In this document: positions 1 to 64,000 of the stretch, one piece after another
Layout of the letters: every line of letters starts with the position of its first letter
How positions within the stretch are numbered: the first letter of the stretch is position 1
Assembly (NCBI RefSeq): GCF_023516575.1
Contig: NZ_JAMGBE010000002.1
Coordinates: 434,001-498,000, forward strand
Length of the DNA: 64,000 nucleotides
DNA from: Sphingomonas hankyongi
Lineage (GTDB): Bacteria; Pseudomonadota; Alphaproteobacteria; Sphingomonadales; Sphingomonadaceae
Reading direction: 5' to 3'
The notes under the pieces: generated by a model
Database searches by the model: none
What the model was told of the DNA's origin: nothing
What the model saw: the letters and a program-made list of their open reading frames with translations, nothing else
Made by a program: the position numbers and the translations under genes

Positions 1-451
1 CTCCCGGGATCCCGACGATGGCCACTTCAAGTTCGCCTTTCTCCAGCATCTCGACCATCTGCGGTCCGCCGGCGTCAACGATCTGAACCTCGACGTCCGG
101 GTGCTGCGTTCGAAACTGAACCAATAGCTCGGAGATGAGCTGCGGGCCGATCGTGCACATCGTGCCGATGGTCAGCGTCGCCCGCTCCAGCCGTTTCACA
201 GCGCGCGCCTGGTCACGGGCAGCACGGCAGCTTTCTTCGACCGACTTCAGATAAGGCAACATCATCCGGCCAAGCTCGGAGAGGTGCGTGTTGCCGCGCT
301 CCCGGTGGAACAGCGGGCCGCCTAGTTCATGCTCGAGCTGCTGGATAGCCCGGGTCAGCGCTGGCTGACTGACATTGCACTGCTCCGCGGCACGCGTGAA
401 ATTCAGCGTCCCGGCCAGCGCAACGAAATACCGAACCTGCTGCATTTCCAT
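1..451 (-). CDS. LysR-family transcriptional regulator, N-terminal part (runs off left edge)
   Basis: Reading leftwards from an ATG at 451 (alternatives at 460 and 445), the translation begins MEMQQVRYFVALAGTLNF and continues TRAAEQCNVSQPALTRAI, the classical N-terminal winged helix-turn-helix of LysR-type regulators. It is followed by QLEHELGGPLFHRER and the start of the effector-binding domain (LTIGTMCTIGPQLISELL). The gene is cut by the window edge, so only about 150 residues are visible. It is divergent from the bufferin-type operon starting at 648. Control of that operon is possible from position but not shown by anything else in the sequence. Confidence 0.9.
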   Translation of the reverse strand, partial: MEMQQVRYFVALAGTLNFTRAAEQCNVSQPALTRAIQQLEHELGGPLFHRERGNTHLSELGRMMLPYLKSVEESCRAARDQARAVKRLERATLTIGTMCTIGPQLISELLVQFRTQHPDVEVQIVDAGGPQMVEMLEKGELEVAIVGIPG

Positions 452-612
452 AGGCAGCATCCCCACCAGTTTAGGGCTGCATGCCCATTACACGGTCGCA
501 ACGATACAGGCCAGCAGAGCAGTCATGCGCAGTGTGCATGGAACCGATGCGCACTCGGTCTGAGACTGTCGCGCCCGTTTCTCCGAACATGATCCAGGAC
601 CGGCCGACGAGT

Positions 613-635
613 CTTGTCGGCTCGGATCCGACAAG
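613..635 (+). promoter_or_regulatory. Stem-loop touching the ribosome binding site of the bufferin precursor gene
   Basis: CTTGTCGG (613-620) and CCGACAAG (628-635) are perfect 8-bp inverted arms around a 7-nt loop. The 3' arm contains the AAG that begins the Shine-Dalgarno AAGGAG (633-638), 10 nt before the ATG at 648. In RNA this hairpin would partly occlude the ribosome binding site. It could instead be a DNA operator. Which of the two applies is inference. Confidence 0.5.
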
Positions 636-647
636 GAGAGTTTTATT

Positions 648-926
648 ATGAAGATTAGCAACTTCGCCCTCGCGGGTGCGGTCGCGGCTTTCGCTTCGAC
701 GGCAGGCGTCGCGAGCCCGGTCAAGCCGCAGCCCAACAAGGACAAATGCTTCGGGATTTCGCTCGCGGGCCGCAACGATTGCGCGGCAGGAGCGGGAACG
801 ACCTGCGCCGGCACCTCCAAGCGCGATTACCAGGGCAATTCCTGGAAATATGTCGCCAAGGGCACCTGCACGGCGATCAACACCCCCAAGGGTCCAGGCT
901 CGCTGACCCAAATCAAGGGACGCTGA
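648..926 (+). CDS. bufA1: BufA1-type bufferin precursor (DUF2282 family), secreted cysteine-rich peptide
   Basis: A 92-residue protein with a signal peptide (residues 1 to about 22, ending GVAS) followed by a core with exactly four cysteines at residues 34, 45, 53 and 74, in the contexts [24 protein letters not shown] and KGTC. This is the signature of DUF2282 proteins. In that family the precursor is a ribosomally made peptide whose cysteines are modified by an MNIO enzyme, giving a periplasmic metal (copper) binder. A strong AAGGAG sits 10 nt upstream of the ATG. The modifying enzyme gene begins 2 nt after the stop. The family call is secure; the metal bound by this peptide is not visible from the sequence. 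Confidence 0.93.
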
Positions 927-928
927 TC

Positions 929-1756
929 ATGGTTCCCGCCGCTGGTGTCGGCTTCAAGGCCGAGCATTTTGCAGAGGCGCTCGCCGCGCCGGCGGCGGGG
1001 CTCTGGTTCGAGGTTCATGCCGAAAACTACATGGTCGCGGGCGGCCCCCGCATCGCCATGCTCGAAACGCTTCGCCGTCACCGGCCACTCTCGATCCATG
1101 GAGTTGGCATGTCGCTTGCCGGTTCCGCGGAGCCCGATCCTGAGCACCTCGGGGCGTTGAAGCGCCTCGTCGATCGCTTCGAGCCCGCACTCGTCTCCGA
1201 ACATCTCGCCTGGTCTCGCCTCGATGGCCGTTGCTTTCCGGACCTGCTTCCGGTGCCGCGCACCAACGAGGTGCTGACCCGGTGTGCAGCCAATATCGGC
1301 CGGGTTCAGGACGCGCTCGGACGCCAGATCCTGATCGAAAATCCGACCCATTATCTCGCGCTCAGTGATCACAGCTGGAGCGAGACGAGCTTTCTCGCCG
1401 AACTTGCACGCCGCAGCGGATGCGGCTTGCTGATCGACGTCAACAATGTGGCAGTCGGTGCCCACAACCTTGGCTACGATCCCGCAAGCTGGCTCCAAGC
1501 GATCCCCGCAGATCACGTCGGAGAAGTGCATCTCGCCGGGCATTCTCTCGACGCTGAAGGGACGCTGCTCATCGACAGCCACGACGAGCCGATCAGCGAG
1601 CACGTGTGGCGCCTGTACGAGCAATTCGCAGCACGGATCGGCCCCAGGCCCACTCTGATCGAACGCGACGGCAACCTCCCGCCCTTCGCGGATCTCATGC
1701 GCGAGCGGGACTATGCACAGAATATCCTGGCCGGAGAGCTGGCCCTTGCCGCTTGA
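929..1756 (+). CDS. bufB1: BufB1-type MNIO enzyme (DUF692 family), modifies the bufferin precursor
   Basis: A 275-residue TIM-barrel-type protein of the DUF692 / multinuclear non-heme iron oxidase family. Characteristic blocks run in order: FEVHAENYMVAGG near the N-terminus, LSIHGVGMSL, SEHLAW, LIENPTHYL, LLIDVNNVAVG, EVHLAGHS, DSHDEPISEHVW and TLIERDG at the end. They supply the His, Glu and Asp residues that bind iron in this family. The ATG at 929 was chosen over the longer upstream frame because it lies directly after the precursor stop and begins the conserved sequence. The last 44 nt overlap the next gene, indicating translational coupling. The expected reaction is oxidative modification of precursor cysteines (established for the family, inferred here). 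Confidence 0.93.
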   Translation: MVPAAGVGFKAEHFAEALAAPAAGLWFEVHAENYMVAGGPRIAMLETLRRHRPLSIHGVGMSLAGSAEPDPEHLGALKRLVDRFEPALVSEHLAWSRLDGRCFPDLLPVPRTNEVLTRCAANIGRVQDALGRQILIENPTHYLALSDHSWSETSFLAELARRSGCGLLIDVNNVAVGAHNLGYDPASWLQAIPADHVGEVHLAGHSLDAEGTLLIDSHDEPISEHVWRLYEQFAARIGPRPTLIERDGNLPPFADLMRERDYAQNILAGELALAA

Positions 1757-2468
1757 TCTCGTCCAGTTTCAGCGCGACTTTGCGGCCGCGCTTGGCGCTC
1801 CAGCACGAGGCGCGATCGCCGTATATCGCAACGCGGTTGTGCACGGGGCGGTCGAGGCGCTGCGCGCCAATTTTCCGGTGGTCGCACAAATCGTCGGACC
1901 AGAGATGTTCCAGGCGATTTCGGTCGACTTCGCGTCCGAATGCCCGCCTCGCCGGCCGGTCATGGCGCTGTACGGCGAGCGCTTTGCCGATTGGCTGGCA
2001 GCGCAGGAGTGGATCGCGGATATCCCGTATCTGGCGGATGTCGCGCGGGTGGAAAGGCTGCGCATCGAGAGCCTGATGGCCTCAGATGCCCTGCCTCTTT
2101 CGGCTGAGGAGCTCGGCAATGCGAATTTTGCCAGGCTGACATTGCATCCCGCGCTGCGGTTCGGCTGGCTTTCGACACCGGCGATGAGCATCTGGCTCGC
2201 CCACCAACGATCATTCGCATCGCCGCTTACGCCCGAATGGAAGGCCGAGGGGGCGCTGTTCGCGAGACCCACGGCCTACGTCATGCATTCGCCGCGGATC
2301 GGCCGGGCCGCGCATCGCATCCTCTTCGGTATCCGCCTCAGCGAGACTGTGGCCCAGGCGATGGCGGCAGCGTCGCGACTTTATCCTGACGAAGACTGCC
2401 CCGCCTTACTCTCCTCGCTCGTCAACTTGGGCGCTTTCGTTGCGCCAGCTGAAAGGAATCTCGCATGA
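1713..2468 (+). CDS. bufC1: BufC1-type partner protein (DUF2063 domain)
   Basis: A 251-residue protein with the DUF2063 N-terminal helical domain ([45 protein letters not shown]). In bufferin systems this protein partners the DUF692 enzyme and helps present the precursor. The ATG at 1713 gives a 44-nt overlap with the enzyme gene. An in-frame TTG at 1746 would start directly at the conserved block and is a realistic alternative. The stop overlaps the next start (ATGA at 2465-2468). Confidence 0.88.
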
Positions 2469-2923
2469 CCGCTGTGGCCAGATCCCTCCAATGGCGGATG
2501 CCCTTCGATTTCATGGCATCGACAGCTCGAACGCTTCTGCCGCCCTCATTGCTGCTATTGGTCCAGCGGCTCGGCATCGCCGCCGTCTTCTTTATGTCGG
2601 GCCGGACGAAGGTCGACGGCTGGCTGACGGTGAATGACAGCGCTTTTGAGCTTTTCCGCTCCGAATATGCACTGCCGCTGGTGAAGCCGGAGATCGCTGC
2701 ATATGCCTCGGCCTACAGCGAGCATTTGTTTCCCTTCCTCCTGACCCTCGGCCTATTCACCCGGATCTCGGCAAGCGCGCTCCTCGTGATGACCGCCGTC
2801 ATTGAGATTTTTGTGTATCCCGACGCCTGGCCGACGCATCTCAGCTGGGCGGGCTTGCTACTTCCCCTGATTGCGCTTGGCGGCGGGAAATTGTCGCTAG
2901 ACCGCTTCCTCAAGATTCCCTGA
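2465..2923 (+). CDS. DoxX-family membrane protein of the bufferin operon
   Basis: A 152-residue integral membrane protein with about four hydrophobic helices. The family pattern is visible in [23 protein letters not shown] near the N-terminus and [24 protein letters not shown] in the middle. DoxX-like proteins are regular fourth members of bufferin operons. Start and stop arrangement (ATGA overlap with the preceding gene) supports one transcript and coupled translation of all four genes. Its role is unknown; a redox or transport function at the inner membrane is possible. Confidence 0.88.
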
Positions 2924-2947
2924 CAGATGTCGAAAGGGCCGGAGCCA

Positions 2948-3709
2948 GTGTCCATTCAAGAGAGAGCCGCCCAGTTTCGGGCCCTGCATCGAGCAGGGTC
3001 CCCGTTGGCCCTGTTCAACGCCTGGGACGCGGGCAGTGCACGGGCAGTCGTCAAGGGCGGAGCGAAAGCAGTGGGAACCGGCAGCTGGTCCATTGCCGCA
3101 GCACATGGGTTTGAGGACGGCGAGAAGATCCCGCGGGAGACCAACATCGAGATCGTCCATAGCATTGTTGAGTCGGTCGATGTGCCGGTCACCGCCGACT
3201 TGGAAAGCGGATACAGCGCCGAGGCCGTCGGCGTCGGCGAAACCGTCCGCCTCAACATCGAGGCGGGGGCAATCGGCTGCAATCTCGAGGACAGCCAGCC
3301 GGCGGACGGAGGCCTCCGCTCGATTGAGGACGCCGCCGAACGGTACAGGGCGGCCCGGCGCGCCGCGGACGGCGCCTGCCCGGGCTACTTCATCAATGCC
3401 CGGACGGACGTGTTTGCCCAGCGCCCAGCGGACGAGCATGACTCGTCGATGGTGGAAGAAGCGCTTCGCCGCGCTAAGGCCTTTGCCGAAGCCGGGGCGG
3501 ACGGATTGTTCGTACCGTTCGTAACCGATCTCGAGTTGATCCGGCAGCTTGCCCGCCAGTCCCCTCTGCCGCTGAATGTCATGCGGGTCTCGACCACGCC
3601 TTCGATCGCTGACCTGAGCGCGGCGGGCGTCGCGCGGATTAGTCACGGGCCCTACCCGTACCTCATTGCAATGAGCGCGCTCGAGAGCGCGGCCCGAGAG
3701 ATAGCCTAG
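2948..3709 (+). CDS. Isocitrate lyase / phosphoenolpyruvate mutase superfamily protein
   Basis: About 253 residues from a GTG at 2948, giving SIQERAAQFRALH, the usual N-terminus in this family, with GGAG a few bases upstream. An ATG at 2927 would add seven residues but has no visible ribosome binding site. Family blocks are LALFNAWDAGSARAV, AVGTGSW, VTADLESGY (metal-binding region), IGCNLEDSQ, FINARTDVF, AFAEAGADGLFVP and SIADLSAAGVARIS. The superfamily cleaves or rearranges C-C or C-P bonds in 2-oxo or 2-methyl acids with magnesium. The specific substrate cannot be told; oxaloacetate decarboxylase and 2-methylisocitrate-lyase-like enzymes are candidates. It lies 24 nt behind the bufferin genes on the same strand and may be co-transcribed. 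Confidence 0.85.
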   Translation: MSIQERAAQFRALHRAGSPLALFNAWDAGSARAVVKGGAKAVGTGSWSIAAAHGFEDGEKIPRETNIEIVHSIVESVDVPVTADLESGYSAEAVGVGETVRLNIEAGAIGCNLEDSQPADGGLRSIEDAAERYRAARRAADGACPGYFINARTDVFAQRPADEHDSSMVEEALRRAKAFAEAGADGLFVPFVTDLELIRQLARQSPLPLNVMRVSTTPSIADLSAAGVARISHGPYPYLIAMSALESAAREIA

Positions 3710-3818
3710 CCGCGTTTGTGGCTTCCGGGCGCGATTACGGTTGCGGCTCCGGTACGGGAGGCCTTTGCACCGATATTGGAGCCGCTCAGCTTTCGCATCA
3801 GATTCCCGTTTGAGGGCA

Positions 3819-4580
3819 TCAGGAGTTGCGGCCGGCCATCACTCCCCCGTCCACAGGGAGGACAACGCCAGTGATCCACGCCGATGCTGAATCATCCGCG
3901 AGGAAGAGCAAAGCCGACGTGATGTCGTTCGGCTGACCGTTTCTTCCCAGCGGGTGAAATGCATTGAAGGAGGCCAGCTCGTTAGAGGTCAGGAGTGGAT
4001 CGAAGAGCGGCGTTTCGACGACTCCCGGGGCAATCGCGTTCACACGGATCCTGTCCGGCGCGAGCTCGATCGCCAGGGCCCGCGTCAGTGAATGAATGCC
4101 TCCTTTGGCCATTGATGGCGCGCTGGATGGCGTGGCCGCGATTCCCTGCATTGCCCAGATCGAGCCGATGCTGATGATTGCCCCTCCGCCGCGCGCCCTC
4201 ATATGGCGAACCGCGTTTTGGGTGAGTGCGAAATAGCCACCCATAAGATTGAAGTAGCCGCTTAGATCGCTTTGAGAGACCTCGAGGAACGGTTTCGGCT
4301 CGAAGATACCTGCGTTGTTGAACAGTACGTCGATCGCGCCGAACCGGTCGACTGCCGTCTTCACGATCCGCTCGCTGATCTTTGGGTCTCCGACGTCTCC
4401 GGCGACGCATTCAACGTTTTTTCCCGTCGCATCGATGCTCGAAGCGACTTGCTCGATCTTGTCGGGCCGCCTTCCATTGAGAACCACGCTGGCCCCCGCC
4501 GAGCGCATTGCCCTCGCTGCGTCCGCGCCGATGCCGGTGCCGGCGCCACTGATCACGACGACCTTTCCCTGGAGACTCAT
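3819..4580 (-). CDS. Short-chain dehydrogenase/reductase (SDR), glucose-1-dehydrogenase-like
   Basis: 253 residues, the typical length of a classical SDR. The cofactor motif GAGTGIG is near residue 12, NNAG near residue 88, the catalytic Ser sits in IISIGSIWAM and the C-terminal signature is PVDGGVMAG. The usual Tyr-x-x-x-Lys reads SAPSMAKGG here, so the catalytic tyrosine appears to be replaced by Ser or Pro at that position although the Lys is kept. AAAGGA lies 7 nt upstream of the ATG. It is the second gene of an operon with the carboxymuconolactone-decarboxylase-like gene, divergent from the LysR gene at 5306. Confidence 0.88.
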   Translation of the reverse strand: MSLQGKVVVISGAGTGIGADAARAMRSAGASVVLNGRRPDKIEQVASSIDATGKNVECVAGDVGDPKISERIVKTAVDRFGAIDVLFNNAGIFEPKPFLEVSQSDLSGYFNLMGGYFALTQNAVRHMRARGGGAIISIGSIWAMQGIAATPSSAPSMAKGGIHSLTRALAIELAPDRIRVNAIAPGVVETPLFDPLLTSNELASFNAFHPLGRNGQPNDITSALLFLADDSASAWITGVVLPVDGGVMAGRNS

Positions 4581-4648
4581 GGTCTGTCCTTTCGACGGGT
4601 TTGATGTAAGCAGCGGCCCGGTGTCGCTCGAGCGACCGCGCGATATCG

Positions 4649-5200
4649 TCAGGCTGCGATCGGCAATCCCACTCTCACGACAGGAAAGTCGATCTCTGTG
4701 TCAGCGGCCCCGTTGAGATAGTTTGTGAAGATGTTGAGCGCGACATTGGCCACGACTTCCACGATCTCGCCGTCCGCCAGACCTGCGCCGCGCAATCTTT
4801 CCACATCTGAATTTGTAACGCGGCCCCGGTTGCTGACGAGGCTTCGGGCGAAAGCCAGCATAGCACTGACCTTCGGATCGTCAGCGTAGCCGCGCCTCGC
4901 GTCTTCAATGGCCATTTCGGACAGCCCTGCACCAGTACCCAGGACCGCGTGCGCAGAGACGCAGTAATCGCAATTGTTCGCCTCCGCGACCGTCAGGGCG
5001 ATGGCTTCGCGTGCTGGCGCGTCGATCGTCCCTTTCGAAAGAGCGCCAATTGCGCCGACGAGCGCATCGAGGGCCGCCGGCGAATTTGCCGTCACGCGAA
5101 ACAGATTTGGAATGGCGCCGAGACTGGCCTGCACAACACTTAATATGGGCCGCGCTGAAGCTGGTGCCTGGTCGAGATCGATAGCTGGAATGCGGGACAT
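4649..5200 (-). CDS. Carboxymuconolactone decarboxylase family / AhpD-like protein
   Basis: 183 residues with the AhpD-type redox motif: Glu73, Cys77-x-x-Cys80 and His84 in the block VAEANNCDYCVSAH. This is the pattern of CMD-family proteins with peroxidase or disulfide-relay activity. AAAGGATCACCA precedes the ATG. It is first in a two-gene operon with the SDR (68-nt gap) and divergent from a LysR regulator 105 bp away, so induction by that regulator is likely. The substrate is unknown. Confidence 0.88.
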   Translation of the reverse strand: MSRIPAIDLDQAPASARPILSVVQASLGAIPNLFRVTANSPAALDALVGAIGALSKGTIDAPAREAIALTVAEANNCDYCVSAHAVLGTGAGLSEMAIEDARRGYADDPKVSAMLAFARSLVSNRGRVTNSDVERLRGAGLADGEIVEVVANVALNIFTNYLNGAADTEIDFPVVRVGLPIAA

Positions 5201-5250
5201 TGGTGATCCTTTGTGTGGTTCGGTCTCCGCTTCTAATATTTGTCGAATCG

Positions 5251-5263
5251 AGGGATAATCCCT
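5251..5263. promoter_or_regulatory. Palindrome AGGGATAATCCCT between divergent CMD/SDR operon and LysR gene
   Basis: Perfect 6-bp arms (AGGGAT/ATCCCT) around one base in the 105-bp divergent region. A second loose pair, TTGCA at 5269-5273 and TGCAA at 5292-5296, lies beside it. Either could be a LysR-type or other operator; nothing else in the window repeats the sequence. Confidence 0.35.
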
Positions 5264-5305
5264 ACAATTTGCAATTCACTGCTGCTGGATGTGCAATAAA
5301 AGGCA

Positions 5306-6211
5306 ATGGCAGACCGTTTGCGAGAAATCCGAGCCTTCGTGGCTGTCTGCGACGCGTGCGGCTTCGCGCCGGCCGCCCGTCGAATGGGCGTGGCTGCGTC
5401 GGTTGTTACCCGATTGATTGCGGGCCTCGAGATGGACCTTGGCGTGGTGCTCCTTCAGCGCACGACCCGCTCAATCAAATTGACGGACGCCGGTGCGCGC
5501 TTCCTCGAACGCTCAAGGCGAATTTTGGCGGACGTGGCGGAAGCGGAACTCGCGGCTCAGGAGGAACGCGGGTCGCCGCGCGGTCGTCTCATCATCTCAG
5601 CGCCACTAATGTTCGGCCGCATTCATGTCGCTCCGCTGGTCTCGGATCTGTTGGAAGAGAATCCTGATCTTCAGATCGAGCTCAACCTTTCCGATCGATT
5701 CGTGAATTTGGTTGAAGAAGGTGTCGATGTTGCTGTGCGTATCGGAAGCCTTTCAGACTCCGCCTTAATCGCGCGGCGCATCGGCACGACCCGTCGCATG
5801 TTGGTGGCGAGCCCGAAGTATCTTGCCAATCGAGGGGTGCCGACGAAACCTGAGGATCTCGCTTCGCATTCACTGATAGCCTTCCATACGACGGCTCCCG
5901 ACCGGGAATGGAAGTTTGACCTTCCGGGCCGTGGCATAATTCGCGTTCCTCTCAACCCTCGCTTTTCGACCAACAGCGGCGAGGGAGCCATTGAACATGC
6001 GATCCGCGGCGGCGGCATAGCGGCAGTCTTCAGGTATCATGTATTATCTGCTCTCGCTGACGGCCGGCTCGTCGAGCTGCTCGACCAATTCGCTTCTCCA
6101 GAGGTGCCGATTCAGGCGGTGTTCCCAACAACGCGGCTGCTGTCGATCAAAGTGCGAGCATTCCTCAGGGCACTGGACACCCACCGCTCTCGGTGGAGCG
6201 AGCAAGTCTGA
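5306..6211 (+). CDS. LysR-family transcriptional regulator
   Basis: 301 residues, the standard LysR length. The N-terminal winged helix reads REIRAFVAVCDACGFAPAAR and VVTRLIAGLEMDLGVVLLQR; the effector domain starts at GRLIISAPLMFGRIHVAPLV and includes DVAVRIGSLSDSALIARRIG, typical of the large CrgA/DmlR-like subgroup. It is divergent from the CMD/SDR operon, which it probably regulates. Confidence 0.93.
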   Translation: MADRLREIRAFVAVCDACGFAPAARRMGVAASVVTRLIAGLEMDLGVVLLQRTTRSIKLTDAGARFLERSRRILADVAEAELAAQEERGSPRGRLIISAPLMFGRIHVAPLVSDLLEENPDLQIELNLSDRFVNLVEEGVDVAVRIGSLSDSALIARRIGTTRRMLVASPKYLANRGVPTKPEDLASHSLIAFHTTAPDREWKFDLPGRGIIRVPLNPRFSTNSGEGAIEHAIRGGGIAAVFRYHVLSALADGRLVELLDQFASPEVPIQAVFPTTRLLSIKVRAFLRALDTHRSRWSEQV

Positions 6212-6620
6212 TCGTTCAGACTGCTGCAAGCGTTTTCCGCGCGCGGTCCTCGTGCAGACGGGGCTCGTAGCTGACGGAGCCCGCAGACTGAATGGCGGTG
6301 CTCGCAGTCATGCGCGAACTAGTCTCTGAATGAATTTCCCTGCTCTATGGGAATTTACAGCGTAGCGCGTGTGGTCATGCGCGTATTGGGCGGCTTAATC
6401 GGCTACGTAACGCCGGAGTTCTGCGATTTTCAGCGATGAATTCCCTAAGTCCATAACAGGGAATTTTTTGGCGCTTGGCAGGGAAACAGCAGGGAGCACT
6501 CACGATCGGTGCTTCCGCGGTGATTACTCCAATCCGATTGGGTTGCCTCCCCGCTCTGGCGACCGGCAGATCTGACGTTAGCAGCCCCAAAGCTGGTGAC
6601 GCTTTCGACCCAAAGCGGGG
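6212..6620. repeat. Gene-free stretch with repeat relics and inverted repeats
   Basis: No convincing gene. It holds AATTCCCT (6439-6446) and AGGGAATT (6458-6465), perfect 8-bp arms, and a looser pair of the same sequence at about 6332-6356, so the CCCT/AGGG element is present twice. At 6600-6617 CGCTTT and AAAGCG flank CGACCC, a shortened copy of the dispersed palindrome described at 9512, lying 3 nt beyond the stop of the quinone reductase gene. The preceding bases (about 6570-6590) resemble the sequence just before the 9512 copy, suggesting the mobile unit was longer. Confidence 0.5.
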
Positions 6621-7643
6621 CTATTCCCGTTCCTTGGGGCAGAGCACGATCTTGCCTTGCAGTCCGCCGGCCTCGAGCTGCCGATGGGCTTCGGGCACTT
6701 CGTCGAATGATATGCGCCTGGCCACGCTCGGGCTAATTCGGCGCTCGCTCAACAATTGAAACAGGTATCCGAGGTCCTGCTTGAACCACTCAGGGTGCCG
6801 GGCGCGCATGGCGTTAATTGAGTAGAACCGAGTGCGCTTGCCTCGCGGCATAAGACCCCAGAGGTACATACGCGCGATGTTGGCAAGAGCGCGGAGCATC
6901 CCTTGCTTGGCCTCGGCGCCGGCCGAATATCCGATCGCGACTAGAAGCCCGCCCGGTTTGAGTGCGGCGAAGGAATGTCGATACGCATCCTCGCCGATAC
7001 CGTCGAAGACGATATCGAATCCACCCGGCAGAACGCGCGCGAAGTCTTCCTTGTCATAGTCGATCGGATGGCCACCGAGCTCGCAGATCAGCGCCGCGTA
7101 CCTCCCATGAGCCGCACCCCACGCCTCAATCCCGGCTAACTTGGCCAGCGACAGCAGCGCCTGACCCACAGCTCCACCGGCACCGTGCATAAGCACTCGC
7201 TGGCCGCGTGCCGCCCGGCCCGAACGGTGAAGCATCTGATAGGCGGTCGTCCAGCTGAGGATCAGGGTTGCTGCTTCGGCCGGATCAACGTCGGCAGGAA
7301 CGTGAGTAAGGTCGTTCGCCTTCAGTACGCGATACGCCGCGTTGGATCCGGTCACAGTCATGTCGGCAACTCGGTCGCCGATGGCAAAACCACTGACCCC
7401 TGGGCCGATCTCGTCGATTTCTCCAACGATGTCATATCCCATGACGAAAGGCACCCTATAGGCCGCCGTCTGTGGGTAGAGATGTCGCCTGATCAGAGTT
7501 TCGGTATAGTTGATGCTCGAGGCGAGAAGGCGAACTCGCACTTCCCCGGCGTCCGCGGTTGGCGTCGGCAGTTCAACGATCCGAAGACATTCCGGGCCGC
7601 CGTATTTGCTCAGCTGCACAACCCTGTTGAGTGGCTCGCCCAT
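6621..7643 (-). CDS. Zinc-independent quinone oxidoreductase-like protein (MDR superfamily)
   Basis: 340 residues of the medium-chain dehydrogenase/reductase superfamily. The GroES-like half has VRLLASSINYTETLIRR and VPFVMGYDIVGEIDEIGPGV. The Rossmann half has the dinucleotide motif HGAGGAVGQALLSLAKL. The zinc ligands of alcohol dehydrogenases are absent, as in quinone reductases and VAT-1-like proteins. It likely reduces quinones or enones with NADPH. AAAGGAGG lies 7 nt before the ATG. It is divergent from the MarR gene with a palindromic operator candidate between them, a common arrangement for MarR-controlled detoxification enzymes. Confidence 0.88.
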   Translation of the reverse strand: MGEPLNRVVQLSKYGGPECLRIVELPTPTADAGEVRVRLLASSINYTETLIRRHLYPQTAAYRVPFVMGYDIVGEIDEIGPGVSGFAIGDRVADMTVTGSNAAYRVLKANDLTHVPADVDPAEAATLILSWTTAYQMLHRSGRAARGQRVLMHGAGGAVGQALLSLAKLAGIEAWGAAHGRYAALICELGGHPIDYDKEDFARVLPGGFDIVFDGIGEDAYRHSFAALKPGGLLVAIGYSAGAEAKQGMLRALANIARMYLWGLMPRGKRTRFYSINAMRARHPEWFKQDLGYLFQLLSERRISPSVARRISFDEVPEAHRQLEAGGLQGKIVLCPKERE

Positions 7644-7747
7644 TTGCCGTCCTCCTTTCCGGAGCGACCAGCCGGAGACGCGCGTAGCTTACGCCGAAGC
7701 GCCGAGTTTCGCCCCCTGGATTTGTAATTGACCTAATTTTTGCAATA

Positions 7748-7759
7748 GTGCATATGCAC
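7748..7759. promoter_or_regulatory. Candidate MarR operator, copy 1 (GTGCATATGCAC)
   Basis: A perfect 12-bp palindrome ending 5 nt before the ATG of the MarR gene, in the region divergent to the quinone reductase. A second perfect palindrome with the pattern GTGYATATRCAC occurs at 8266-8277 before the carbonic-anhydrase-like gene. The shared pattern and the positions make autoregulation and regulon control by the MarR protein likely (inference). Confidence 0.65.
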
Positions 7760-7764
7760 ATGAT

Positions 7765-8223
7765 ATGGCTTCCGACCTGTCCCGTACCGCCCAGGGAATG
7801 CTCGATCGCTGCTTGTTCCAGCGCACACGGGCGGCGGCGCGCGCTGTCACTCGGCTTTACGATAATGAGCTCCGGTCGATCGGTCTGCGGGCGACGCAGG
7901 CGGTCGTACTCGCCACTGTGGCCGCGAAAGGTGAACTGTCGATCAGCGCGCTTTCTGACGAGCTCGAAATGGATCGGACCACCCTCACCCGCAACCTCCG
8001 CCCCCTCGAGGATCGCCGGCTGCTGGCAGTTTCTGCGGAAGGTCGGCATCGTACCCGACTTGTGAGCTTGTTGCCTGCCGGCGAGGCGATGCTTGGCTTG
8101 GCTGCAGACCGATGGGAGCAAGCCCAGACGTCGCTCGAACAAAGCCTGGGTGCGGTGGGTGTAGCACCCGTTCGCAAGGCAATCGCCGCAATCACCAAAT
8201 CCGCGTCTCGAGCCGCGGGCTGA
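7765..8223 (+). CDS. MarR-family transcriptional regulator
   Basis: 152 residues. The winged-helix core reads LRATQAVVLATVAAKGELSISALSDEL, the recognition helix MDRTTLTRNLRPLEDRRLL, and the wing RHRTRLVSLLPAGEA, as in typical MarR proteins. Start at 7765 leaves a very short leader overlapping the palindrome at 7748. Neighbours are a divergent quinone reductase and a downstream carbonic-anhydrase-like gene, both with a matching palindrome in front. Confidence 0.92.
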   Translation: MASDLSRTAQGMLDRCLFQRTRAAARAVTRLYDNELRSIGLRATQAVVLATVAAKGELSISALSDELEMDRTTLTRNLRPLEDRRLLAVSAEGRHRTRLVSLLPAGEAMLGLAADRWEQAQTSLEQSLGAVGVAPVRKAIAAITKSASRAAG

Positions 8224-8265
8224 CGTCGCCGGCCGCATATATCTCTCAGTGCTGCGTCGACTTAT

Positions 8266-8277
8266 GTGTATATACAC
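8266..8277. promoter_or_regulatory. Candidate MarR operator, copy 2 (GTGTATATACAC)
   Basis: A perfect 12-bp palindrome 11 nt before the ATG at 8288. It differs from the copy at 7748 only by symmetrical C/T and A/G changes, so palindromy is kept. It would overlap the -10 region or leader of the carbonic-anhydrase-like gene. Confidence 0.62.
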
Positions 8278-8287
8278 TAGATTGGAT

Positions 8288-8890
8288 ATGACCATGAATA
8301 GCTTTTCTACTTTTGCATTCAGCGCCGCCGACGGCTTTGACGAGGTGGCCATCCGCAAGGCCTTCGCCAATGCCGTGCCGCTGCGAACCGTCGTCGTCTA
8401 TTGTTACGACCCGCGGGCCGCCCAGATTCCGGAAATCGTCGCCGATCGGCTTGGCGATACCTATCCAGGGACGGTTCTGCTGGACGATGAGGGACGGAAG
8501 GTTGCCTCTACCGCGACCGTATTCCCCATCGTCGTCGCAGGTGGACGAGCGTTGGACGCCCTACGCTCGATCGCCGTCGCCCAGCACCTGTTCGGCATCG
8601 AGAATATCGTGGTCGTCCACCATTCGCAGTGCGGCGCGACGACCTTCACCGCCGACGGCATTATCGATGCCTTCCACCACGAGCAGCATAGCGACATCTC
8701 GCATGCCTTCCCGCGCGAGGCTTTGTGCATCGCCGATTACGAGGAGTCGCTGAAAAGCGACGTCGCCCTGATCCGCGACCATCCCGGCACGCCCAAGTCC
8801 GCGAACATCTTCGGCTATTTCTACGAGATCGATACCGGGGTGCTGACCCTGGTTGCCGAGAATGTCGGTCGTACGCGTCGCTCGAAATGA
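8288..8890 (+). CDS. Beta-carbonic-anhydrase-like protein
   Basis: 200 residues with the complete beta-carbonic-anhydrase zinc site: Cys39-x-Asp41-x-Arg43 in VYCYDPRA, and His112-x-x-Cys115 in VVHHSQCGATTF. The family reaction is reversible hydration of CO2; several short members with this pattern have other or unknown activities. The frame opens further upstream, but ATG 8288 (or 8294) is preferred because an earlier start would place the palindrome inside the coding region. Likely co-regulated with MarR and followed by a small membrane protein gene. Confidence 0.82.
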   Translation: MTMNSFSTFAFSAADGFDEVAIRKAFANAVPLRTVVVYCYDPRAAQIPEIVADRLGDTYPGTVLLDDEGRKVASTATVFPIVVAGGRALDALRSIAVAQHLFGIENIVVVHHSQCGATTFTADGIIDAFHHEQHSDISHAFPREALCIADYEESLKSDVALIRDHPGTPKSANIFGYFYEIDTGVLTLVAENVGRTRRSK

Positions 8891-8921
8891 AATTCCGCAC
8901 TACGATCGAAAGGAATTCCCC

Positions 8922-9317
8922 ATGTCCAAGACCAATCCGCTTCTATCCGTTGCCCTGATCGTCTTCGGCGCTCTGTACTGCCTACTTTATCCGATGCTGC
9001 TCATCTGGCCTTCGGGCTGGGCATGGCACCACGGCAGTCCCGCCGCGAATGACTATTTCATGATGATCTGCTTCGTTTACATTACGCTTGGCATCTTCAT
9101 GATCCGCGCAGCCAAGGATCCGAGTGCTCACAGCTCCCTGATTTGGTTCGTTATATGGTCGAGCCTCGCCCATGCGGCGGTCATGGGCTGGGAGTCATTC
9201 CGGACGCCCATGATGATCGGCCACCTGATTGGCGACGTCCCGGCGCTTGTGATCATTGCCGGCGTGCTCGCCGTTTTGATGAAGCGCGAGCCTGCTCGGC
9301 GTCCAGCGATCGCGTGA
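8922..9317 (+). CDS. Small membrane protein of the DUF6632 type
   Basis: 131 residues with four hydrophobic segments. It begins MSKTNPLLSVALIVFGALY and carries LLIWPSGWAWHH, ITLGIFMIRAAKDP, SLIWFVIWSSLAHAAVMG and GDVPALVIIAGVLAVLM, the order of conserved blocks of DUF6632. The ATG at 8922 follows GAAAGGAATTCCCC, a good ribosome binding site. Probably in one transcript with the carbonic-anhydrase-like gene (31-nt gap). Function unknown. Confidence 0.8.
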   Translation: MSKTNPLLSVALIVFGALYCLLYPMLLIWPSGWAWHHGSPAANDYFMMICFVYITLGIFMIRAAKDPSAHSSLIWFVIWSSLAHAAVMGWESFRTPMMIGHLIGDVPALVIIAGVLAVLMKREPARRPAIA

Positions 9318-9511
9318 AGGCTGGTGCTGGTTGAGAGAGAATTCGCCGTTCTCGGGGGACGGCGAGCCTCTTTTTGTCCCTGTGCCGCGGACAGTCAGGG
9401 CAAATCATCACTCGAAAGCAAGAATGGTTGCCCGGTGCTTACGACAACCTCGATTTTGGGCGTCCGCCTCCCCAGGACCCGCAGATCTGAACTTAGCGCT
9501 TCCTCACCGCG

Positions 9512-9542
9512 AATGTCCGCTTTCGACCCATTTCGGACATTG
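9512..9542 (+). repeat. Dispersed palindromic repeat, best copy (9512)
   Basis: AATGTCCG (9512-9519) and CGGACATT (9535-9542) are perfect arms around a core containing CTTTCGACCCA. This is the clearest member of a family found at about 6600, 9512, 18150, 18579, 20863, 21717, 23020, 23563, 24458, 25454, 25533, 31361, 32591, 35947, 37044 and 39107. It lies 33 nt beyond the stop of the RTX gene. The flanking 9318-9574 stretch holds nothing else recognisable. Confidence 0.85.
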
Positions 9543-9574
9543 GTCGGCTACGAGGCGCGGGTCCGTGGACGGTC

Positions 9575-10846
9575 TTATAGGACGAAGTTCAATGCACTAA
9601 GGTTCTGAGCGCCGTCCAACCCGATCCAGAAGTCCGCCGCCCCATCCCCATTCGCGTCGCCCTGAACGTAGGTATTCCCGCCGATCTGCTCGTAACGCAG
9701 CTGACCGGCGACGTGGCCGAAGGCAGCCGTGCCGATGAAGGCGAAGGCCTGGTCGCCGACCAAGCCCTTGTTTGCGTCAACAAGGTTCAGACGAATCTTG
9801 TCGCCCTGCGCCGCGCTGAAATCATGGATGACGTCGCACGTTGCGGCACTGGCTCCTCCAAAGTGTGAATCATCAAAAATGAAGCTATCCGCGCCAGCTC
9901 CACCCCACATCTCATCGCGACCAGCATCGCCGCGCAGTAGGTCCGCGCCGTCGCCGCCATAGAGTTTGTCTGCGCCGGTTCCTCCGAACAACCGGTCATT
10001 GCCGGTACCACCATCGAGGAGGTCGTCGCCGGCATAGCCGCGAAGCGTGTCGTTTCCGCCGAGGCCGTAGATCGCGTCCGCACTGGATGTGCCTGTCAAT
10101 GCGTTGTCGAGATTGTCTCCCGTGATGGTGCCTGGAGGTGGCGGCGGCGGCGGAGGCGGGGGCGGGGGCGGTGGTGAAGAGTCTTGAACGATGACGTTTT
10201 CGACGTTCGCCGGTTTTGCGTAAAGCGCAGAGGCGTAAAGCAAGACGATTGTATCTGTCCCTTCCCCAGCGTTCTCGACGATGGGGTAAGGAGACGCGGG
10301 GTCAACATAATAGGTGTCATTGCCAGTGCCGCCTATGGCGCCCGCACCTTCCGAACTTCGCCATATCAGGCCGATGAAGCAATCGTCGCCGGCACCCCCG
10401 TTGAGCCATGCCACTTCATGTCCGTTGGCGTAGAACGTATCATTGCCATCGCCGCCGGAAAAGGTGTTGCGGCGCCCACCGAACAGATCCGCGAACCAAG
10501 GCATGTCCACCGAGAAATTGAAGATGTCATCTCCGGCATCCCCATTCACATGGAGGTAAATGCCTTTCCGATAGAAGTTGAAGACATCATTTCCGATCCC
10601 GCCTTCATAGGTGCCGAACGGCACATAGACGTCGAATTGATCGCTCCCTGCGTCGCCGTAGGCGGCGGCGACTGCGTCAAATCGCGCATAATCATCGCCG
10701 TCCCCCATGTGCGCTACCGTGTAGTTTGAAATGATTCGGAGGCTGTCATTGCCGCCAAGGAAATTGAGTATCAGCGGATCATCCGGATTGGTTGAGCCGG
10801 AAGAGACATAGTTATCCGCACCATCAGTGAAGGTCAGCGTCGGCAT
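9575..10846 (-). CDS. RTX-type calcium-binding repeat protein with serralysin-like C-terminus
   Basis: 423 residues from an ATG at 10846 (beginning MPTLTFTDGAD); an in-frame ATG at 10906 would add 20 residues lacking family sequence. Irregular GDDY, GNDVF and GNDTFYANG repeats fill the first half, then a run of 14 prolines forms a linker, then regular GGxGxDxLx nonapeptides (GLGGNDTLRG, GGTGNDRLFG, GGDGADLLRG, GGAGADSFIF). The end resembles the serralysin C-terminal domain (CDVIHDFSAAQGDKIRLN and a final ALNFVL). Such proteins leave the cell by type I secretion without a signal peptide and fold on calcium. No catalytic domain and no type I exporter genes are visible in the window. Divergent from the winged-helix regulator at 10962. 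Confidence 0.88.
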   Translation of the reverse strand: MPTLTFTDGADNYVSSGSTNPDDPLILNFLGGNDSLRIISNYTVAHMGDGDDYARFDAVAAAYGDAGSDQFDVYVPFGTYEGGIGNDVFNFYRKGIYLHVNGDAGDDIFNFSVDMPWFADLFGGRRNTFSGGDGNDTFYANGHEVAWLNGGAGDDCFIGLIWRSSEGAGAIGGTGNDTYYVDPASPYPIVENAGEGTDTIVLLYASALYAKPANVENVIVQDSSPPPPPPPPPPPPPPGTITGDNLDNALTGTSSADAIYGLGGNDTLRGYAGDDLLDGGTGNDRLFGGTGADKLYGGDGADLLRGDAGRDEMWGGAGADSFIFDDSHFGGASAATCDVIHDFSAAQGDKIRLNLVDANKGLVGDQAFAFIGTAAFGHVAGQLRYEQIGGNTYVQGDANGDGAADFWIGLDGAQNLSALNFVL

Positions 10847-10921
10847 GGTCGTACCCCCGCGCGCAGCGCACGCTTCTATTCGATCAAAGGGGGCCTCCTG
10901 ACACATCCGCGATTGGGATGT

Positions 10922-10952
10922 GCTTATGATTAGCTTATGATCTGCTGATCAC
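10922..10952 (+). promoter_or_regulatory. Three 11-bp-spaced direct repeats (GCTTATGAT type) between RTX gene and winged-helix regulator
   Basis: GCTTATGAT occurs at 10922-10930 and again at 10933-10941, and a degenerate third unit, GCTGATCAC, starts at 10944. The spacing is exactly 11 bp, one helical turn. OmpR/PhoB-type winged helices bind tandem direct repeats with this spacing (established), and the adjacent gene encodes such a domain. Probable operator for autoregulation and for the divergent RTX gene. Confidence 0.62.
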
Positions 10953-10961
10953 ACGGGACAA

Positions 10962-12830
10962 ATGGGGGAGTCCGTGCTGAAACTCGCCGACCTCGCCATG
11001 CGGGAGGACTTCTCACTCGGGGCACTCTTCGTAAGCCCAGCTCGGCGGTTGGTTAGAGGTCCTGCCGGCGAAATCCATGTTGAGCCTTTAACTATGCAGG
11101 TCTTCGTGGTGCTTGCAGACGCCGCGGGCCAAGTCGTGACCCGTAACCACCTCTATGATGAATGCTGGGGCGGGGTGCATGTCGGCGACTACAGCCTGAA
11201 CCGCGTCATCACGATGGTGCGCCGCATCGCCGCGAAGGTTGGACCCGGCGCCTTCACGATCGAAAGCATCCCCCGAACCGGCTATCGGCTCGTCGTCCAC
11301 GAGGAGATCAACGAGTGTTCGTCCGGGCTCATCGCAGAGTCCCAGAAACGAGTAATAACCGCCGCGACGCTCTCAGCCGTGCTCGCGCTTACCGGGCTAT
11401 ATTGTTTCCTGATGGATCGCTGGCCGAAGGAGCCTACCGTCGCCTTCGCGGCGGCAGATCCTCGATCTCTCGCCTTGGCACGCAGCATAGGCATTGCGGC
11501 TACCGAAAAGGCGACAGAGTTCGACACCGACTTTAGGCTGTTAGATGAGGCCGACCACGACCGTCACTCGGCCGATTTCGTCCTGAGAGTGCGTGAAGGC
11601 GTGCTCGCCGGCGATCCGACCGTGGATCTCACATTGATATCTAACGTCGATAAATCCGTGCTTTGGAACTGGTCCGCGCGCCAATCGCAGGATGGTGCGG
11701 GTCCAGTTCAGCGAGCGGCCGAGACCAGGGGAGCGATGGTCGTCGTTTGTGCCGCCGAGACGCGGGCGAACGGCCGCGCCCTCGCCGACGAGATGACAGT
11801 AAAATTATACCTTGATGCGTGCGCCAAGTTTGAAAGCTGGTCAGGAGCGGAGCTTAAGCTGCTCGTGGCGGCCTTCCAACGCGTGACCGAGCAAGCGCCG
11901 AAATTGCGCGGAGCGTGGGCCAAGCTGCTCATTAGCAAGTCAGAAGCCATTGAGGGTTATCCGCCTGTCGACCTGAAGGAGAGCCTTCGAAAAGATATAC
12001 GCAGCGCGTTGGCTCACGGCATCGACATCCCCGAAATCTACGGCGCAAGAGCCGCGCTGCTCCCTCCCAATGCGCGGTTCGAAAGGATTGCCCTCAGCGA
12101 CGCGGCGCTTGCGCGCTATCCACGAAACATCGGCTATCTGATGGGCAGGTCGTGGATGCTTCGCCAGGTAGGGCGCATGGACGAGGCCGCGACCGCTGCC
12201 CAGAACGCAGCGGAACTATACCCGAGATCGTCCGCGGCCAGCACCGAATATGTCAATTCGTTGATACAGTCCGGTCGGGTCGACGCAGCGCGGACCGTGC
12301 TTGCGAAGGCTGAGCGGATTTCACCCGATGCGCCGAACCTGATCGGAGCTCGGTGGCGTCTGGAAATGCGCTACGGTGATGCCAAACGAGCGCTCGCGAT
12401 GGCGCGTAGCGGCGATTGGGTGGTCGACAAGCCGATGATCAGCTTCCTCGACGCGAAAGCGAACCCAACCAAGGAAAACATCGATCGCGCCGTCGCAGAG
12501 CTTACGGCACAATATCGGGCGGATCCCCTCGAACCAGGCCTTCTGGCGCAGGCCCTTGGCGAGTTCGGCCGCCCCAACGATGTGATCCAGCTGCTCCTGA
12601 ACTATCCGTATGGCAGTGAGTCCGGTGACGGGGCCGAGATGCTCTTTCGGCCTTCCTTGCGAGAGGTACGGCGGGACCGTCGCTTCATGCAGATCGCCCA
12701 GAATTTCGGGGTGGCAGACTATTGGCGACGGAGTGGCACACTACCGGACTTTTGTTTCGAGCCGGGTCTACCCTACGACTGCAAGGAAGAGCTTGCTAAG
12801 GTTTCTCCGCGACGGGCCAAGGCCCTCTAG
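10962..12830 (+). CDS. Membrane-bound winged-helix regulator with periplasmic TPR domain (CadC/ToxR-like)
   Basis: 622 residues. An OmpR/PhoB-type winged helix occupies about residues 15-112 (VEPLTMQVFVVLADAAGQVV, RNHLYDECWGG, SLNRVITMVRRIA, FTIESIPRTGYRLV). One transmembrane segment follows at about 131-151, then a long periplasmic part with TPR-like helices (about 330-560) ending in RRDRRFMQIAQNFGVADYW and a PDFC tail. There is no receiver domain, so the signal should come through the membrane, as in CadC and ToxR. The C-terminal tail resembles that of the TIR protein at 15995. Neighbours are a divergent RTX gene and a convergent TonB-dependent receptor. Confidence 0.85.
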   Translation: MGESVLKLADLAMREDFSLGALFVSPARRLVRGPAGEIHVEPLTMQVFVVLADAAGQVVTRNHLYDECWGGVHVGDYSLNRVITMVRRIAAKVGPGAFTIESIPRTGYRLVVHEEINECSSGLIAESQKRVITAATLSAVLALTGLYCFLMDRWPKEPTVAFAAADPRSLALARSIGIAATEKATEFDTDFRLLDEADHDRHSADFVLRVREGVLAGDPTVDLTLISNVDKSVLWNWSARQSQDGAGPVQRAAETRGAMVVVCAAETRANGRALADEMTVKLYLDACAKFESWSGAELKLLVAAFQRVTEQAPKLRGAWAKLLISKSEAIEGYPPVDLKESLRKDIRSALAHGIDIPEIYGARAALLPPNARFERIALSDAALARYPRNIGYLMGRSWMLRQVGRMDEAATAAQNAAELYPRSSAASTEYVNSLIQSGRVDAARTVLAKAERISPDAPNLIGARWRLEMRYGDAKRALAMARSGDWVVDKPMISFLDAKANPTKENIDRAVAELTAQYRADPLEPGLLAQALGEFGRPNDVIQLLLNYPYGSESGDGAEMLFRPSLREVRRDRRFMQIAQNFGVADYWRRSGTLPDFCFEPGLPYDCKEELAKVSPRRAKAL

Positions 12831-12885
12831 ACGCATCCGAACGTCCGCTTGCCACCGAGATCGAGATTGATCATCGCGAGATGCT

Positions 12886-15800
12886 TCAATGGTTCACGGC
12901 GACGCCTACGAAGAAATAACGGCCTAACGCATCGTAGAGGCTGGGATAGGTGTTGCCGTTGGTGCCTTGCCCTGACGCTGTATTCGCGGTTCCGCCGAGG
13001 ACCGGTGGGGATCTATCGAGCAGATTATTGACGCCCAACCGAAGCTCATAATTCGGAGTGATGCGGAACAGCGTCGCGAGATCGAGATAGTTCTGCGCAC
13101 CAATGGTCGCGTCGCCCGGATAGAAAGGCTCCTCTGGCCGGAGCTTGATCGATGCGAGGTCGACCGCGGCTATGTGGCGCCAGTTGAGGGAAAGCGAGAA
13201 GTGGCTCGCGGGCTCCCAAGTCACCCGAGCCGTGTGTCGCCATCGGGGAAACGGCGTCGGACAGGGAAAGCCAAAGCGCCCGAGACAAGCCACGGAGATT
13301 CCGGCGAATTCGGCGACGTTTTTTGTCTGGCGACTGCCGAGGAAGCCGAGATTCATTTTCCCGTAGCGACCCAGCTTCCGCACGTAGTTCGCTCCGACAT
13401 CGATGCCGCGTGTCTTCAAGGTTCCGATGTTCGCGTTGCGATCGTCGACGAAGCCCTGATGGCTGAGCCACAGGGAGCCCGACGAATCCCGGTGGACGCG
13501 ACCGCAGAAGAGCGGGTCTCCGGTTCGGATGCAGGTGTCCATGATCACCTCGGCTCCGATCTCGAAGATCCATCCCTTGAGGTCGATGTCCCACCAGTCG
13601 ACGGTGAGATTGAAGCCAGGCACAAATCGCGGTTCCAACACGATCCCTATCGTTCGCGTGGTCGCCGTTTCTGGCTGAAGATCCGGGTTGCCACCGAAAA
13701 TCGCGTTGTACCCGCGAAGTCCGGCGTCAGGCACCGCGAGTATGTGCCCGTATTGAGCCGCCGAAACCCCAGTCCTTGCACACTCCTCGAAAGTCGCGTC
13801 GGGCGACGACCCTGCACACGGGTCGTTTGGAAATTCATAGCTGTCGATGGACGTGAAGAGCTCGGCAATGTTCGGCGCACGCACCGCGCGTTGCTGGCTG
13901 GCCCGCAGCCGCAATCCGCGAACTGCGGTCAGGTCCAGCGCAAGCTTGTACGCATCCGCTCGAAAATTGCTTTCCGAGTTCCGGTACCAGGAGTGGCGAT
14001 AGCCCCCCTCGAAGGTCAGACTTTCAACCAGGTGCTTCGTGACGAGGGGCAAGCGAATCTCACCGAACAGCTCCTTGATGGTGACCGCACCGTGAATCGG
14101 GAATCTCGCCTCCGTGCCGACAAGATCCCCGCTCCGCGCAGCCTCATCGGGATCAAAGTCGAGCCGGTCCTTGCGATACTCCGCACCGAAGTTGATCGAA
14201 GGCGTCTCGTCGGACCACGGGCTGCGCAGGGCCCACTCGCCCAGATCGATCGTGCTGTTCGCGTTGGCGACCTTCTCCGTGACTTTCGTGCGCCGAGTGG
14301 ATTCGGTGTCCATGTAGGCGACTACTTGCGGCGTCACGCCACCAAGCACGAAAATATCCCAGGGTACGCAGTCCGCATCCTCGCCGGTACGAACTGAACG
14401 ACAGACAGGTTGTCCAGTTTGCGGATCGTTGATGACGTCGAGCGCACGCCTCATGCGAGTCACTGAGAGGTCGCCGGTGACCACGCCGCGGGTACTGGCG
14501 TCGGTGGAAATATAGCTTACGTCATAGACGACCCCGCGGCCGAGATCGCCCTTCAATCCCCCAACGAGCCGCAGGTTCTTGTGTCGTAAATCGTCCTGTC
14601 GTGGACCTCCTTCGACATTGCGACGGCCAATGAACAGCGAGCCCCGAAGATAGCTCCCGCCCGTGACAGGATCGACGAACTCGATCGGAGCACCGCCCTG
14701 TTCCTCACCGACAAAATTTCCCGGGAAGCACACCAAAGAGCGTTGCTGAACCGACAATAATGGATTGTCGCAATTGATCGTCTGCGTAGTCAGGAAATCG
14801 GCCGACGGGGCGATTTGAGCGAGCGATCGGTCGTCCATGTACATGACTTCCAGGTACGGATGGATTGCCTGCGAGATCTCGAAATCGGCAAAGCCGCCGC
14901 CGGTGTAGCGACGATCCGAACGCTGGAAGTAATTAAACGGAGCGAAATTATAGGGGACGAAACCCGGTTCGAAGGTCCTGTCGGGCCCGAGCTGGAACAC
15001 GTCGAAAAAGGTGAAGAAGTTGCCCGGGAAAGCAGCTTCCGAGCCCGAACAGCTGGTGATGTTGGGATTTGCTTCCCCGACAATCCCGAAGGCACAGGCG
15101 CTATAGTCGCGGCGATCCTGCGTGATCTCCGACACATTTCGGTATCCACCGTAGACTGTGACGTGAGCGCGATCATCGAGGAAGCTGTGCCCGAACGCCG
15201 CGTTGATATCTTGGCGGCCTCCATCGGCCACGTTCCCGCTAGGATGGTTGATCCCCGCCTCAGCCAGAAGATCTTTCCAGGGCGGACCAATGTCATTGTT
15301 GTGCTGGAAGAACGACGCCTGGGCATCGACGCGTAAGCCACGCAGCCCGGTGTCGAGAATGAAATTGACCACACCAGCTACCGCATCCGAGCCGTAAACC
15401 GCGGCGGCGCCCCCGGTGAGAACCTCTATTCGCTGGATGAGCGAAGCCGGAACCGAGTTGATATCGGGCACCGTCTTGTCGCCGGGGCCAACCCGGCGGC
15501 TATTGATAAGCACCAGAGTGCGCGCCGGACCGAGGCCCCGAAGGTCGACTTCGGCAGTGCCCGTCGCCCCGTCCGAAACGAATAGTCCCTGGCCCGGGCG
15601 AACCTGGGGCAGCTGGTTGAGCAGCTCCTCGATTGCGACCGCGCCCTCGAGCTTGATCTCTGCGCTCGGCACGACTGTGACCGGGCTCACTGCCGTAAGA
15701 TTTGTCCGCGGGATTCGGGAGCCCGTAATGACGATTGGCGTCTGGGTCGCTTGAGGCTCCTGAGGCTCCGCCGCCGTCGCCACCCCCTGAGCCATCGCAT

Positions 15801-15912
15801 TTACTGGAGACTGGGGCTGGGCTGCGGCAGCGGACGCTGGCTCAATGCCGGCGACCGCTACCAAGGCCGTGCCGCACAGCAGCCGGCGCAAAACGGCAGT
15901 GTTTGCCCCCAT
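12886..15912 (-). CDS. TonB-dependent outer membrane receptor
   Basis: About 1008 residues from the ATG at 15912 (MGANTAVLRRLLCGTALVA, signal peptide ending ASAAAAQ); an ATG at 15948 would add 12 residues. A TonB-box-like PIVITGSRIP is followed by the plug domain (AVAIEELLNQLPQV, DLRGLGPARTLVLINSRRV, IQRIEVLTGGAAAVYGSDAV, GVVNFIL) and a 22-strand-barrel-sized remainder ending LGRYFFVGVAVNH. Substrate unknown. The length and plug type are common among the many carbohydrate, peptide or siderophore receptors of sphingomonads. It sits between two TPR signalling proteins with related tails, which suggests a surface-uptake or sensing unit. Confidence 0.93.
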   Translation of the reverse strand: MGANTAVLRRLLCGTALVAVAGIEPASAAAAQPQSPVNAMAQGVATAAEPQEPQATQTPIVITGSRIPRTNLTAVSPVTVVPSAEIKLEGAVAIEELLNQLPQVRPGQGLFVSDGATGTAEVDLRGLGPARTLVLINSRRVGPGDKTVPDINSVPASLIQRIEVLTGGAAAVYGSDAVAGVVNFILDTGLRGLRVDAQASFFQHNNDIGPPWKDLLAEAGINHPSGNVADGGRQDINAAFGHSFLDDRAHVTVYGGYRNVSEITQDRRDYSACAFGIVGEANPNITSCSGSEAAFPGNFFTFFDVFQLGPDRTFEPGFVPYNFAPFNYFQRSDRRYTGGGFADFEISQAIHPYLEVMYMDDRSLAQIAPSADFLTTQTINCDNPLLSVQQRSLVCFPGNFVGEEQGGAPIEFVDPVTGGSYLRGSLFIGRRNVEGGPRQDDLRHKNLRLVGGLKGDLGRGVVYDVSYISTDASTRGVVTGDLSVTRMRRALDVINDPQTGQPVCRSVRTGEDADCVPWDIFVLGGVTPQVVAYMDTESTRRTKVTEKVANANSTIDLGEWALRSPWSDETPSINFGAEYRKDRLDFDPDEAARSGDLVGTEARFPIHGAVTIKELFGEIRLPLVTKHLVESLTFEGGYRHSWYRNSESNFRADAYKLALDLTAVRGLRLRASQQRAVRAPNIAELFTSIDSYEFPNDPCAGSSPDATFEECARTGVSAAQYGHILAVPDAGLRGYNAIFGGNPDLQPETATTRTIGIVLEPRFVPGFNLTVDWWDIDLKGWIFEIGAEVIMDTCIRTGDPLFCGRVHRDSSGSLWLSHQGFVDDRNANIGTLKTRGIDVGANYVRKLGRYGKMNLGFLGSRQTKNVAEFAGISVACLGRFGFPCPTPFPRWRHTARVTWEPASHFSLSLNWRHIAAVDLASIKLRPEEPFYPGDATIGAQNYLDLATLFRITPNYELRLGVNNLLDRSPPVLGGTANTASGQGTNGNTYPSLYDALGRYFFVGVAVNH

Positions 15913-15994
15913 CCGCACCAGACCTTTCTCGATCCTCAGCGCGAACAAAAAGATACATATGATGCTTGTTAAATACGAGGAAAATGAACCGCGA

Positions 15995-17977
15995 TCAGCG
16001 CCGCTTCAGCAATTGGGGACAGATAGGCTCCGGGTCCTTGCGGCAGAAATCGGGCGGGCGACCGCTCCGCCAATAGTCGAGCAGACCGACACGCTGCGCG
16101 AGTTGGAGATAGCGCGGGTCACGGCGCATCGGTGCCGCCGACGGGGACGTGATGAACTCTAGCGACCCCGCGCCGAATGGGTCATCCAACCAGATGCGCT
16201 CGGTTTCAGCGGGTGTTTGGCCGACGCGCTGTGGGTAAAGCCTGTCGGCGATTGCGTAAGCGCCATCCTCATCGCCGAGCCTAGCAAGCACGAGCATGCA
16301 GGAAACACTTAGCCAGTAGTCATCCTCATCGGTGCAGGCTCGCCTCGCAGCGCCAACCGATTTCGTTTTCAACGCGGCGACGAGAGGAGCGGACCCCGCG
16401 TACTGCGGAAGAAGCTTCTTTGCATCCATGTCGCGCTCGATGTCGGGCAACGCTTGGAAATCGCCTCGATCGATCACGCCTGAAATTCGGTCACGGAAGA
16501 ATGACCCTTTAAATTCAGGCCACCAACGCGCGCCCTGCTGGTACAGCTCCTCGGCTTCATCACCCTCGTCGACATATTCGAGCATCTTGAGCATCCAGGA
16601 GATCTTCGTCGGCACATAGAGGTCATGCGTGTAGCTTAACCTTGCGAGTTCCAGCGCCTCGCCCGGGCGGCCTACCGACCGGAGCAGGTGACTCAGGAAG
16701 GCGTTGAGGAACGGCGCGTCGGGATCGACGCGCCGGCCCGCGCGAAGAGAATCCTCGCACCCTGCTAAGAGCGCTTCGCTGTGAAGGTTGCACCAAACCG
16801 CATAAGTATCGCCGAAGCGAGGGCTCATCTTGATCGCGCGGTCAGCGGCACTTCGCGCCGCGACCACCTCTCCGGGCCGTTCGTCGCGCGGGATCTGATC
16901 CAGTACGAACGATGTATTGAAGGCCACCCCGATTTGGGCGGCGGCGAGGCTGGGCGCTTTCGCCGCAACGCGTTTCAAGTTTTGATATGGCTGCAGCCCG
17001 AAGCGATCACCGGCGAAGTTCTCGCCTTGGAGAAGGTCTGCCAGCAGAGCCGGATCTATTGGCCGTCTGCGGTCCAGCAACATCATCGGATATGCCCAGG
17101 TGAGGTTGCCGGCGAGTTGCGCACCGATGCGCTCCGGCAAGTTGCCGACATCTTCGCGAGATACCTCGAACCGTTGTGAGAAAACCGTCACCTGGCTGGC
17201 GGCTTCGTCTAGTCTGACAGTGGCTAGGATCTTGCCCGCGGTCCTGCTCAAGTCGCCAGAGATCAAGAAGTCTACGGGGGAGCGATCCGCTTGCGGAGCG
17301 GAATCCATAAGCCGCACCGGCACGCCGCTCTGGGAGAAGGTGTGCCCGAGCGAGTCACGAGCCTGCAAACCGAGTTGACGCAATTCGGCATCGGACGAAG
17401 TGAAGGGCAGCACGCCGATCGTCGGCTTCAAAGCGCTGCTCGACTGATCGCCCTTTAGATAAAAGTAGGCGCCAGCAGTCGCGAGCAAAAATGCAAGCAT
17501 CGCGGCGAGGATGATTGACGGTCTGCCCAAGACCCGAGCGGGACGCGGGAGCTTCGCAGTACGCGAGGTCGGCGGCAACTCCTCCTTGCCCTGCAGCCGC
17601 CGCTCAACCGACCGCAGCAATTCAGCGGTGCGTACGTCACGCTTTGCGGCTTTCCAGCCGGTTAGATCGACCGTGTGGAATTGGCGAAAGCCCATCGGCG
17701 GGAGCGAACCGTCGATGCTGACGGGGACCAGCCTCCCTTTGTCTCCGCCTACTCCTGCCTCGTCACGCACCCACCGAGACTTGATGGATTCCTTGGACCA
17801 GGCGACGACAACCGCATCGGACTTTTCTAATGCAGCTTCGATTTCCTCAGAGAACTCTTCTCCGCCGTCCAGCCGCCGGTCCCACCAGACCTCGTGGCCG
17901 GCGGTTTCAAGTGCACGGGCGAGTTTCTCAGCGCACGCTCGGTCTTCCCGCGCGTAGCTAAGGAAAATGGCCGCCAT
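15995..17977 (-). CDS. TIR domain / transmembrane / TPR protein
   Basis: 660 residues. The N-terminal TIR domain (about 1-130) begins AAIFLSYAREDRACAEKLA and includes HEVWWDRRLDGGEEFSEEI, SDAVVVAWSKESIKSRWVRDE and LVPVSIDG; a Glu in the catalytic region is present, so NAD cleavage cannot be excluded. A transmembrane helix lies at about 152-173 (IILAAMLAFLLATAGAYFYL). The C-terminal half has TPR-like helices and ends MRRDPRYLQLAQRVGLLDYW then RPPDFC, matching the tail of the winged-helix regulator at 10962. It lies upstream of the TonB receptor gene on the same strand with an 82-nt gap. In sphingomonads this architecture is more likely signalling than anti-phage defence; no defence partner genes are seen. 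Confidence 0.85.
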   Translation of the reverse strand: MAAIFLSYAREDRACAEKLARALETAGHEVWWDRRLDGGEEFSEEIEAALEKSDAVVVAWSKESIKSRWVRDEAGVGGDKGRLVPVSIDGSLPPMGFRQFHTVDLTGWKAAKRDVRTAELLRSVERRLQGKEELPPTSRTAKLPRPARVLGRPSIILAAMLAFLLATAGAYFYLKGDQSSSALKPTIGVLPFTSSDAELRQLGLQARDSLGHTFSQSGVPVRLMDSAPQADRSPVDFLISGDLSRTAGKILATVRLDEAASQVTVFSQRFEVSREDVGNLPERIGAQLAGNLTWAYPMMLLDRRRPIDPALLADLLQGENFAGDRFGLQPYQNLKRVAAKAPSLAAAQIGVAFNTSFVLDQIPRDERPGEVVAARSAADRAIKMSPRFGDTYAVWCNLHSEALLAGCEDSLRAGRRVDPDAPFLNAFLSHLLRSVGRPGEALELARLSYTHDLYVPTKISWMLKMLEYVDEGDEAEELYQQGARWWPEFKGSFFRDRISGVIDRGDFQALPDIERDMDAKKLLPQYAGSAPLVAALKTKSVGAARRACTDEDDYWLSVSCMLVLARLGDEDGAYAIADRLYPQRVGQTPAETERIWLDDPFGAGSLEFITSPSAAPMRRDPRYLQLAQRVGLLDYWRSGRPPDFCRKDPEPICPQLLKRR

Positions 17978-18149
17978 CCGCCCTCCGGTCGCGCACGCTG
18001 CGCCGGGGCAACTACCAAGTCAACGGAGCGAAATCACTCCGGGAAAGCGATTGGCTCGCTTGTTCGCACTAACGCCGATCCAGAGGCGCTCGCAGTTAGC
18101 GGATTGCGCAGGACCTCGCCCCACCCCTTCCGGACGCTGAGGGCTTAGG

Positions 18150-18181
18150 TCTTCTTTCGACCCAAATCACACATTAGGTTC
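18150..18181 (+). repeat. Dispersed palindromic repeat, degenerate copy (18150)
   Basis: CTTTCGACCCAAAT followed by ACATTAG, missing the left arm. It ends 8 nt beyond the stop of the small gene at 18189-18449. Confidence 0.6.
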
Positions 18182-18188
18182 GCTCACA

Positions 18189-18449
18189 CTAAAGTTCTAA
18201 TCCGGCCTTCAACCTTGCCGCCGCTGCCGACAGCCGTCGGCCAACCGCGTTCTGGAGAACGGGGTCGTCGGGATCAAAACCTCCCCCGTCGCGTCCGTCG
18301 GAAGGTAGCGAATGAATCGCGACAAGTTCGTCATACTTGGCAGCCAGTTCGAGGTGGATGTTTGCGATGTTGGCAGAGGTGGCTTGTGACGCACGTTGGC
18401 GTTCTTCTTCCGCACGCAAGCGGAAGTAATCTTGATCTGGCGGAAGCAT
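18189..18449 (-). CDS. Small conserved hypothetical protein
   Basis: 86 residues from the ATG at 18449, which follows AGGAGCACAATC. It begins MLPPDQDYFRLRAEEERQRA, a pattern seen in many small sphingomonad proteins. Helical and charged, no membrane segment, function unknown. The frame continues upstream but that part reads through a dispersed repeat and is not believed to be coding. Confidence 0.7.
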   Translation of the reverse strand: MLPPDQDYFRLRAEEERQRASQATSANIANIHLELAAKYDELVAIHSLPSDGRDGGGFDPDDPVLQNAVGRRLSAAAARLKAGLEL

Positions 18450-18862
18450 GATTGTGCTCCTGGCGAAGCAAGCGGGAGCACGACGAATTCTCTCGGTCAG
18501 GCGGATGCTCACAGTTGGAGGTCGTCGCCTGATGTGTCTCGTATACGCCCCATCAGCCGATTGACCTAATCTGGCGATAATGTCCGCTTTCCACCCAAAG
18601 CTGCCATTAGTGGCCAGCAAAGGGCCGCGCACGACAGTGATCCAAGGTAGTATCGGCAACTAGTCGCTGAGCGCCCAGTTCGTGATCGATGTGGATAAAT
18701 CCGTACGCTTTCGCAGCCGGCCTCTCAGGCTCGGCGGGCTGAAAAGGCGAAGCTAATTGGGCGCCGGTGTGCTAATGGCGTCCCATCATCGGCAATTCCT
18801 CCCGCAGGCGTCGATGGCTGAGAGTCTTTTCATGCTCCCGCTTGCAGCGCCGGAGCATGTCC
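18450..18862 (+). repeat. Gene-free stretch with one dispersed repeat (18579-18610)
   Basis: Contains AATGTCCGCTTTCCACCCA at 18579-18597 followed by GCCATTAG, a copy of the dispersed repeat in plus orientation. A 30-codon frame on the minus strand (18773-18865) exists but has no clear support. Nothing else recognised. Confidence 0.5.
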
Positions 18863-19102
18863 ATGAACCACCCCTACCGCCATCCGCTTGTCGACCCTAT
18901 CCCGGACAGGGCGATCGAGCTGAAGCTTGAACAACTTGCCGCGTCCTACGCTCGGCAAGCTGCCGCCGGACCGCCCGGCGCTCGTGCCGAACTCGACCGC
19001 TATGACGTCCCGGTGATTCTTCAGGCTGTCTACGAATGGGGCGGATACCGCTACAGCAATGCATCGAATGCCATTGCGGCTGCTAAGCGAGGCACAAAGT
19101 GA
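18863..19102 (+). CDS. Small hypothetical protein, first gene of duplicated two-gene module (copy A)
   Basis: 79 residues from ATG 18863 (GGAG 8 nt upstream; ATG 18857 also possible). The C-terminus carries the segment GGYRYSNASNAIAAAKR, matching QGYRYTQARDALAAAKR in the small protein at 26771-26923. In both places the gene overlaps the next by 4 nt and the next gene encodes a second related protein. Function unknown. Confidence 0.7.
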   Translation: MNHPYRHPLVDPIPDRAIELKLEQLAASYARQAAAGPPGARAELDRYDVPVILQAVYEWGGYRYSNASNAIAAAKRGTK

Positions 19103-19323
19103 GCCGCGCGTTCAACCTCGCAATGACCGAGGCGGACGTCATCAAGCACTGCCGTGACCAAAACATCGCAATCTCCGCGCTCGAGGCACTTCCTGACGGC
19201 GGTTTGCGATTGGTTTGCATGAGCGGATATGGAGCGGCTCAGATCCAGTCGAACCTTAAGAGACACATCATTGAGGGCGAAGTCCGGCGCGAACGGTTCC
19301 GGCCCGTGCGGCCCCTGTGGTGA
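19099..19323 (+). CDS. Small hypothetical protein, second gene of duplicated module (copy A)
   Basis: 74 residues starting at GTG 19099, which overlaps the upstream stop as GTGA. It reads MSRAFNLAMTEADVIKHC and later GGLRLVCMSGYGAAQIQ and RRERFRPVR. The protein at 26550-26774 has the same blocks (SRVILLALSEADVRTHC, GGVRLVCQSSAGADTM, VRERVRPS). Length and order agree, so they are paralogues. Function unknown. Confidence 0.72.
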   Translation: MSRAFNLAMTEADVIKHCRDQNIAISALEALPDGGLRLVCMSGYGAAQIQSNLKRHIIEGEVRRERFRPVRPLW

Positions 19324-19523
19324 TCGCGATCCCGAGCGAGCATGGGTTGCTCGAATGGGAAATCGAAGGTGGGTCGCTCGCTGACCTGGCGCGAGCTGAC
19401 GAGACACTCGACGGCTGGCCGCGGATCAGGTTCAAGCACAGCGCCGTGGCCTGGTCTCGCCGACCTAAGCTGCTCGGAGCAGCCGAAAGTTACAGCGGTC
19501 CCAGTCGCACCCGGCGTCATTGA
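19317..19523 (+). CDS. Possible small hypothetical protein
   Basis: 68 codons from GTG 19317, overlapping the previous gene. The translation (MVIAIPSEHGLLEWEIEGGS) has no family I recognise and no good ribosome binding site. Kept only because it directly continues the row of small genes. Confidence 0.25.
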   Translation: MVIAIPSEHGLLEWEIEGGSLADLARADETLDGWPRIRFKHSAVAWSRRPKLLGAAESYSGPSRTRRH

Positions 19524-19597
19524 GCAGTAGCGATGGCGATCGACAAGGGTGGACTGATCGGCTGGCGCGCATTGAGTTGAAAGGCACCAAACCAACG

Positions 19598-19834
19598 ATG
19601 AGCGAGTATCAGCTGTATCTCTTTAATCATCCCGATCACCTTCCCCCGGCGGAAAGATTTCGATCGTTTAATGACTTGTGCGCGAAGCTGTTTGCGGAAA
19701 AGAGCGCCGAAGCTGGGCCAATGGAACTTTGGTCCGGCGCCCGAATGGTCAAACGGTGGTCGAGGTCCTGGACTGCCCCCATGGAAGAAACGGCCCCTTG
19801 CTTCTTTGGCACTAGGGCATGGGGGCCATTGTGA
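19598..19834 (+). CDS. Small hypothetical protein, possibly altered at its C-terminus
   Basis: 78 residues from ATG 19598 (MSEYQLYLFNHPDHLPPAER). The middle carries MELWSGARMVKRW, which in sphingomonad relatives of this type is normally the end of the protein. The extra 20 or so residues here may come from a frameshift near 19765. Overlaps the following gene start. Confidence 0.5.
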   Translation: MSEYQLYLFNHPDHLPPAERFRSFNDLCAKLFAEKSAEAGPMELWSGARMVKRWSRSWTAPMEETAPCFFGTRAWGPL

Positions 19835-20022
19835 GCGCCGAGAATTGGCATGAGGAGCGTGACAGGCTGCTGAAGCTGATCAAAGGCATCGAATCCGGCG
19901 CAGTCACACACATCGACGAGGACGACGAGCGGCAGCTCCAGCCGACGAGCACCGAGAATATCGCGAACCTGAAGGAGCGCCTGGCGAAGCTCAACGTCCG
20001 CCTGGGCGACGACGGCAACTAG
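19831..20022 (+). CDS. Small conserved hypothetical protein
   Basis: 63 residues from GTG 19831 (SAENWHEERDRLLKLIKGIE); ATG 19819 would add four residues. Highly charged with a C-terminal amphipathic helix (NIANLKERLAKLNVRLG). It ends 4 nt into the convergent gene at 20019. Similar short proteins are common in sphingomonads; function unknown. Confidence 0.62.
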   Translation: MSAENWHEERDRLLKLIKGIESGAVTHIDEDDERQLQPTSTENIANLKERLAKLNVRLGDDGN

Positions 20023-20267
20023 GGCTTAGGCGCTGGCGCGGGCCGGTCGTACAAGGTGGATAGCCTTGGCGCAGTGGCAGAGCTGTTGCTGCGGATAAAG
20101 GCTTCCGCTTCGCGCATTGTGGCGAAGGCACGCTGAAACGCGCGGCCGCTGCTGCGCGTCAGAATGGCGTGATAGGGCAACGGGTGGCCGGGCACGTGGA
20201 CCACCTGCGTTGCGGCCGCGGCGCGCTGACCAGTTTCGAAAGGGTCCCAAGGCGGATTGGATGACAA
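20019..20267 (-). CDS. Small hypothetical protein with AFATMREAEAFI segment
   Basis: 82 residues. The segment AFATMREAEAFIRSN followed by LYDRPAP recurs in the protein at 25947-26498 (AFATMREAEAFIKRN, TYDRPAS), so a small domain is shared between the two loci. It is the last of three closely spaced minus-strand genes (20739 to 20019). Function unknown. Confidence 0.65.
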   Translation of the reverse strand: MSSNPPWDPFETGQRAAAATQVVHVPGHPLPYHAILTRSSGRAFQRAFATMREAEAFIRSNSSATAPRLSTLYDRPAPAPKP

Positions 20268-20281
20268 AGCGCCTATCCCGC

Positions 20282-20566
20282 CTAGGCCCTGAGGGCCATT
20301 TCCTCGAGAAGCCTCTCGACTCGCTGAAGTCCCTCGGCGCTCTCGACCGCCAGATGCAGCGGCTGCGCCTCAAGCTGGTCGTGGCGGGTGTTGAGGAAGG
20401 CGATGACCGACGGGGCCGCACCGAAGTGCTGCCAGGCGCGCTGGAGGACATCATTCTGTCGCTGCATCTGTTCGGGTGATGGGCGCGGCGCGTTGGTGCG
20501 CTTGCGGAACATCATCCTCTTGGGCCGATCCTGCGCAGCATCCTCCGGCCCTGCGTTGGGATTCAC
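20282..20566 (-). CDS. MbcA/ParS/Xre-type (DUF2384-like) toxin-binding-domain protein, no toxin partner seen
   Basis: 94 residues from GTG 20566, which overlaps the upstream stop as GTGA. The C-terminal part (AWQHFGAAPSVIAFLNTRH, LEAQPLHLAVESAEGLQRV, ERLLEEM) matches the order of the MbcA/ParS/Xre antitoxin C-terminal domain, including the Pro-Leu-x-Leu-Ala block and the terminal helix. No RES-type toxin gene is next to it. The flanking genes are two unrelated small proteins, so it may serve another role. Confidence 0.6.
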   Translation of the reverse strand: MNPNAGPEDAAQDRPKRMMFRKRTNAPRPSPEQMQRQNDVLQRAWQHFGAAPSVIAFLNTRHDQLEAQPLHLAVESAEGLQRVERLLEEMALRA

Positions 20567-20739
20567 GTGATGCTTCCCGGAAGGGCGGGCGCGGCGCCGC
20601 GAGCAGCGCGGGCCTCGCCAACCTGCCTCGCATAATCGTCCGCGAACTGTTCGTGCGCGAGCCTTTGGTCCGGGGTGAGCGACGCGTCAGCCTTCATCAA
20701 CGAAAGCTGGTGCCGGCGACGCAAGGAATTGAAATCCAC
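20563..20739 (-). CDS. Small hypothetical protein (58 aa), first gene of three-gene operon
   Basis: A short gene from GTG 20739, preceded by GGAAGGA with 6-nt spacing. The protein begins DFNSLRRRHQLSLMKADA and continues SLTPDQRLAHEQFADDYARQ, charged and helical. The stop overlaps the GTG of the next gene (GTGA at 20563-20566). Function unknown. Confidence 0.6.
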   Translation of the reverse strand: MDFNSLRRRHQLSLMKADASLTPDQRLAHEQFADDYARQVGEARAARGAAPALPGSIT

Positions 20740-20862
20740 GAACAGTCCTTCCCACTGCTGTAAGCGGGAGCGCGTTCGTCTCTCAGCCGCTGGCGCCTAC
20801 GAGAACCGAGCCAGCGATAGTCCTGATATAGGGTGCGGACGGCGAATTGTTAGGGCCGCAGC

Positions 20863-20890
20863 TAACGTACGCTTTCCACCCCAAGCGTCC
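20863..20890 (+). repeat. Dispersed palindromic repeat, degenerate copy (20863)
   Basis: AACGTACGCTTTCCACC followed by AAGCGT, plus orientation. It lies in the 269-bp gap between two minus-strand genes; nothing else recognised there. Confidence 0.5.
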
Positions 20891-21008
20891 CTCCCAGATG
20901 GAAACTGCTACTTATCCGAGCACTTCGAGCGCAGCCGCGTAGGCTACCGCGTCGTGGGGGCCGCGCGGCCGCGGCGCGAATTTTTGCGTATTGTTCGTCG
21001 TGCCCGCT

Positions 21009-21269
21009 TTAGCGCGAGTCTTCCGGACCCGATGGTCCAATGTCTCGAATAGTGTTTTCATGTCTCGTTTCGGCGGTGATGTCCGCCTTTCTGATTGCTT
21101 CGGCGGCCCGCAGTTCCTCCGATTTCGCTGCCCGCGAAGCAAGCGCTTCCCAGGCTTCGACCGAGCGCAGGCAACGCTCGCGCACATGGCCGAGTGCCGC
21201 CGCGTCCGCGTCCGCCCGGGCTTGGTCGGCCCGGGCGCGGTAGAATTGGAGTTGAGTTGCGGCCGACAT
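21009..21269 (-). CDS. Small conserved hypothetical protein, Ala/Arg-rich helical
   Basis: 86 residues (start ATG 21269): MSAATQLQFYRARADQARAD then RERCLRSVEAWEALASRA and KSEELRAAEAIRKAD. Predicted almost wholly helical. This type is widespread among sphingomonad small proteins, with unknown function. It lies 10 nt behind the cold-shock gene on the same strand, so co-transcription is likely. Confidence 0.68.
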   Translation of the reverse strand: MSAATQLQFYRARADQARADADAAALGHVRERCLRSVEAWEALASRAAKSEELRAAEAIRKADITAETRHENTIRDIGPSGPEDSR

Positions 21270-21279
21270 CGCCCGTGGC

Positions 21280-21516
21280 TCAGGCCTCGGTGGCGGGCTG
21301 CTCGGCTTCGTCGGCGCTCTTCAGGTTGACGGCGCTGGTTTTGCCGCGCTGATCCTGTTCGAGGTCGTAGCTAAGCCGCTGGTCCTGGACCAAGCTGTGA
21401 AAGCCGGCGCGCTCGACCGCGCTGATGTGGACGAAAGCGTCATTGCCGCTGCCCTCGGGCTGGATGAAGCCGTAGCCCTTGGATTCGTTGAAAAATTTAA
21501 CTTTGCCGATTGGCAT
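21280..21516 (-). CDS. Cold-shock domain protein (CspA family)
   Basis: 78 residues with both RNA-binding motifs: RNP1 KGYGFIQ and RNP2 DAFVHISAV. It begins MPIGKVKFFNESKGYGF and ends with a short acidic tail after the CSD. Binds single-stranded nucleic acid as an RNA chaperone in this family. GGAAACTTCCAA precedes the ATG. Two further cold-shock-like genes occur at 27949 and (frameshifted) 26962, but those are much more divergent. Confidence 0.93.
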   Translation of the reverse strand: MPIGKVKFFNESKGYGFIQPEGSGNDAFVHISAVERAGFHSLVQDQRLSYDLEQDQRGKTSAVNLKSADEAEQPATEA

Positions 21517-21716
21517 TTGGAAGTTTCCTTCTGCGTGCGGAGTCCGGGAATCGGACTCCTCCTGCTAGGAGCTGCGTGAGAAGGAAAAAGGAGCCGCAAA
21601 GCGCCAGAGACCGTCAGTTTGCGACTAGTAGCAAGGCGTATGTAGGGGTTCGGCGGCAAAATTATAAGAGCGCGTGTGTGCTTCCGGTCGAAAAGCGCAT
21701 GCCGTGTGGCGAACGT

Positions 21717-21740
21717 AATGTCCGCTTTCCATCCACTACG
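21717..21740 (+). repeat. Dispersed palindromic repeat copy (21717)
   Basis: AATGTCCGCTTTCCATCCA in plus orientation with a poor right arm, 48 nt beyond the stop of the esterase gene at 21788. The rest of the 271-bp gap 21517-21787 shows nothing else. Confidence 0.65.
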
Positions 21741-21787
21741 GCCCATGCTCGTAGGATGAAGCGCGGCGACTTTAGGCACAGCAACAT

Positions 21788-22891
21788 CTAACGCATCAAG
21801 CCTGCAGCGCGGAGAGCATCTTCGATGACAGCCCCGACACCGCTCGAACTCTGCGTCGTGAAGGGCATTGGCCCAGGCGGGCTTACGGCTGCGCCAAGAC
21901 GCTTTGGACCGTGGAAGGGCTCACGCTGCTCGACGCCTTCGGCGACCAATCCCCACGAGTTCGCAATCAGCCGCGTCGAGCAAATGTTGGCGTCTAGCAT
22001 GTGCGGCCCGGCCTTGCCGCATGCATGGTCGTCGCGCGTGTCCAGCGGCGTCCCGTGACCCATCCCGCGGATGTCGTATCTTTCGATGACAGGACGCCCC
22101 CGCGTGTCGAACCACCTTTCTCGACGATGGCCGGCCACGGCCTCTACCGCCCCACTGACGTCGCCAAGACCATGCAGGTCGCGCCACTGATCGACGATGG
22201 CCGTGGCGTTGGCCGGGTCGACGATAGCGTCATGTGTCCCGTGCCACACCGACAACGCAGGCGGACGCCCCTCATGGTCCGCTGCCGCCCTGACCCGGGC
22301 CGATAGCTCCCGACGGGAAGGAAATCCCTGCCCGCGCATCCGCTCCAGGGCCTCCGGCAGACTATTGGCGCCGGCGAACGGCAAGCCGGCTATGATTGCC
22401 CCTCCGGCAAACAACTCAGGGTAAGAGGCCACCATGACCGCGGTCATCGCGCCGCCCGCCGACAAGCCGGTGATGAAGGTCTGCGACCGATCGAGCCCGT
22501 ATCGGGCGGCCACGTGCTGAACCATCTGGCTGATCGACAAGGCCTCGCCGCGACCGCGTCGCGCATCGCACGGGAGATACCAGTTGAAGCAGAGGTTTGA
22601 ATTATTGGACCGGCGTTGCTGTGGGAAGAGAACCGCAAAGCCATGCCGCTCGGCCAGCTCCGACCACCCACTGCCCGTATCATAGACGTTCGCGCTCTGG
22701 GTACAGCCGTGCAGCACCACAACCAGCGCAGTCGGCGGATTGACCGGCACGTAGATCCGCGCATCGAGCTCGCCGGGGTTAGTGCCAAATCCTGTCAGGG
22801 CATCGAGCCGGCCGTCGTCGTTTGCGTTGACGGCATGCATGGTGCGGCGCAATGCCACGAGACGTGAGACAGTGTTTCCCAGGCCGCGCAT
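21788..22891 (-). CDS. PHB-depolymerase-family esterase (alpha/beta hydrolase)
   Basis: 367 residues from ATG 22891, preceded by AAGGAGGAATCTCG. The oxyanion region is LVVVLHGCTQSANVY (about 58-71), the nucleophile motif GLSAGGAM has Ser144 at its centre, and SELAERHGFAVLFPQQ and CFNWY are typical of the family (LpqC/PhaZ-like). A late Asp in NATAIVDQW and a His in IRGMGHGTPLD complete the likely triad. Such enzymes cleave short polyester or feruloyl-type esters. No secretion signal is evident, so a cytoplasmic or atypically exported enzyme is likely. Confidence 0.88.
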   Translation of the reverse strand: MRGLGNTVSRLVALRRTMHAVNANDDGRLDALTGFGTNPGELDARIYVPVNPPTALVVVLHGCTQSANVYDTGSGWSELAERHGFAVLFPQQRRSNNSNLCFNWYLPCDARRGRGEALSISQMVQHVAARYGLDRSQTFITGLSAGGAMTAVMVASYPELFAGGAIIAGLPFAGANSLPEALERMRGQGFPSRRELSARVRAAADHEGRPPALSVWHGTHDAIVDPANATAIVDQWRDLHGLGDVSGAVEAVAGHRRERWFDTRGRPVIERYDIRGMGHGTPLDTRDDHACGKAGPHMLDANICSTRLIANSWGLVAEGVEQREPFHGPKRLGAAVSPPGPMPFTTQSSSGVGAVIEDALRAAGLMR

Positions 22892-23019
22892 CGAGATTCC
22901 TCCTTGGCGCGGCCCCGACGACGGCTGTCGCCCGATCATGCTGCACTGCACAATAATGGGGTCCCAGACTGCCGATTGTTAGACCGCGACCCGACATTTG
23001 CGCACAGCCAATCTCCCAG

Positions 23020-23072
23020 TGTCCGCTTTCCACCCAAACCTGCCGTCAGCAATCGACCCATTGCGGGCATTA
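23020..23072 (+). repeat. Dispersed palindromic repeat, tandem double copy (23020)
   Basis: Two units in a row: GTGTCCGCTTTCCACCCA from 23020 and ATCGACCCATTGCGGGCAT from 23052, both plus orientation. They occupy the region between the esterase gene and the plus-strand gene at 23150. Confidence 0.7.
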
Positions 23073-23149
23073 TGAATCGACGCGAGATTATCGGGCAAAC
23101 GCGAATCAAGGGCGGGGCGGATCGGGCATCAGCGGGAGCGGGGGGGTCA

Positions 23150-23515
23150 ATGTTTGGACGAAAAAGGAGCGGCGACGATGGTCTTCGCGCGAACCATCAA
23201 GAATTTTACCGCAATTGCCTGATCCAGATCGCGGACCTGGAAAGCAGGACTGCAGATTGGTCCGGTCTGAAGGGGGAGTTCGCGGCTGTCTGGTCCGAGT
23301 CCGAAGATGCAGCCAGTAACGAAATCACGCAAAAGGTGGCACTCGCGCGGAGGTTTGCGATCGATGTCGAATCGAGCCTTGCAACCGCCTCGATCGAGAC
23401 TGCAGCGAAGGGACTCAACCTGCTGCAAGAGATCGTTGATAATGCCGAGCACCAGCTGCAGGGGCTGCTCGTCGGCTTGGTCACCGCGCAGTCACTGCGA
23501 TCCGCAGGTCCGTAA
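23150..23515 (+). CDS. Hypothetical protein
   Basis: 121 residues from ATG 23150, preceded by a purine-rich GGGAGCGGGGGGG. MFGRKRSGDDGLRANHQEFY, then IADLESRTADWSGLKGEF, and a helical C-terminus. The frame extends upstream but there runs through the repeat at 23020 and is unlikely to be coding. No family recognised. Confidence 0.55.
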   Translation: MFGRKRSGDDGLRANHQEFYRNCLIQIADLESRTADWSGLKGEFAAVWSESEDAASNEITQKVALARRFAIDVESSLATASIETAAKGLNLLQEIVDNAEHQLQGLLVGLVTAQSLRSAGP

Positions 23516-23562
23516 CATCCGGTATCCGCGGGCGGTCTCCATCACCCACTGGACCTCTTTGA

Positions 23563-23592
23563 GTGTCAGCTTTCGACCCATTGCGGACACTA
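23563..23592 (+). repeat. Dispersed palindromic repeat copy (23563)
   Basis: GTGTC ... GACAC arms around AGCTTTCGACCCATTGCG, plus orientation, ending 10 nt beyond the stop of the gene at 23602. Confidence 0.75.
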
Positions 23593-23601
23593 ATGCTGTG
23601 C

Positions 23602-24378
23602 TCACGAATGCCGAGGCTGCGCGGCAAATGGATTCTCGACTGGCTTGGCGCACGCCTTCAAGGTCACGCCAAAGGACTTCATGCCCGATTTCCATTCGGC
23701 AATCCTCTTGTCGATCTCGGCCTTGTCATTCCAGCCCACGCGCTTGAATTCTTGAGCGATGGCGGACGGCGCAAAGCGGGTGGCTCGGGAATGGAGATTC
23801 TGGCTGAGTATGGACATTGATCCCAAAAGCTCTCCTCGGCGGTCGGCTGAGAGTGGCAGGTTGTAGCGCAGGACCTGCAAGTCTCTCGCTGCATCCGCAT
23901 CCTCGCCGGTCGCGCGCTCGATAGCCTGGAAATTGTCATGGAGGCCGGCGAGAATGCGGTACCTATCCTGAGCAATCCCCGAGAGAGTGCCATTGGCCTG
24001 TGCACTCTGCCAGGCCATGTCTGCGATATCGGCGTCAAACGTCGTATATATCCCTGGATAGGCGCGCTGTTTTCCGTCGTCGAAATAGTCTTCGCCGATC
24101 GATTTTGCCGATTTGGGATTTGCCAGCGCCGCTTCTATCTCCTTGAGGCGCGTCGACTGGCAATCGACTAGGACGTTCATGGCCAACAGAACCGTAAGAT
24201 TATAGTCGTACTCCGCATGGATGGCGTCCTCGGCCGCCTTCGCCGCCTCGCGCTGCCCGGCGCGGGCAACCATCTCCTGAAGCCATAGAGCCAGTAGCAC
24301 GCCCGCAACCACAACGACGAACTCCATGGCCCAATGAGCGATAGTGCGCCGCTGTCCTTCGCTGAGCTTCTGCAGCAT
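23602..24378 (-). CDS. Membrane-anchored hypothetical protein
   Basis: 258 residues from ATG 24378 (MLQKLSEGQRRTIAHWAMEF). One transmembrane helix close to the N-terminus (FVVVVAGVLLALWLQE) is followed by a long, mainly helical soluble region with AAEDAIHAEYDYNLTVLLAM and TTFDADIADMAWQSAQANG. This architecture (short cytoplasmic tail, one helix, helical periplasmic domain) recurs in sphingomonads with unknown function. The upstream ATG at 24429 is less likely. Confidence 0.6.
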   Translation of the reverse strand: MLQKLSEGQRRTIAHWAMEFVVVVAGVLLALWLQEMVARAGQREAAKAAEDAIHAEYDYNLTVLLAMNVLVDCQSTRLKEIEAALANPKSAKSIGEDYFDDGKQRAYPGIYTTFDADIADMAWQSAQANGTLSGIAQDRYRILAGLHDNFQAIERATGEDADAARDLQVLRYNLPLSADRRGELLGSMSILSQNLHSRATRFAPSAIAQEFKRVGWNDKAEIDKRIAEWKSGMKSFGVTLKACAKPVENPFAAQPRHS

Positions 24379-24457
24379 AGGCCCCCGGGTCAATTGTAGT
24401 AGTATCGCCAAAGCGCCAGAAAAGGCCACTCCATTCTCTTTGCCCCCAAGCGAGCGC

Positions 24458-24488
24458 TAATGTCGGCTTTGCACCCAAATCAGACATC
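24458..24488 (+). repeat. Dispersed palindromic repeat copy (24458)
   Basis: TAATGTCGGCTTTGCACCCA with right arm CAGACAT, plus orientation, ending 5 nt beyond the stop of the zinc-ribbon gene at 24493. It is the last copy of an unbroken plus-oriented run. Confidence 0.72.
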
Positions 24489-24492
24489 GAGG

Positions 24493-24720
24493 CTAGTTCC
24501 TGGGTGGAGGCGGTGAGAGGACCGTAAGGCTCGCCTCCCGTGCTCCGCAGAGCGTGCATTTAAACCGGTGCTGGAGCCGCCTCAGATCCTCAGTTCCGCA
24601 CAGTTTCACGACATCAAAGCCGCTCATCGTCCGCGAGTTGCCACAACTGGTGCACTCGACCCTGAGAGCCGTCTTGAAGCGGATCAGATCGGCGGCGGTG
24701 CGGACGTGCTTGGTAGACAT
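24493..24720 (-). CDS. Small zinc-ribbon protein
   Basis: 75 residues with two CxxC pairs, ECTSCGN near residue 25 and KCTLCGA near residue 56, a zinc-ribbon layout. It ends ASLTVLSPPPPRN. A remnant at 33876-33965 encodes KCSHCGAKAAGLTVLSPPAP, the same C-terminus. Possible nucleic-acid binding; function unknown. Confidence 0.72.
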   Translation of the reverse strand: MSTKHVRTAADLIRFKTALRVECTSCGNSRTMSGFDVVKLCGTEDLRRLQHRFKCTLCGAREASLTVLSPPPPRN

Positions 24721-24792
24721 GACCGCTCGCTAACGCGTGGAGAACGTAAGAGGAACACAGGTACGTGTGGAAAGCGTGGAAGGATCTTTGCC

Positions 24793-25404
24793 TCAGAGCT
24801 CCAGCGCCTCTGAGAGCTCCAACGCATCGTCTACCTCGACTCCCAGATAGCGCACGGTACTCTCCAGCTTTGTGTGACCCAGAAGAAGCTGGCACGCCCT
24901 TAGGTTGCCCGTCTTCTTGTAGAGCAGCGCAACCTTCGTTCGGCGCAGGCTGTGTGTGCCGTAAGCGGCCGGATCGAGGCCGACCATCACCACCCACTCA
25001 TCGACCAGCCGCGCGTACTGGCGCGTGCTCAGATGGTGCCCGGGCTTCAAGCGACTGGGGAAGAGCCAATCGTCACTGCCAAGTTGCTTCCTCTCGGCCC
25101 AGGCACCAATCGATCGGCGTGCCTGTTCAGTCACCTCGAACTGAACCGGACGTCCAGTCTTTCGCTGAAGGATCATCACGCGGCGCTTCACTCCGCTGGC
25201 AGACACGAGATCGGAAACCCGGAGCCTCACCAGGTCACAGCCGCGGAGCTTGCTGTCGAGCGCCAAGTCAAACAGCGCCAGGTCACGGACGCGGTTTGCA
25301 ACCTGCAATCGGACCCTGATCCCCCACACGTGGAAAGGCTTCAGCGCGAGCTTCGCGCCAGTGGGCTTCCGACCAGTCGAATTGAACGCGAGTGTGTAGA
25401 ACAT
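24793..25404 (-). CDS. Compact tyrosine recombinase (phage-integrase family, catalytic domain only)
   Basis: 203 residues with the full tyrosine-recombinase catalytic set: Arg54 in SKLRGCDLVRL, Lys82 in QRKTGRP, His151-x-x-Arg154 in THSLRRTK, His177 in LGHTKLES and nucleophile Tyr186 in VRYLGVE. Normal integrases are 300-400 residues and have an N-terminal core-binding domain, which is missing here; only about 40 residues precede the first catalytic block. It could act alone as a small recombinase or be a remnant. No attachment sites or other mobile genes are recognised beside it. The orientation of the dispersed repeats changes close to this gene. Confidence 0.87.
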   Translation of the reverse strand: MFYTLAFNSTGRKPTGAKLALKPFHVWGIRVRLQVANRVRDLALFDLALDSKLRGCDLVRLRVSDLVSASGVKRRVMILQRKTGRPVQFEVTEQARRSIGAWAERKQLGSDDWLFPSRLKPGHHLSTRQYARLVDEWVVMVGLDPAAYGTHSLRRTKVALLYKKTGNLRACQLLLGHTKLESTVRYLGVEVDDALELSEALEL

Positions 25405-25946
25405 GGGGTGCCTCCAGCGTGTGCTGGAAAGCTACGGCCGGCAGCCGCTCTAAGGTCCGCAATGGGTGGAACGCAGACATTAGCCTAACCCCTTCGTATG
25501 GCAGGAGCTGGCCGTTAGCGGACGATCCGCTTACGGCAGCCTTTGACCCGTTGGTGCCGTTAGCCGAGTTTCGCTTTCAATTTCGCCTTAGTAAGAGCGA
25601 GGTACTTCGCGCCAGGCGTCCACCCTGCTCCCAAGCGACTCCGAAACGACAAGTCGGGATTCCGGTCCGAGTTGCTGATACTCGTCGACGTTTCGGGTAT
25701 TTCGCGCAGCGTTTCCACCTTCGTTGAAAGTCTGCCCGCTGGTCGAAGTCGGTTGGACAACAAGGGTGTTTCAGCAGCGGTTCTAGTTCACATGAACCAC
25801 TCGAACACTGCAGGTGCAAATCCCTCTTAAGTTTCCCACCTGAGGTTGGCCGAGCCGAAGCGGGGAGCAGCTCGCAACTCGTCACGTGCGTCCCCATATC
25901 AGAGGGCCGCTAGTGGCGCCTGACGTCTGAGCTTAGGAGAAATCCC
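25405..25946 (-). repeat. Gene-free stretch with two dispersed repeats (25454-25482 and 25533-25560)
   Basis: 25454-25482 reads GTCCGCAATGGGTGGAACG then CAGACATTA, a minus-oriented copy. 25533-25560 has ACGGCA and TGCCGT arms around GCCTTTGACCCG, a diverged plus-oriented copy whose two arms have changed together. The remaining 380 bp show long frames without support, and no gene, tRNA fragment or attachment site is recognised. Confidence 0.55.
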
Positions 25947-26498
25947 ATGCCTGATCCCGACAAAGCGAAAGACAAAAGTTTTACCGCTTTTCGGTCCGCA
26001 GCCGAGGAGGCCAAGACCAAGCTCGCCAACGACGCAGCGAAACGAGAGGAGCAATCCTGGGATAATGAAGGTGGTCACATGAGCTCGACGAGCGGCCGGG
26101 TCATGCGCGTCTCTCGGACGGACCTGCCGTATGTCGTTACCCTGGAACATCACGGAAGCGAAACCAGCGAGCATGCGTTCGCGACGATGCGAGAGGCCGA
26201 GGCGTTCATCAAGCGGAACACACCAGTGCCAGGCGCCGTCCTTGCCACAACCTATGACCGGCCCGCATCAGCGATTGCCACATCTCCGACCGAAGCGGAA
26301 AGCATGATGAACGATGAGGGCATTCTTGCGCGGCTGAAAGTCATTGACCGGCGATTGCGACAAATCTCGACAGACGATGCGGCATCCGTGCTGGCCGGCG
26401 GCCTAGCAATGGCAGGAATTAATGAACAAGAGCGTCTGAGACTGGTCGCCGAGACCGAACGCATCCTAGACGAGCTCGATGGGACGAGTGACGATTGA
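25947..26498 (+). CDS. Hypothetical protein with AFATMREAEAFI segment
   Basis: 183 residues, ATG 25947 after GGAGAAATCCC. The N-terminal third is charged (DKAKDKSFTAFRSAAEEA). The middle, from MSSTSGRVMRV to TYDRPASA, parallels the whole of the small protein at 20019-20267. The C-terminal third (ARLKVIDRRLRQIS, AGINEQERLRLVAETERIL) is helical. It may be a fusion of a small stand-alone domain to extra helical parts. Function unknown. Confidence 0.65.
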   Translation: MPDPDKAKDKSFTAFRSAAEEAKTKLANDAAKREEQSWDNEGGHMSSTSGRVMRVSRTDLPYVVTLEHHGSETSEHAFATMREAEAFIKRNTPVPGAVLATTYDRPASAIATSPTEAESMMNDEGILARLKVIDRRLRQISTDDAASVLAGGLAMAGINEQERLRLVAETERILDELDGTSDD

Positions 26499-26549
26499 TA
26501 TGCAATAAGAGCGATCTAGCCGATCGTAGGCCAAGCACGCTCTCAGGCC

Positions 26550-26774
26550 TCACCTGCGATGCTTCGACGGACGAACCCTTTCACGAACTACGTCACCGCG
26601 GATCACAGCCGTTTGCAGTTTGTGCCTCATCGTGTCGGCGCCGGCGCTACTCTGGCATACCAAACGGACACCGCCGCCCAACAGATCTTCGATTGACGAA
26701 ACCCCGACCGCAAGGCGAGCGCAGTGCGTTCTTACGTCTGCCTCGCTCAACGCAAGCAGGATTACGCGACTCAT
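26550..26774 (-). CDS. Small hypothetical protein, second gene of duplicated module (copy B)
   Basis: 74 residues, ATG 26774 overlapping the upstream stop as ATGA. It shares blocks with the 19099 protein: SEADVRTHC, GGVRLVCQSSAGAD and VRERVRPS. Same length and same position behind a gene with a GYRY segment. Function unknown. Confidence 0.7.
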   Translation of the reverse strand: MSRVILLALSEADVRTHCARLAVGVSSIEDLLGGGVRLVCQSSAGADTMRHKLQTAVIRGDVVRERVRPSKHRR

Positions 26775-26923
26775 CCTTTCTCCGCGCGCTTCGCGGCCGC
26801 CAGGGCGTCTCTCGCCTGTGTATAACGGTAGCCCTGCCAGACGAAGGTGTCAGCGGGAACTCTTTCGATGCCATAGTGCTCGAGCTCGGCATTGCTGGGC
26901 TCGGCATCAGGATATGCACTCAT
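26771..26923 (-). CDS. Small hypothetical protein (50 aa), first gene of duplicated module (copy B)
   Basis: 50 residues from ATG 26923, preceded by AAAGGAACCAAG. MSAYPDAEPSNAELEHYGIE and then WQGYRYTQARDALAAAKR; the end matches the small protein at 18863. The stop overlaps the next ATG (ATGA at 26771-26774), exactly as GTGA does in copy A. Confidence 0.65.
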   Translation of the reverse strand: MSAYPDAEPSNAELEHYGIERVPADTFVWQGYRYTQARDALAAAKRAEKG

Positions 26924-26961
26924 CTTGGTTCCTTTCGATCATTTGCTCCAAACGCATGCGC

Positions 26962-27166
26962 TCAAGCATTCCGCAGCTTGACCGCTCGTGCTCCGCCGTC
27001 CGTTAGGACCAGCTCATACGACAAGCGCTGCCCAGAAACCGGATCGACGCTTCGTTGCCAAAGAGCCGCGCCCTTTTGAAAGCTGATGAGTCCGTCGGCG
27101 CGACTTGGGCAGATCGAACCGTGGCCAGTCGTGGCGTCGAACGATTGACGGTCCGAAGTGTCTCAC
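26962..27166 (-). pseudogene. Frameshifted cold-shock-like gene, paralogue of the gene at 27949
   Basis: A possible GTG start at 27166 gives RHFGPSI, matching KYFGTVS at the start of the 27949 protein. After a net loss of 2 nt near 27140 the match continues in another frame: FDATTGHGSI versus FDTGNGHGEI, and SGQRLSYEL versus VGQRLSYDV, ending AVKLRNA at a stop at 26962. As read, no single frame covers the domain and the second part has no start codon. Either a decayed copy or a sequence error. Confidence 0.55.
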
Positions 27167-27170
27167 CTGT

Positions 27171-27455
27171 TCATTGCACCTGGGGAACGGGGCGGGGCTG
27201 CTTCGTTGCGGCCGCCCAGCAGTTCTCGGGGATTGTTTCATTCCACGAGAGCGCAGCGTTGAAGCGGTATTCTGTCGAACAATATGAGCACAGAATATCT
27301 GTTTCCTCCCCCATGTTGAGATAGACGTGCGGATGATCATGGGGAGGCATCGCACCCATGCAATGAAAGGCTGCAACGCCGATCTGGATGCTGTTCACCC
27401 CGCGCTCGTTGAAGAACAGCGGGCTCTCAGGCAGAGAGCGGCGCTCCGTCTCCAT
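27171..27455 (-). CDS. Small zf-CHCC-type zinc-finger protein
   Basis: 94 residues from ATG 27455, 2 nt after the upstream stop. The block HDHPHVYLNMGEETDILC followed by SYCSTEYRF is the zf-CHCC (NDUFS6-like) pattern: a His and a Cys-x-x-Cys pair binding zinc, next to VYL. In mitochondria the relative is a complex I subunit; small bacterial members are of unknown role. No nuo genes are nearby. Confidence 0.68.
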   Translation of the reverse strand: METERRSLPESPLFFNERGVNSIQIGVAAFHCMGAMPPHDHPHVYLNMGEETDILCSYCSTEYRFNAALSWNETIPENCWAAATKQPRPVPQVQ

Positions 27456-27457
27456 CG

Positions 27458-27676
27458 TTAGAACGCCTTGCCATCCATCCATTCGTGGACGTCGGCTTCC
27501 GCTTCTTCCTGCGACCGTGAGCAGCGTTCTTTCACCATTGTGATCAGCTGCCGTTCGTTCTTGATTGTGGTGGCGTCGAAGTGGGTGAGGAAGGGCCAGC
27601 GCGCCTGCGCCTCGGCCATGTATCCCCGCTTTCGGACGACGGTCTCTGCGCTATCAGCACCAGTAAATCCGAACAT
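27458..27676 (-). CDS. Small hypothetical protein, CsbD-like layout
   Basis: 72 residues from ATG 27676 (MFGFTGADSAETVVRKRGY). The C-terminal part NERQLITMVKERCSRSQEEA then DVHEWMDGKAF resembles the helical layout of CsbD-like stress proteins, but the match is weak. First gene of a two-gene unit with the zf-CHCC gene. Confidence 0.5.
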   Translation of the reverse strand: MFGFTGADSAETVVRKRGYMAEAQARWPFLTHFDATTIKNERQLITMVKERCSRSQEEAEADVHEWMDGKAF

Positions 27677-27948
27677 CGCCCTTCTCCTCGATAATAATCT
27701 GTCAAAGTGCAATATGGGAATTGGCGAGGATATTACTAGATGATCGGCAAGAGATTATTATAGACCATTTAAAATTGCGATGATTTATATTTTGATGGTG
27801 GACTTGTTTAACTCGCCGCCAACAGCTATCTCTCTGTTGCTACCAGTCGCAATCGACGGTTTTGGGCGCTAAGCCGCACCTTCCTCCATCTTTAACGTCT
27901 CCTAGCGGCAGGGTGCCATTCCGGCGTCTGCCAACAAAGGAACTCAAC

Positions 27949-28158
27949 ATGAAATATTTCGGAACCGTCAGCTCGTTTGACACCGGCAACGGCCACGGCG
28001 AGATCAAGCCGGAGACCGGCGGCGACATGCTTCGCTTTGAGCGGAGCGCCTTCTCGTGGGAAAACAACGCCGTCCCAACAGTCGGTCAGCGTCTTTCCTA
28101 TGACGTGGGCACGAACCCCCAGCGCGAGCCCTGCGCGCTCAACCTTCAGACCATCTAA
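27949..28158 (+). CDS. Divergent cold-shock-domain-like protein
   Basis: 69 residues from ATG 27949, preceded by AAAGGAACTCAAC. MKYFGTVSSFDTGNGHGEIK keeps the glycine-rich RNP1 position of a cold-shock domain without the usual aromatic residues, and MLRFERSAFSW takes the place of RNP2. VGQRLSYDV is the typical third strand. Upstream 27713-27948 is unusually AT-rich (around 27760-27800), which suits a promoter. RNA binding is doubtful because the aromatic residues are missing. Confidence 0.65.
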   Translation: MKYFGTVSSFDTGNGHGEIKPETGGDMLRFERSAFSWENNAVPTVGQRLSYDVGTNPQREPCALNLQTI

Positions 28159-28289
28159 CCAAGTGGCGCGAACGGCGGCGAAGATCGTCTCCGTTCCGCT
28201 TTTCGACGCCGATCGTTCGAGCCTCAAGGGGTCCGGGCGATTGGCGGTGCGACCGCCTCCCCCGGACCGGGGAGCCAAAGGAACATCCG

Positions 28290-28910
28290 ATGAAAATGAT
28301 TTATACCCTGATGGCCGGCGTTGCCACGCTTTCGCTCGCGGCGCCCGCCTCGGCCCAGCCGAATTACAGCCAGGCACCGAACGCGTCTGCACCTACCCAG
28401 TGGGGCCACAGCCGCACTTACAGCCCGCAGCTCCGAATGCAGATCGACGCCGGTGTTAGCCAGGGCACGATCTCACGGCGTGAAAGCGTCGCCTTGCGCG
28501 GAGAGCTAAGCCAGCTGGTGCGCCTTGAACGCAGGTTCAGTCCAAATGGCATCAGCGGCCGTGAACACGCCCAGTTGCTGCAACGCAGCACTGCACTAGC
28601 CAAGGACATCAGTATCGCCAATCGCGATCACAACGGCCGCCGGGGTGATACGGCGAGTTGGGAAAGTGGCAGTACCAATGGGCAGTGGGTGCCCGACGCC
28701 AGGTTTGCGGGATTACACCCCGGCGATCGGTTCAACGGTGACGCAAGGATCGGCCAGCACGCCACCGCTCGTATGGTCAACCTGCCAGCCGAGTATCGCG
28801 GCCAGTATGTCGATGATGCTCGCGTTTACTACGGTTACGACAATGGGCGCGTCTACCAGATAGACCGTCAGTCTCAGATGATCCTGGCACTGCTCGACAT
28901 CGCGCGTTGA
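28290..28910 (+). CDS. Secreted hypothetical protein
   Basis: 206 residues with a signal peptide (MKMIYTLMAGVATLSLAAPA, cleavage after SAQ). The mature part has a helical region (ISRRESVALRGELSQLVRLE) and a C-terminal YRGQYVDDARVYYGYDNGR followed by VYQIDRQS, a pattern seen at the end of periplasmic RcnB-like and related proteins. No catalytic motif. Followed by a clear intrinsic terminator. Confidence 0.72.
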   Translation: MKMIYTLMAGVATLSLAAPASAQPNYSQAPNASAPTQWGHSRTYSPQLRMQIDAGVSQGTISRRESVALRGELSQLVRLERRFSPNGISGREHAQLLQRSTALAKDISIANRDHNGRRGDTASWESGSTNGQWVPDARFAGLHPGDRFNGDARIGQHATARMVNLPAEYRGQYVDDARVYYGYDNGRVYQIDRQSQMILALLDIAR

Positions 28911-28930
28911 TAGTTTAGTTCGTCACGCGA

Positions 28931-28961
28931 AAGGCGCCCGGCTTTGGCTGGGCGCCTTTTT
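28931..28961 (+). terminator. Intrinsic terminator after the secreted protein gene
   Basis: AGGCGCCC and GGGCGCCT form a GC-rich stem with a short loop, followed by TTTTT at 28957-28961, 20 nt after the stop codon at 28910. Confidence 0.85.
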
Positions 28962-29046
28962 GCAAGCGACGTCTGCCGAGCGTTGCCCGTATCGATGAGC
29001 CCGCTGTCCCGCCAGTCGCGCACTCGATGTCCTCGCTAAGCGTTCT

Positions 29047-30120
29047 TCAAGCCGCCCGCGGCAATCGTGATTCAAATGTCGCCTTGGTTACCGCCACGAC
29101 GAGCCCCTCACTTGACGATGTTTCGGAGACTTGAGCCTTTAACGGCTTAGCTAATGCCGCGACGAGCGCGGTGCCCAATCCCGTCGATGCGCCCGGCTCC
29201 ATCTCTTGGCGTCGTCCCGTGCCATTGTCCGCGACGCTGAGCCGCCAGTCTGATTTCGCCATCTCGAAAGTCACTCGAATACGCGCGGTCGAATGCACTT
29301 CGGGAAATGCATATTTCACGGCGTTTATGATTAGCTCTGTCACAATCAAACCGATGCTGACCGCGTGACTCGTGGGGAGCACCCCTGGATCTGCACTCAC
29401 CGCGACGTCGATGTGTTGCCGAGGGTCGACCATCGACGAAGCGAGGCCCGAGCTCAGCTTCGTAAGATAGGGGGCCATCTCGATCTGCTCGATACCGTCA
29501 GATGCCTGCAGGTGGCTTTGCACCGCAGCCACCGACATGACCCTCTGGTGAGCTGCACGAAGTTCGTTCTTGGTCTCTTCCGAACTTACTGCCCCCGCTT
29601 TCAGTAGCAGGATGCTGGCAATGATCTGCAGGCTGTTCGCGATGCGATGCCGCATCTCGCGCAGGAGCGTCTTCTGCTGTTCGAGCAGCTCCTCGGTGTG
29701 TTCAAGGAGTTGTTGCTTCTCCTGCTCCGCCACACGTCGCTCGGTGATGTCCTTGATCGCAACCAGCACCATCCGCCCTGACCCGCTTTCATCGCGGATG
29801 GGCAAGGCGTTCAGATGAAGCGTCCGCTTGCCGAGCTTCGCGAAGCTACGCTCAAACTCGAAGCTGTCGATGGTGGTGCGATCGTCAACGATGGCCGCAA
29901 GAAGCTGCCTGAGCCCAGGGATGTCCCATTGCCCGCCCGACAGCTCGAACATGGAACGGCCATGCGCACTGGCGGGATCCTCGCCGTAGACCTCGTAGAA
30001 GCAACGACTGCCGGCTAAGAGTTGGAGCTCGTCATCGAGCACAAGGAATGGTTCTGGCAAAGTGTCAACGATCGCCAGCGCGAGCGCCTGCGCTTGGGCC
30101 AAGTCGGAAAGCTGCTTCAT
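29047..30120 (-). CDS. HWE/HisKA_2-type sensor histidine kinase with PAS domain
   Basis: 357 residues. A PAS domain (about 15-130; VDTLPEPFLVLDDELQLLAG, then VAIKDITERR) is followed by a coiled linker and a HisKA_2 dimerisation block with the phospho-accepting His in LLREMRHRIANSLQIIAS. The ATP-binding part has LIVTELIINAVKYAF (N box), DNGTG (G1) and GLGTALV (G2). Such kinases are cytoplasmic and signal to single-domain or PhyR-type receivers. The adjacent frameshifted receiver at 30338 is divergent and could have been its partner. Confidence 0.9.
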   Translation of the reverse strand: MKQLSDLAQAQALALAIVDTLPEPFLVLDDELQLLAGSRCFYEVYGEDPASAHGRSMFELSGGQWDIPGLRQLLAAIVDDRTTIDSFEFERSFAKLGKRTLHLNALPIRDESGSGRMVLVAIKDITERRVAEQEKQQLLEHTEELLEQQKTLLREMRHRIANSLQIIASILLLKAGAVSSEETKNELRAAHQRVMSVAAVQSHLQASDGIEQIEMAPYLTKLSSGLASSMVDPRQHIDVAVSADPGVLPTSHAVSIGLIVTELIINAVKYAFPEVHSTARIRVTFEMAKSDWRLSVADNGTGRRQEMEPGASTGLGTALVAALAKPLKAQVSETSSSEGLVVAVTKATFESRLPRAA

Positions 30121-30337
30121 CGATTTGCTCCGTTCGGCGGGAGCTTCGCACGTCTCTCAGCAACCGGCGCGCCTGCGATTATCCGGTGGTCCGCCCACCT
30201 TACACTGTTCCACGACAAAGCTAACTTAAATAAAGTTGGCCCGTTCGCTGCTATGGCGAGTTTAGCTATCAGCACCGGCGCGTCCGAGAACCGCTGCTGG
30301 CGTGCAATCGCACTCCTCGTCCTCGGCGGAGCGCCGC

Positions 30338-30680
30338 ATGCACGCCTTAATCATCGAGGACGACGATCTAATCGCCATCGCGATCGAGGAGGTCCTTCGG
30401 GAATGCGGCTTCACTTCGTTTCATTTCGCAGTGTCACTCGACGAGGCAGTAGCCGCGGCTCGAGAAAGGCCCGCGTTTGATTACGGCAGATGTGGAGTTG
30501 AAGCCCGGTTCGGGGATCGACGCGGTCCAGACTATCTGCTCGGACAATCCGATACCCGTCATCTTCATCACAGGCCGAGTGGACGCGGCTCGGTCGCGAA
30601 TGCCTCAGCACCCAGTTCTGAGCAAACCTTTCCGCGTGAGCGAAGTGGAAGCGGTAGTTCGCGAAGTGATGAGCCAGTAG
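30338..30680 (+). pseudogene. Single-domain response regulator, frameshifted
   Basis: From ATG 30338 the translation is MHALIIEDDDLIAIAIEEVL then GFTSFHFAVSLDEAVAAARE, the first half of a receiver with the acidic pocket. Near 30475 the match moves to another frame: LITADVELKPGSGIDAVQTI, PVIFITGRVD and VLSKPFRVSEVEAVV, which supply the phospho-acceptor Asp, the Thr and the Lys. One base is missing or extra near 30470-30477. Either inactivated or a sequencing error. Confidence 0.7.
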
Positions 30681-30701
30681 GGCAACTTCGTCGACGCGCG
30701 C

Positions 30702-30926
30702 CTAAGGAGAGATCCAGCCGCCGATCGCCAGAATTGCTGCCACGGCGCTGACCCCGAAGGCTGCAATGAGCAACTTCATGGCAAGAGCCGCCGGTGCAGC
30801 GTTTGCTGCCCGCTGTCCGTCGAGCCGCTGCAGCAGCGGACCTCGGAGCCAGCTCGACCAAATAACAATCGAGATCACCATCAGAAGTGCCGCGACGAAG
30901 GCAAGGGTCTGTGCAAGCTCAGGCAT
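30702..30926 (-). CDS. Small membrane protein
   Basis: 74 residues from ATG 30926, preceded by GGTAAGGAG. Two hydrophobic helices (LAFVAALLMVISIVIWSSWL and LLIAAFGVSAVAAILAIGGW) flank a short polar loop. Its start overlaps the end of the next upstream gene by 8 nt. Function unknown. Confidence 0.6.
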   Translation of the reverse strand: MPELAQTLAFVAALLMVISIVIWSSWLRGPLLQRLDGQRAANAAPAALAMKLLIAAFGVSAVAAILAIGGWISP

Positions 30927-31152
30927 CGGAGCACTCCTTACCTCCATTGCGCCTACCGCCATTGCGTGCCCCGGCGTAGATGGGCGGTGGGAGCGCATCA
31001 GCCAGGTTGATCGCTTCGGTCTCGGCTGAAAGAGCTTTCAAGCTGTAACGACCGGCAAGATCATAATGGATGAGCCGGGCCTCGGCGCTCACGGCATTCT
31101 GCGCTGCCTTGAGGGATGCCCTCTTCCGTCCGAGCCAATATCGCTTTTCCAT
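30919..31152 (-). CDS. Small hypothetical protein
   Basis: 77 residues: MEKRYWLGRKRASLKAAQNA and HYDLAGRYSLKALSAETEAI, basic and helical at the N-terminus, Gly/Arg-rich at the end. GGAGATGAATT precedes the ATG. Overlaps the small membrane protein gene by 8 nt, implying coupled translation. Similar short YWLGRKRASL proteins are common in sphingomonads. Confidence 0.62.
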   Translation of the reverse strand: MEKRYWLGRKRASLKAAQNAVSAEARLIHYDLAGRYSLKALSAETEAINLADALPPPIYAGARNGGRRNGGKECSDA

Positions 31153-31360
31153 AATTCATCTCCTGCGAGCGAGAGCACGAAGGGTCTCTCTGTCACAGGG
31201 CGCTCGGTTGCGATCTCAGGTGATGGCCATACCTCGCACGTTTCCGATGAACGGCGTCTGACGTTCATTCGATAGCTCCAGACCTGAACGAGCGTCCGTT
31301 TGCGGATCTCGAGCGTCGCGTCGCCAATCGCTGCTAAGGGCGCAAAGCAGTCGAAACCGC

Positions 31361-31392
31361 TAATGGCAGCTTTGGGTCGAAAACTGACCTTA
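31361..31392 (-). repeat. Dispersed palindromic repeat copy, minus orientation (31361)
   Basis: Reads TAATGGCAGCTTTGGGTCGA on the plus strand, i.e. TTTTCGACCCA on the minus strand, 45 nt beyond the stop of the PilZ gene. The rest of the gap 31153-31436 contains further partial pieces (31300-31360) but no gene. Confidence 0.65.
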
Positions 31393-31436
31393 CGAGCCTG
31401 CCGGGGGCTGCCGCCCTCCAATGCTTTGGCGAGGAG

Positions 31437-32027
31437 CTAAGTGCTCAACTGCTTTATCAGCAGCTCGAATACCGCCGGATGGAGGGGGTTGAGATATCTG
31501 ACGCCCGCCTGAAACTTCTCTATCCAGCATATCTCGGCATGAAGCGCCTCGATACGTTCGAACTTTATCCAAAGATGATCGCCGACACGCATTTGCTCGA
31601 CCATCTCGATCTTGCACCCGTACCTCGAGATGTCGACTAATCGCACCCTGTATTTCGGATGACCCGGCCTCCGTTGAACGACCTCGACGTCAACGGAAAA
31701 ACGTTTGGCCACTCGGGGCTTGAGCTCGCGCTCGCGCGCAGCAGGAGAAAGCGTGAAGCTGAGCCCCGCACGACCACGGTCGTACCATCTTACCTGCGCG
31801 TCGATGGCTCCGCGCCCAGACACGCACAACTTGATCGTATCGCCGGGCCGTAATTCCGTGCGCACCTCGACGCAGCAGCCGTCATAAGTCAGGTCGAGGA
31901 TGGTCAAGTAGGCCGTCTGCCGGTTGGCAAGAACGGCGAAGCCGCGGAGCTCGACTGACCGACGCGCGGCCCGATCGACCGTTTGGGATTGGCATTCAGC
32001 GCTTTGATTAGCGGCAGATTTGTTCAC
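31437..32027 (-). CDS. Double PilZ-domain protein
   Basis: 196 residues with two PilZ-like units. Unit 1 (about 20-95) has RRSVELRGFAVLANRQ and ILDLTYDGCCVEV; unit 2 (about 105-190) has RVAKRFSVDVEVV and LVDISRYGCKIEM. PilZ domains bind cyclic di-GMP through an RxxxR and a D/NxSxxG motif. Here the second motif appears as DISRYG in unit 2 and, altered, as DLTYDG in unit 1; the arginine motif is RRSVE (unit 1) and KRFSV (unit 2), so ligand binding may be weak. No diguanylate cyclase gene is seen in the window. Confidence 0.8.
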   Translation of the reverse strand: MNKSAANQSAECQSQTVDRAARRSVELRGFAVLANRQTAYLTILDLTYDGCCVEVRTELRPGDTIKLCVSGRGAIDAQVRWYDRGRAGLSFTLSPAARERELKPRVAKRFSVDVEVVQRRPGHPKYRVRLVDISRYGCKIEMVEQMRVGDHLWIKFERIEALHAEICWIEKFQAGVRYLNPLHPAVFELLIKQLST

Positions 32028-32110
32028 TGGACGGGCTCCGACGAAATGGCCCGTTAGACAACAGTGGCTCGGCCTTCCCTAGCATCGATGCTGTAAACAG
32101 TAGTTTAATA

Positions 32111-32299
32111 ATGCTGGCAGGCGCGGGGAGACATCGTATCGTTCAATCGCGCGGCGGCGACTATTTGGTGATTGTGCAAAACGTCGCCTGGCTTCGCTCT
32201 CACGAGAACGGTCAAACCAAGATTGGCATCACCGGTAGCGAAGCGATCTTGGTCGCGGGAACGATCGAAGAAACCGCAGCTACGATATTGGCTGGCTAG
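32111..32299 (+). CDS. Small hypothetical protein
   Basis: 62 residues (MLAGAGRHRIVQSRGGDYLV ... GTIEETAATILAG). A short beta-rich pattern without a recognised family, and no strong ribosome binding site before 32111. Kept because codon use and gene spacing fit the other small genes. Confidence 0.45.
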   Translation: MLAGAGRHRIVQSRGGDYLVIVQNVAWLRSHENGQTKIGITGSEAILVAGTIEETAATILAG

Positions 32300-32340
32300 A
32301 TTCACTTTCACGGACGAAGGAAAGCGGACGTTTCTGGCCT

Positions 32341-32517
32341 CTAGGACTCTCCACGATCAAATTCCTCGCATAGCGGGAGTTGCTCAAAGGGCGGCTGGTA
32401 TCCGTGGCGATCGTATAGACTCCGCGGAACTCTAGAGGGTCCCGCGCCTCCATATTCGACGCGAGCGTGTTCCGCCCCGGTCTCTTCGGACTTCGTTCGA
32501 CATATACCCCTGGCCAT
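32341..32517 (-). CDS. Small hypothetical protein (58 aa)
   Basis: From ATG 32517, directly preceded by GGAGGCGGAA, a strong ribosome binding site. EYGGAGPSRVPRSLYDRHGY is the most distinctive part. No family recognised. The surrounding 32300-32590 holds nothing else. Confidence 0.45.
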   Translation of the reverse strand: MARGICRTKSEETGAEHARVEYGGAGPSRVPRSLYDRHGYQPPFEQLPLCEEFDRGES

Positions 32518-32590
32518 TTCCGCCTCCGCGCTTCGCGCCAAGTATAGCGACTAAGGCGTGAAATTTTGCAGGGCTCAAATTGACATTTTT

Positions 32591-32622
32591 TGATGTCTGA
32601 AATGGGTCGAAAGCAGACTTTA
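32591..32622 (-). repeat. Dispersed palindromic repeat copy overlapping a stop codon (32591)
   Basis: Minus orientation: AAAGTCTGCTTTCGACCCAT then CAGACATCA. Its outer end includes the TAA stop (32620-32622) of the response-regulator remnant. Confidence 0.75.
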
Positions 32623-33019
32623 GCTCGTTCTGTTTGTGTCAGCCGCAGTCATCAGAGTTGAGATGGCCGTGAGCAGTTGCGCACCTGCATATGGCTTCTG
32701 CACGACAACGCTGTGCGGCACACCTTGAACCGGCCAGTCAATGGCGCTGTCTCCGGTCGTGTAGACGACCGGCAAGTCGGTCCGCAGTTTGCGTGCATGG
32801 CGGGCGATTTCCCAGCCGTCAGTGCCTCCCGGCAGTCGAACGTCGGTCACGAGGCCCGATAACTCGGCGCCCCTACTGTCGAGTATGTTCACCCGCCTCT
32901 GAGGCGAGCTGAACTGGGATGACGGCAAAGCCCCCCGCCTCCAGTGCGTCTTGGGCAACCAATAAAACGAGCGGCTCGTCCTCCACGAGCAGAATGATCG
33001 GCTCTGGCATTCTTGTCAT
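32620..33019 (-). pseudogene. Single-domain response regulator, frameshifted
   Basis: From ATG 33019 (or 33010) the translation is MTRMPEPIILLVEDEPLVLL then VAQDALEAGGFAVI, the start of a receiver with the acidic pair. At about 32893 a run of G (GCGGGTG) shifts the frame; removing one G joins LASEA to VNILDSRGAELSGLVTDVRL with the phospho-acceptor Asp, then VVYTTGDSA and VVQKPYAGAQLL with the Thr and Lys. A one-base insertion in a homopolymer, either real inactivation or a sequence error. Confidence 0.72.
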
Positions 33020-33155
33020 TTCCGGTAGCCGCAGCGGGATCATCGCTGGGCCACCCAGCGGTAGCGCCGCACCTCATACTTCTCCAGATGCAATGTCGGC
33101 TGTGCGACGAAACGAGCGCCAGGGTCGCAACGGGCCCCGCCGTGCGTGCGAACAC

Positions 33156-33314
33156 TTAATTACGGCTAGCTTCAAGCTTCCTTATGTCCGCCTCGCCCTC
33201 TTCAGCCATTTGCAGCAGCGTTGCCGTGGTCCGGGGGTCGTTCACACGTCTTGCGAGCTGTCGGCACTTAGCGACCCTTGCTCGGATGTTCGCGATCAGC
33301 TCCTCGGTATCCAT
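33156..33314 (-). CDS. Small conserved hypothetical protein (52 aa)
   Basis: From ATG 33314: MDTEELIANIRARVAKCRQL then NDPRTTATLLQMAEEGEADI. Helical and charged, like other sphingomonad small proteins with the ELI.RIR....C..LA pattern. The frame upstream of 33314 is not believed to be coding. Function unknown. Confidence 0.6.
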   Translation of the reverse strand: MDTEELIANIRARVAKCRQLARRVNDPRTTATLLQMAEEGEADIRKLEASRN

Positions 33315-33496
33315 GACCCGCGAACTAAGCGGGATGATCGCCGTTCCCAGATACAGAGGGTTATTATTCGAAGTTGCCTTTGCGCAACGGTGTGGAATTA
33401 GCCCTCGTGCAGCGAAGCCGCCACCAAAAGGACTCGCTGCGGCGCATCCGTGAACACCGTATTGACACCCCAACAACTTGAGCGCTTCCATTGCGC

Positions 33497-33679
33497 ATGC
33501 GCATCGAATTGAACTGCGCTGTTTGCGGCGAGAACAGCTTCAATCTGGAGGGCGGGCAATCCGATGATACTCGCATCCTCTGCGCGAACTGCGGCCACGA
33601 GATAGGCACGCTCCAACAGTTGAAAGAGCGCGTTGCCGAGGAAGTCATGTCGCGCAGCCGATCGGCTCGGGGTTCCTAG
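33497..33679 (+). CDS. Small zinc-ribbon protein
   Basis: 60 residues from ATG 33497 (33491 also possible). Two CxxC pairs, NCAVCGEN and LCANCGHE, form a zinc ribbon, followed by a helix LQQLKERVAEEVMSRSRSA. Function unknown; it resembles small zinc proteins accompanying other short genes in sphingomonads. Confidence 0.68.
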   Translation: MRIELNCAVCGENSFNLEGGQSDDTRILCANCGHEIGTLQQLKERVAEEVMSRSRSARGS

Positions 33680-34057
33680 GCCTCACAGGCCTCTTCAACG
33701 GTGCCAAAACTTCTGCCGCTCGCGTTCTGCCAACGAGCGCTCCCGTCTGGCGCAGTAACCCGCCGCGGAAATCTCTTGCCTCTCAGGCTGTCGCGCCATC
33801 CACGGATCAGGGGCCTTAGGCAATTCATCAGAGACTTAACGAGGCGCGACATACCGTCGTTCCCGCCTAGTCCAGTTCAAGATCCAGGGGCGGCTGAAAT
33901 GCTCGCACTGCGGAGCGAAGGCTGCGGGCTTGACGGTGCTGTCGCCACCGGCGCCCAGGAATTAGTGTCGCCATTTCGACAGAGGAACCGCGCGCAGGAT
34001 TTTACGTTTTGCGATGCGCTTTGGTTTCCGGCGTTGTTCGGTGGGAGGATTAAAGAA
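33680..34057 (+). other. Gene-free stretch with a zinc-ribbon gene remnant
   Basis: An open frame covers part of this 378-bp stretch but has no recognisable product. The only meaningful signal is the zinc-ribbon C-terminus at 33876-33965. No repeat or promoter stands out. Confidence 0.4.
33876..33965 (+). pseudogene. Remnant of a zinc-ribbon protein like the one at 24493
   Basis: In this frame the DNA encodes FKIQGRLKCSHCGAKAAGLT then VLSPPAPRN and a TAG stop, matching FKCTLCGAREASLTVLSPPP of the 24493 protein. Upstream the frame is closed by TAA at 33837 and no start or first CxxC pair is found, so only the last third survives. Confidence 0.5.
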
Positions 34058-34225
34058 ATGCCCCGCGAGCGTATCGATACAGGCAGCGATAAACGTTATG
34101 TCCGTCGCGACAAGGAGGGGCGCTTCAAAGAGTCCGAGGATGTCGGGCGTAGCTCCGCCCAGGACCAAAAACGTGATTCCAAGACTACGCCCAAACGGGG
34201 CGAAGGCGACAAGGGTGATCGTTAG
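34058..34225 (+). CDS. Small hydrophilic hypothetical protein (55 aa)
   Basis: From ATG 34058 with GGGAGGA 9 nt upstream: MPRERIDTGSDKRYVRRDKE then GRFKESEDVGRSSAQDQKRD. Very charged, probably disordered. This RRDKxGRFKES layout is recurrent in small bacterial proteins with unknown role. 12 nt before the next gene. Confidence 0.6.
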   Translation: MPRERIDTGSDKRYVRRDKEGRFKESEDVGRSSAQDQKRDSKTTPKRGEGDKGDR

Positions 34226-34237
34226 GGTGGCGCGGGA

Positions 34238-34450
34238 ATGGTAGAGAGACTGTTCAGTAAACCCAATTACGCCGCGCGGTGGACGTCAGAGGACTACGAT
34301 CTGCTCGACACCGCGCTGAAAGATGGCCGTCCGATTGCCGAAATCGCCAAGGCCATGGGTCGTTCTCAGGAAGCCGTCCGCTGCAAACTGTGGCAAGGCG
34401 GGTTGCTCCCGCCCCGAAAGAAAAAGCAGGTGCCTGTCGCCTCGGCCTGA
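34238..34450 (+). CDS. Small SANT/Myb-like helix-turn-helix protein
   Basis: 70 residues: ARWTSEDYDLLDTALKDGRP then IAEIAKAMGRSQEAVRCKLW, a Myb/SANT-like tri-helix with a conserved first tryptophan, followed by a basic tail RKKKQ. Likely DNA-binding; target unknown. Behind the 34058 gene on the same strand. Confidence 0.62.
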   Translation: MVERLFSKPNYAARWTSEDYDLLDTALKDGRPIAEIAKAMGRSQEAVRCKLWQGGLLPPRKKKQVPVASA

Positions 34451-34484
34451 AAAAAGGCCCGGCCGAAAGGAGAGAGCGGGCCTT
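34448..34484 (-). terminator. Intrinsic terminator reading leftwards
   Basis: AAGGCCCG (34454-34461) and CGGGCCTT (34477-34484) are perfect 8-bp arms. On the minus strand the stem is followed by a run of T (the A run at 34450-34455). It could end transcripts of the DUF6766-type gene at 34707; the gap 34485-34706 shows no gene. Confidence 0.55.
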
Positions 34485-34706
34485 GAGGCGCGGTCCGTGC
34501 AGTCTAGACACAGGTCGAAGCTTGCAGGGTTCTCCGACGCGCGGACAAACGTCAGAATGACGTTCTCTCTTTGATCGCCGACTTTGGCAGTGGCTGCCGA
34601 CCGGCCAAGTTGCCGCTAAAGATGGCGGGATTTCACGACGCCAGCTCCTTGCTTGCTTATTGCTCATTCCAAGTTGAACTGGCTCCCAAAGAGATCTTCC
34701 ATCAGG

Positions 34707-35366
34707 TTAGACCCCCGTCTGACCATGCGGTGCGGCGACAGGTTTGGATTCAGGCGACCCTTTCTGTCTCAGGAAAATGCTCAGAACCACGATGACAGCG
34801 GTGGACAGAAACTCGCTTTGCCAGTTCTGAAACGATTCGAACCAAAGCTGAGCACTGGTCAGATACTCGAACGTTGGAATGGTCTGTTGCCCGTGGCTCG
34901 CCGCCTCCGCGGCGGCCTCCTTCGCGCTGAAGACCCAGTGCATCACGAACGAAGCTAAGAACAAAATCACGAGCACAATGCCTAGCGAGCGACTGTACAG
35001 CCAGCGCGCCAACGCACCACGGTGAAGCGGAGCTGGCGCATCGGCCGGGGTTTTGAGCGGCCGCCTATCGCCTTCGCGGGCTCCTTCGTCCGGATCGGCG
35101 GACTCGGCAGATCCACGTTGAAACAGGAAAGCTGTCAGAACGACATAAGCCGACATCTGGAGGAACTCGCTTTCCCAGTTCTCGAACACCGTCGCGAGAA
35201 ACAAGGGATCCTTTAGGAAAGCGACAATGCCGATGGGCTGTTCGCCGTGCAGCTGCAGTTGCTGGTTTTGAACGTGCCAGCCGGTTAGAAACTGGCCGAT
35301 AATGCTCACAACGAACAAGAGCATCAGAACGATGGTTAGCCCATTGTCCTTTAGGAACCTGCTCAT
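34707..35366 (-). CDS. Membrane protein with duplicated DUF6766-like unit
   Basis: 219 residues from ATG 35366 (35378 also possible). Two halves repeat the same design: FLKDNGLTIVLMLLFVVSII ... FENWESEFLQMSAYVVLTAF and SRSLGIVLVILFLASFVMHW ... FQNWQSEFLSTAVIVVLSIF. Each half carries two transmembrane helices and an NWxSEFL motif, then a QRGSAES or QKGSPES tail. Function unknown. Confidence 0.78.
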   Translation of the reverse strand: MSRFLKDNGLTIVLMLLFVVSIIGQFLTGWHVQNQQLQLHGEQPIGIVAFLKDPLFLATVFENWESEFLQMSAYVVLTAFLFQRGSAESADPDEGAREGDRRPLKTPADAPAPLHRGALARWLYSRSLGIVLVILFLASFVMHWVFSAKEAAAEAASHGQQTIPTFEYLTSAQLWFESFQNWQSEFLSTAVIVVLSIFLRQKGSPESKPVAAPHGQTGV

Positions 35367-35568
35367 GGCCGTGGACACGGTTGAGGTGGTCCGGATCTCG
35401 CGGCGCCGGCCCTATGCATTGGCTGCTCCTTGATTGCGCCGCGGTTTTGTTCAGTCATAACAGCCGACGATTGCGCGCGTTCCGAGGCCACTCTAAGCGC
35501 TGCTGCTCTTCTTCACTAATCGAAGTTAATTGACTGAAGCTCAGCGGTTTTTTGCAGGTTCGGCGAGC

Positions 35569-35784
35569 ATGAAAAGATCCCAAAACGATGAAGTGCACCC
35601 CGCCGGTCTGCAAGCCAAATTTGGAGAAGATGCCTCCTTGTACGCGCAGGTGAGAGCAGAGGCAGCGGCCGCGGCTGGTCGCCCCCACGCCTCTGAGGAC
35701 TGGGAAAAGGCCGCGGACGAATTAGTCGAAGGCGAGGCGAATGGGGCGGACGAAGAACCACCAACGCCTCGCCGTTCGCGGTAG
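35569..35784 (+). CDS. Small hypothetical protein
   Basis: 71 residues from ATG 35569: MKRSQNDEVHPAGLQAKFGE then DASLYAQVRAEAAAAAG, with an acidic C-terminus. An upstream ATG at 35530 is less likely. Stress-related small proteins of this composition are common but no family is recognised. Confidence 0.55.
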   Translation: MKRSQNDEVHPAGLQAKFGEDASLYAQVRAEAAAAAGRPHASEDWEKAADELVEGEANGADEEPPTPRRSR

Positions 35785-35946
35785 CGCGTCGGCTCTAGTG
35801 CATTGGGGGGGTGCGGCGGACCCGTCAAATCATCGGTTGCTTTGCGGCGGCATTCAACTGCGCAGGTTCACAAGCGACCACCCGATCACGGCAATTATCG
35901 GTACGAGGTGACTTGCCTATCATGCCGGCAAGCTGACCGGTGGCAC

Positions 35947-35976
35947 TAATGTCTGCAATGGGTCGAAAGCGGACCT
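35947..35976 (-). repeat. Dispersed palindromic repeat copy (35947)
   Basis: Minus orientation: GGTCCGCTTTCGACCCATTG then CAGACATTA, ending 6 nt beyond the stop of the luciferase-like gene at 35983. Confidence 0.8.
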
Positions 35977-35982
35977 AGAGCT

Positions 35983-36990
35983 TTAACTGGCGGGGGCGAT
36001 TTCAGGCTGGCTGACGGCTTCCATCAAAAGCTCGTAGGAGCGGAGCCGCGCCTCATGGTCGTAAATCTGCGCGGTGACGATGAGTTCATCCGGTTTGGTA
36101 CGCTCAACAAACTCCTCCATCTGCCGCCGCGCTGTCTCTTGGCTCCCTATGGCGGAAGCGGAGAGTACCGAGCGCAGCATGGCACGCGATTCGAGCGGCA
36201 ATTCGTCGGCATAGCCGCGCCTGGGCGGCGGCAGTTTAGTAGGCATTCCAGTGCGCAGCGAAATAAACGCCTGCTGCACCGAGGTCGCGAGCAGCTCGGC
36301 CTGCTCGTCCGTATTGGCGACGATCGCGTTGAACCCGAGCATCACATAAGGTTCGGCCAGCTGCTCCGAAGGCTTGAACTGCTGCCGGTAGACTGCAATC
36401 GCCTCCATCATCATCTGGGGCGCGAAGTGCGACGCGAATGCGTAGGGAAGCCCGAGCATCGCGGCCAGCTGCGCCCCGAACTGGCTCGAACCCAGGATCC
36501 AGATCGGGATGTCCAAGCCCTCGCCGGGAATTGCTCGGACGCGGCCGTTTTCTCCGCGGAAATAGCCGATCAGCTCCAAGACATCGTTCGGGAATTGGTT
36601 GGCGTCCGACGCGAGGTTGCGCCGCATCGCATAGGCGGCCGCTTGGTCGGTCCCAGGCGCACGGCCAAGACCGAGGTCGACACGCCCCGGAAACAGGCTT
36701 TCGAGAGTTCCGAACTGCTCGGCTATGATCAGGGGCGAATGGTTGGGCAGCATGATGCCGCCGGCGCCCATCCGGATGGTTGATGTCTTGGATCCGACGA
36801 ATGCCAGCGCCACGGCGGTCGCTGCGCTCGCGATCCCCGGCATCGAATGATGCTCTGCCATCCAAAAGCGTTTGTAGCCAAGTCTCTCGATGTGCTGCGC
36901 GAGAGCCGCGGAATTGCGCAAAGATTGTCCTGCGTCACTGCCCTCGACGATCGGTGAAAGATCGAGGACCGAGAGAGGGATCGATAGCAT
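35983..36990 (-). CDS. LLM-class flavin-dependent oxidoreductase (luciferase-like)
   Basis: 335 residues from ATG 36990 ([14 protein letters not shown]). Conserved blocks of the group 1 luciferase-like monooxygenases: [55 protein letters not shown], and [23 protein letters not shown]-barrel fold using FMN or F420-type cofactor. Substrate unknown. The longer upstream frame passes through a dispersed repeat at 37044 and is rejected. Confidence 0.92.
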
Positions 36991-37043
36991 GCGATTGGAT
37001 GTGGGGGCGACGGCGGGGCTTTCAATGAGAAACGAGTACAGCG

Positions 37044-37073
37044 CTAATGTCTGCAATGGATCAAAGCAGACAC
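37044..37073 (-). repeat. Dispersed palindromic repeat copy (37044)
   Basis: Minus orientation with two core changes (GATCCA in place of GACCCA) and arms TGTCTGC / GCAGACA. It sits 54 nt upstream of the luciferase-like gene. Confidence 0.7.
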
Positions 37074-37262
37074 TCGGTTTGAGCCGGCTCTTGGGGAGAA
37101 CGCTTGGATAAGGCGGGCGTTCGCTTCCTTTCGGTGCTAGGGGGAAGCAATTAGGCGGCTTCCCTCCCGTGAGCATACGCCTGGCAGAGAGACCATCGAG
37201 CTCCCGCTCCGATCAAGGTGCTCCGTTGGGACTCAACAGTCGGTGCGCTGATGGAGACGTTC

Positions 37263-38189
37263 ATGATCAAGCCGAAGAAGATCCTGCTTCAGACGACCAT
37301 CCCAACCACCGAAGACGATTGGTCGATCGCGCGCTTCGGCAAGCTCGCTGCGCTGCTTCGAGATGCGCGCGATGAAAGCAGCAACGCGCTCTACGAAGTG
37401 ACTGCACGCGATCGCGAGCCGCCCGGGAAGCCGGACTCGGTTCTATCGACCATCGATCAAAGCGACATCGACGAGCTTTGGCTGTTTGCGGTTGATACCG
37501 GAGACGGTCTTACAGAGCAGGATTGCGCTGCCATCTCCCGCTTCCGGAAGAATGGCGGGGGACTGCTCGTGACGCGCGACCACATGGACTTGGGGTCATC
37601 AGTCTGCACCTTGGGCGGCGTTGGAAAGGCGCATTACTTTCATTCCAAACAGCCGGATCCGGACGTCAGCCGTCGCAAGCGCGATGATCCTTACACGACC
37701 GACATCGATTGGCCGAACTTTCACTCCGGGGCCAACGGCGATTTCCTGGAGATCGAGGTTGTTGGGGACGCGCATCCTGTGCTCGCCAAAAAGGGATCGC
37801 GCGCCTCGATCCGCTTTCTGCCTGCTCACCCTCACGAGGGCGACATCGGCGCTCCGAAAGAAGAGGGCGCGCGCGTGATCGTAAAGGGGAAGAGCAAGGC
37901 GACCGGCGCCGACTTTAACATCTCTGTCGCCTTCGAGCCTGGCGAGCATGGCGGTCCAGCGATTGCCGAAAGCACCTTCCACCGCTTCGCCGACTATAAT
38001 TGGGACCCGCGGTCCGGCTGCCCAAGCTTTGTCAGCGAAAAGCCGGGTGATGGCCTGCAACGCGTGCCTGAAGCGATGGCGGACACGCATCTTTATGCGC
38101 TGAATATCGCAGGGTGGCTGTCCGGAGACTTCGGGACGCGGAAGACGACACACGACGCGACGCTGACGGGTGCCATTCAAGGGGGCTAA
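37263..38189 (+). CDS. Conserved hypothetical protein, possibly glutamine-amidotransferase-like fold
   Basis: 308 residues from ATG 37263 (GGAGA upstream; 37251 also possible). KILLQTTIPTTEDDWSIARF begins the protein; a central AISRFRKNGGGLLVTRDHMD resembles the sheet-turn of class I glutamine-amidotransferase or ThuA-like folds; FHRFADYNWDPRSGCPSFVS is the most distinctive block. No nucleophile Cys at the expected site is identified, so the fold call is weak and no function is proposed. Confidence 0.6.
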   Translation: MIKPKKILLQTTIPTTEDDWSIARFGKLAALLRDARDESSNALYEVTARDREPPGKPDSVLSTIDQSDIDELWLFAVDTGDGLTEQDCAAISRFRKNGGGLLVTRDHMDLGSSVCTLGGVGKAHYFHSKQPDPDVSRRKRDDPYTTDIDWPNFHSGANGDFLEIEVVGDAHPVLAKKGSRASIRFLPAHPHEGDIGAPKEEGARVIVKGKSKATGADFNISVAFEPGEHGGPAIAESTFHRFADYNWDPRSGCPSFVSEKPGDGLQRVPEAMADTHLYALNIAGWLSGDFGTRKTTHDATLTGAIQGG

Positions 38190-38388
38190 GCTCTGCGGCG
38201 GCTTGGGGCGGGCCGTCGTCAGTTAGTGTGCTGGCAGGGCTCACAAAGGAGTTTTGATCGGGGCACGCCGTCGAGCTAATCGAAATTTGGGCAGCGCACG
38301 CGTGTCAAAGCCCTGCAGTTATGAGCTTTGACACCGCCGTTACGATCTGGGCAGCGGCGAACGGCTTTTGAATCATTAACCGATAACG

Positions 38389-39012
38389 CTAGGCCAGCTG
38401 GTTGGCATGCGGTGCGGGGGGATGCGTTTTGGACTGCTGCAAGTCGTGCCAGCGCTCGAAGCGGCGGTCCGGGATCACCCACATCAAAGAAACCCCGATG
38501 TAGAGCGAAATGGCGATCCACGGCGAAATGTAGGCGGCCGGTACTCCGAGCCCGTACAGGCCGAAACTGACCCACTCCTTCTTCCGGGAGCCGACCACTG
38601 CCCTGATCCGCGATTCGGTCCCTTCCGCCAGGATCAGCTCGCGTTCGAGCCAGATGTAGGCGAAGGCCGCCATCACGGTCACTATCCCATAAGCGGCAAC
38701 GGGCTGCGGCGTGACTCCGGCAAGGCCGATCCAGCGGATCACAAACGGCATCAAGGTCAGCCAGAAGAGCAGAAACAGATTGGCCCAGAGTGCGGGCCCG
38801 TTCACCCGGCTGGCCGTCGCGAGCATATGGTGGTGATTGGTCCAGAAGATGCCGATATTGATGAATGCCATCGCATAAGCGACCAATAGCGGGATCACGG
38901 GCTGGATTGCCTGCCAGGCGGGAGTGGCGGGAACGCGCAGATCGAGGACCATGATGGTCATGGCGATAGCCACCACCGCGTCGGTGAACGCCATTAGCCG
39001 GTCGGTCTTCAT
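38389..39012 (-). CDS. TMEM175-type (DUF1211) membrane protein
   Basis: 207 residues from ATG 39012 (39027 also possible). The first helix carries MKTDRLMAFTDAVVAIAMTI, the TMEM175 FSDAVxAI-like motif that lines the potassium pore in this family (Phe-Thr-Asp here). About six transmembrane helices in all, with WLERELILAE and RIRAVVGSRKKEWV in loops. Potassium conduction is inferred from the family. The longer frame to 39147 contains a dispersed repeat. Confidence 0.85.
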   Translation of the reverse strand: MKTDRLMAFTDAVVAIAMTIMVLDLRVPATPAWQAIQPVIPLLVAYAMAFINIGIFWTNHHHMLATASRVNGPALWANLFLLFWLTLMPFVIRWIGLAGVTPQPVAAYGIVTVMAAFAYIWLERELILAEGTESRIRAVVGSRKKEWVSFGLYGLGVPAAYISPWIAISLYIGVSLMWVIPDRRFERWHDLQQSKTHPPAPHANQLA

Positions 39013-39106
39013 AACGCGCACTCCCATGGAACGGAGACGGGCCGCGTTGGGCGTAACTGAGACCCTTGGCAAGTCAGGGTTGCGCTGGACCCAAATGGAT
39101 GCGTGG

Positions 39107-39138
39107 AATGTCCGTAATGGGTCGAAAACAGACATTTC
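39107..39138 (-). repeat. Dispersed palindromic repeat copy (39107), last of the series
   Basis: AATGTCCG and CAGACATT arms around a minus-oriented TTTCGACCCATTA core. No further copies were found between 39.2 kb and the right end. Confidence 0.78.
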
Positions 39139-39357
39139 GCTGACCAAGCCGGCGCCGATTGGAGGTGCTTACGCGGTGCTACCACGGACTCCAAAGTGAT
39201 CGCGCTTCCCTCCTAAAGGAGCGATGATTGGAGATTAGCGGATCTCCCGAGTTTCGGATTGCTGCGCTGTACCTTGTCCTCCGGACGGGTCCCACGCATT
39301 GTGAGAACATCGGCTCCGAACTGCGGGCCTGTCACGGATGTGTTGTGGAGGTTTCAG

Positions 39358-39573
39358 TTGGCATCGGAACGCAAGGTCGTGCGCGCACCCAGCTACATGG
39401 ACAAGATGACTCCCTCGGAGCGTCAGCTTCACCGCTACGAGCTGATTGGCTGGATCGTCACCGGCATCATCAAGGAGGGCAACTGCGAGAGAAACGAGAG
39501 GATCGATGAGCTGATCGGCGAACTCGACATCGCGCTCCAGGAGGCCCTCGGCCTCTACCGGGTTACAAACTGA
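39358..39573 (+). CDS. Small hypothetical protein
   Basis: 71 residues from TTG 39358, preceded by GGAGGTTTCAG; an ATG at 39397 is the conservative alternative. ASERKVVRAPSYMDKMTPSE then RQLHRYELIGWIVTGIIKEG. Helical, with a CE-rich middle. No family recognised. Confidence 0.5.
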   Translation: MASERKVVRAPSYMDKMTPSERQLHRYELIGWIVTGIIKEGNCERNERIDELIGELDIALQEALGLYRVTN

Positions 39574-39592
39574 GCCACCCCGTCACCGTCGG

Positions 39593-40399
39593 CTAGCGCT
39601 TTCCGAAAATCTTCTCGAGCTCGTCGCCGTGTCCGCCGATCACCGCGACCAGCATGGCTACGAGCATCGCGCCGACCCATTTCAAGGCGCCGAAGATCGT
39701 GATCCCGCTGAACAGGATCGCCAGCGGCAAATGGATCATAGCGCCGAGCGCGCACAGGGCTGAGCCGGCGACCCCGAACAATCCCATCACGTCGCGCCAG
39801 CCGGACACTGACCGTGGTGCCGGCAGCCCGTCGTCCCACTCGACGTCGATGTAGAGCCTGCTGCCATCCCGCCGCACGCGTGTCGACGCGCCTGCCGGGA
39901 TGCCGAGCCCCGCTTCATCGCTGATCTGCGAGACGACCCGCCCCGCGAGAACCCGGTGCTCGGGCATCACCATGTTCGCCGACGGGACCGGCTGCGTCGT
40001 CGATGTGGCGCCCGCCCGTCGCGATCCCAGGATCGCCGCCTCGTCGCCCGCGGACAAATTGACCCAGGTCACGGCGCCCGATGGGTGCCGGTAGGGTACC
40101 GGTCGGTCGAGGCGCCGGACATCGGTCAGAACCCACGGCGTGAACCACCGGAACCCGGGTTCGGCGACCTTCGCCGGCGGGATCCGGTGCTTCGCGAAAT
40201 GCGCCTGCATCTGCTCGGGCGCCAGAGCGGGGAGCGAGTCCGCCAGCGTGGCGAGCCCGACGACCGTCCCGGTCCCCTTTTCGATCAGCGCGATCCGGCC
40301 GCGCACGGCGGTACCCCGCGACCGCACTTCCCAAATTTTGTCGCCGGCGAGGATCATCCCGATCCACGGCCGGTCGATCACCAGTCCCTTCAGCGCCAC
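39593..40399 (-). CDS. ASCH-domain protein fused to a C-terminal membrane region
   Basis: 268 residues from GTG 40399, preceded by GGGAGAGGGGC; ATG 40417 would add six residues. The N-terminal ASCH (PUA-like) fold reads KGLVIDRPWIGMILAGDKIW then VRSRGTAVRGRIALIEKGTG and VVGLATLADSLPALA. The last 90 residues hold two or three hydrophobic helices (LFGVAGSALCALGAMIHLPL, VGAMLVAMLVAVIGG). ASCH domains bind RNA in many relatives; a membrane-attached version is unusual. Function unknown. Confidence 0.72.
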   Translation of the reverse strand: MALKGLVIDRPWIGMILAGDKIWEVRSRGTAVRGRIALIEKGTGTVVGLATLADSLPALAPEQMQAHFAKHRIPPAKVAEPGFRWFTPWVLTDVRRLDRPVPYRHPSGAVTWVNLSAGDEAAILGSRRAGATSTTQPVPSANMVMPEHRVLAGRVVSQISDEAGLGIPAGASTRVRRDGSRLYIDVEWDDGLPAPRSVSGWRDVMGLFGVAGSALCALGAMIHLPLAILFSGITIFGALKWVGAMLVAMLVAVIGGHGDELEKIFGKR

Positions 40400-40660
40400 G
40401 CCCCTCTCCCACAACAACGGGACGGACGACGTGGCGTGCTGCCGGGCCGGTGTCCAATGGCTTTTCGCCGTGACAGGCCTTTGGTGGTGTCGTCCTGTTC
40501 AAACCGTACTGTCGGAATTGGCGGTAGAGAAATCTGGTCAGATTCCCCGTTTTGATGGAGGTCCAGGCTACCTCCGCAGTCGCCCGGTCCCGTCAGAATG
40601 GCGCAATTCCGCCGGAGTACTGGCACATACCATAATTTAATGAAGTCAACTACTTAGCGA

Positions 40661-40750
<90 letters not shown>

Positions 40751-40861
40751 GCGAGGGCGCTTGCCGGGCCGGAGCCGGCATCGGTCGCGGGCGCGCTCTA
40801 GCAGCGGCCCCCAAGCTTGCCTAGATAGGAAGCCATGTTGGAGTTCGAACGTTCTGTCCCC

Positions 40862-41203
40862 ATGGCCCGCGCCATCGAAATGCCGTCCGCACGCTTCGCC
40901 ATTGGCGATATCGTACGCCATCGGCTGTTCGATTTTCGCGGCGTCATCTTCGATGTCGACCCTGTCTTCGCGAACAGCGAGGAATGGTATGAGTCGATCC
41001 CGGAAGCGATCCGTCCTTCGAAGGAGCAGCCCTTCTACCACCTGTTCGCCGAGAATGCGGAGAGCGCTTACGTCGCCTACGTCAGCCAGCAGAATCTCAT
41101 CCCCGATGAGAGCGACGAGCCGATCGATCACCCGAGCATCGCGACGATGTTCGACCGGATCGAGGACGGACGCTACCAGCTGCGGGCCGAACACCGGCAG
41201 TAG
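40862..41203 (+). CDS. hspQ: Heat shock protein HspQ (hemimethylated-DNA-binding YccV-like)
   Basis: 113 residues from ATG 40862 (40835 would add nine). Blocks: SARFAIGDIVRHRLFDFRGV, IFDVDPVFANSEEWYES, QPFYHLFAEN, AYVAYVSQQNL and MFDRIEDGRYQLRAEHR. In E. coli HspQ tunes Lon substrate selection and binds hemimethylated oriC DNA. Short leader after the tRNA; promoter not resolved. Confidence 0.93.
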   Translation: MARAIEMPSARFAIGDIVRHRLFDFRGVIFDVDPVFANSEEWYESIPEAIRPSKEQPFYHLFAENAESAYVAYVSQQNLIPDESDEPIDHPSIATMFDRIEDGRYQLRAEHRQ

Positions 41204-41220
41204 GACGTCCGCCGGGGCGG

Positions 41221-41247
41221 TTGACACCTGCCGCCCCCTGCCATAGG
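41221..41247 (+). promoter_or_regulatory. Candidate promoter of rplU-rpmA
   Basis: TTGACA at 41221-41226 and an acceptable -10 hexamer CATAGG at 41242-41247 with 15-bp spacing. The leader would be about 75 nt to rplU at 41330. Spacing is slightly short and the -10 is weak, so confidence is limited. Confidence 0.4.
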
Positions 41248-41329
41248 CGGCTCGCTTCCCTGAGCGCAGCAGTGCTTGGCAGAGCGTACGCGCGCCTGGG
41301 AAACGGAATTCGAATAGGAAGAAGAGCCA

Positions 41330-41932
41330 ATGTTCGCAGTCGTGCGCACGGGCGGCAAGCAATATCGCGTCGCCCCCGGAGACAAGATCGTCGTCGAGAG
41401 GCTCGACGGCAATGCGGGCGACCGCATCACTTTGGGTGAGGTCCTCCTCGCCGGCGAGGGGTCGAGCCTAAAGTCGACCGACGGCCTGACGGTCGCGGCC
41501 GAGATCGTCGCCCAGGCGAAGGGCGAGAAGGTCACGGTCTTCAAGAAGCGGCGTCGTCACAACTATCGTCGCAAGAAGGGCCACCGTCAGCAGCACACGA
41601 TCCTGAAGATCGTCGCGATTGGCGACCACAAGGAAGCCAAGAAGGCGGCTCCCGCCAAGGCCGAGGCAGCTCCCAAGGCCGCCGCGAAGCCGGATAAGGC
41701 GCCTGCTGCATCTGCGAAGGAAACGACCAAGACAACTGCTGACCAGCAGCAGGCCGACGCGGTCGCCGGCAAGCCGACTGAAAATCCGGCTCCCGACAAC
41801 GCGAAAGCGGCGAACGCCCCCAAGCCCGCGGCGAAGAAGGCGGCTCCCGCCAAGGCCAAGGCCGAAACCCCGTCGACAAAAAATGCTGCACCTGCTAAGG
41901 GCAGCGCCAAGAAGAGTCCGAAAGCGAAGTAA
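41330..41932 (+). CDS. rplU: 50S ribosomal protein L21 with long Ala/Lys-rich C-terminal extension
   Basis: 200 residues. The first 100 are classical L21 ([60 protein letters not shown]). The second half is low-complexity Ala/Lys/Pro ([20 protein letters not shown] and repeats of the kind), as in several sphingomonads. Standard L21 is about 103 residues, so the extension doubles the protein. Followed 6 nt later by rpmA. Confidence 0.97.
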
Positions 41933-41938
41933 TTCGAC

Positions 41939-42211
41939 ATGGCACATAAGAAAGCAGGCGGTTCGTCCCGCAACGGCCGCGACAGTGAGAGCAAGCGCCT
42001 CGGCGTGAAGAAGTTCGGCGGACAGGCTGTCCTCGCCGGCAACATCATCGTGCGTCAGCGCGGTACGAAGTGGCACCCGGGCGACAACGTCGGCCTGGGC
42101 AAGGATCATACCCTCTTTGCGCTTACCGACGGCCAAGTTGCGTTCCGAGATGGCAAGCTCGGCCGTAAATACGTGCATGTCATGCCGATTTTTACGGAAG
42201 CGACTAAATAG
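41939..42211 (+). CDS. rpmA: 50S ribosomal protein L27
   Basis: 90 residues: [60 protein letters not shown]. Full-length, N-terminus without the extra peptide seen in some Firmicutes. Same operon as rplU. Confidence 0.98.
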
Positions 42212-42290
42212 GAACGGTCAAAAAGGCCGTTCCCAAAGGGGGCGGCCCGGACGAGATCTAAAAGGATCGAGACCAAAAAGGGAGAAGAGG

Positions 42291-42318
42291 GAAGCCCCCG
42301 AAAGGGGGCTTTTCTTTT
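42291..42318 (+). terminator. Intrinsic terminator behind rplU-rpmA
   Basis: AAGCCCCC and GGGGGCTT form a stem with GAAA loop, followed by TTCTTTT. A weaker hairpin GGAACGG/CCGTTCC lies at 42211-42233 directly after the rpmA stop. Confidence 0.85.
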
Positions 42319-42416
42319 GCTCCCGATTTGAAGGCAGCTCACCCCAAGCCTTCTTCATCTTCTCCCGAAATTGTCACCAAGCGGTGCCAACGCGCCGTTC
42401 GGGAGGAGCTGAAGTG

Positions 42417-42968
42417 ATGTTCGCCAGGACGCCAAGACTGCTGTTGAGGCCCGGATTTCCGGAAGATGCCGCCGCGCTCTCCGCTGCGATTGCCGATGAA
42501 GCGATCGTCAAGAATCTCGCGACGGCGCCCTGGCCCTACCGCATGCGCGACGCGGAAGCCTTCCTCGCCAGCCCGCGCGATCCCATCCTCCCTTCCCTCC
42601 TGGTGTTCGAGCGGACCAGCGGCGCGCCGCAGCTGGTCGGCTCTTGCGGCCTGGGAAGGCGCCCCTCGGGCGCTGTCGAGATGGGTTACTGGATCGCCCG
42701 CTCGCACTGGGGACGCGGTCTCGCCACCGAGGCCTGCGAGGCGCTCATCGACATCGCTCGGGCGCTCGGCCTGTGCAGCCTGGAAGGATCGCACTTCGTG
42801 GACAATCCGGCATCCGGCCGGGTGCTTGAGAAGCTCGGTTTCGAGGCGCTTGGAATCATCGCCCCCCGGCTTAGCTGCGCGCGCGGCGCCGAGGTCCCGG
42901 CCCGGCTGATGAGGCTCCGGCTATGCGCGGCGGCGGTTACGGAGGAAGAGGAGGCTCTCGCCGCTTAA
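42417..42968 (+). CDS. GNAT-family N-acetyltransferase (RimJ/RimL-like)
   Basis: 183 residues from ATG 42417 with GGGAGGAG upstream. N-terminal ARTPRLLLRPGFPEDAAALS, then VGSCGLGRRPSGAVEMGYWI, ARSHWGRGLATEACEALIDI (acetyl-CoA pyrophosphate loop) and DNPASGRVLEKLGFEALG, the order of the Acetyltransf_3 family. Substrate unknown. The gene is in the usual rplU-rpmA-to-obgE interval of alphaproteobacteria. Its stop overlaps the convergent gene. Confidence 0.92.
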   Translation: MFARTPRLLLRPGFPEDAAALSAAIADEAIVKNLATAPWPYRMRDAEAFLASPRDPILPSLLVFERTSGAPQLVGSCGLGRRPSGAVEMGYWIARSHWGRGLATEACEALIDIARALGLCSLEGSHFVDNPASGRVLEKLGFEALGIIAPRLSCARGAEVPARLMRLRLCAAAVTEEEEALAA

Positions 42969-43837
42969 ACGGCGGCGCGGACCTTGCGCCTTGGCGCGGC
43001 GTCGAACTCTCCGCTGGTGTCATAGCCGGCGAGCAGGTGGCGATCATCCTCATTCCAGGGGTGGAAGCCCGGCAGGAAGAACTTGCCCCACGCGCCCGCG
43101 ATCTTCCGAAACATGCCTGGGTTGATCCACAGGTACCACAGCAGCAGCGCCCATGCGCGCGCACCCGTCACCCCGTCCTGCCGCATCAATTCGAGCGCAC
43201 CTGTCGTGCGATCAACAAGGAAGTTGCGGGTGACGAACATCATGACCTTCGCCTTGACCTTCCAGCGCTTCGACCGCGGCCAGTCGCGCGTCGCGAACAG
43301 CCAGGTGTCGTAGGCGACGCCCTTGTGCTCGATCTCTTCGACCGCATGCCACCTCCACAGCTCCGCGGCCTCCTTATCGGCGCCTTCGAGATGCCTGGGG
43401 TTGGCGAGCAGCTGGTGCGCCAGGATCGCAGTGAAATGCTCAAGCGCCATCGTAGCCGCGAGCGCAACGACGGGCGGCCGCTTGCGGCTGAAGCTCAGCC
43501 GATATTCGACGCGCTCCTCGAGCTTCGAAAGATCGTAGCCGGCATTTTCCGCGCGCTTGTTGAACGCATCATGCTCGCGGCTGTGGATCGCCTCCTGCGT
43601 GGTGAAGGCTTTGATCTCCCGGCCAAGCTTTTCCGGCGTGTTCTCGCGGAAGGCCCGGACGCTTTCGACGAAATACGCTTCGCCTTTGGGGAAAGTCGTC
43701 GACAATGCGTTGTAGATGGCAGTCGCTTCGACGCGGCCGCCGTGCCACAGGCGGGTCAGCGTCGCGTCCCTGCCGAAACGGCGATCGCGCGGCGTTATTG
43801 TCAGGTCCGCTGGAGTCGGCAACATAGTCGTGCTCAT
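42965..43837 (-). CDS. Putative metal-dependent hydrolase (PF10118-type)
   Basis: 290 residues. His/Glu-rich helical blocks: FTTQEAIHSREHDAFNKRAE, ALAATMALEHFTAILAHQL and WRWHAVEEIEHKGVAYDTWL, consistent with a ferritin-like di-metal site in this predicted metal-dependent hydrolase family. Later FLPGFHPWNEDDRHL. Activity unproven. Divergent from the TetR gene at 43865 with only 27 bp between. Confidence 0.85.
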   Translation of the reverse strand: MSTTMLPTPADLTITPRDRRFGRDATLTRLWHGGRVEATAIYNALSTTFPKGEAYFVESVRAFRENTPEKLGREIKAFTTQEAIHSREHDAFNKRAENAGYDLSKLEERVEYRLSFSRKRPPVVALAATMALEHFTAILAHQLLANPRHLEGADKEAAELWRWHAVEEIEHKGVAYDTWLFATRDWPRSKRWKVKAKVMMFVTRNFLVDRTTGALELMRQDGVTGARAWALLLWYLWINPGMFRKIAGAWGKFFLPGFHPWNEDDRHLLAGYDTSGEFDAAPRRKVRAAV

Positions 43838-43846
43838 GCTCTGAAA

Positions 43847-43860
43847 GTAAAATAACTTAC
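43847..43860. promoter_or_regulatory. Candidate TetR operator GTAAAATAACTTAC
   Basis: Inverted half-sites GTAA and TTAC in the 27-bp gap between the divergent hydrolase and TetR genes. Only four bases per arm, so the evidence is mainly position. Confidence 0.4.
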
Positions 43861-43864
43861 ATCG

Positions 43865-44452
43865 ATGTCAATAGCACGAAAACGCCTGAACCCGGAAGAA
43901 AGCCGATCGGCCGCGCTTGCGGCAGCACGGCGCCTTCTGCTGCGCGATGGGCCGCAGGCCGTCACGTTGAAGGCCGTCGCGGCGGAGATCGGGCGTACGC
44001 ACGCCAATCTCCTCCATCATTTCGGGTCCGCGGCGGGGCTCCAGGCGGAGCTCGCAAGGTCGATCGCGGAGCGCGTGACCGGCAGCATCGGTGAGGCGGT
44101 GGAGCGCGCACGCGCCGGCGAGGCCGACGCCGGCGACATCGCCGAAATGACGTTCGACGCCTTCAGCAGCGAGGGTGCCGGAGCGCTCGCGGCGTGGATG
44201 ATCCTGTCCGGCAATCGCGATGCGTTGAATCCCATCCTCGAATCGATCCGCGACCTCGTCGGGCACCTCAAGGTCGGTCACGAGGACCGTCATGTCGACG
44301 AGACCACCCTTTGGCTGACGTTGCTTGCACTCGGCGATTCCCTGCTTGGACCATCGATCGCGGAGGCCCTGGAGCTTGACGGCGACACGGCGCGCAAGAT
44401 CGCCGCGAAGCGCCTCCGCTCGCAGATCGAGCATGCGCATCCGCGCGAGTGA
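43865..44452 (+). CDS. TetR/AcrR-family transcriptional regulator
   Basis: 195 residues. The N-terminal helix-turn-helix reads SRSAALAAARRLLLRDGPQA, VTLKAVAAEIGRTHANLLHH, FGSAAGLQAELARSIAERV. The C-terminal ligand domain is helical. Probably represses the adjacent divergent hydrolase gene and itself. Its stop overlaps a GTG preceding the next gene. Confidence 0.92.
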   Translation: MSIARKRLNPEESRSAALAAARRLLLRDGPQAVTLKAVAAEIGRTHANLLHHFGSAAGLQAELARSIAERVTGSIGEAVERARAGEADAGDIAEMTFDAFSSEGAGALAAWMILSGNRDALNPILESIRDLVGHLKVGHEDRHVDETTLWLTLLALGDSLLGPSIAEALELDGDTARKIAAKRLRSQIEHAHPRE

Positions 44453-44454
44453 TC

Positions 44455-45078
44455 ATGCCCGCCACTACAACTCCCGACTGGCAGCATCTCGCGATCATCG
44501 CCGTGGCCGCGGCCCTGACGATCACCTTGCTTCAGCGCATACCCGTCGTCGGTAAGTTCATTCGCTTCGCTTTGTCATTCGCGATGCTCGCCTTCCTGAT
44601 CTTCGTCATTCTGCGGCAGGCGCCGTTCGACCCCACGCTCGCCCGCTTCACGAGCCGGATCGGCCTCGACAGCCAGAAGGTCGTCGGGAAGGAGGTGCGC
44701 GTGCGCATGGCCGCCGACGGTCATTTCTGGGTCAATGCCGACGTGAACGGCGTGCCGCGCCGGATGCTCATCGACAGCGGAGCGACGATGACGGCGCTTT
44801 CGGACGATACCGCGCGCCGCGCGGCGATAGAGACCGGGACCGGGCTTACCCCGGTCATGCTTCGCACCGCGAATGGGATGGCGCCGGCGCGCACCGGCAA
44901 CATCGATGAGCTCAAGGTGGGCAATATCGTTGCCCGCGACCTCAAGATCGTCACATCGCCGGGGCTCGGCGACCTGGACGTCCTCGGCATGAACTTCCTG
45001 TCAGCGCTCGAATCCTGGCGCGTCGAGGGGCGGACGCTCGTCCTCGTTCCCCATCACCCGCAACCCGAGGCCGGTTAA
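44455..45078 (+). CDS. Membrane-anchored retropepsin-like aspartic protease (TIGR02281 type)
   Basis: 207 residues from ATG 44455 (GTG 44449 also possible). Two N-terminal hydrophobic stretches (WQHLAIIAVAAALTITLLQR, FALSFAMLAFLIFVILR) precede a single-lobe aspartic protease domain with catalytic LIDSGATMTALS and the second-strand ADVNGVPRRM and LDVLGMNFLSAL. Acts as a dimer in this family, in the periplasm. Overlap with the TetR stop suggests co-transcription. Confidence 0.88.
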   Translation: MPATTTPDWQHLAIIAVAAALTITLLQRIPVVGKFIRFALSFAMLAFLIFVILRQAPFDPTLARFTSRIGLDSQKVVGKEVRVRMAADGHFWVNADVNGVPRRMLIDSGATMTALSDDTARRAAIETGTGLTPVMLRTANGMAPARTGNIDELKVGNIVARDLKIVTSPGLGDLDVLGMNFLSALESWRVEGRTLVLVPHHPQPEAG

Positions 45079-45085
45079 TAGGCCA

Positions 45086-45613
45086 TCACGACAGCAGGCC
45101 GGCGGCCTGCGCGAGCCAGCTCGCGGCTTGATCGAGGCTTATCGCATAGGCCCCGGCCGCCAGCCCCGCCGCGAGCGCGGGAAGGGCCAGGGCCAGCAAC
45201 CGGCGCCGCTTCCGCGGTTCTTGATGTTGCTCCATCGGCAGATCGCGCGGGCCGAGCCAATCGTCGTCAGCCACCTCCGTCGGCTCGACCAGGAGGTCGG
45301 CCGGCCTGCACAGCACTTCGGCCGCAAGACTAAGCTTTTCCCGATTGAGCAAGGCGCTCTCGGTATCGAGTTCATGCCTGAACATCAGGCGGTCGCCATC
45401 GGCCGGCATGTGCGCGAGGCAATCCTGCAGGCGCCGGTCGAGCGCAACGAGATCGTCCACTGCCTCCAGCACGCCGCGCCGGTCGTGCCGCTCCATCGCC
45501 AGCTGCAGCCGGATAATCTTGAGCGTGCTTGCGCGGACGAGCATCAGCCCTTCGGCGACGTCCTCGCCCGACACCGCGCTCTCGCGCACATTCGAAGGAC
45601 TCTCGATCTCCAT
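45086..45613 (-). CDS. Hypothetical protein with C-terminal membrane helix
   Basis: 175 residues from ATG 45613 (45646 also possible). An N-terminal helical region (MLVRASTLKIIRLQLAMERH, VLEAVDDLVALDRRLQDCL) and a C-terminal transmembrane helix (LALALPALAAGLAAGAYAI) after a basic KRRR. Tail-anchored layout; function unknown, conserved in sphingomonads near obgE by my recollection. Confidence 0.6.
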   Translation of the reverse strand: MEIESPSNVRESAVSGEDVAEGLMLVRASTLKIIRLQLAMERHDRRGVLEAVDDLVALDRRLQDCLAHMPADGDRLMFRHELDTESALLNREKLSLAAEVLCRPADLLVEPTEVADDDWLGPRDLPMEQHQEPRKRRRLLALALPALAAGLAAGAYAISLDQAASWLAQAAGLLS

Positions 45614-45761
45614 CTCCCTACCCGACTCGCTGGAACCCGTGAGCATAAGTCAAAACGCTGGTTGCTATCGGCGGTTATCGCCTGTCCGTTGGCGCGGCGC
45701 GCCATGCCGACGACGGAGGCCAGGCAGGCCAAAGGTTCCCCTCCCCGCTCGCATCGCCTAA

Positions 45762-47716
<1,955 letters not shown>

Positions 47717-47725
47717 GCCGCCGAG

Positions 47726-48466
47726 CTAGTTGAGCGGATTGTTCCAGCTCTTGAGGTCGTAAAGGATGCTGCGGCAGTCCCGCGCAACGGCATGCAGCCG
47801 ATCCGTGATGTCCTGCGCATCGGAGATTTTTGTGAGCCCGCTCAGGGAGCTGGCATTCTGGTTCAGCCTGTCCCGAACTGCCCTGAGCCCATCGAATTCC
47901 TGGAGTCGTAGATAATGCAAATCGGCTTGCCGTTCGCGCGCGCAAGTGCGGGACATCACGATTGCCGCCGAGACCCGCTCGCTGATCATCGCGATCGCCT
48001 GCACCTCCGCTGGCGTCGGACTACGCGGCGTCGGGTGGTAGATGGCGAACGTTCCCAGCACCGCATGCTGCGGACCGAAGATCGGCGTTGACCAGCAAGC
48101 CCGCAATCCGTGTTCGAGCGCAATCTCACGATAATCGGCCCAGAGTGGGTCCGTCGCGATGTCCACGACATAGATCGGATGACCGACGAATGCGGCCGTT
48201 CCGCAAGAACCGGCCGCCGGGCCGATCTCCCCGCCGTCAATTGCGTCGCAATAGGAGTCCGGAAGCCTTGGCGCAGCTGCATGACGCAGGCGCAATCCGC
48301 CCTCGAGAAGCAATATAGACGTCAGCAATTCGGTATCGGCGGCATTTTCCACCGCCTCGAGATGGCGGGTCAAAATTGTGCGCAAGTCGGTGCCCGCGGC
48401 AAATTCCTGCTCCAGCCGGCCATGTCGCTCGTCGAGCGATTCACGAAGTTGCAGCGCGAATGCCAT
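47726..48466 (-). CDS. GAF-domain sensor protein
   Basis: 246 residues. The GAF domain covers about 35-180: ILLLEGGLRLRHAAAPRLPD, GPAAGSCGTAAFVGHPIYVV, DPLWADYREIALEHGLRACW, STPIFGPQHAVLGTFAIYHP. The remaining helical C-terminus (VRDRLNQNASSLSGLTKISD) has no kinase or cyclase domain. Possibly a ligand or light sensor partner of the neighbouring kinase at 48517, 50 nt further on the same strand. Confidence 0.85.
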   Translation of the reverse strand: MAFALQLRESLDERHGRLEQEFAAGTDLRTILTRHLEAVENAADTELLTSILLLEGGLRLRHAAAPRLPDSYCDAIDGGEIGPAAGSCGTAAFVGHPIYVVDIATDPLWADYREIALEHGLRACWSTPIFGPQHAVLGTFAIYHPTPRSPTPAEVQAIAMISERVSAAIVMSRTCARERQADLHYLRLQEFDGLRAVRDRLNQNASSLSGLTKISDAQDITDRLHAVARDCRSILYDLKSWNNPLN

Positions 48467-48516
48467 TAGTCTTCGTTAACCATTCTGAACCGAACGGGTT
48501 GCATCTGCTATACCGA

Positions 48517-49671
48517 CTATTGGTTAGTAAGCTGGGGAATGACCCGCATAGCCGCCTGATCGGGTGCATTCTTCTCCAGGGGCACGCTGGCGATCACCAG
48601 CGTCCCTGGCGCCAGGTGGCGGACCGACAGGCGCCCGCCGATTTCCCTGAGGCGTTCACGCATACTCTGGAGGCCGACGCCTTCCATCGCCTTTTCGGGA
48701 ATGCCGATCCCGTTGTCCGCAATTGTCACGTGCAGAAGCGCGCGCCGCGACAGCACCCGGACCCCCAATTCGCTGCCGCGAGAGTGACGATGCACGTTCG
48801 AAATGGCTTCCTGGACGACCCTGTAGAGCGCCCGCTGCACCCCCTTGCCAGGCAGCGCAAGCGGGCTTTCGATCTCGACCAGGGCGCGAAGATCGGCGCG
48901 CCGGGCGAACCCTTCCACCAGCGTAGCCACGGCCTGGCCAAGCTCCACATGTTCAGGCTGGTGCGCATGGGCGAGGTAGGAGATGGAGCGGAGCTCGTTC
49001 TGAGCCTCGAGCAGAAGGGACTCGATCTCCGAGACCACCTCGTTCGCTTCTTCGCTAATCGCCGAGCGCCTCAGGTGCCCAAGAGCAAGCGCGGCGCCGG
49101 TCAGCGACTGCATCGTTGAATCGTGCAGTTCCCGCGCGATGCGCTGGCGCTCGACTTCTTGGGTCCGTTCCAGCGTGCTGCTGAAGCCTTCCTTCATTCG
49201 CCGCAGTTGGACCAGTTCCGTAACCTCTGCCCGGGTGACGGTGGCAAAGCGCTGACCCCCGATCTCGAAGCGATGGATCTGGACCTGGAAATCGCGGCCT
49301 TCCAGCTCCCCCTGCCCGGCGTAATCGAGAAGGAAAGAGCTGGTTTCACCGCTCTCCAGGCCGGGAAACGCCGCGGCTGCGGCCGCAGCGGCCTTGTGGC
49401 CCTTGGCGCCTTTCTCAATACAAAACGTACGGTAATTCGAGCCCGGGTTGAGGTCATATTCGAGCGATTTGATCATGCTCAGCCAGGACTCGTTGGCGGC
49501 GGCGACGACCCAGTTCTCGTCGAGCAGCGCAATCTGTTCCGGCAGCCCTTCGATCAGCTTTTCGAAGATGGATCCGAATTCTGCGGCGGTGCGGGACGCG
49601 GCAGCGGCCTCGACGTAAAGCCCTGCGGCCTCCGTCGCGATTCTTTCATCATTGGGCGCTGCCCCTGCCAT
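48517..49671 (-). CDS. NarL/UhpB-type sensor histidine kinase with PAS-like domain
   Basis: 384 residues. A PAS-like region (about 35-150; GLPEQIALLDENWVVAAANE) precedes the HisKA_3 phospho-acceptor ERQRIARELHDSTMQSLTGA and the HATPase (VVQEAISNVHRHSRGSELGV, IADNGIGIPE, GVGLQSMRERLREIGGRLSV). Cytoplasmic. No NarL-type response regulator gene is adjacent. Lies before the GAF protein gene on the same strand. Confidence 0.92.
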   Translation of the reverse strand: MAGAAPNDERIATEAAGLYVEAAAASRTAAEFGSIFEKLIEGLPEQIALLDENWVVAAANESWLSMIKSLEYDLNPGSNYRTFCIEKGAKGHKAAAAAAAAFPGLESGETSSFLLDYAGQGELEGRDFQVQIHRFEIGGQRFATVTRAEVTELVQLRRMKEGFSSTLERTQEVERQRIARELHDSTMQSLTGAALALGHLRRSAISEEANEVVSEIESLLLEAQNELRSISYLAHAHQPEHVELGQAVATLVEGFARRADLRALVEIESPLALPGKGVQRALYRVVQEAISNVHRHSRGSELGVRVLSRRALLHVTIADNGIGIPEKAMEGVGLQSMRERLREIGGRLSVRHLAPGTLVIASVPLEKNAPDQAAMRVIPQLTNQ

Positions 49672-49862
49672 GCGCGGCCCCCCAGTGGCCTGAATAATAG
49701 CCTAGGTTAAGAGACAGGGCTAGTTGATTCGGGGAGAACCCGGATGCTTGGAACTGACCGGATTTTGTCACGAATTGTGATGATTGCGGCGCGATTCGTA
49801 GAATCCTGTTCGTGCGTGTCCCTAGGGTATTTCCTCACCTATGAGGGCAAGCCCGAGGCGTG

Positions 49863-50111
49863 ATGACAATCGACGAATTGAAGGCCGAGCTTTCGGCGAT
49901 CCTTGCTCAGGAGGATCACTTTGAGGCCGATTGGGCGAGCGTCGAATATCTCTCGGAGCGGACCTATATCCGCCTGACTGAACCCGGCACGCCACAGGAT
50001 TTTCCGCAGGAAGAAGTGATTGGCTACCTGGCGGGCTTCAATCGCCGCCGCACCGACGAGCAGTTCGGCGAGCAGCAGCGGCGCTGGCTTCGAAATTTCC
50101 TGACGACGTGA
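49863..50111 (+). CDS. Small conserved hypothetical protein
   Basis: 82 residues from ATG 49863 (GTG 49860 possible). MTIDELKAELSAILAQEDHF, SERTYIRLTEPGTPQDFPQE, FNRRRTDEQFGEQQRRWLRN. Soluble, mixed helix/strand. No family recognised. In the 190 bp upstream no gene was found. Confidence 0.65.
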   Translation: MTIDELKAELSAILAQEDHFEADWASVEYLSERTYIRLTEPGTPQDFPQEEVIGYLAGFNRRRTDEQFGEQQRRWLRNFLTT

Positions 50112-50168
50112 CCAGGGACGGCGCCGTCGCGGCGCCAGAGCAGATCCAGGGACGCTGAGCACGCCCGT

Positions 50169-50711
50169 TCAACGGCCGTTGAGCCGCTTTCCGATCTCCA
50201 CCTGAGCGAGGAAGTCCTGCATCATCTCGGCGACCTTGCGTTGCGATCCGAGAAGCACCGGCGGCCCCTGGCCGTACCAGCTCGCCCAGACCTCGCCCTT
50301 TTCCAGGCTGAACACGACGCCGCCCAGGGATTCATCCGCGCCCCGTTTCTGCATTGCCACGATGACGTAACGGACAATGACCGCCACTCCGATCATCACC
50401 GTCGATGCCGCGAGGAACATCCCCGTCGCCGAGACGAAGCACGGCATTTCGAACATCCACGAGCCGCCGATCAGGCCACCCATTACGACTACGGAAGCCA
50501 GCGCGACGAGCGCCGCCTGCCACCAGCGCAAAAGTATCGCGGAGATCAGAACGAACGGCAGGTAGGGCGTGAACTCACAGCCCGTGATCACCCCGTCGAC
50601 AGCCATCCTCATGACGGTGGGAATCCACACTGCGAAAAGACCGCAAAGCAGTGCCTGCCAGGCGCTTGGCGCCGGGCTCAGAAGCCAGCGAATGAAAGCG
50701 GCGCGAACCAT
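50169..50711 (-). CDS. DUF4118-like membrane protein with a C-terminal soluble part
   Basis: 180 residues. Four hydrophobic segments in the first 125 residues (AWQALLCGLFAVWIPTVMR, YLPFVLISAILLRWWQAAL, VALASVVVMGGLIGG, FLAASTVMIGVAVIVRYVIV) resemble the DUF4118 arrangement of sensor proteins but without the kinase. The last 55 residues (ADESLGGVVFSLEKGEVWAS) are soluble. Divergent from acp. Confidence 0.7.
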   Translation of the reverse strand: MVRAAFIRWLLSPAPSAWQALLCGLFAVWIPTVMRMAVDGVITGCEFTPYLPFVLISAILLRWWQAALVALASVVVMGGLIGGSWMFEMPCFVSATGMFLAASTVMIGVAVIVRYVIVAMQKRGADESLGGVVFSLEKGEVWASWYGQGPPVLLGSQRKVAEMMQDFLAQVEIGKRLNGR

Positions 50712-50893
50712 CTCACTCCCCCTTGCCGTGCCCCGGGCGATTTCTCAGCACCAAATGCTCCGCACTTCAACTGACGATGATCAACTTTCCGTTCCGGACT
50801 TGACGAAATCGGCGCGTTCTTATCGCCTCGCGAAGGCCGCATTCGCGCCCCATTGCGTTGCGAACGGTCGGCTAGCGCACTAACGGAACCCGA

Positions 50894-51142
50894 ATGCCCG
50901 ACCGCCAGTCCATTTACGCCAAAGTCGTCGAGATGATCGCGCCCTTCAACAAGAAGGGCGTCTCCATCACGGAAGCAACCAGGTTCGCCCAGGATCTCGA
51001 ATGGGATAGCCTGACCGTGCTCGATTTCGTAGCCAACGTCGAGGACGAGTTCGACGTCATCATCAGCATGAACATGCAGGCCGAGATCGAGACCGTCGGC
51101 CAGCTCGTCGACGCCCTGCAGCGCCTGCAGGACGGCAAGTGA
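50894..51142 (+). CDS. Acyl carrier protein dedicated to sphingolipid synthesis
   Basis: 82 residues. The phosphopantetheine site is Ser39 in LEWDSLTVLDFVANVEDEFD, slightly different from fatty-acid ACP (DSL kept). Overlaps spt by 4 nt (GTGA at 51139-51142). In Caulobacter the corresponding ACP (AcpR) hands the acyl chain to Spt; the same pairing is inferred here. Confidence 0.9.
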   Translation: MPDRQSIYAKVVEMIAPFNKKGVSITEATRFAQDLEWDSLTVLDFVANVEDEFDVIISMNMQAEIETVGQLVDALQRLQDGK

Positions 51143-52389
51143 CCGATCCCGGAATTGAAGGCACGGCGGCGGCGGAGGGCCCAAGCTCGCCCGACCTTTT
51201 CTCCAAGTTCGATCCGCTGATCCAGCAGCGGGAGCAGCTGCTCGCGAGCGGAGTCACCGACCCCTTCAACCTGGTCATGGAACGGGTCGAGAGCCCGACC
51301 GTCGCGATCTGCAACGGCCGGCGGACGATCCTGCTCGGCACTTACAATTACATGGGCATGACATTCGATCCGGACGTCGTCGCCGCGGGTCACAAGGCGC
51401 TTGACGAGTTCGGCTCGGGCACAACCGGGAGCCGCGTCCTCAACGGCACTTACGGCGGCCACAAGGCGGTCGAGCAGGCGCTTTGCGACTTCTACGCGAT
51501 GGACCACGCGATGGTCTTCTCGACGGGCTATCAGGCGAACCTCGGCATCATTTCGACCATCGCCGGGAAAGAGGATTATATCGTCCTCGACATCGACAGC
51601 CATGCGTCGATCTACGACGGTTGCGCGCTCGGCAACGCGCAGATCGTCCCCTTCCGCCACAATGACGTCGAAGCGCTTGAGAAGCGGCTGAAACGTATTC
51701 CGGAGGATGCCGGAAAGCTCGTCGTGCTCGAGGGCGTCTATTCGATGCTTGGGGACGTCGCTCCGCTGAAGGAAATGGTGGCTGTCTCGAAAGCTGCGGG
51801 AGCGATGGTGCTCGTGGACGAAGCGCATTCGATGGGCTTCATCGGCGAGCATGGCCGCGGCGTCGCCGAAGCACAGGGCGTCATCGACGATGTCGATTTC
51901 ATCATCGGGACCTTCTCCAAATCGGTCGGTACGGTCGGCGGCTTCTGCGTGTCGAACCATCCGAAGTTCGAGATCCTGCGCCTCGTCTGCCGTCCGTACG
52001 TCTTCACGGCCTCGCTGCCGCCATCTGTCGTCGCGACCGCCGCGACCTCCATCCGCAAGCTGATGGATAGCGCCGACAAGCGCGCTCATCTCTGGGAGAA
52101 CAGCAAGCGTCTCCACGCCGGCCTTCGCCAGCTCGGATTCACGCTTGGAACCGATGAGCCGCAGTCCGCGATCATCGCCGTCATCATGCCCGATCTCGAG
52201 ACTGGGGCGGCGATGTGGGAGGCGTTGCTGCAGGAAGGCTTGTACGTGAACCTCGCGAGGCCGCCGGCGACGCCGGCCGGCATGACGCTCCTGCGCTGCT
52301 CGTTATGCGCCCTGCATAGTGAGGAACAGGTCGGCGAGATCCTTGGCATGTTCGCTGCGGCGGGCCGTGCTACAGGTTGCATAAGCTGA
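51139..52389 (+). CDS. spt: Serine palmitoyltransferase
   Basis: 416 residues from GTG 51139. Alpha-oxoamine synthase fold: FDPLIQQREQLLASGVTDPF, YNYMGMTFDPDV, MVFSTGYQANLGIIS, SHASIYDG (His155 stacking on PLP), VDEAHSMGFIGEHGRG (Asp228, His230) and the Schiff-base Lys261 in IIGTFSKSVGTVGGFC. Condenses serine with an acyl thioester to 3-keto-sphinganine, the first committed sphingolipid step. Homodimeric and cytoplasmic in sphingomonads. Coupled to its ACP gene. Confidence 0.96.
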   Translation: MTDPGIEGTAAAEGPSSPDLFSKFDPLIQQREQLLASGVTDPFNLVMERVESPTVAICNGRRTILLGTYNYMGMTFDPDVVAAGHKALDEFGSGTTGSRVLNGTYGGHKAVEQALCDFYAMDHAMVFSTGYQANLGIISTIAGKEDYIVLDIDSHASIYDGCALGNAQIVPFRHNDVEALEKRLKRIPEDAGKLVVLEGVYSMLGDVAPLKEMVAVSKAAGAMVLVDEAHSMGFIGEHGRGVAEAQGVIDDVDFIIGTFSKSVGTVGGFCVSNHPKFEILRLVCRPYVFTASLPPSVVATAATSIRKLMDSADKRAHLWENSKRLHAGLRQLGFTLGTDEPQSAIIAVIMPDLETGAAMWEALLQEGLYVNLARPPATPAGMTLLRCSLCALHSEEQVGEILGMFAAAGRATGCIS

Positions 52390-52447
52390 GGAAAAACAAG
52401 GGAACCTTTGGCTTTCGCCAATTGGTTAACGCGTCTAGACTGCGCTC

Positions 52448-54433
52448 ATGATCGGGGACGGGGAAGAGGTCAGGTTCGACTGGCGTCGAGGAGGCGCGGC
52501 TGGCGTGGGCCTGCTCGCGGCGCTGATCCTCCTGTCCATGGTCATCCTGGTCAAGTTCACCAATGACAATCGCGAGCGCGCCCTCAATGCGGAGCGGCGC
52601 GCCTACGATGTCGCGCTGGTCGTTCGGAATGTCAGCTCGAACATCTCGCGGGCGGAAGCCGCGCTGGGCCGCTTCGTCCTGGACGAGCGCAAGGAAACCG
52701 GCGCCATCTATTCGAGCGACTGGGAGCTCGCCGGTTACCAGATCACCCAGCTCGCGCGGTTGATCCGCGGCAATGACGCGCAGGAGCGGCGCGTCCAGGA
52801 GCTCCAGAGCCTATACCGGCAACGAGGCGAGGAGCTGGCCTTGGCGGCGCGCGCCGCTCTCGCCGGACAGGATCAGAGCGGAATCAGCTATTTCTACCAG
52901 GCCGGCCGCTCGGACACGCTGACCAAGCTCGACTCCAAGCTCAATGAGATCATTGTCAGCGAACGCGGCTCGCTTCGCGAGCGCATCGAGCAAAGCCAGA
53001 TCTTCTCGGCCGAGGCGGACCGGTTCACCGATTATCTCAGCTGGCTCGGCGGAATCGTCGCCGTCGGCGCCGTATTCCTCGGCGTGATCGCGGTGCAGGC
53101 GCTGCGCCAGAATGCGCAATCCCGTCGCGATGCCGAAAATGAGGCGGAGCGTGCCGAAGTGCTGGAGCTGGCGGTGCGCGATCGGACGCAGGAATTGTGG
53201 GAGGCGAACCAGGCCCTCAAGGCCGAAGCGGCCGAGCGCGAGGCGGCCGAGGCTCAGCTGCGGCAGGTGCAGAAGATGGAGGCGGTGGGCCAGCTCACCG
53301 GCGGCATCGCGCACGACTTCAACAACATGCTGGCCGTCGTCGTCGGCGGCATTGACCTCGCGCAACGGCGCCTCAACGGACCGCGCCGCGAAGTGCTGAT
53401 GCATCTTCAGAATGCGATGGAGGGGGCTACGCGCGCCGCGGCGCTCACCCGGCGCCTGCTCTCCTTCGCTCGCTCCGAACCGCTGTTGCCGGAGCGGGTC
53501 GACAGCACCGATCTGATCGGGGGCATGTCCGACCTGCTCGACCGAACGCTGGGCGAGCGGGTCAAGGTGGAAATCGACCTCGGGCGCGAGACCTGGCCAA
53601 TTTACGTCGATGCCCACCAGCTTGAGAATGCTATCGTCAACCTCGCGGTCAACGCGCGCGACGCGATGGACGGCCAGGGACTGCTGCGCATCGCCACCGA
53701 GAACGTATCGCTGGCGGCCAATGAGGTCGGCGACGTGCGCGCTGGCGAGTATGTCAGGATCAGTGTCACCGATACGGGTTGCGGAATGCCTCCCGAGGTC
53801 CTGGAGCGCGCCTTCGAGCCCTTCTTCACGACCAAGCCGGTGGGCAAAGGCACCGGCCTCGGCCTCAGCCAGATCTTCGGCTTCGCGCACCAATCGGGCG
53901 GCGAGGTCGGCATTGAAAGCCAGGTGGGACGAGGCACCACGGTGTCCATCTACCTGCCGCGCACGGAGGTCGCCGCCTCTGTCCGCGTCCATCCCGCCGT
54001 GCAGCGCGCTGCCGACGCGGAGATCCGCGTGCCGGGCGCGCGCATCCTGCTGGTTGAAGACGATCCTCGCGTCCGCACGGCTACCGTCGGAGCGCTTGAG
54101 GATCTCGATTACGATCCCGTAGCATGCTCGAGCGGGGCGGAGGCGATCGAGATTTTCCAGGCGCAGGAATTCGACCTCGTCATCACCGACGTGATCATGC
54201 CGGAAATGACCGGCCCCGAGCTCATCCGCCACCTCAAGAGCAGCTACGATCGCGATTTCGCGGTGCTCTTTGTCACTGGATATGTCGGCGAGGGCGAAAG
54301 CGACGAGCTGCGCGGCTACGAGCTCCTTCGTAAGCCCTTCACGGTCGGGGCCCTGGCAAGCGCCGTCTCATCGGCGCTCGGGCGGATCGCTAGCGAATTG
54401 CCCCGCTCTTCAGCAGCCGCGGCAAAAGGGTAA
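52448..54433 (+). CDS. Hybrid sensor histidine kinase with CHASE3 sensor and C-terminal receiver
   Basis: 661 residues. Two transmembrane helices (about 18-37 LLAALILLSMVILVKF and about 196-218) enclose a CHASE3-like periplasmic domain. HisKA has MEAVGQLTGGIAHDFNNMLA (phospho-His in AHDF), the HATPase NLAVNARDAMDG, DTGCGM, GKGTGLGLSQIFGF, and the C-terminal receiver (about 535-650) has LLVEDDPRV, ITDVIMPEMTG, FVTGY and LRKPF. Membrane-bound phosphorelay protein. The final 44 nt overlap the convergent gene at 54390. Confidence 0.93.
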   Translation: MIGDGEEVRFDWRRGGAAGVGLLAALILLSMVILVKFTNDNRERALNAERRAYDVALVVRNVSSNISRAEAALGRFVLDERKETGAIYSSDWELAGYQITQLARLIRGNDAQERRVQELQSLYRQRGEELALAARAALAGQDQSGISYFYQAGRSDTLTKLDSKLNEIIVSERGSLRERIEQSQIFSAEADRFTDYLSWLGGIVAVGAVFLGVIAVQALRQNAQSRRDAENEAERAEVLELAVRDRTQELWEANQALKAEAAEREAAEAQLRQVQKMEAVGQLTGGIAHDFNNMLAVVVGGIDLAQRRLNGPRREVLMHLQNAMEGATRAAALTRRLLSFARSEPLLPERVDSTDLIGGMSDLLDRTLGERVKVEIDLGRETWPIYVDAHQLENAIVNLAVNARDAMDGQGLLRIATENVSLAANEVGDVRAGEYVRISVTDTGCGMPPEVLERAFEPFFTTKPVGKGTGLGLSQIFGFAHQSGGEVGIESQVGRGTTVSIYLPRTEVAASVRVHPAVQRAADAEIRVPGARILLVEDDPRVRTATVGALEDLDYDPVACSSGAEAIEIFQAQEFDLVITDVIMPEMTGPELIRHLKSSYDRDFAVLFVTGYVGEGESDELRGYELLRKPFTVGALASAVSSALGRIASELPRSSAAAAKG

Positions 54434-55250
54434 TCGCAGCGAGCAGCGGATGCCGCTGCTGCCACGGCTTCAGCCGGATCTGGGTGCCGGCGTGCCGGTT
54501 GATCTTCCACGCGATATATTCCGCGCCGCCGGCGAACGTCGCGCTCGCCTTGACCAGCCGCAATACCGACAGCGTCTTGCCCTGGATACGGCGGCGCCTC
54601 CAGCCGCGTGAGATACGCAGCTCCTTTGCGGCAGCGATTGCGGGGTCGGCGAAGCGCAGATAGCGGTCGCGGTCCTGGTCGACGACCGACGCTTCCTTGC
54701 CCTTCCGCTCGGCGCGCAGTTCGGCGGAATAGGTTAGCGCGAACGCGCGCCGCCAGGCGTCGAGCGGCTTCGCTTTCGATCTCACACCTGCCGCGGCGAG
54801 CAAGGTCGGCGCGGCCCTGCTGACCGCGTCGATTACCTCCTCACGCGCCTCCTTGTCCGCTGCCCAGACGAGGCGCGAAGGCTGGGCGAAACGGGCCCAC
54901 ACCGAGACGTTGCGGGTTTCCGGACCGTTTAGCCGATGGAAGTCGCGTTCGCTGAGCACCGCATATTTAGCGGCAAGCCCGTCTCGCTCGAAATAGAAGA
55001 CGTTCGGCGGGATCAGCCGGTTGGCGGCCGCCAGCCAGCTTTTATCGTAGGCGGCGCGATAATTGGAAACGATCAGGTAGAAATCGAGCATCAGCCCGTC
55101 GAGCTTCTGCTGCCGCAGGCACGAACCGTAGAACAGCACTGCGCGGCTGGCCTCGCCATGCTTGGCGGCAATCGCGGCTGCCATGCCGGTCACCCGGTCG
55201 TCTACGGGCAAGTCCAGCTCTTCCGCGACGAGGTCGCGCAATTCGGTCAT
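54390..55250 (-). CDS. Nucleotidyltransferase-like protein next to a lipid kinase
   Basis: 286 residues from ATG 55250, 10 nt behind the lipid kinase gene. An N-terminal nucleotidyltransferase-type turn VLFYGSCLRQQKLDGLMLDF contains Gly-Ser and a later Asp pair characteristic of that fold, followed by a mainly helical region and LRISRGWRRRRIQGKTLSVL. Possible role: activation or transfer of a lipid head-group together with the kinase. That is inferred from context alone. Confidence 0.72.
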   Translation of the reverse strand: MTELRDLVAEELDLPVDDRVTGMAAAIAAKHGEASRAVLFYGSCLRQQKLDGLMLDFYLIVSNYRAAYDKSWLAAANRLIPPNVFYFERDGLAAKYAVLSERDFHRLNGPETRNVSVWARFAQPSRLVWAADKEAREEVIDAVSRAAPTLLAAAGVRSKAKPLDAWRRAFALTYSAELRAERKGKEASVVDQDRDRYLRFADPAIAAAKELRISRGWRRRRIQGKTLSVLRLVKASATFAGGAEYIAWKINRHAGTQIRLKPWQQRHPLLAAITLLPRLLKSGAIR

Positions 55251-55260
55251 GGGAGGGCGA

Positions 55261-56310
55261 CTACGCTGCCAGCCTGACGAATGACAGCGGCCGTGCGGGT
55301 CGCAGGAAAATCGTCTGGCCGCGCTCGGCATGGAAGGTTTCGCCGTCCAGGATTACGCTCGAGCTCTCGCCTTGGATCGTGATCTCGTCGGCTTGCTGAT
55401 AGTGCACGCCGGGAAGTGACGTTCGGCCAAGCTTTCCGGCGATGCTCGCCGCGAGCCCGCGGATCAGCGACATCGGCTTTTCCTCGATCGCCAGGAGCGT
55501 GAGCGCGCCCTCGCCCCTGCCGACATCGCTGGACAGGAGCAGCTTTTCGAGCGTCGTTACCGCGAGCAGCGAGAAGCGTCCGCTGATCGTATTCTCTTCC
55601 TGGCGAAGGGAGACGTTGAGCGGCTGAGGATCCGGCGGCAGGAAGCTCGCCTTCACCTTCAGGAACAGCTTCGCTAGCAACGCGAAGGCCGTGATCCCGT
55701 GCGCGATGCCGTTCGGCAGGCCGAGCGGATAAATCTTGTCGCGGCAGTAGAGCATCGTGTCCGCAAGGCCGGCGCCGCCAAGGAACATCCCGATCACCGG
55801 GCGGCTCGCACCCTCCTCGTCGCCCGAACCGCGGCGAAGCGCGATCAGCTCGCGGGCGACGATGTAAGGAGAAAGATCGTGCTGGGCGAGCTCGATCAGC
55901 TGCTCGAGCGCCTTGACGGGGTCGCCGCGCGCTCCGAGATCGAGCGCGATCAGGTTCGTCTTGCCGCTTGGCAGCACCGCGACCGGCGGGCGCTCCGCAC
56001 CGAAATGATCGCCGTTGTAGAGCTCGGTCAGCGCGGCCTGTACGGTCCCGTCTCCGCCATTGACGACGAGCACCTTGGGCCGGACGCGGGCGATGGCGAC
56101 CATCGCCTGGCCGATCTGGTCAGCATGCTCCACCTCATAGTGGAAGATGTCCGGGTGATCGGCGCAGAACTCACGGATCCGCGGCAGCTGTGCGATATTC
56201 CCGGTCGACTTCGGGTTCGACAGCAAGGCGATACGCGGACGCGACTTATGGCATGCGGGAGCAGTTTCCGCCGAGCCTTCCACAAAATCGCCGTCGCACG
56301 ATTTAAACAT
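55261..56310 (-). CDS. Diacylglycerol-kinase-family lipid kinase (candidate ceramide/sphinganine kinase)
   Basis: 349 residues from ATG 56310 (56373 possible). DAGK catalytic domain: RPRIALLSNPKSTGNIAQLP, VLVVNGGDGTVQAALTEL (GGDGT nucleotide loop), VAVLPSGKTNLIALDLGARG, then the beta-rich C-terminal half ending EITIQGESSSVILDGETFHA. Such kinases phosphorylate DAG, sphingoid bases or ceramide. In Caulobacter a DAGK-family ceramide kinase gene lies in the spt region; here spt is 3 kb away. Divergent from lptF. Confidence 0.88.
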   Translation of the reverse strand: MFKSCDGDFVEGSAETAPACHKSRPRIALLSNPKSTGNIAQLPRIREFCADHPDIFHYEVEHADQIGQAMVAIARVRPKVLVVNGGDGTVQAALTELYNGDHFGAERPPVAVLPSGKTNLIALDLGARGDPVKALEQLIELAQHDLSPYIVARELIALRRGSGDEEGASRPVIGMFLGGAGLADTMLYCRDKIYPLGLPNGIAHGITAFALLAKLFLKVKASFLPPDPQPLNVSLRQEENTISGRFSLLAVTTLEKLLLSSDVGRGEGALTLLAIEEKPMSLIRGLAASIAGKLGRTSLPGVHYQQADEITIQGESSSVILDGETFHAERGQTIFLRPARPLSFVRLAA

Positions 56311-56414
56311 GAATTCCCGAACCAGTCCGCTATAGAACGAGGAGCGGTTGTGCCCGGGTCCACCCGGATACATCCATCCGTTATCGCAATCTGGGTCGCG
56401 TTTGCGGCCAAATC

Positions 56415-57647
56415 ATGGTGCTCGGACGACCAAAAGTGCCCATCGGCTTAATTGATCGGTACCTAGCTCGCTCCATCGCGGTTCCTTTGTTCGGATCGCT
56501 CGTGCTGGCGGCCATGCTGCTTGTGCTCGATAAGATGCTGCGGCTGTTCCAGTACGTCGTCGATGCCGGGGGACCCGTGAGCGTGGTCTGGCGCATGCTC
56601 GCCAACCTCCTTCCCGAATATCTCGCGCTGGGCATCCCGATCGGGCTGATGCTCGGGATCCTGCTCGCGTTCCGCAAGCTTGCATTGTCGTCCGAGCTGG
56701 ACGCGCTGCGGGGCATTGGGGCGGGCTACGGCCGGCTGCTCCGCGTACCCTATTTCTTCGCGGTGCCTTTGATGTTCATCAATCTCGGCATCGTCGGCTA
56801 CCTCGAGCCTTATTCTCACTATCGCTACGAAGGATTGCGCTTCGACCTCAATTCGGGCGCGCTCGGCGCGGCTATAAAGGTCGGGGAGTTCAACCGACTG
56901 GGCAAGGGCCTGACGCTGCGCATCGACCGCAGCGAGAAGAAGGGCACGCAGCTCCACGGGATTTTCATCCAGATGGAGGATTCCAAGGGGATGAACATCG
57001 CGGCGACCGCGGAAAAGGGCCGCTTCCTGTCGACAGACGATCCCGACACGATCCTTTTCCGGCTCGAAAAGGGCCGGCTGATCCAGGACTCCCCGCGCTT
57101 TTCGACGCCGCGCACCCTCGCATTCGACGTCTACGACTTGCCGGTCAGCCTGCCCGTGATCGAGCAATTCCGTCGGCGTGGCGGCACGCAATCGGATGAG
57201 CTCTTCCTGCATGAGCTCTTCCGCATCGGCTATGGCGGAGGCGCGACAACGGAACGTCAGCAGCTAGAAGCGCAGGCGACGTTTAATTTCCGCATCGTCG
57301 AAGTGGTGATGATGCTGATGCTTCCGCTGCTTGCTGTAGCGCTCGCGGTCCCGCCAAAGCGAAGCTCATCGGCACTCGGGATCTTCGTCGGCATCCTGGT
57401 CGTCGTCGCCTATCACAAGGTCAATCAGTACGCCGAGCAGGCTGGGGCGCAGGGACGCCTCGATCCGATCCTTGCCTTGTGGATCCCACTGATCCTCCTC
57501 GCGGGCCTGATCGTCTGGATGTACCATGTCCTCGCCCATCGTCCCGGCGGCCAGCCGATCGGTGCGCTCGAGCGCTTCTTCGCCAAGGCCGGCAAGGTCG
57601 TGCGCCGCGCGCTACCGAAGCCGCGCGAAGTCCGGGCTAGCGCCTGA
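56415..57647 (+). CDS. lptF: LPS export permease LptF
   Basis: 410 residues of the YjgP/YjgQ family with six transmembrane helices: IDRYLARSIAVPLFGSLVLA near the start, LPEYLALGIPIGLMLGILLA, RKLALSSELDALRGIGAGYG (coupling helix), a periplasmic beta-jellyroll in the middle and VVEVVMMLMLPLLAVALAVP late. Pairs with LptG and LptB to extract LPS from the inner membrane. Its stop overlaps lptG (TGATG). Confidence 0.94.
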   Translation: MVLGRPKVPIGLIDRYLARSIAVPLFGSLVLAAMLLVLDKMLRLFQYVVDAGGPVSVVWRMLANLLPEYLALGIPIGLMLGILLAFRKLALSSELDALRGIGAGYGRLLRVPYFFAVPLMFINLGIVGYLEPYSHYRYEGLRFDLNSGALGAAIKVGEFNRLGKGLTLRIDRSEKKGTQLHGIFIQMEDSKGMNIAATAEKGRFLSTDDPDTILFRLEKGRLIQDSPRFSTPRTLAFDVYDLPVSLPVIEQFRRRGGTQSDELFLHELFRIGYGGGATTERQQLEAQATFNFRIVEVVMMLMLPLLAVALAVPPKRSSSALGIFVGILVVVAYHKVNQYAEQAGAQGRLDPILALWIPLILLAGLIVWMYHVLAHRPGGQPIGALERFFAKAGKVVRRALPKPREVRASA

Positions 57648-58747
57648 TGATCAACCTCAAATTCTTCCCGTCGCGTCATCTTGCGACCTACATGGTGCGG
57701 CTGTTCGTCACGCGCAGTCTCGCCGTCCTGATCGCGCTGGTCCTCATTCTGATGACCCTCGATCTCCTGGGCGAATCGGGCAAGATTCTCGCCGTCCCTG
57801 GCAATGGCGACGCCGATCTGTGGCGTTATGTCGGCCTGCGGCTCCCCTTGCTCTTCTCGCGCTTCCTCCCCTTCTCGGTATTGCTGGGCGCGCTGATCGC
57901 GTTCGTCGGCCTCAACCAGCACAGCGAGGTCGTCGCGATGAAGGCCAGCGGTCTTTCCGCCCACCAGATCCTGGCGCCTCTCGTTGTCGCCAGCATCGGC
58001 ATTTCCATCGCGCTGTTCGCCTTCAACGAGACGATCGTCGTCAAGTCCGCTCGCGTTGTGAATGCCTGGTCCGACAATGACTACAAGCCGGTTCCGCCCG
58101 ACAGCGGCGTCCTCAGTAACGTGTGGGTCCTGTCGGGCGATGACCTGATCCGGGCGGGCCTGGTGGTCGGCGGGCCGCCTAACCTGCGGGTCGAGCGGCT
58201 CACTATCTACGATCGCGCCGGCGGCGTTCTTCAGCGCGTGTACCGAGCGGCCCGCGCGACACCCGGCCCCGGAAGCGCCTGGACGCTTCAGGATGTCACG
58301 ATCTACGACGCGAACATGAACGTGGTTCGGCACGTCCCTCGGATGATGGGGATGGACGGCATCACGACCGGCCAGCTTACGCTTGCGAAGGTAGATCCCA
58401 ACCAGCTCGATTATTCGACATTGAAGCGGCGCGCGGCGGAGCTAGAAGCAGCCGGTCGTCCCGCCGACGAAGCGCGTGCCGGTCTTGCCCACAAGATCAC
58501 TGGTCCGCTTTCGACTTTGCTCATGCCTCTGCTCGCCGCCGTCGCCGCCTTCGGGCTCGCCCGGTCCGGCCAGGTGCTCCTGCGCGCCTGCCTCGGCATG
58601 GCTCTCGGCTTCGCTTATTTCGTGGCCGACAATTTCAGCCTCGCGATGGGCAATGCCGGAGCCTATTCGCCATTGATCGCCGCCTGGGCGCCCTTCCTTC
58701 TGTTCCTGCTGATTGGAGAGACGGTCCTCGTCCGGACCGAAGAATGA
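57647..58747 (+). CDS. lptG: LPS export permease LptG
   Basis: 366 residues, same fold as LptF: MVRLFVTRSLAVLIALVLIL, LLFSRFLPFSVLLGALIAFV, NQHSEVVAMKASGLSAHQIL (coupling helix), a jellyroll domain and LMPLLAAVAAFGLARSGQVL. Translationally coupled to lptF. Sphingolipids replace LPS in many sphingomonads, so what this pair exports is of interest. Confidence 0.94.
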   Translation: MINLKFFPSRHLATYMVRLFVTRSLAVLIALVLILMTLDLLGESGKILAVPGNGDADLWRYVGLRLPLLFSRFLPFSVLLGALIAFVGLNQHSEVVAMKASGLSAHQILAPLVVASIGISIALFAFNETIVVKSARVVNAWSDNDYKPVPPDSGVLSNVWVLSGDDLIRAGLVVGGPPNLRVERLTIYDRAGGVLQRVYRAARATPGPGSAWTLQDVTIYDANMNVVRHVPRMMGMDGITTGQLTLAKVDPNQLDYSTLKRRAAELEAAGRPADEARAGLAHKITGPLSTLLMPLLAAVAAFGLARSGQVLLRACLGMALGFAYFVADNFSLAMGNAGAYSPLIAAWAPFLLFLLIGETVLVRTEE

Positions 58748-58756
58748 CGGGCGATA

Positions 58757-59032
58757 TCAGATGATCGGTATCTCGACCGCGGCACACTGAGTTGCCGGTT
58801 GATCCTGTTCAGGGTCGCCTCCATCCGCCTCATTCGCCGGCGCAGCGGTATGCTGGATGTCGGTCGGCCGCGTGACCACGCTCGGCGCGGGGCCGAGCGG
58901 CTCGAAAGGAAGCGGCTCGAAGGTGCCGACAGGGCGGATTAGGATCGCACCCCCGCCCAGGCGGGCGGCACCGGGCGCTGGGCACGTGGCGGCCGCATCG
59001 GCGAGCAGGATCAGGGCGGACGCGATAATCAT
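58757..59032 (-). CDS. Small secreted hypothetical protein
   Basis: 91 residues with a possible signal sequence (MIIASALILLADAAATC, so also a conceivable lipoprotein site at Cys17, though the lipobox is poor). The rest is Pro/Ala-rich (FEPLPFEPLGPAPSVVTRPT). No family recognised. 59033-59263 holds no gene. Confidence 0.55.
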   Translation of the reverse strand: MIIASALILLADAAATCPAPGAARLGGGAILIRPVGTFEPLPFEPLGPAPSVVTRPTDIQHTAAPANEADGGDPEQDQPATQCAAVEIPII

Positions 59033-59263
59033 GTGGCGACGCTGCCTTCCGCCGGCTTGCGAGGCAACGCGTCGGCAAGCATCTGTCCCGAAGCGGCACG
59101 CCCGGTCCGGCTGCGTGCTCAGTCACCCGTCGGAACCTGCATGCGGCGATGTTTGTTGATGCGGCCTGGCGTGGCGTTCTGCCCGACCTTGGCAGCATAC
59201 ACGCACGAAGCGGTCCGGCAGAAGGTCTCCGGGCCGCTTCTGTTATCGCCGGCGACCGCTAAC

Positions 59264-60439
59264 CTAGTTCCTGCTCCAGCGGCTGAAATGATAGCGTCCG
59301 CGCACCGGCGCGGCGCGATAGGACTGGCCGGACGTGCAGGTGACCTTGAACACGCCGGCCTGGCCGTCGACCGCGCTCGCCGAGGCGACCTTGCCGCACG
59401 AATAGCCGATCCTCCCGATCGTCCGCGCAACCACCGCGTGCGGGAGGGGCATCGTAGCGGGGACCACCGCAGCCGGCTCCGCTTCCGCGGCGGCCGGCTC
59501 GACCGCCGCTTCGACGAGATTCTGCGCCTGAGCCGTCTCCGCCGGTTCGTCAGCAAGCGCGACATATTGCGGCCGCTCTGACGGGCGTTCGACGCGAGCC
59601 GCCGCGATTGCGCGCTTGGGCGCTGCCGGCGGCGGCGCAGCCACGTCGCTCACGACAGGCGCAATCGCTTCTTGATCCGTCACGGAAAACTCGGGCGGAG
59701 GCGGCAGCTTTTGAGTAACGGTGCGCTTCGGAAGCGCGTCGGGCTGCATGTCATTGCCCGCTTCCCAGCCGGCCCAGGCGCCGAGGAGCCCAACCGCCAG
59801 CACCATGCCGCCCGCAATCGCCGCCGGCCGCTTCCAATCGAATGCACCCTCTTCGACGTGCAGGAAATCCTGCTCCGGAACCCGCACAGCAGCCTGGGGC
59901 TTGAGCGCCGGTGGCGCCCTGCGCTCCGCCTCCGGCTGGGACCTTTGCACGAGCGGGGGCGCCCGCAGCGGCGCGACTGGTTCTGTGCGAGCCTCCGGCA
60001 GTGAGGGCTTCGGCGCTGCTTCGGGCGGGCTCCGCAGCGAGGAGGCGATGAACGAGGCCGTTCGCGGCTCAGGTGCAGATCGCGCCGCCGGGGTCGGCGC
60101 CGCCGGCCGTCCCCCCGGACCGAAGTCATCGCTGGCCAACCGCTCGAGGCGCGCGCCGAGCGTTGCTCCGATGAACTGCGCCGCGCCCACGCCGGCGATC
60201 GATGCCGGGCCCGGCTTTGGCTCCGGCCTGATCCCGATCGACGCGTCATAGGCCTTCCGCCTGGCCGGATCGCGCAAGGTCTCGAAGGCGATGCTGACCT
60301 CGCCGACGCCGCCGAACGCGCGCGGCCGCAGTGCGCTGATCTCCCGCGCGAAGGCCCGCCGGATCTCGTCGTCCGTGGCTGCGGGCGTCACGCCCAATAT
60401 CTCATAATGATTCGGCCGTGCCTTGACCGTGCTGACCAT
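59264..60439 (-). CDS. Membrane protein with a J-like domain lacking the HPD motif
   Basis: 391 residues. The N-terminal 65 residues have the J-domain helices (NHYEILGVTPAATDDEIRRA, FAREISALRPRAFGG, SIAFETLRDPARRKAYDAS), but the HPD tripeptide between helices II and III reads RPR (38-40), so Hsp70 stimulation should be lost. A Pro/Ala-rich linker and one transmembrane helix (PAAIAGGMVLAVGLLGAWAG) follow, then a periplasmic Ala/Pro-rich region and a compact end with two cysteines (GYSCGKVASA, VTCTSGQSYRAA). Confidence 0.78.
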   Translation of the reverse strand: MVSTVKARPNHYEILGVTPAATDDEIRRAFAREISALRPRAFGGVGEVSIAFETLRDPARRKAYDASIGIRPEPKPGPASIAGVGAAQFIGATLGARLERLASDDFGPGGRPAAPTPAARSAPEPRTASFIASSLRSPPEAAPKPSLPEARTEPVAPLRAPPLVQRSQPEAERRAPPALKPQAAVRVPEQDFLHVEEGAFDWKRPAAIAGGMVLAVGLLGAWAGWEAGNDMQPDALPKRTVTQKLPPPPEFSVTDQEAIAPVVSDVAAPPPAAPKRAIAAARVERPSERPQYVALADEPAETAQAQNLVEAAVEPAAAEAEPAAVVPATMPLPHAVVARTIGRIGYSCGKVASASAVDGQAGVFKVTCTSGQSYRAAPVRGRYHFSRWSRN

Positions 60440-60580
60440 TTTGCGACCCCCGAAGGCAAACCCATCCCGACTCTAAGTGTCGGAAGGTTCACCTCTTTTT
60501 CGCGAGAATCCAGCTCGGGTCGCCGCACGCGCAGGGCCGCTCGGCATTACCCGATTCACCTGATCCGGAGTGAATCCCGG

Positions 60581-61000
60581 TTAACGGCTTTGGCCTGGCG
60601 GCTTGTCCTTCGCCGCGCTTCGGCGGTCGCCTTTGCGGCGCTCGGAGCGGCGCCGATCTCCCGCCGGCGGCATCGCGCCCGGATCCTTGCGCTTTCGGCG
60701 ATCGCCCTTGCGCCGCTCGGCCTTGCGGCCCGTGCTCCGGGCCGGCGCATCGAGCTGGCCGGAGGCGATGACGATTGTCGCGCCGGGCGTCAGCCCGTCC
60801 TCCAGCCGCTGGCGCGCCGCGTCGATGACGAGCGAGAGGTGGGTTCGCACGAACTCGCAGCGGTCCTTCTCGGTCATCGCTGCTTCGTCGCAAAGATATT
60901 CGATCGCCTCGCGAGCAATGCTGATGGATCGCATCCGCCCGTCGATCCAGATATCGACGAGCGTGTTTCCGCCACTCGCACGGATCGTGTCGTTTTCCAT
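60581..61000 (-). CDS. Conserved hypothetical protein with basic C-terminus
   Basis: 139 residues. A folded N-terminal 80 residues (VDIWIDGRMRSISIAREAIE, CEFVRTHLSLVIDAARQRLE) and a highly basic tail (RKGDRRKRKD, RRRSERRKGDRRSAAKDK). A nucleic-acid contact by the tail is possible. Function unknown. Confidence 0.68.
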   Translation of the reverse strand: MENDTIRASGGNTLVDIWIDGRMRSISIAREAIEYLCDEAAMTEKDRCEFVRTHLSLVIDAARQRLEDGLTPGATIVIASGQLDAPARSTGRKAERRKGDRRKRKDPGAMPPAGDRRRSERRKGDRRSAAKDKPPGQSR

Positions 61001-61091
61001 AGCCGACCCCCCCGAACACGTTCGAGTGTATCAGCATTAAGTGCAGACGATAATGCGAAAATTCAGCACGGATGCCGAGCGCAGGCGAACG

Positions 61092-61886
61092 CTATTCCGC
61101 CCGCACCCACCCGGGTGGGACCAGATGATTATGGCCTTCATCCAGCGACCAGCCGGCCGCGATCATCTTGGCCATCTCGCGCTCGCGCAGCCGAAGGAGC
61201 TTGCGAACGATCCGCTCGCGCGCCTCCTTCACCTGCTCCTCGGTCATTGAGGCGGCCTTCTCTTCGAATGGATTGGGCAGGCTTTCGCGCTGCTTCTTCG
61301 ATCCATGCGCCTGGACGATCCGGATCGCCTCGGTGACGCTGACCTTTGGCTCCGTTCCTTCCACGTCGAGATCTTCAGGATCGAAGCTCCTGTTCGCCGC
61401 CTCGACCAATTTCATCTCGATCGCCGCGCGCCCGGTTTCCAGCACCGCGTCCCATTTGGCCCGGAACAATGGCTGCTTCATCCGCCGCGCATAGACCGCG
61501 TTCGTGCTGACCCCCGCGGCGGAAGCCGCGCGCCTGACATGGGCCGAACCGGCGAGCTCGTCGAAGAAAAGCTTTTCCTTCTGTTGGCTCCAGCGGTCAT
61601 GCCCCGGACGCTTCAGCTGCGCCTTGGCTTTCCCCTCCTCGGTTGAGGAGGAAGACGGTGATGCAATTCGGGCAATCGCCTCGGCATCATCCCGAGCCGT
61701 CCGCTCCGAATGAGGTCGCAGAGCCTCATCCCACGCCACGGCGAAGTCCGGATGCGCCCGCCGTCGGGCATAGGCGGTCGTATGGTCGACACCGGCGTCC
61801 AGCGCCGCCGCCCGCGCCTCGCCGGTGCGCTGGAGCGCGCGGAGGAAGGCTATCGTCCAGCGCGGCGTCCGTTTTGGTTCGTTCAT
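61092..61886 (-). CDS. Hypothetical protein with two helix-turn-helix-like repeats (phage-like)
   Basis: 264 residues from ATG 61886 (61976 possible but reads through the palindrome at 61894). Two similar helical units: WTIAFLRALQRTGEARAAAL ... YARRRAHPDFAVAWDEAL and FFDELAGSAHVRRAASAAGV ... YARRMKQPLFRAKWDAVL. This tandem AAxxAGVxxxxxYxRR layout recurs in phage-derived DNA-binding proteins. The C-terminal half is helical and charged. No phage genes accompany it here. Confidence 0.68.
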   Translation of the reverse strand: MNEPKRTPRWTIAFLRALQRTGEARAAALDAGVDHTTAYARRRAHPDFAVAWDEALRPHSERTARDDAEAIARIASPSSSSTEEGKAKAQLKRPGHDRWSQQKEKLFFDELAGSAHVRRAASAAGVSTNAVYARRMKQPLFRAKWDAVLETGRAAIEMKLVEAANRSFDPEDLDVEGTEPKVSVTEAIRIVQAHGSKKQRESLPNPFEEKAASMTEEQVKEARERIVRKLLRLREREMAKMIAAGWSLDEGHNHLVPPGWVRAE

Positions 61887-61893
61887 CCAGATT

Positions 61894-61914
61894 ACATAAC
61901 CTATTAGGTTGTGT
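61894..61914. promoter_or_regulatory. Palindrome before the HTH-repeat gene
   Basis: AACCTA and TAGGTT (61898-61910) form perfect arms around one base; with one mismatch the symmetry extends to ACATAACCTA / TAGGTTGTGT. It begins 8 nt before the ATG at 61886 (reading leftwards). Candidate autoregulatory operator. Confidence 0.45.
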
Positions 61915-62048
61915 GTAGGAAAGGACAACGCCGACCAGGCCGTGTTTGGACGAACCCCAATGTCCACTTCGGTCAAAAGGCGGAGATTGGCGAACTGGCG
62001 CGAAGCGCATCGTCGGTGCTACGGGAGGAGCAGCATAAGGAGGGGCCG

Positions 62049-62561
62049 ATGACGAGATCGTTATTGCTGCTTTCTGCCGCAGCGCTGCTGCTGCCCGCGT
62101 GCCAGGCAAGCGACAAGTCCGCCAACCAAGCCGCCGAAGTGAATAATGCCGCCACTGCTGACGCCGGCGCGGATGAGCAGGCGATCCGCGCCCAGGTCGA
62201 TCGCTGGCTCCAGCTTGTGAAAGCCAAGGACGCCGCGGCGATTGCGGAACTCTACGCCGAGGACGGTGCCGTGATGCCTTCCAATGCGCCGATCGGCAAA
62301 GGACGTACTGCGATCCAGCAAACTTGGGCATCGCTGATGCAGACGCCCGGCTTTGATCTGACCTTCGTTCCGGAGCAGATCATCGTGTCATCGTCGGGTG
62401 ACATGGCGCTCGATCGTGGGACGTACAGGCTGGCGGTTGCGCCCAAGGGCAGCGCGATGACCGACACCGGCAAATATGTGGTCGTCTGGCGGAAGATTGG
62501 CGGCGAGTGGAAAGCCGCCGCCGACATCTTCAACAGCGATCTGCCGGCCAGCGGAGGTTAG
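62049..62561 (+). CDS. SnoaL/DUF4440-type lipoprotein
   Basis: 170 residues from ATG 62049 with AAGGAGGGG upstream. Lipoprotein signal MTRSLLLLSAAALLLPAC with the lipobox Cys at residue 18. The mature domain is a SnoaL-like cone fold of the DUF4440 kind (QAIRAQVDRWLQLVKAKDAA, IAELYAEDGAVMPSNAPIGK, TGKYVVVWRKIGGEWKAAAD). A periplasmic ligand-binding or small-molecule role is likely. The frame upstream of 62049 is not used. Confidence 0.85.
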   Translation: MTRSLLLLSAAALLLPACQASDKSANQAAEVNNAATADAGADEQAIRAQVDRWLQLVKAKDAAAIAELYAEDGAVMPSNAPIGKGRTAIQQTWASLMQTPGFDLTFVPEQIIVSSSGDMALDRGTYRLAVAPKGSAMTDTGKYVVVWRKIGGEWKAAADIFNSDLPASGG

Positions 62562-62672
62562 GCGCGCAGAATATCTGCAACGACTGAAAGCAGATAACAG
62601 CCGCCCGAATTGGAAAAGCTCGCGCTCGGGCCTAAGACTTGAGGCCGTAGCCCGTGAGGAGCGACCTCGCCG

Positions 62673-63368
62673 ATGCACGAGTCCGGACCACGCCCGATCC
62701 GCCTGTTCGACAGCTTCGGAATCCTGCCTAGGGTGATCCGCTTCTTCCTGCTGGAAAAGGGTCTCGACGTCCCGCGCTACGAAGTCGACCTGCTGCTCGG
62801 CGAGAATCGCGACCCCGAATATCTCAAGCTCAACCCGTCCGGTCAGACGCCGGCGCTCGAGCTCAGCGACGGCACGATCCTGTGCGAAGGGCCGGTCATC
62901 TGCGAATATCTGGAGGAGCTGTATCCGGACCCGCCCTTGATCGGCATGACCGGGAAGGAGCGCGCGATCACCCGCATGTGGTGGCGGAGGGTGGAGCTCA
63001 ACATCTGCCAGCCGATGATCCTGGGCTTCTATTATGGCGAGGGCCTCGAAACCTATCGGACGCGAATGCGGTGCATCCCGGAAGCGGCGGACGGAATGAA
63101 GGAGCGCGCGCGCGACGGCATTCGCTGGCTCGATGGATTGCTGAGGGGCGAATGGGTGGCCGGCCCGTCCTTCACCGTCGCGGACATCCATCTCTATTCG
63201 TTCGTCCAGGAAATGTCCGAAAAGGGTCAGCAGGTTCCGGACGAGTGCGCCGCAGTGAAGAAGTGGATGGATCGCGTTGCCGCTCGCCCAGCCGCGGAGA
63301 TGAGCCTGTGGCGCTGGAAGCCGGCAGCGGAAATGCCCGCGCCCGAGCGACCCCGTATCAGCAGCTGA
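62673..63368 (+). CDS. Glutathione S-transferase family protein
   Basis: 231 residues. N-terminal thioredoxin-like domain RPIRLFDSFGILPRVIRFFL, LNPSGQTPALELSDGTILCE with the cis-Pro and the ES/EG glutathione-contact region, then the helical C-terminal domain with FTVADIHLYSFVQEMSEKGQ (N-capping box FTVADI). The usual catalytic Ser/Tyr/Cys at the start of helix 1 is not obvious. Substrate unknown. Its last 11 nt overlap the convergent TPR gene. Confidence 0.9.
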   Translation: MHESGPRPIRLFDSFGILPRVIRFFLLEKGLDVPRYEVDLLLGENRDPEYLKLNPSGQTPALELSDGTILCEGPVICEYLEELYPDPPLIGMTGKERAITRMWWRRVELNICQPMILGFYYGEGLETYRTRMRCIPEAADGMKERARDGIRWLDGLLRGEWVAGPSFTVADIHLYSFVQEMSEKGQQVPDECAAVKKWMDRVAARPAAEMSLWRWKPAAEMPAPERPRISS

Positions 63369-64000
63369 CGGCCACGGCGTCGACCCGCTTCCGCGCGCGC
63401 TGCAGCATGGCGTCGAATTCCGCCGCGCCGCGGATTTCCGCCCACGCTGGGTCGACTTCGAGCAACCGCAATTGCGGCCTCGATTTCGCGGCCTCGGCGA
63501 ACGGTTCGAGGATCTCGATCGCTTCGGCGCACTCCTTCAGGAACAGGGCCAACGTCGAAGCCAGGCTGTAGCGCATCGCAAGATTTCCCGGATCGACGTT
63601 GAGGGCCTTGTGGATCCATTTCCGGGCCCGGTCATGCTCGCCCAGCGCCGCGAAGCCCCTCGCGGCGGAGGCGAAGGCGATCCCGCTTGTCGGGTCGCAG
63701 ATCACGACCGCCTCGGCGAAGGCCACGGACATTTGCGCGGCATTCTGGACACCTGGCCGGTCCCCTGCGGCAGCGCGGCAGGACACGAGCATCGACGCGC
63801 TCGCATGGTCCTTGCGGCCGAGGCCGACGGCCTTTTCGAACTGAGCGATTGCGGCTTCGGAATCGCCGTTCCGGAACATCAGCTGCGCCGATACGAAATT
63901 GGCTTCCCACGAACTGGGATCGAGGCGAAGCGCTTCGCGGACCGCGGCCCTCGCTTCCTCGATCCGGCCATGCTCCTCGAAGTGCCGGGCGCGCACGCAA
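63358..64000 (-). CDS. TPR protein, C-terminal part (runs off right edge)
   Basis: At least 212 residues with tandem TPR-like helices (GRIEEARAAVREALRLDPSS, GDSEAAIAQFEKAVGLG, ALGEHDRARKWIHKALNVDP) ending VDPAWAEIRGAAEFDAMLQR. This tail is common at the end of membrane-bound winged-helix regulators and adenylate-cyclase-type TPR proteins. The N-terminal effector domain lies outside the window. Confidence 0.82.
   Translation of the reverse strand, partial: CVRARHFEEHGRIEEARAAVREALRLDPSSWEANFVSAQLMFRNGDSEAAIAQFEKAVGLGRKDHASASMLVSCRAAAGDRPGVQNAAQMSVAFAEAVVICDPTSGIAFASAARGFAALGEHDRARKWIHKALNVDPGNLAMRYSLASTLALFLKECAEAIEILEPFAEAAKSRPQLRLLEVDPAWAEIRGAAEFDAMLQRARKRVDAVAVSC

Follow-up and report, generated by a model that had tools for sequence, protein, structure and literature searches.

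Predicted 5'-terminal stem-loops in the leaders of bufferin precursor genes from Sphingomonadales and related bacteria

The bufferin operon

The DNA analyzed here (the window) is a stretch of 64,000 nucleotides from a genome of about 2.5 Mb in the order Sphingomonadales, and it carries a bufferin operon at 648-2923 beside a divergent LysR-family regulator gene (Table 1). A preliminary description made from the sequence alone had recognized a DUF2282 precursor, an MNIO enzyme, a DUF2063 partner, and a DoxX protein in that order and had read them as a bufferin operon; Pfam and NCBIfam matches bear out both the order and the reading. As described, the precursor has exactly four cysteines (residues 34, 45, 53, and 74), and its N terminus resembles a Sec signal peptide, judged by eye only. 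A profile search of the BufA protein against NCBIfam models gave no match, the HvfC and HvfX models of NCBIfam scored the BufC and DoxX proteins under their cut-offs, and the DUF2063 protein found no relative at E 0.1 among solved structures. bufB is the sole MNIO gene found in the genome. Going by its domain matches, the operon product is a putative periplasmic copper-buffering bufferin, and the cluster is of the ordinary type.

Table 1. Features of the bufferin locus, with positions in the window
Feature	Position	Strand	Basis
LysR-family regulator gene, divergent; runs off the window (whole in locus L060)	1..451	-	matches to Pfam HTH_1 and LysR_substrate over the full gene
Conserved 31-bp element: dyad GYATNGAWCCSATGC (536-550), 3 nt, CTCGGNCTGNGAC (554-566)	536..566	+	6/6 genomes, same spacing
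ECF-type promoter remnant: GAGACT (562-567), 16 nt, CGAA (584-587)	562..587	+	predicted, from comparison only
Predicted 5'-terminal stem-loop, 14 bp, two bulges	597..629	+	RNA folding; predicted mRNA start
Perfect 8-bp inverted repeat of the preliminary description, 613-620/628-635	613..635	+	sequence; competes with 597-629
Ribosome binding site AAGGAG of bufA	633..638	+	sequence
bufA, bufferin-1 precursor (Buf1/DUF2282), 92 aa, four Cys	648..926	+	PF10048, 83.1 bits (cut-off 22.4)
bufB, MNIO maturase, BufB type	929..1756	+	PF05114; NF050167, 353.8 bits (cut-off 310)
bufC, DUF2063 partner	1746..2468 (start by comparison)	+	PF09836
doxX	2465..2923	+	PF07681

The coupling of the genes is largely as first described, with a 2-nt gap between bufA and bufB (926 to 929) and an ATGA overlap between bufC and doxX (2465-2468). 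The 44-nt overlap reported between bufB and bufC depends on a start at ATG 1713. A TTG at 1746, 7 nt past GGAGAG, would reduce the overlap to 11 nt, and of seven relatives compared, four have a TTG start at the equivalent place (L040, L041, L042, and L047) and the other three an ATG nearby; TTG 1746 is therefore probably the start of bufC. All four bufferin genes are present, and the operon may extend past them, as a gene of the PEP-mutase/isocitrate-lyase family (2927-3709) begins 3 nt past doxX and is perhaps co-transcribed. It recurs at this place in one of 20 loci compared (L043, 68% identity), some of which end early. Modification had been expected at all four cysteines. In the accessible text of PMC12452194, Buf1 peptides are modified at the two central cysteines and the outer two form a disulphide, so that a change is expected at two cysteines rather than four.

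Promoter, regulatory setting, and predicted mRNA start

Leaders were compared at 120 loci taken, mostly in the order of listing, from among the matches listed (138 of 296 genomes matched); 20 of the loci come mainly from genus relatives, one being the window's own region. These loci hold 132 BufA open reading frames, and with L044 left out for want of an accepted start they gave 131 leaders. The Caulobacter sigma-F consensus, described with 5' RACE in the accessible part of PMC3511200, is GTAACC-N16-CGAA. The pattern GTAAC-N16-18-CGAA lies upstream of bufA in 83 of the 131 leaders, where shuffled sets average 0.15, and 81 leaders have the main spacing, that of GTAACC-N16-CGAA. A pyrimidine-purine step is enriched in the leaders 9-10 nt past CGAA. 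If this step is taken as +1, transcription in the window would start at about 596-597, where the 597-629 hairpin begins, and a stem at or next to +1 would fit this predicted start. Mapped Caulobacter starts lie at -7 for CC2907 and at -61 for CC3254 according to the same portion of PMC3511200; a start at -7 makes the CC2907 leader too short for such a stem. A genome scan seeking a Caulobacter genome whose start is mapped found Caulobacteraceae relatives but not Caulobacter itself.

GTAACC-N16-CGAA is absent from the window, which has GAGACT-N16-CGAA instead. The window genome (G000) belongs to a clade of six, with G030, G022, G094, G062, and G065, in all of which bufA adjoins the LysR gene and the -35 reads G[ACT]GAC. 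The exact patterns of their 31-bp element are absent from the other loci of L040-L159; within the clade, its CTCGG part together with the promoter occurs once per genome in all six, and its dyad has two copies in G094 and one in each of the other five. At four other loci (L046, L048, L049, and L043, from G086, G014, G010, and G076), nrsF lies between bufA and a divergent LysR gene; the first three have a sigma-factor reading frame beside nrsF (confirmed by Pfam for L046), and a strict sigma-F box precedes bufA in three of the four. NrsF (PF06532) was found in none of G000, G030, G022, and G094, while a control genome gave a match, and G062 and G065 carry NrsF elsewhere in the genome, away from the bufA locus. 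A sigF query gave no match in the window genome, in a search run without a positive control.

Taken together, this comparison suggests that the clade has lost a linked sigF-nrsF pair and that its promoter now stands with a new upstream element, a putative regulatory rewiring. A locally acting regulator of the 31-bp element is likely, and most simply it is probably the neighbouring LysR protein. Upstream of the window, a gene of carboxymuconolactone decarboxylase type adjoins the LysR gene (L060:9174-9569), so the regulator may formerly have served a different function. The loss of sigF-nrsF and the gain of a promoter element would make the clade a natural test of which bufferin controls matter. 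The leader hairpin is found in five of the six clade leaders (p<0.05 in three); the leader of G065 (L036) shows none downstream of its predicted start. A further branch of the genus includes L044, L045, L050, and L052. The last three lack both a sigma-F box and the new element, and all four loci carry a long G+C-rich hairpin ahead of bufA.

Alternative folds of the leader and the ribosome binding site

The preliminary description had drawn the leader with an 8-bp stem at 613-635 over the start of AAGGAG and had proposed that it gates translation of the precursor. Such a gate, formed by this stem or by a switch between it and 597-629, would hide the ribosome site until a signal arrives. The repeat does exist and extends onto the first bases of AAGGAG, and a perfect 8-bp repeat with a loop of 3-12 arises in only 0.6% of 20,000 mononucleotide shuffles of the 60-nt leader. 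Its left arm, moreover, has two exclusive partners, since pairing upstream builds 597-629. As the leader's fold, however, the 613-635 stem is outcompeted. When 594-650 is folded, the 597-629 hairpin reaches -21.2 kcal/mol against -14.4 kcal/mol with the 613-635 stem enforced, a difference of 6.8, and the mean pair probability of that stem is 2e-5 (0.10 in 594-690). Folding of 590-670, which had been put forward as a check, gives an overall z of only -1.5 and a probability of 1.6e-5 for the stem. When the fold is confined to the stretch between predicted start and ribosome site, its z is -3.2 (shuffle p 0.005).

Pairing of the ribosome site changes with the 5' end of the folded message, so the start site matters. 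In a message from 594, positions 634-639 are mostly unpaired (0.85-0.98 when folded to 650 and 0.54-0.87 to 690). In the fragment 590-670 the site pairs partly with 664-670, leaving it an unpaired probability of 0.13-0.81; when the message begins at 562, folding pairs the site with 579-584. This promoter stretch, TTTCTCCG, is complementary to 635-640, and by these models a message begun upstream of 580 would hide the ribosome site, as a gate requires. Among relatives, by contrast, the accessibility of the ribosome site averages 0.474 in 80 leaders and 0.473 in shuffled leaders, with 0.427 for 300 control genes. On folding energies and on the relatives' accessibility we reject occlusion of the ribosome site, and a translation gate of either form now seems very improbable.

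Start-anchored stem-loops across relatives

Boxed leaders were folded from the 7th nucleotide after CGAA to the ribosome site. The 81 Sphingomonadales leaders with the main spacing (80 of at least 25 nt and 76 of at least 28 nt) have a mean z of -2.0 when anchored in this way, with 72% below -1 and about 28% failing to reach that value. The mean pairing profile of 80 of them has two arms flanking a loop, at a constant distance from the promoter, where the shuffles are flat; about 30 nt further downstream the real and shuffled profiles coincide. The leader sequences fall into 59 clusters, with a cluster mean z of -1.8. In the 45 nt that precede the ribosome site, the 131 leaders average a z of -1.40 versus -0.27 for 300 control genes from the same loci (Mann-Whitney p 5.6e-13, with no correction for relatedness).

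Beyond the order, the same trend is present but more uneven. In the rest of the class, 17 of 65 leaders are boxed, with a start-anchored z of -1.47 and a 45-nt z of -0.81 (64 leaders); for other classes the figures are 3 of 45, -1.30, and -1.20. An additional set of named genomes, which includes Phenylobacterium, Brevundimonas, and Variovorax and from which 79 of 80 loci were parsed, has 46 of 79 leaders boxed (z -1.44; 45-nt z -1.01) and is not fully independent, because at least six of its loci repeat leaders already counted (e.g., L304, L328, and L331).

Of 135 distinct leaders, 67 have a perfect stem core close to the start, compared with a mean of 17.3 and a maximum of 27 in 200 shuffles. 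In a set of eight leaders, both partners have changed in seven of nine pairs, the share of cells that pair is 84.7% against 69.9% in shuffles, and the covariation score is not reached in any of 500 shuffles; this set leans towards structure, having been picked for equal loops and had three rows shifted one base by hand. An alignment of 18 leaders with MAFFT was set aside without a count, its 3' arms being out of register and its loops of differing length. A Variovorax set was likewise discarded as covariation evidence: 97.5% of its cells pair, but its changes affect one side only (GU type), and shuffling gives the same value as that observed. By these computations, many bufferin precursor genes have a leader with a start-anchored stem-loop whose sequence is not conserved. 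Relatives tend to keep a hairpin at this place, with differing sequence and with no trend towards hiding the ribosome site.

These data also bear on whether the window hairpin might be functionless, an instance of the folding to which G+C-rich leaders are often prone. The z for 590-670 is modest, and 23% of the control genes fall below -1 too. Chance nevertheless seems unlikely, given the much lower z once the fold is anchored at the predicted start and the recurrence of the hairpin across genera.

These loci contain 99 further sigma-F boxes, with a mean z of -0.43. To address specificity, they were sorted by downstream gene and folded over 30 nt beginning with the 7th after CGAA. None of 10 sigma-factor leaders falls below z -1 (mean +0.28), about half of them being only some 20 nt long so that the folded stretch enters the gene. 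Leaders of six-cysteine bufferin-2 type genes are below z -1 in 14 of 29 cases (10 of 17, mean -1.51, and 4 of 12, mean -0.76, in the two label groups), as are 60 of 81 bufferin-1 leaders, folded over 36 nt. Sixty unassigned sites, many of them likely chance or coding, include 20 below z -1 (mean -0.33). Gene labels came from short sequence patterns; seven of the 10 sigma genes were confirmed by ECF sigma domains, and the one bufferin-2 gene checked matched BufA2 at 101.3 bits (cut-off 60). Against sigF, Fisher tests gave 0.007 for bufferin 2 and, with segments of unequal length, 7e-6 for bufferin 1, relatedness being corrected in neither. Because the sigma-factor leaders lack the hairpin and the precursor leaders have it, the hairpin tracks precursor genes rather than promoter type. 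The bufferin-2 type genes lie near bufA (L061-L159) behind sigma-F boxes and often have start-proximal hairpins of their own.

The same contrast weighs against a DNA-level inverted repeat, whether as an operator or as a site of early transcriptional pausing right after the start, since the sigma-factor leaders share this promoter type. If RNA is what folds, GU mismatches should be better tolerated than AC. Both strands of the leaders fold equally (p 0.41), and GU is not clearly above AC, with 8 GU versus 9 AC among flanked mismatches and 80 versus 64 when counted more loosely (p 0.21 for a departure from evenness), as a DNA repeat would predict. Against it, the looser GU count exceeds the shuffle ratio (p 0.004), and the 59 sequence clusters hold no conserved half-site. 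The strand tests are mixed, and it is mainly because pairing is kept while sequence is free that we infer the selected object to be RNA; a DNA-level repeat we regard as improbable.

Candidate role in message protection and comparison with known systems

The reading that we prefer, and to which we give about an even chance, is that a 5'-terminal stem-loop anchored at the start protects the bufferin precursor message. With its start at about 597, the message would fold at once into 597-629, burying its 5' end and leaving the ribosome site out of pairing. The paired end would hinder RppH and 5'-end-dependent RNase E and so give a longer-lived precursor message. The accessible part of PMC3997798 describes RppH as favouring single-stranded 5' ends and RNase E as slowed by a paired 5' end. 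This preference and the RppH-family gene of the window genome (191 bits, cut-off 116) are the basis of the stabilizing role, which, like the start site, is a model prediction. That relatives tend to keep a hairpin despite differing letters suits a protective cap more than a lid on the ribosome site. Counting against this reading are the very short leader of the Caulobacter homologue CC2907, the lack of such a hairpin in L036, the boxed leaders that do not fall below z -1, the weaker 45-nt signal in the rest of the class, the equal folding of both strands, and the partial pairing of the ribosome site in 590-670.

RiPP precursors are assumed to be required in larger amounts than the enzymes encoded in the same operon. 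The earlier proposal that the precursor is dosed apart from its enzyme survives as message protection and not as translation gating. In a wider and more tentative form, which may well not hold, bufferin 1 and 2 precursors would share a sequence-free stem-loop at +1, an RNA cap kept despite the swap of regulator and absent from co-regulated sigma-factor messages, which raises the dose of precursor over that of maturase. If true, a positional stem-loop kept across many genera would offer a simple means of dosing precursor against enzyme. Among the papers listed, we found none joining DUF2282 with hairpin leaders, and the words for such a structure that were looked for in each of three bufferin/DUF2282 papers (PMC12452194, PMC3511200, and PMC5413113) and in PMC10304878 are absent from them.

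In gene content and order, the operon matches bufferin-1 clusters such as Caulobacter CC3254-CC3257 and Cupriavidus gigPABT, as far as the accessible portions of PMC3511200 and PMC10304878 describe them. Bufferin-1 clusters in the window's relatives have a sigma-F box and a divergent sigma/anti-sigma pair, whereas the window clade is without linked sigF-nrsF and has an altered -35 and a new element beside LysR. Like riboswitch and RNA thermometer leaders, the window leader has two exclusive pairings; unlike them, it shows no conserved aptamer and no match to Rfam families in 450-1000, and its relatives show no occlusion trend. The 5'-terminal stabilizing stem-loops of Escherichia coli ompA and papA lie at or next to +1, their sequence is unimportant, and the ribosome site is separate. 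With its predicted start, the window stem-loop would resemble them in lying at +1, in its free sequence, and in its separate ribosome site; it differs in being a prediction only and in belonging to a RiPP precursor family across many genera.
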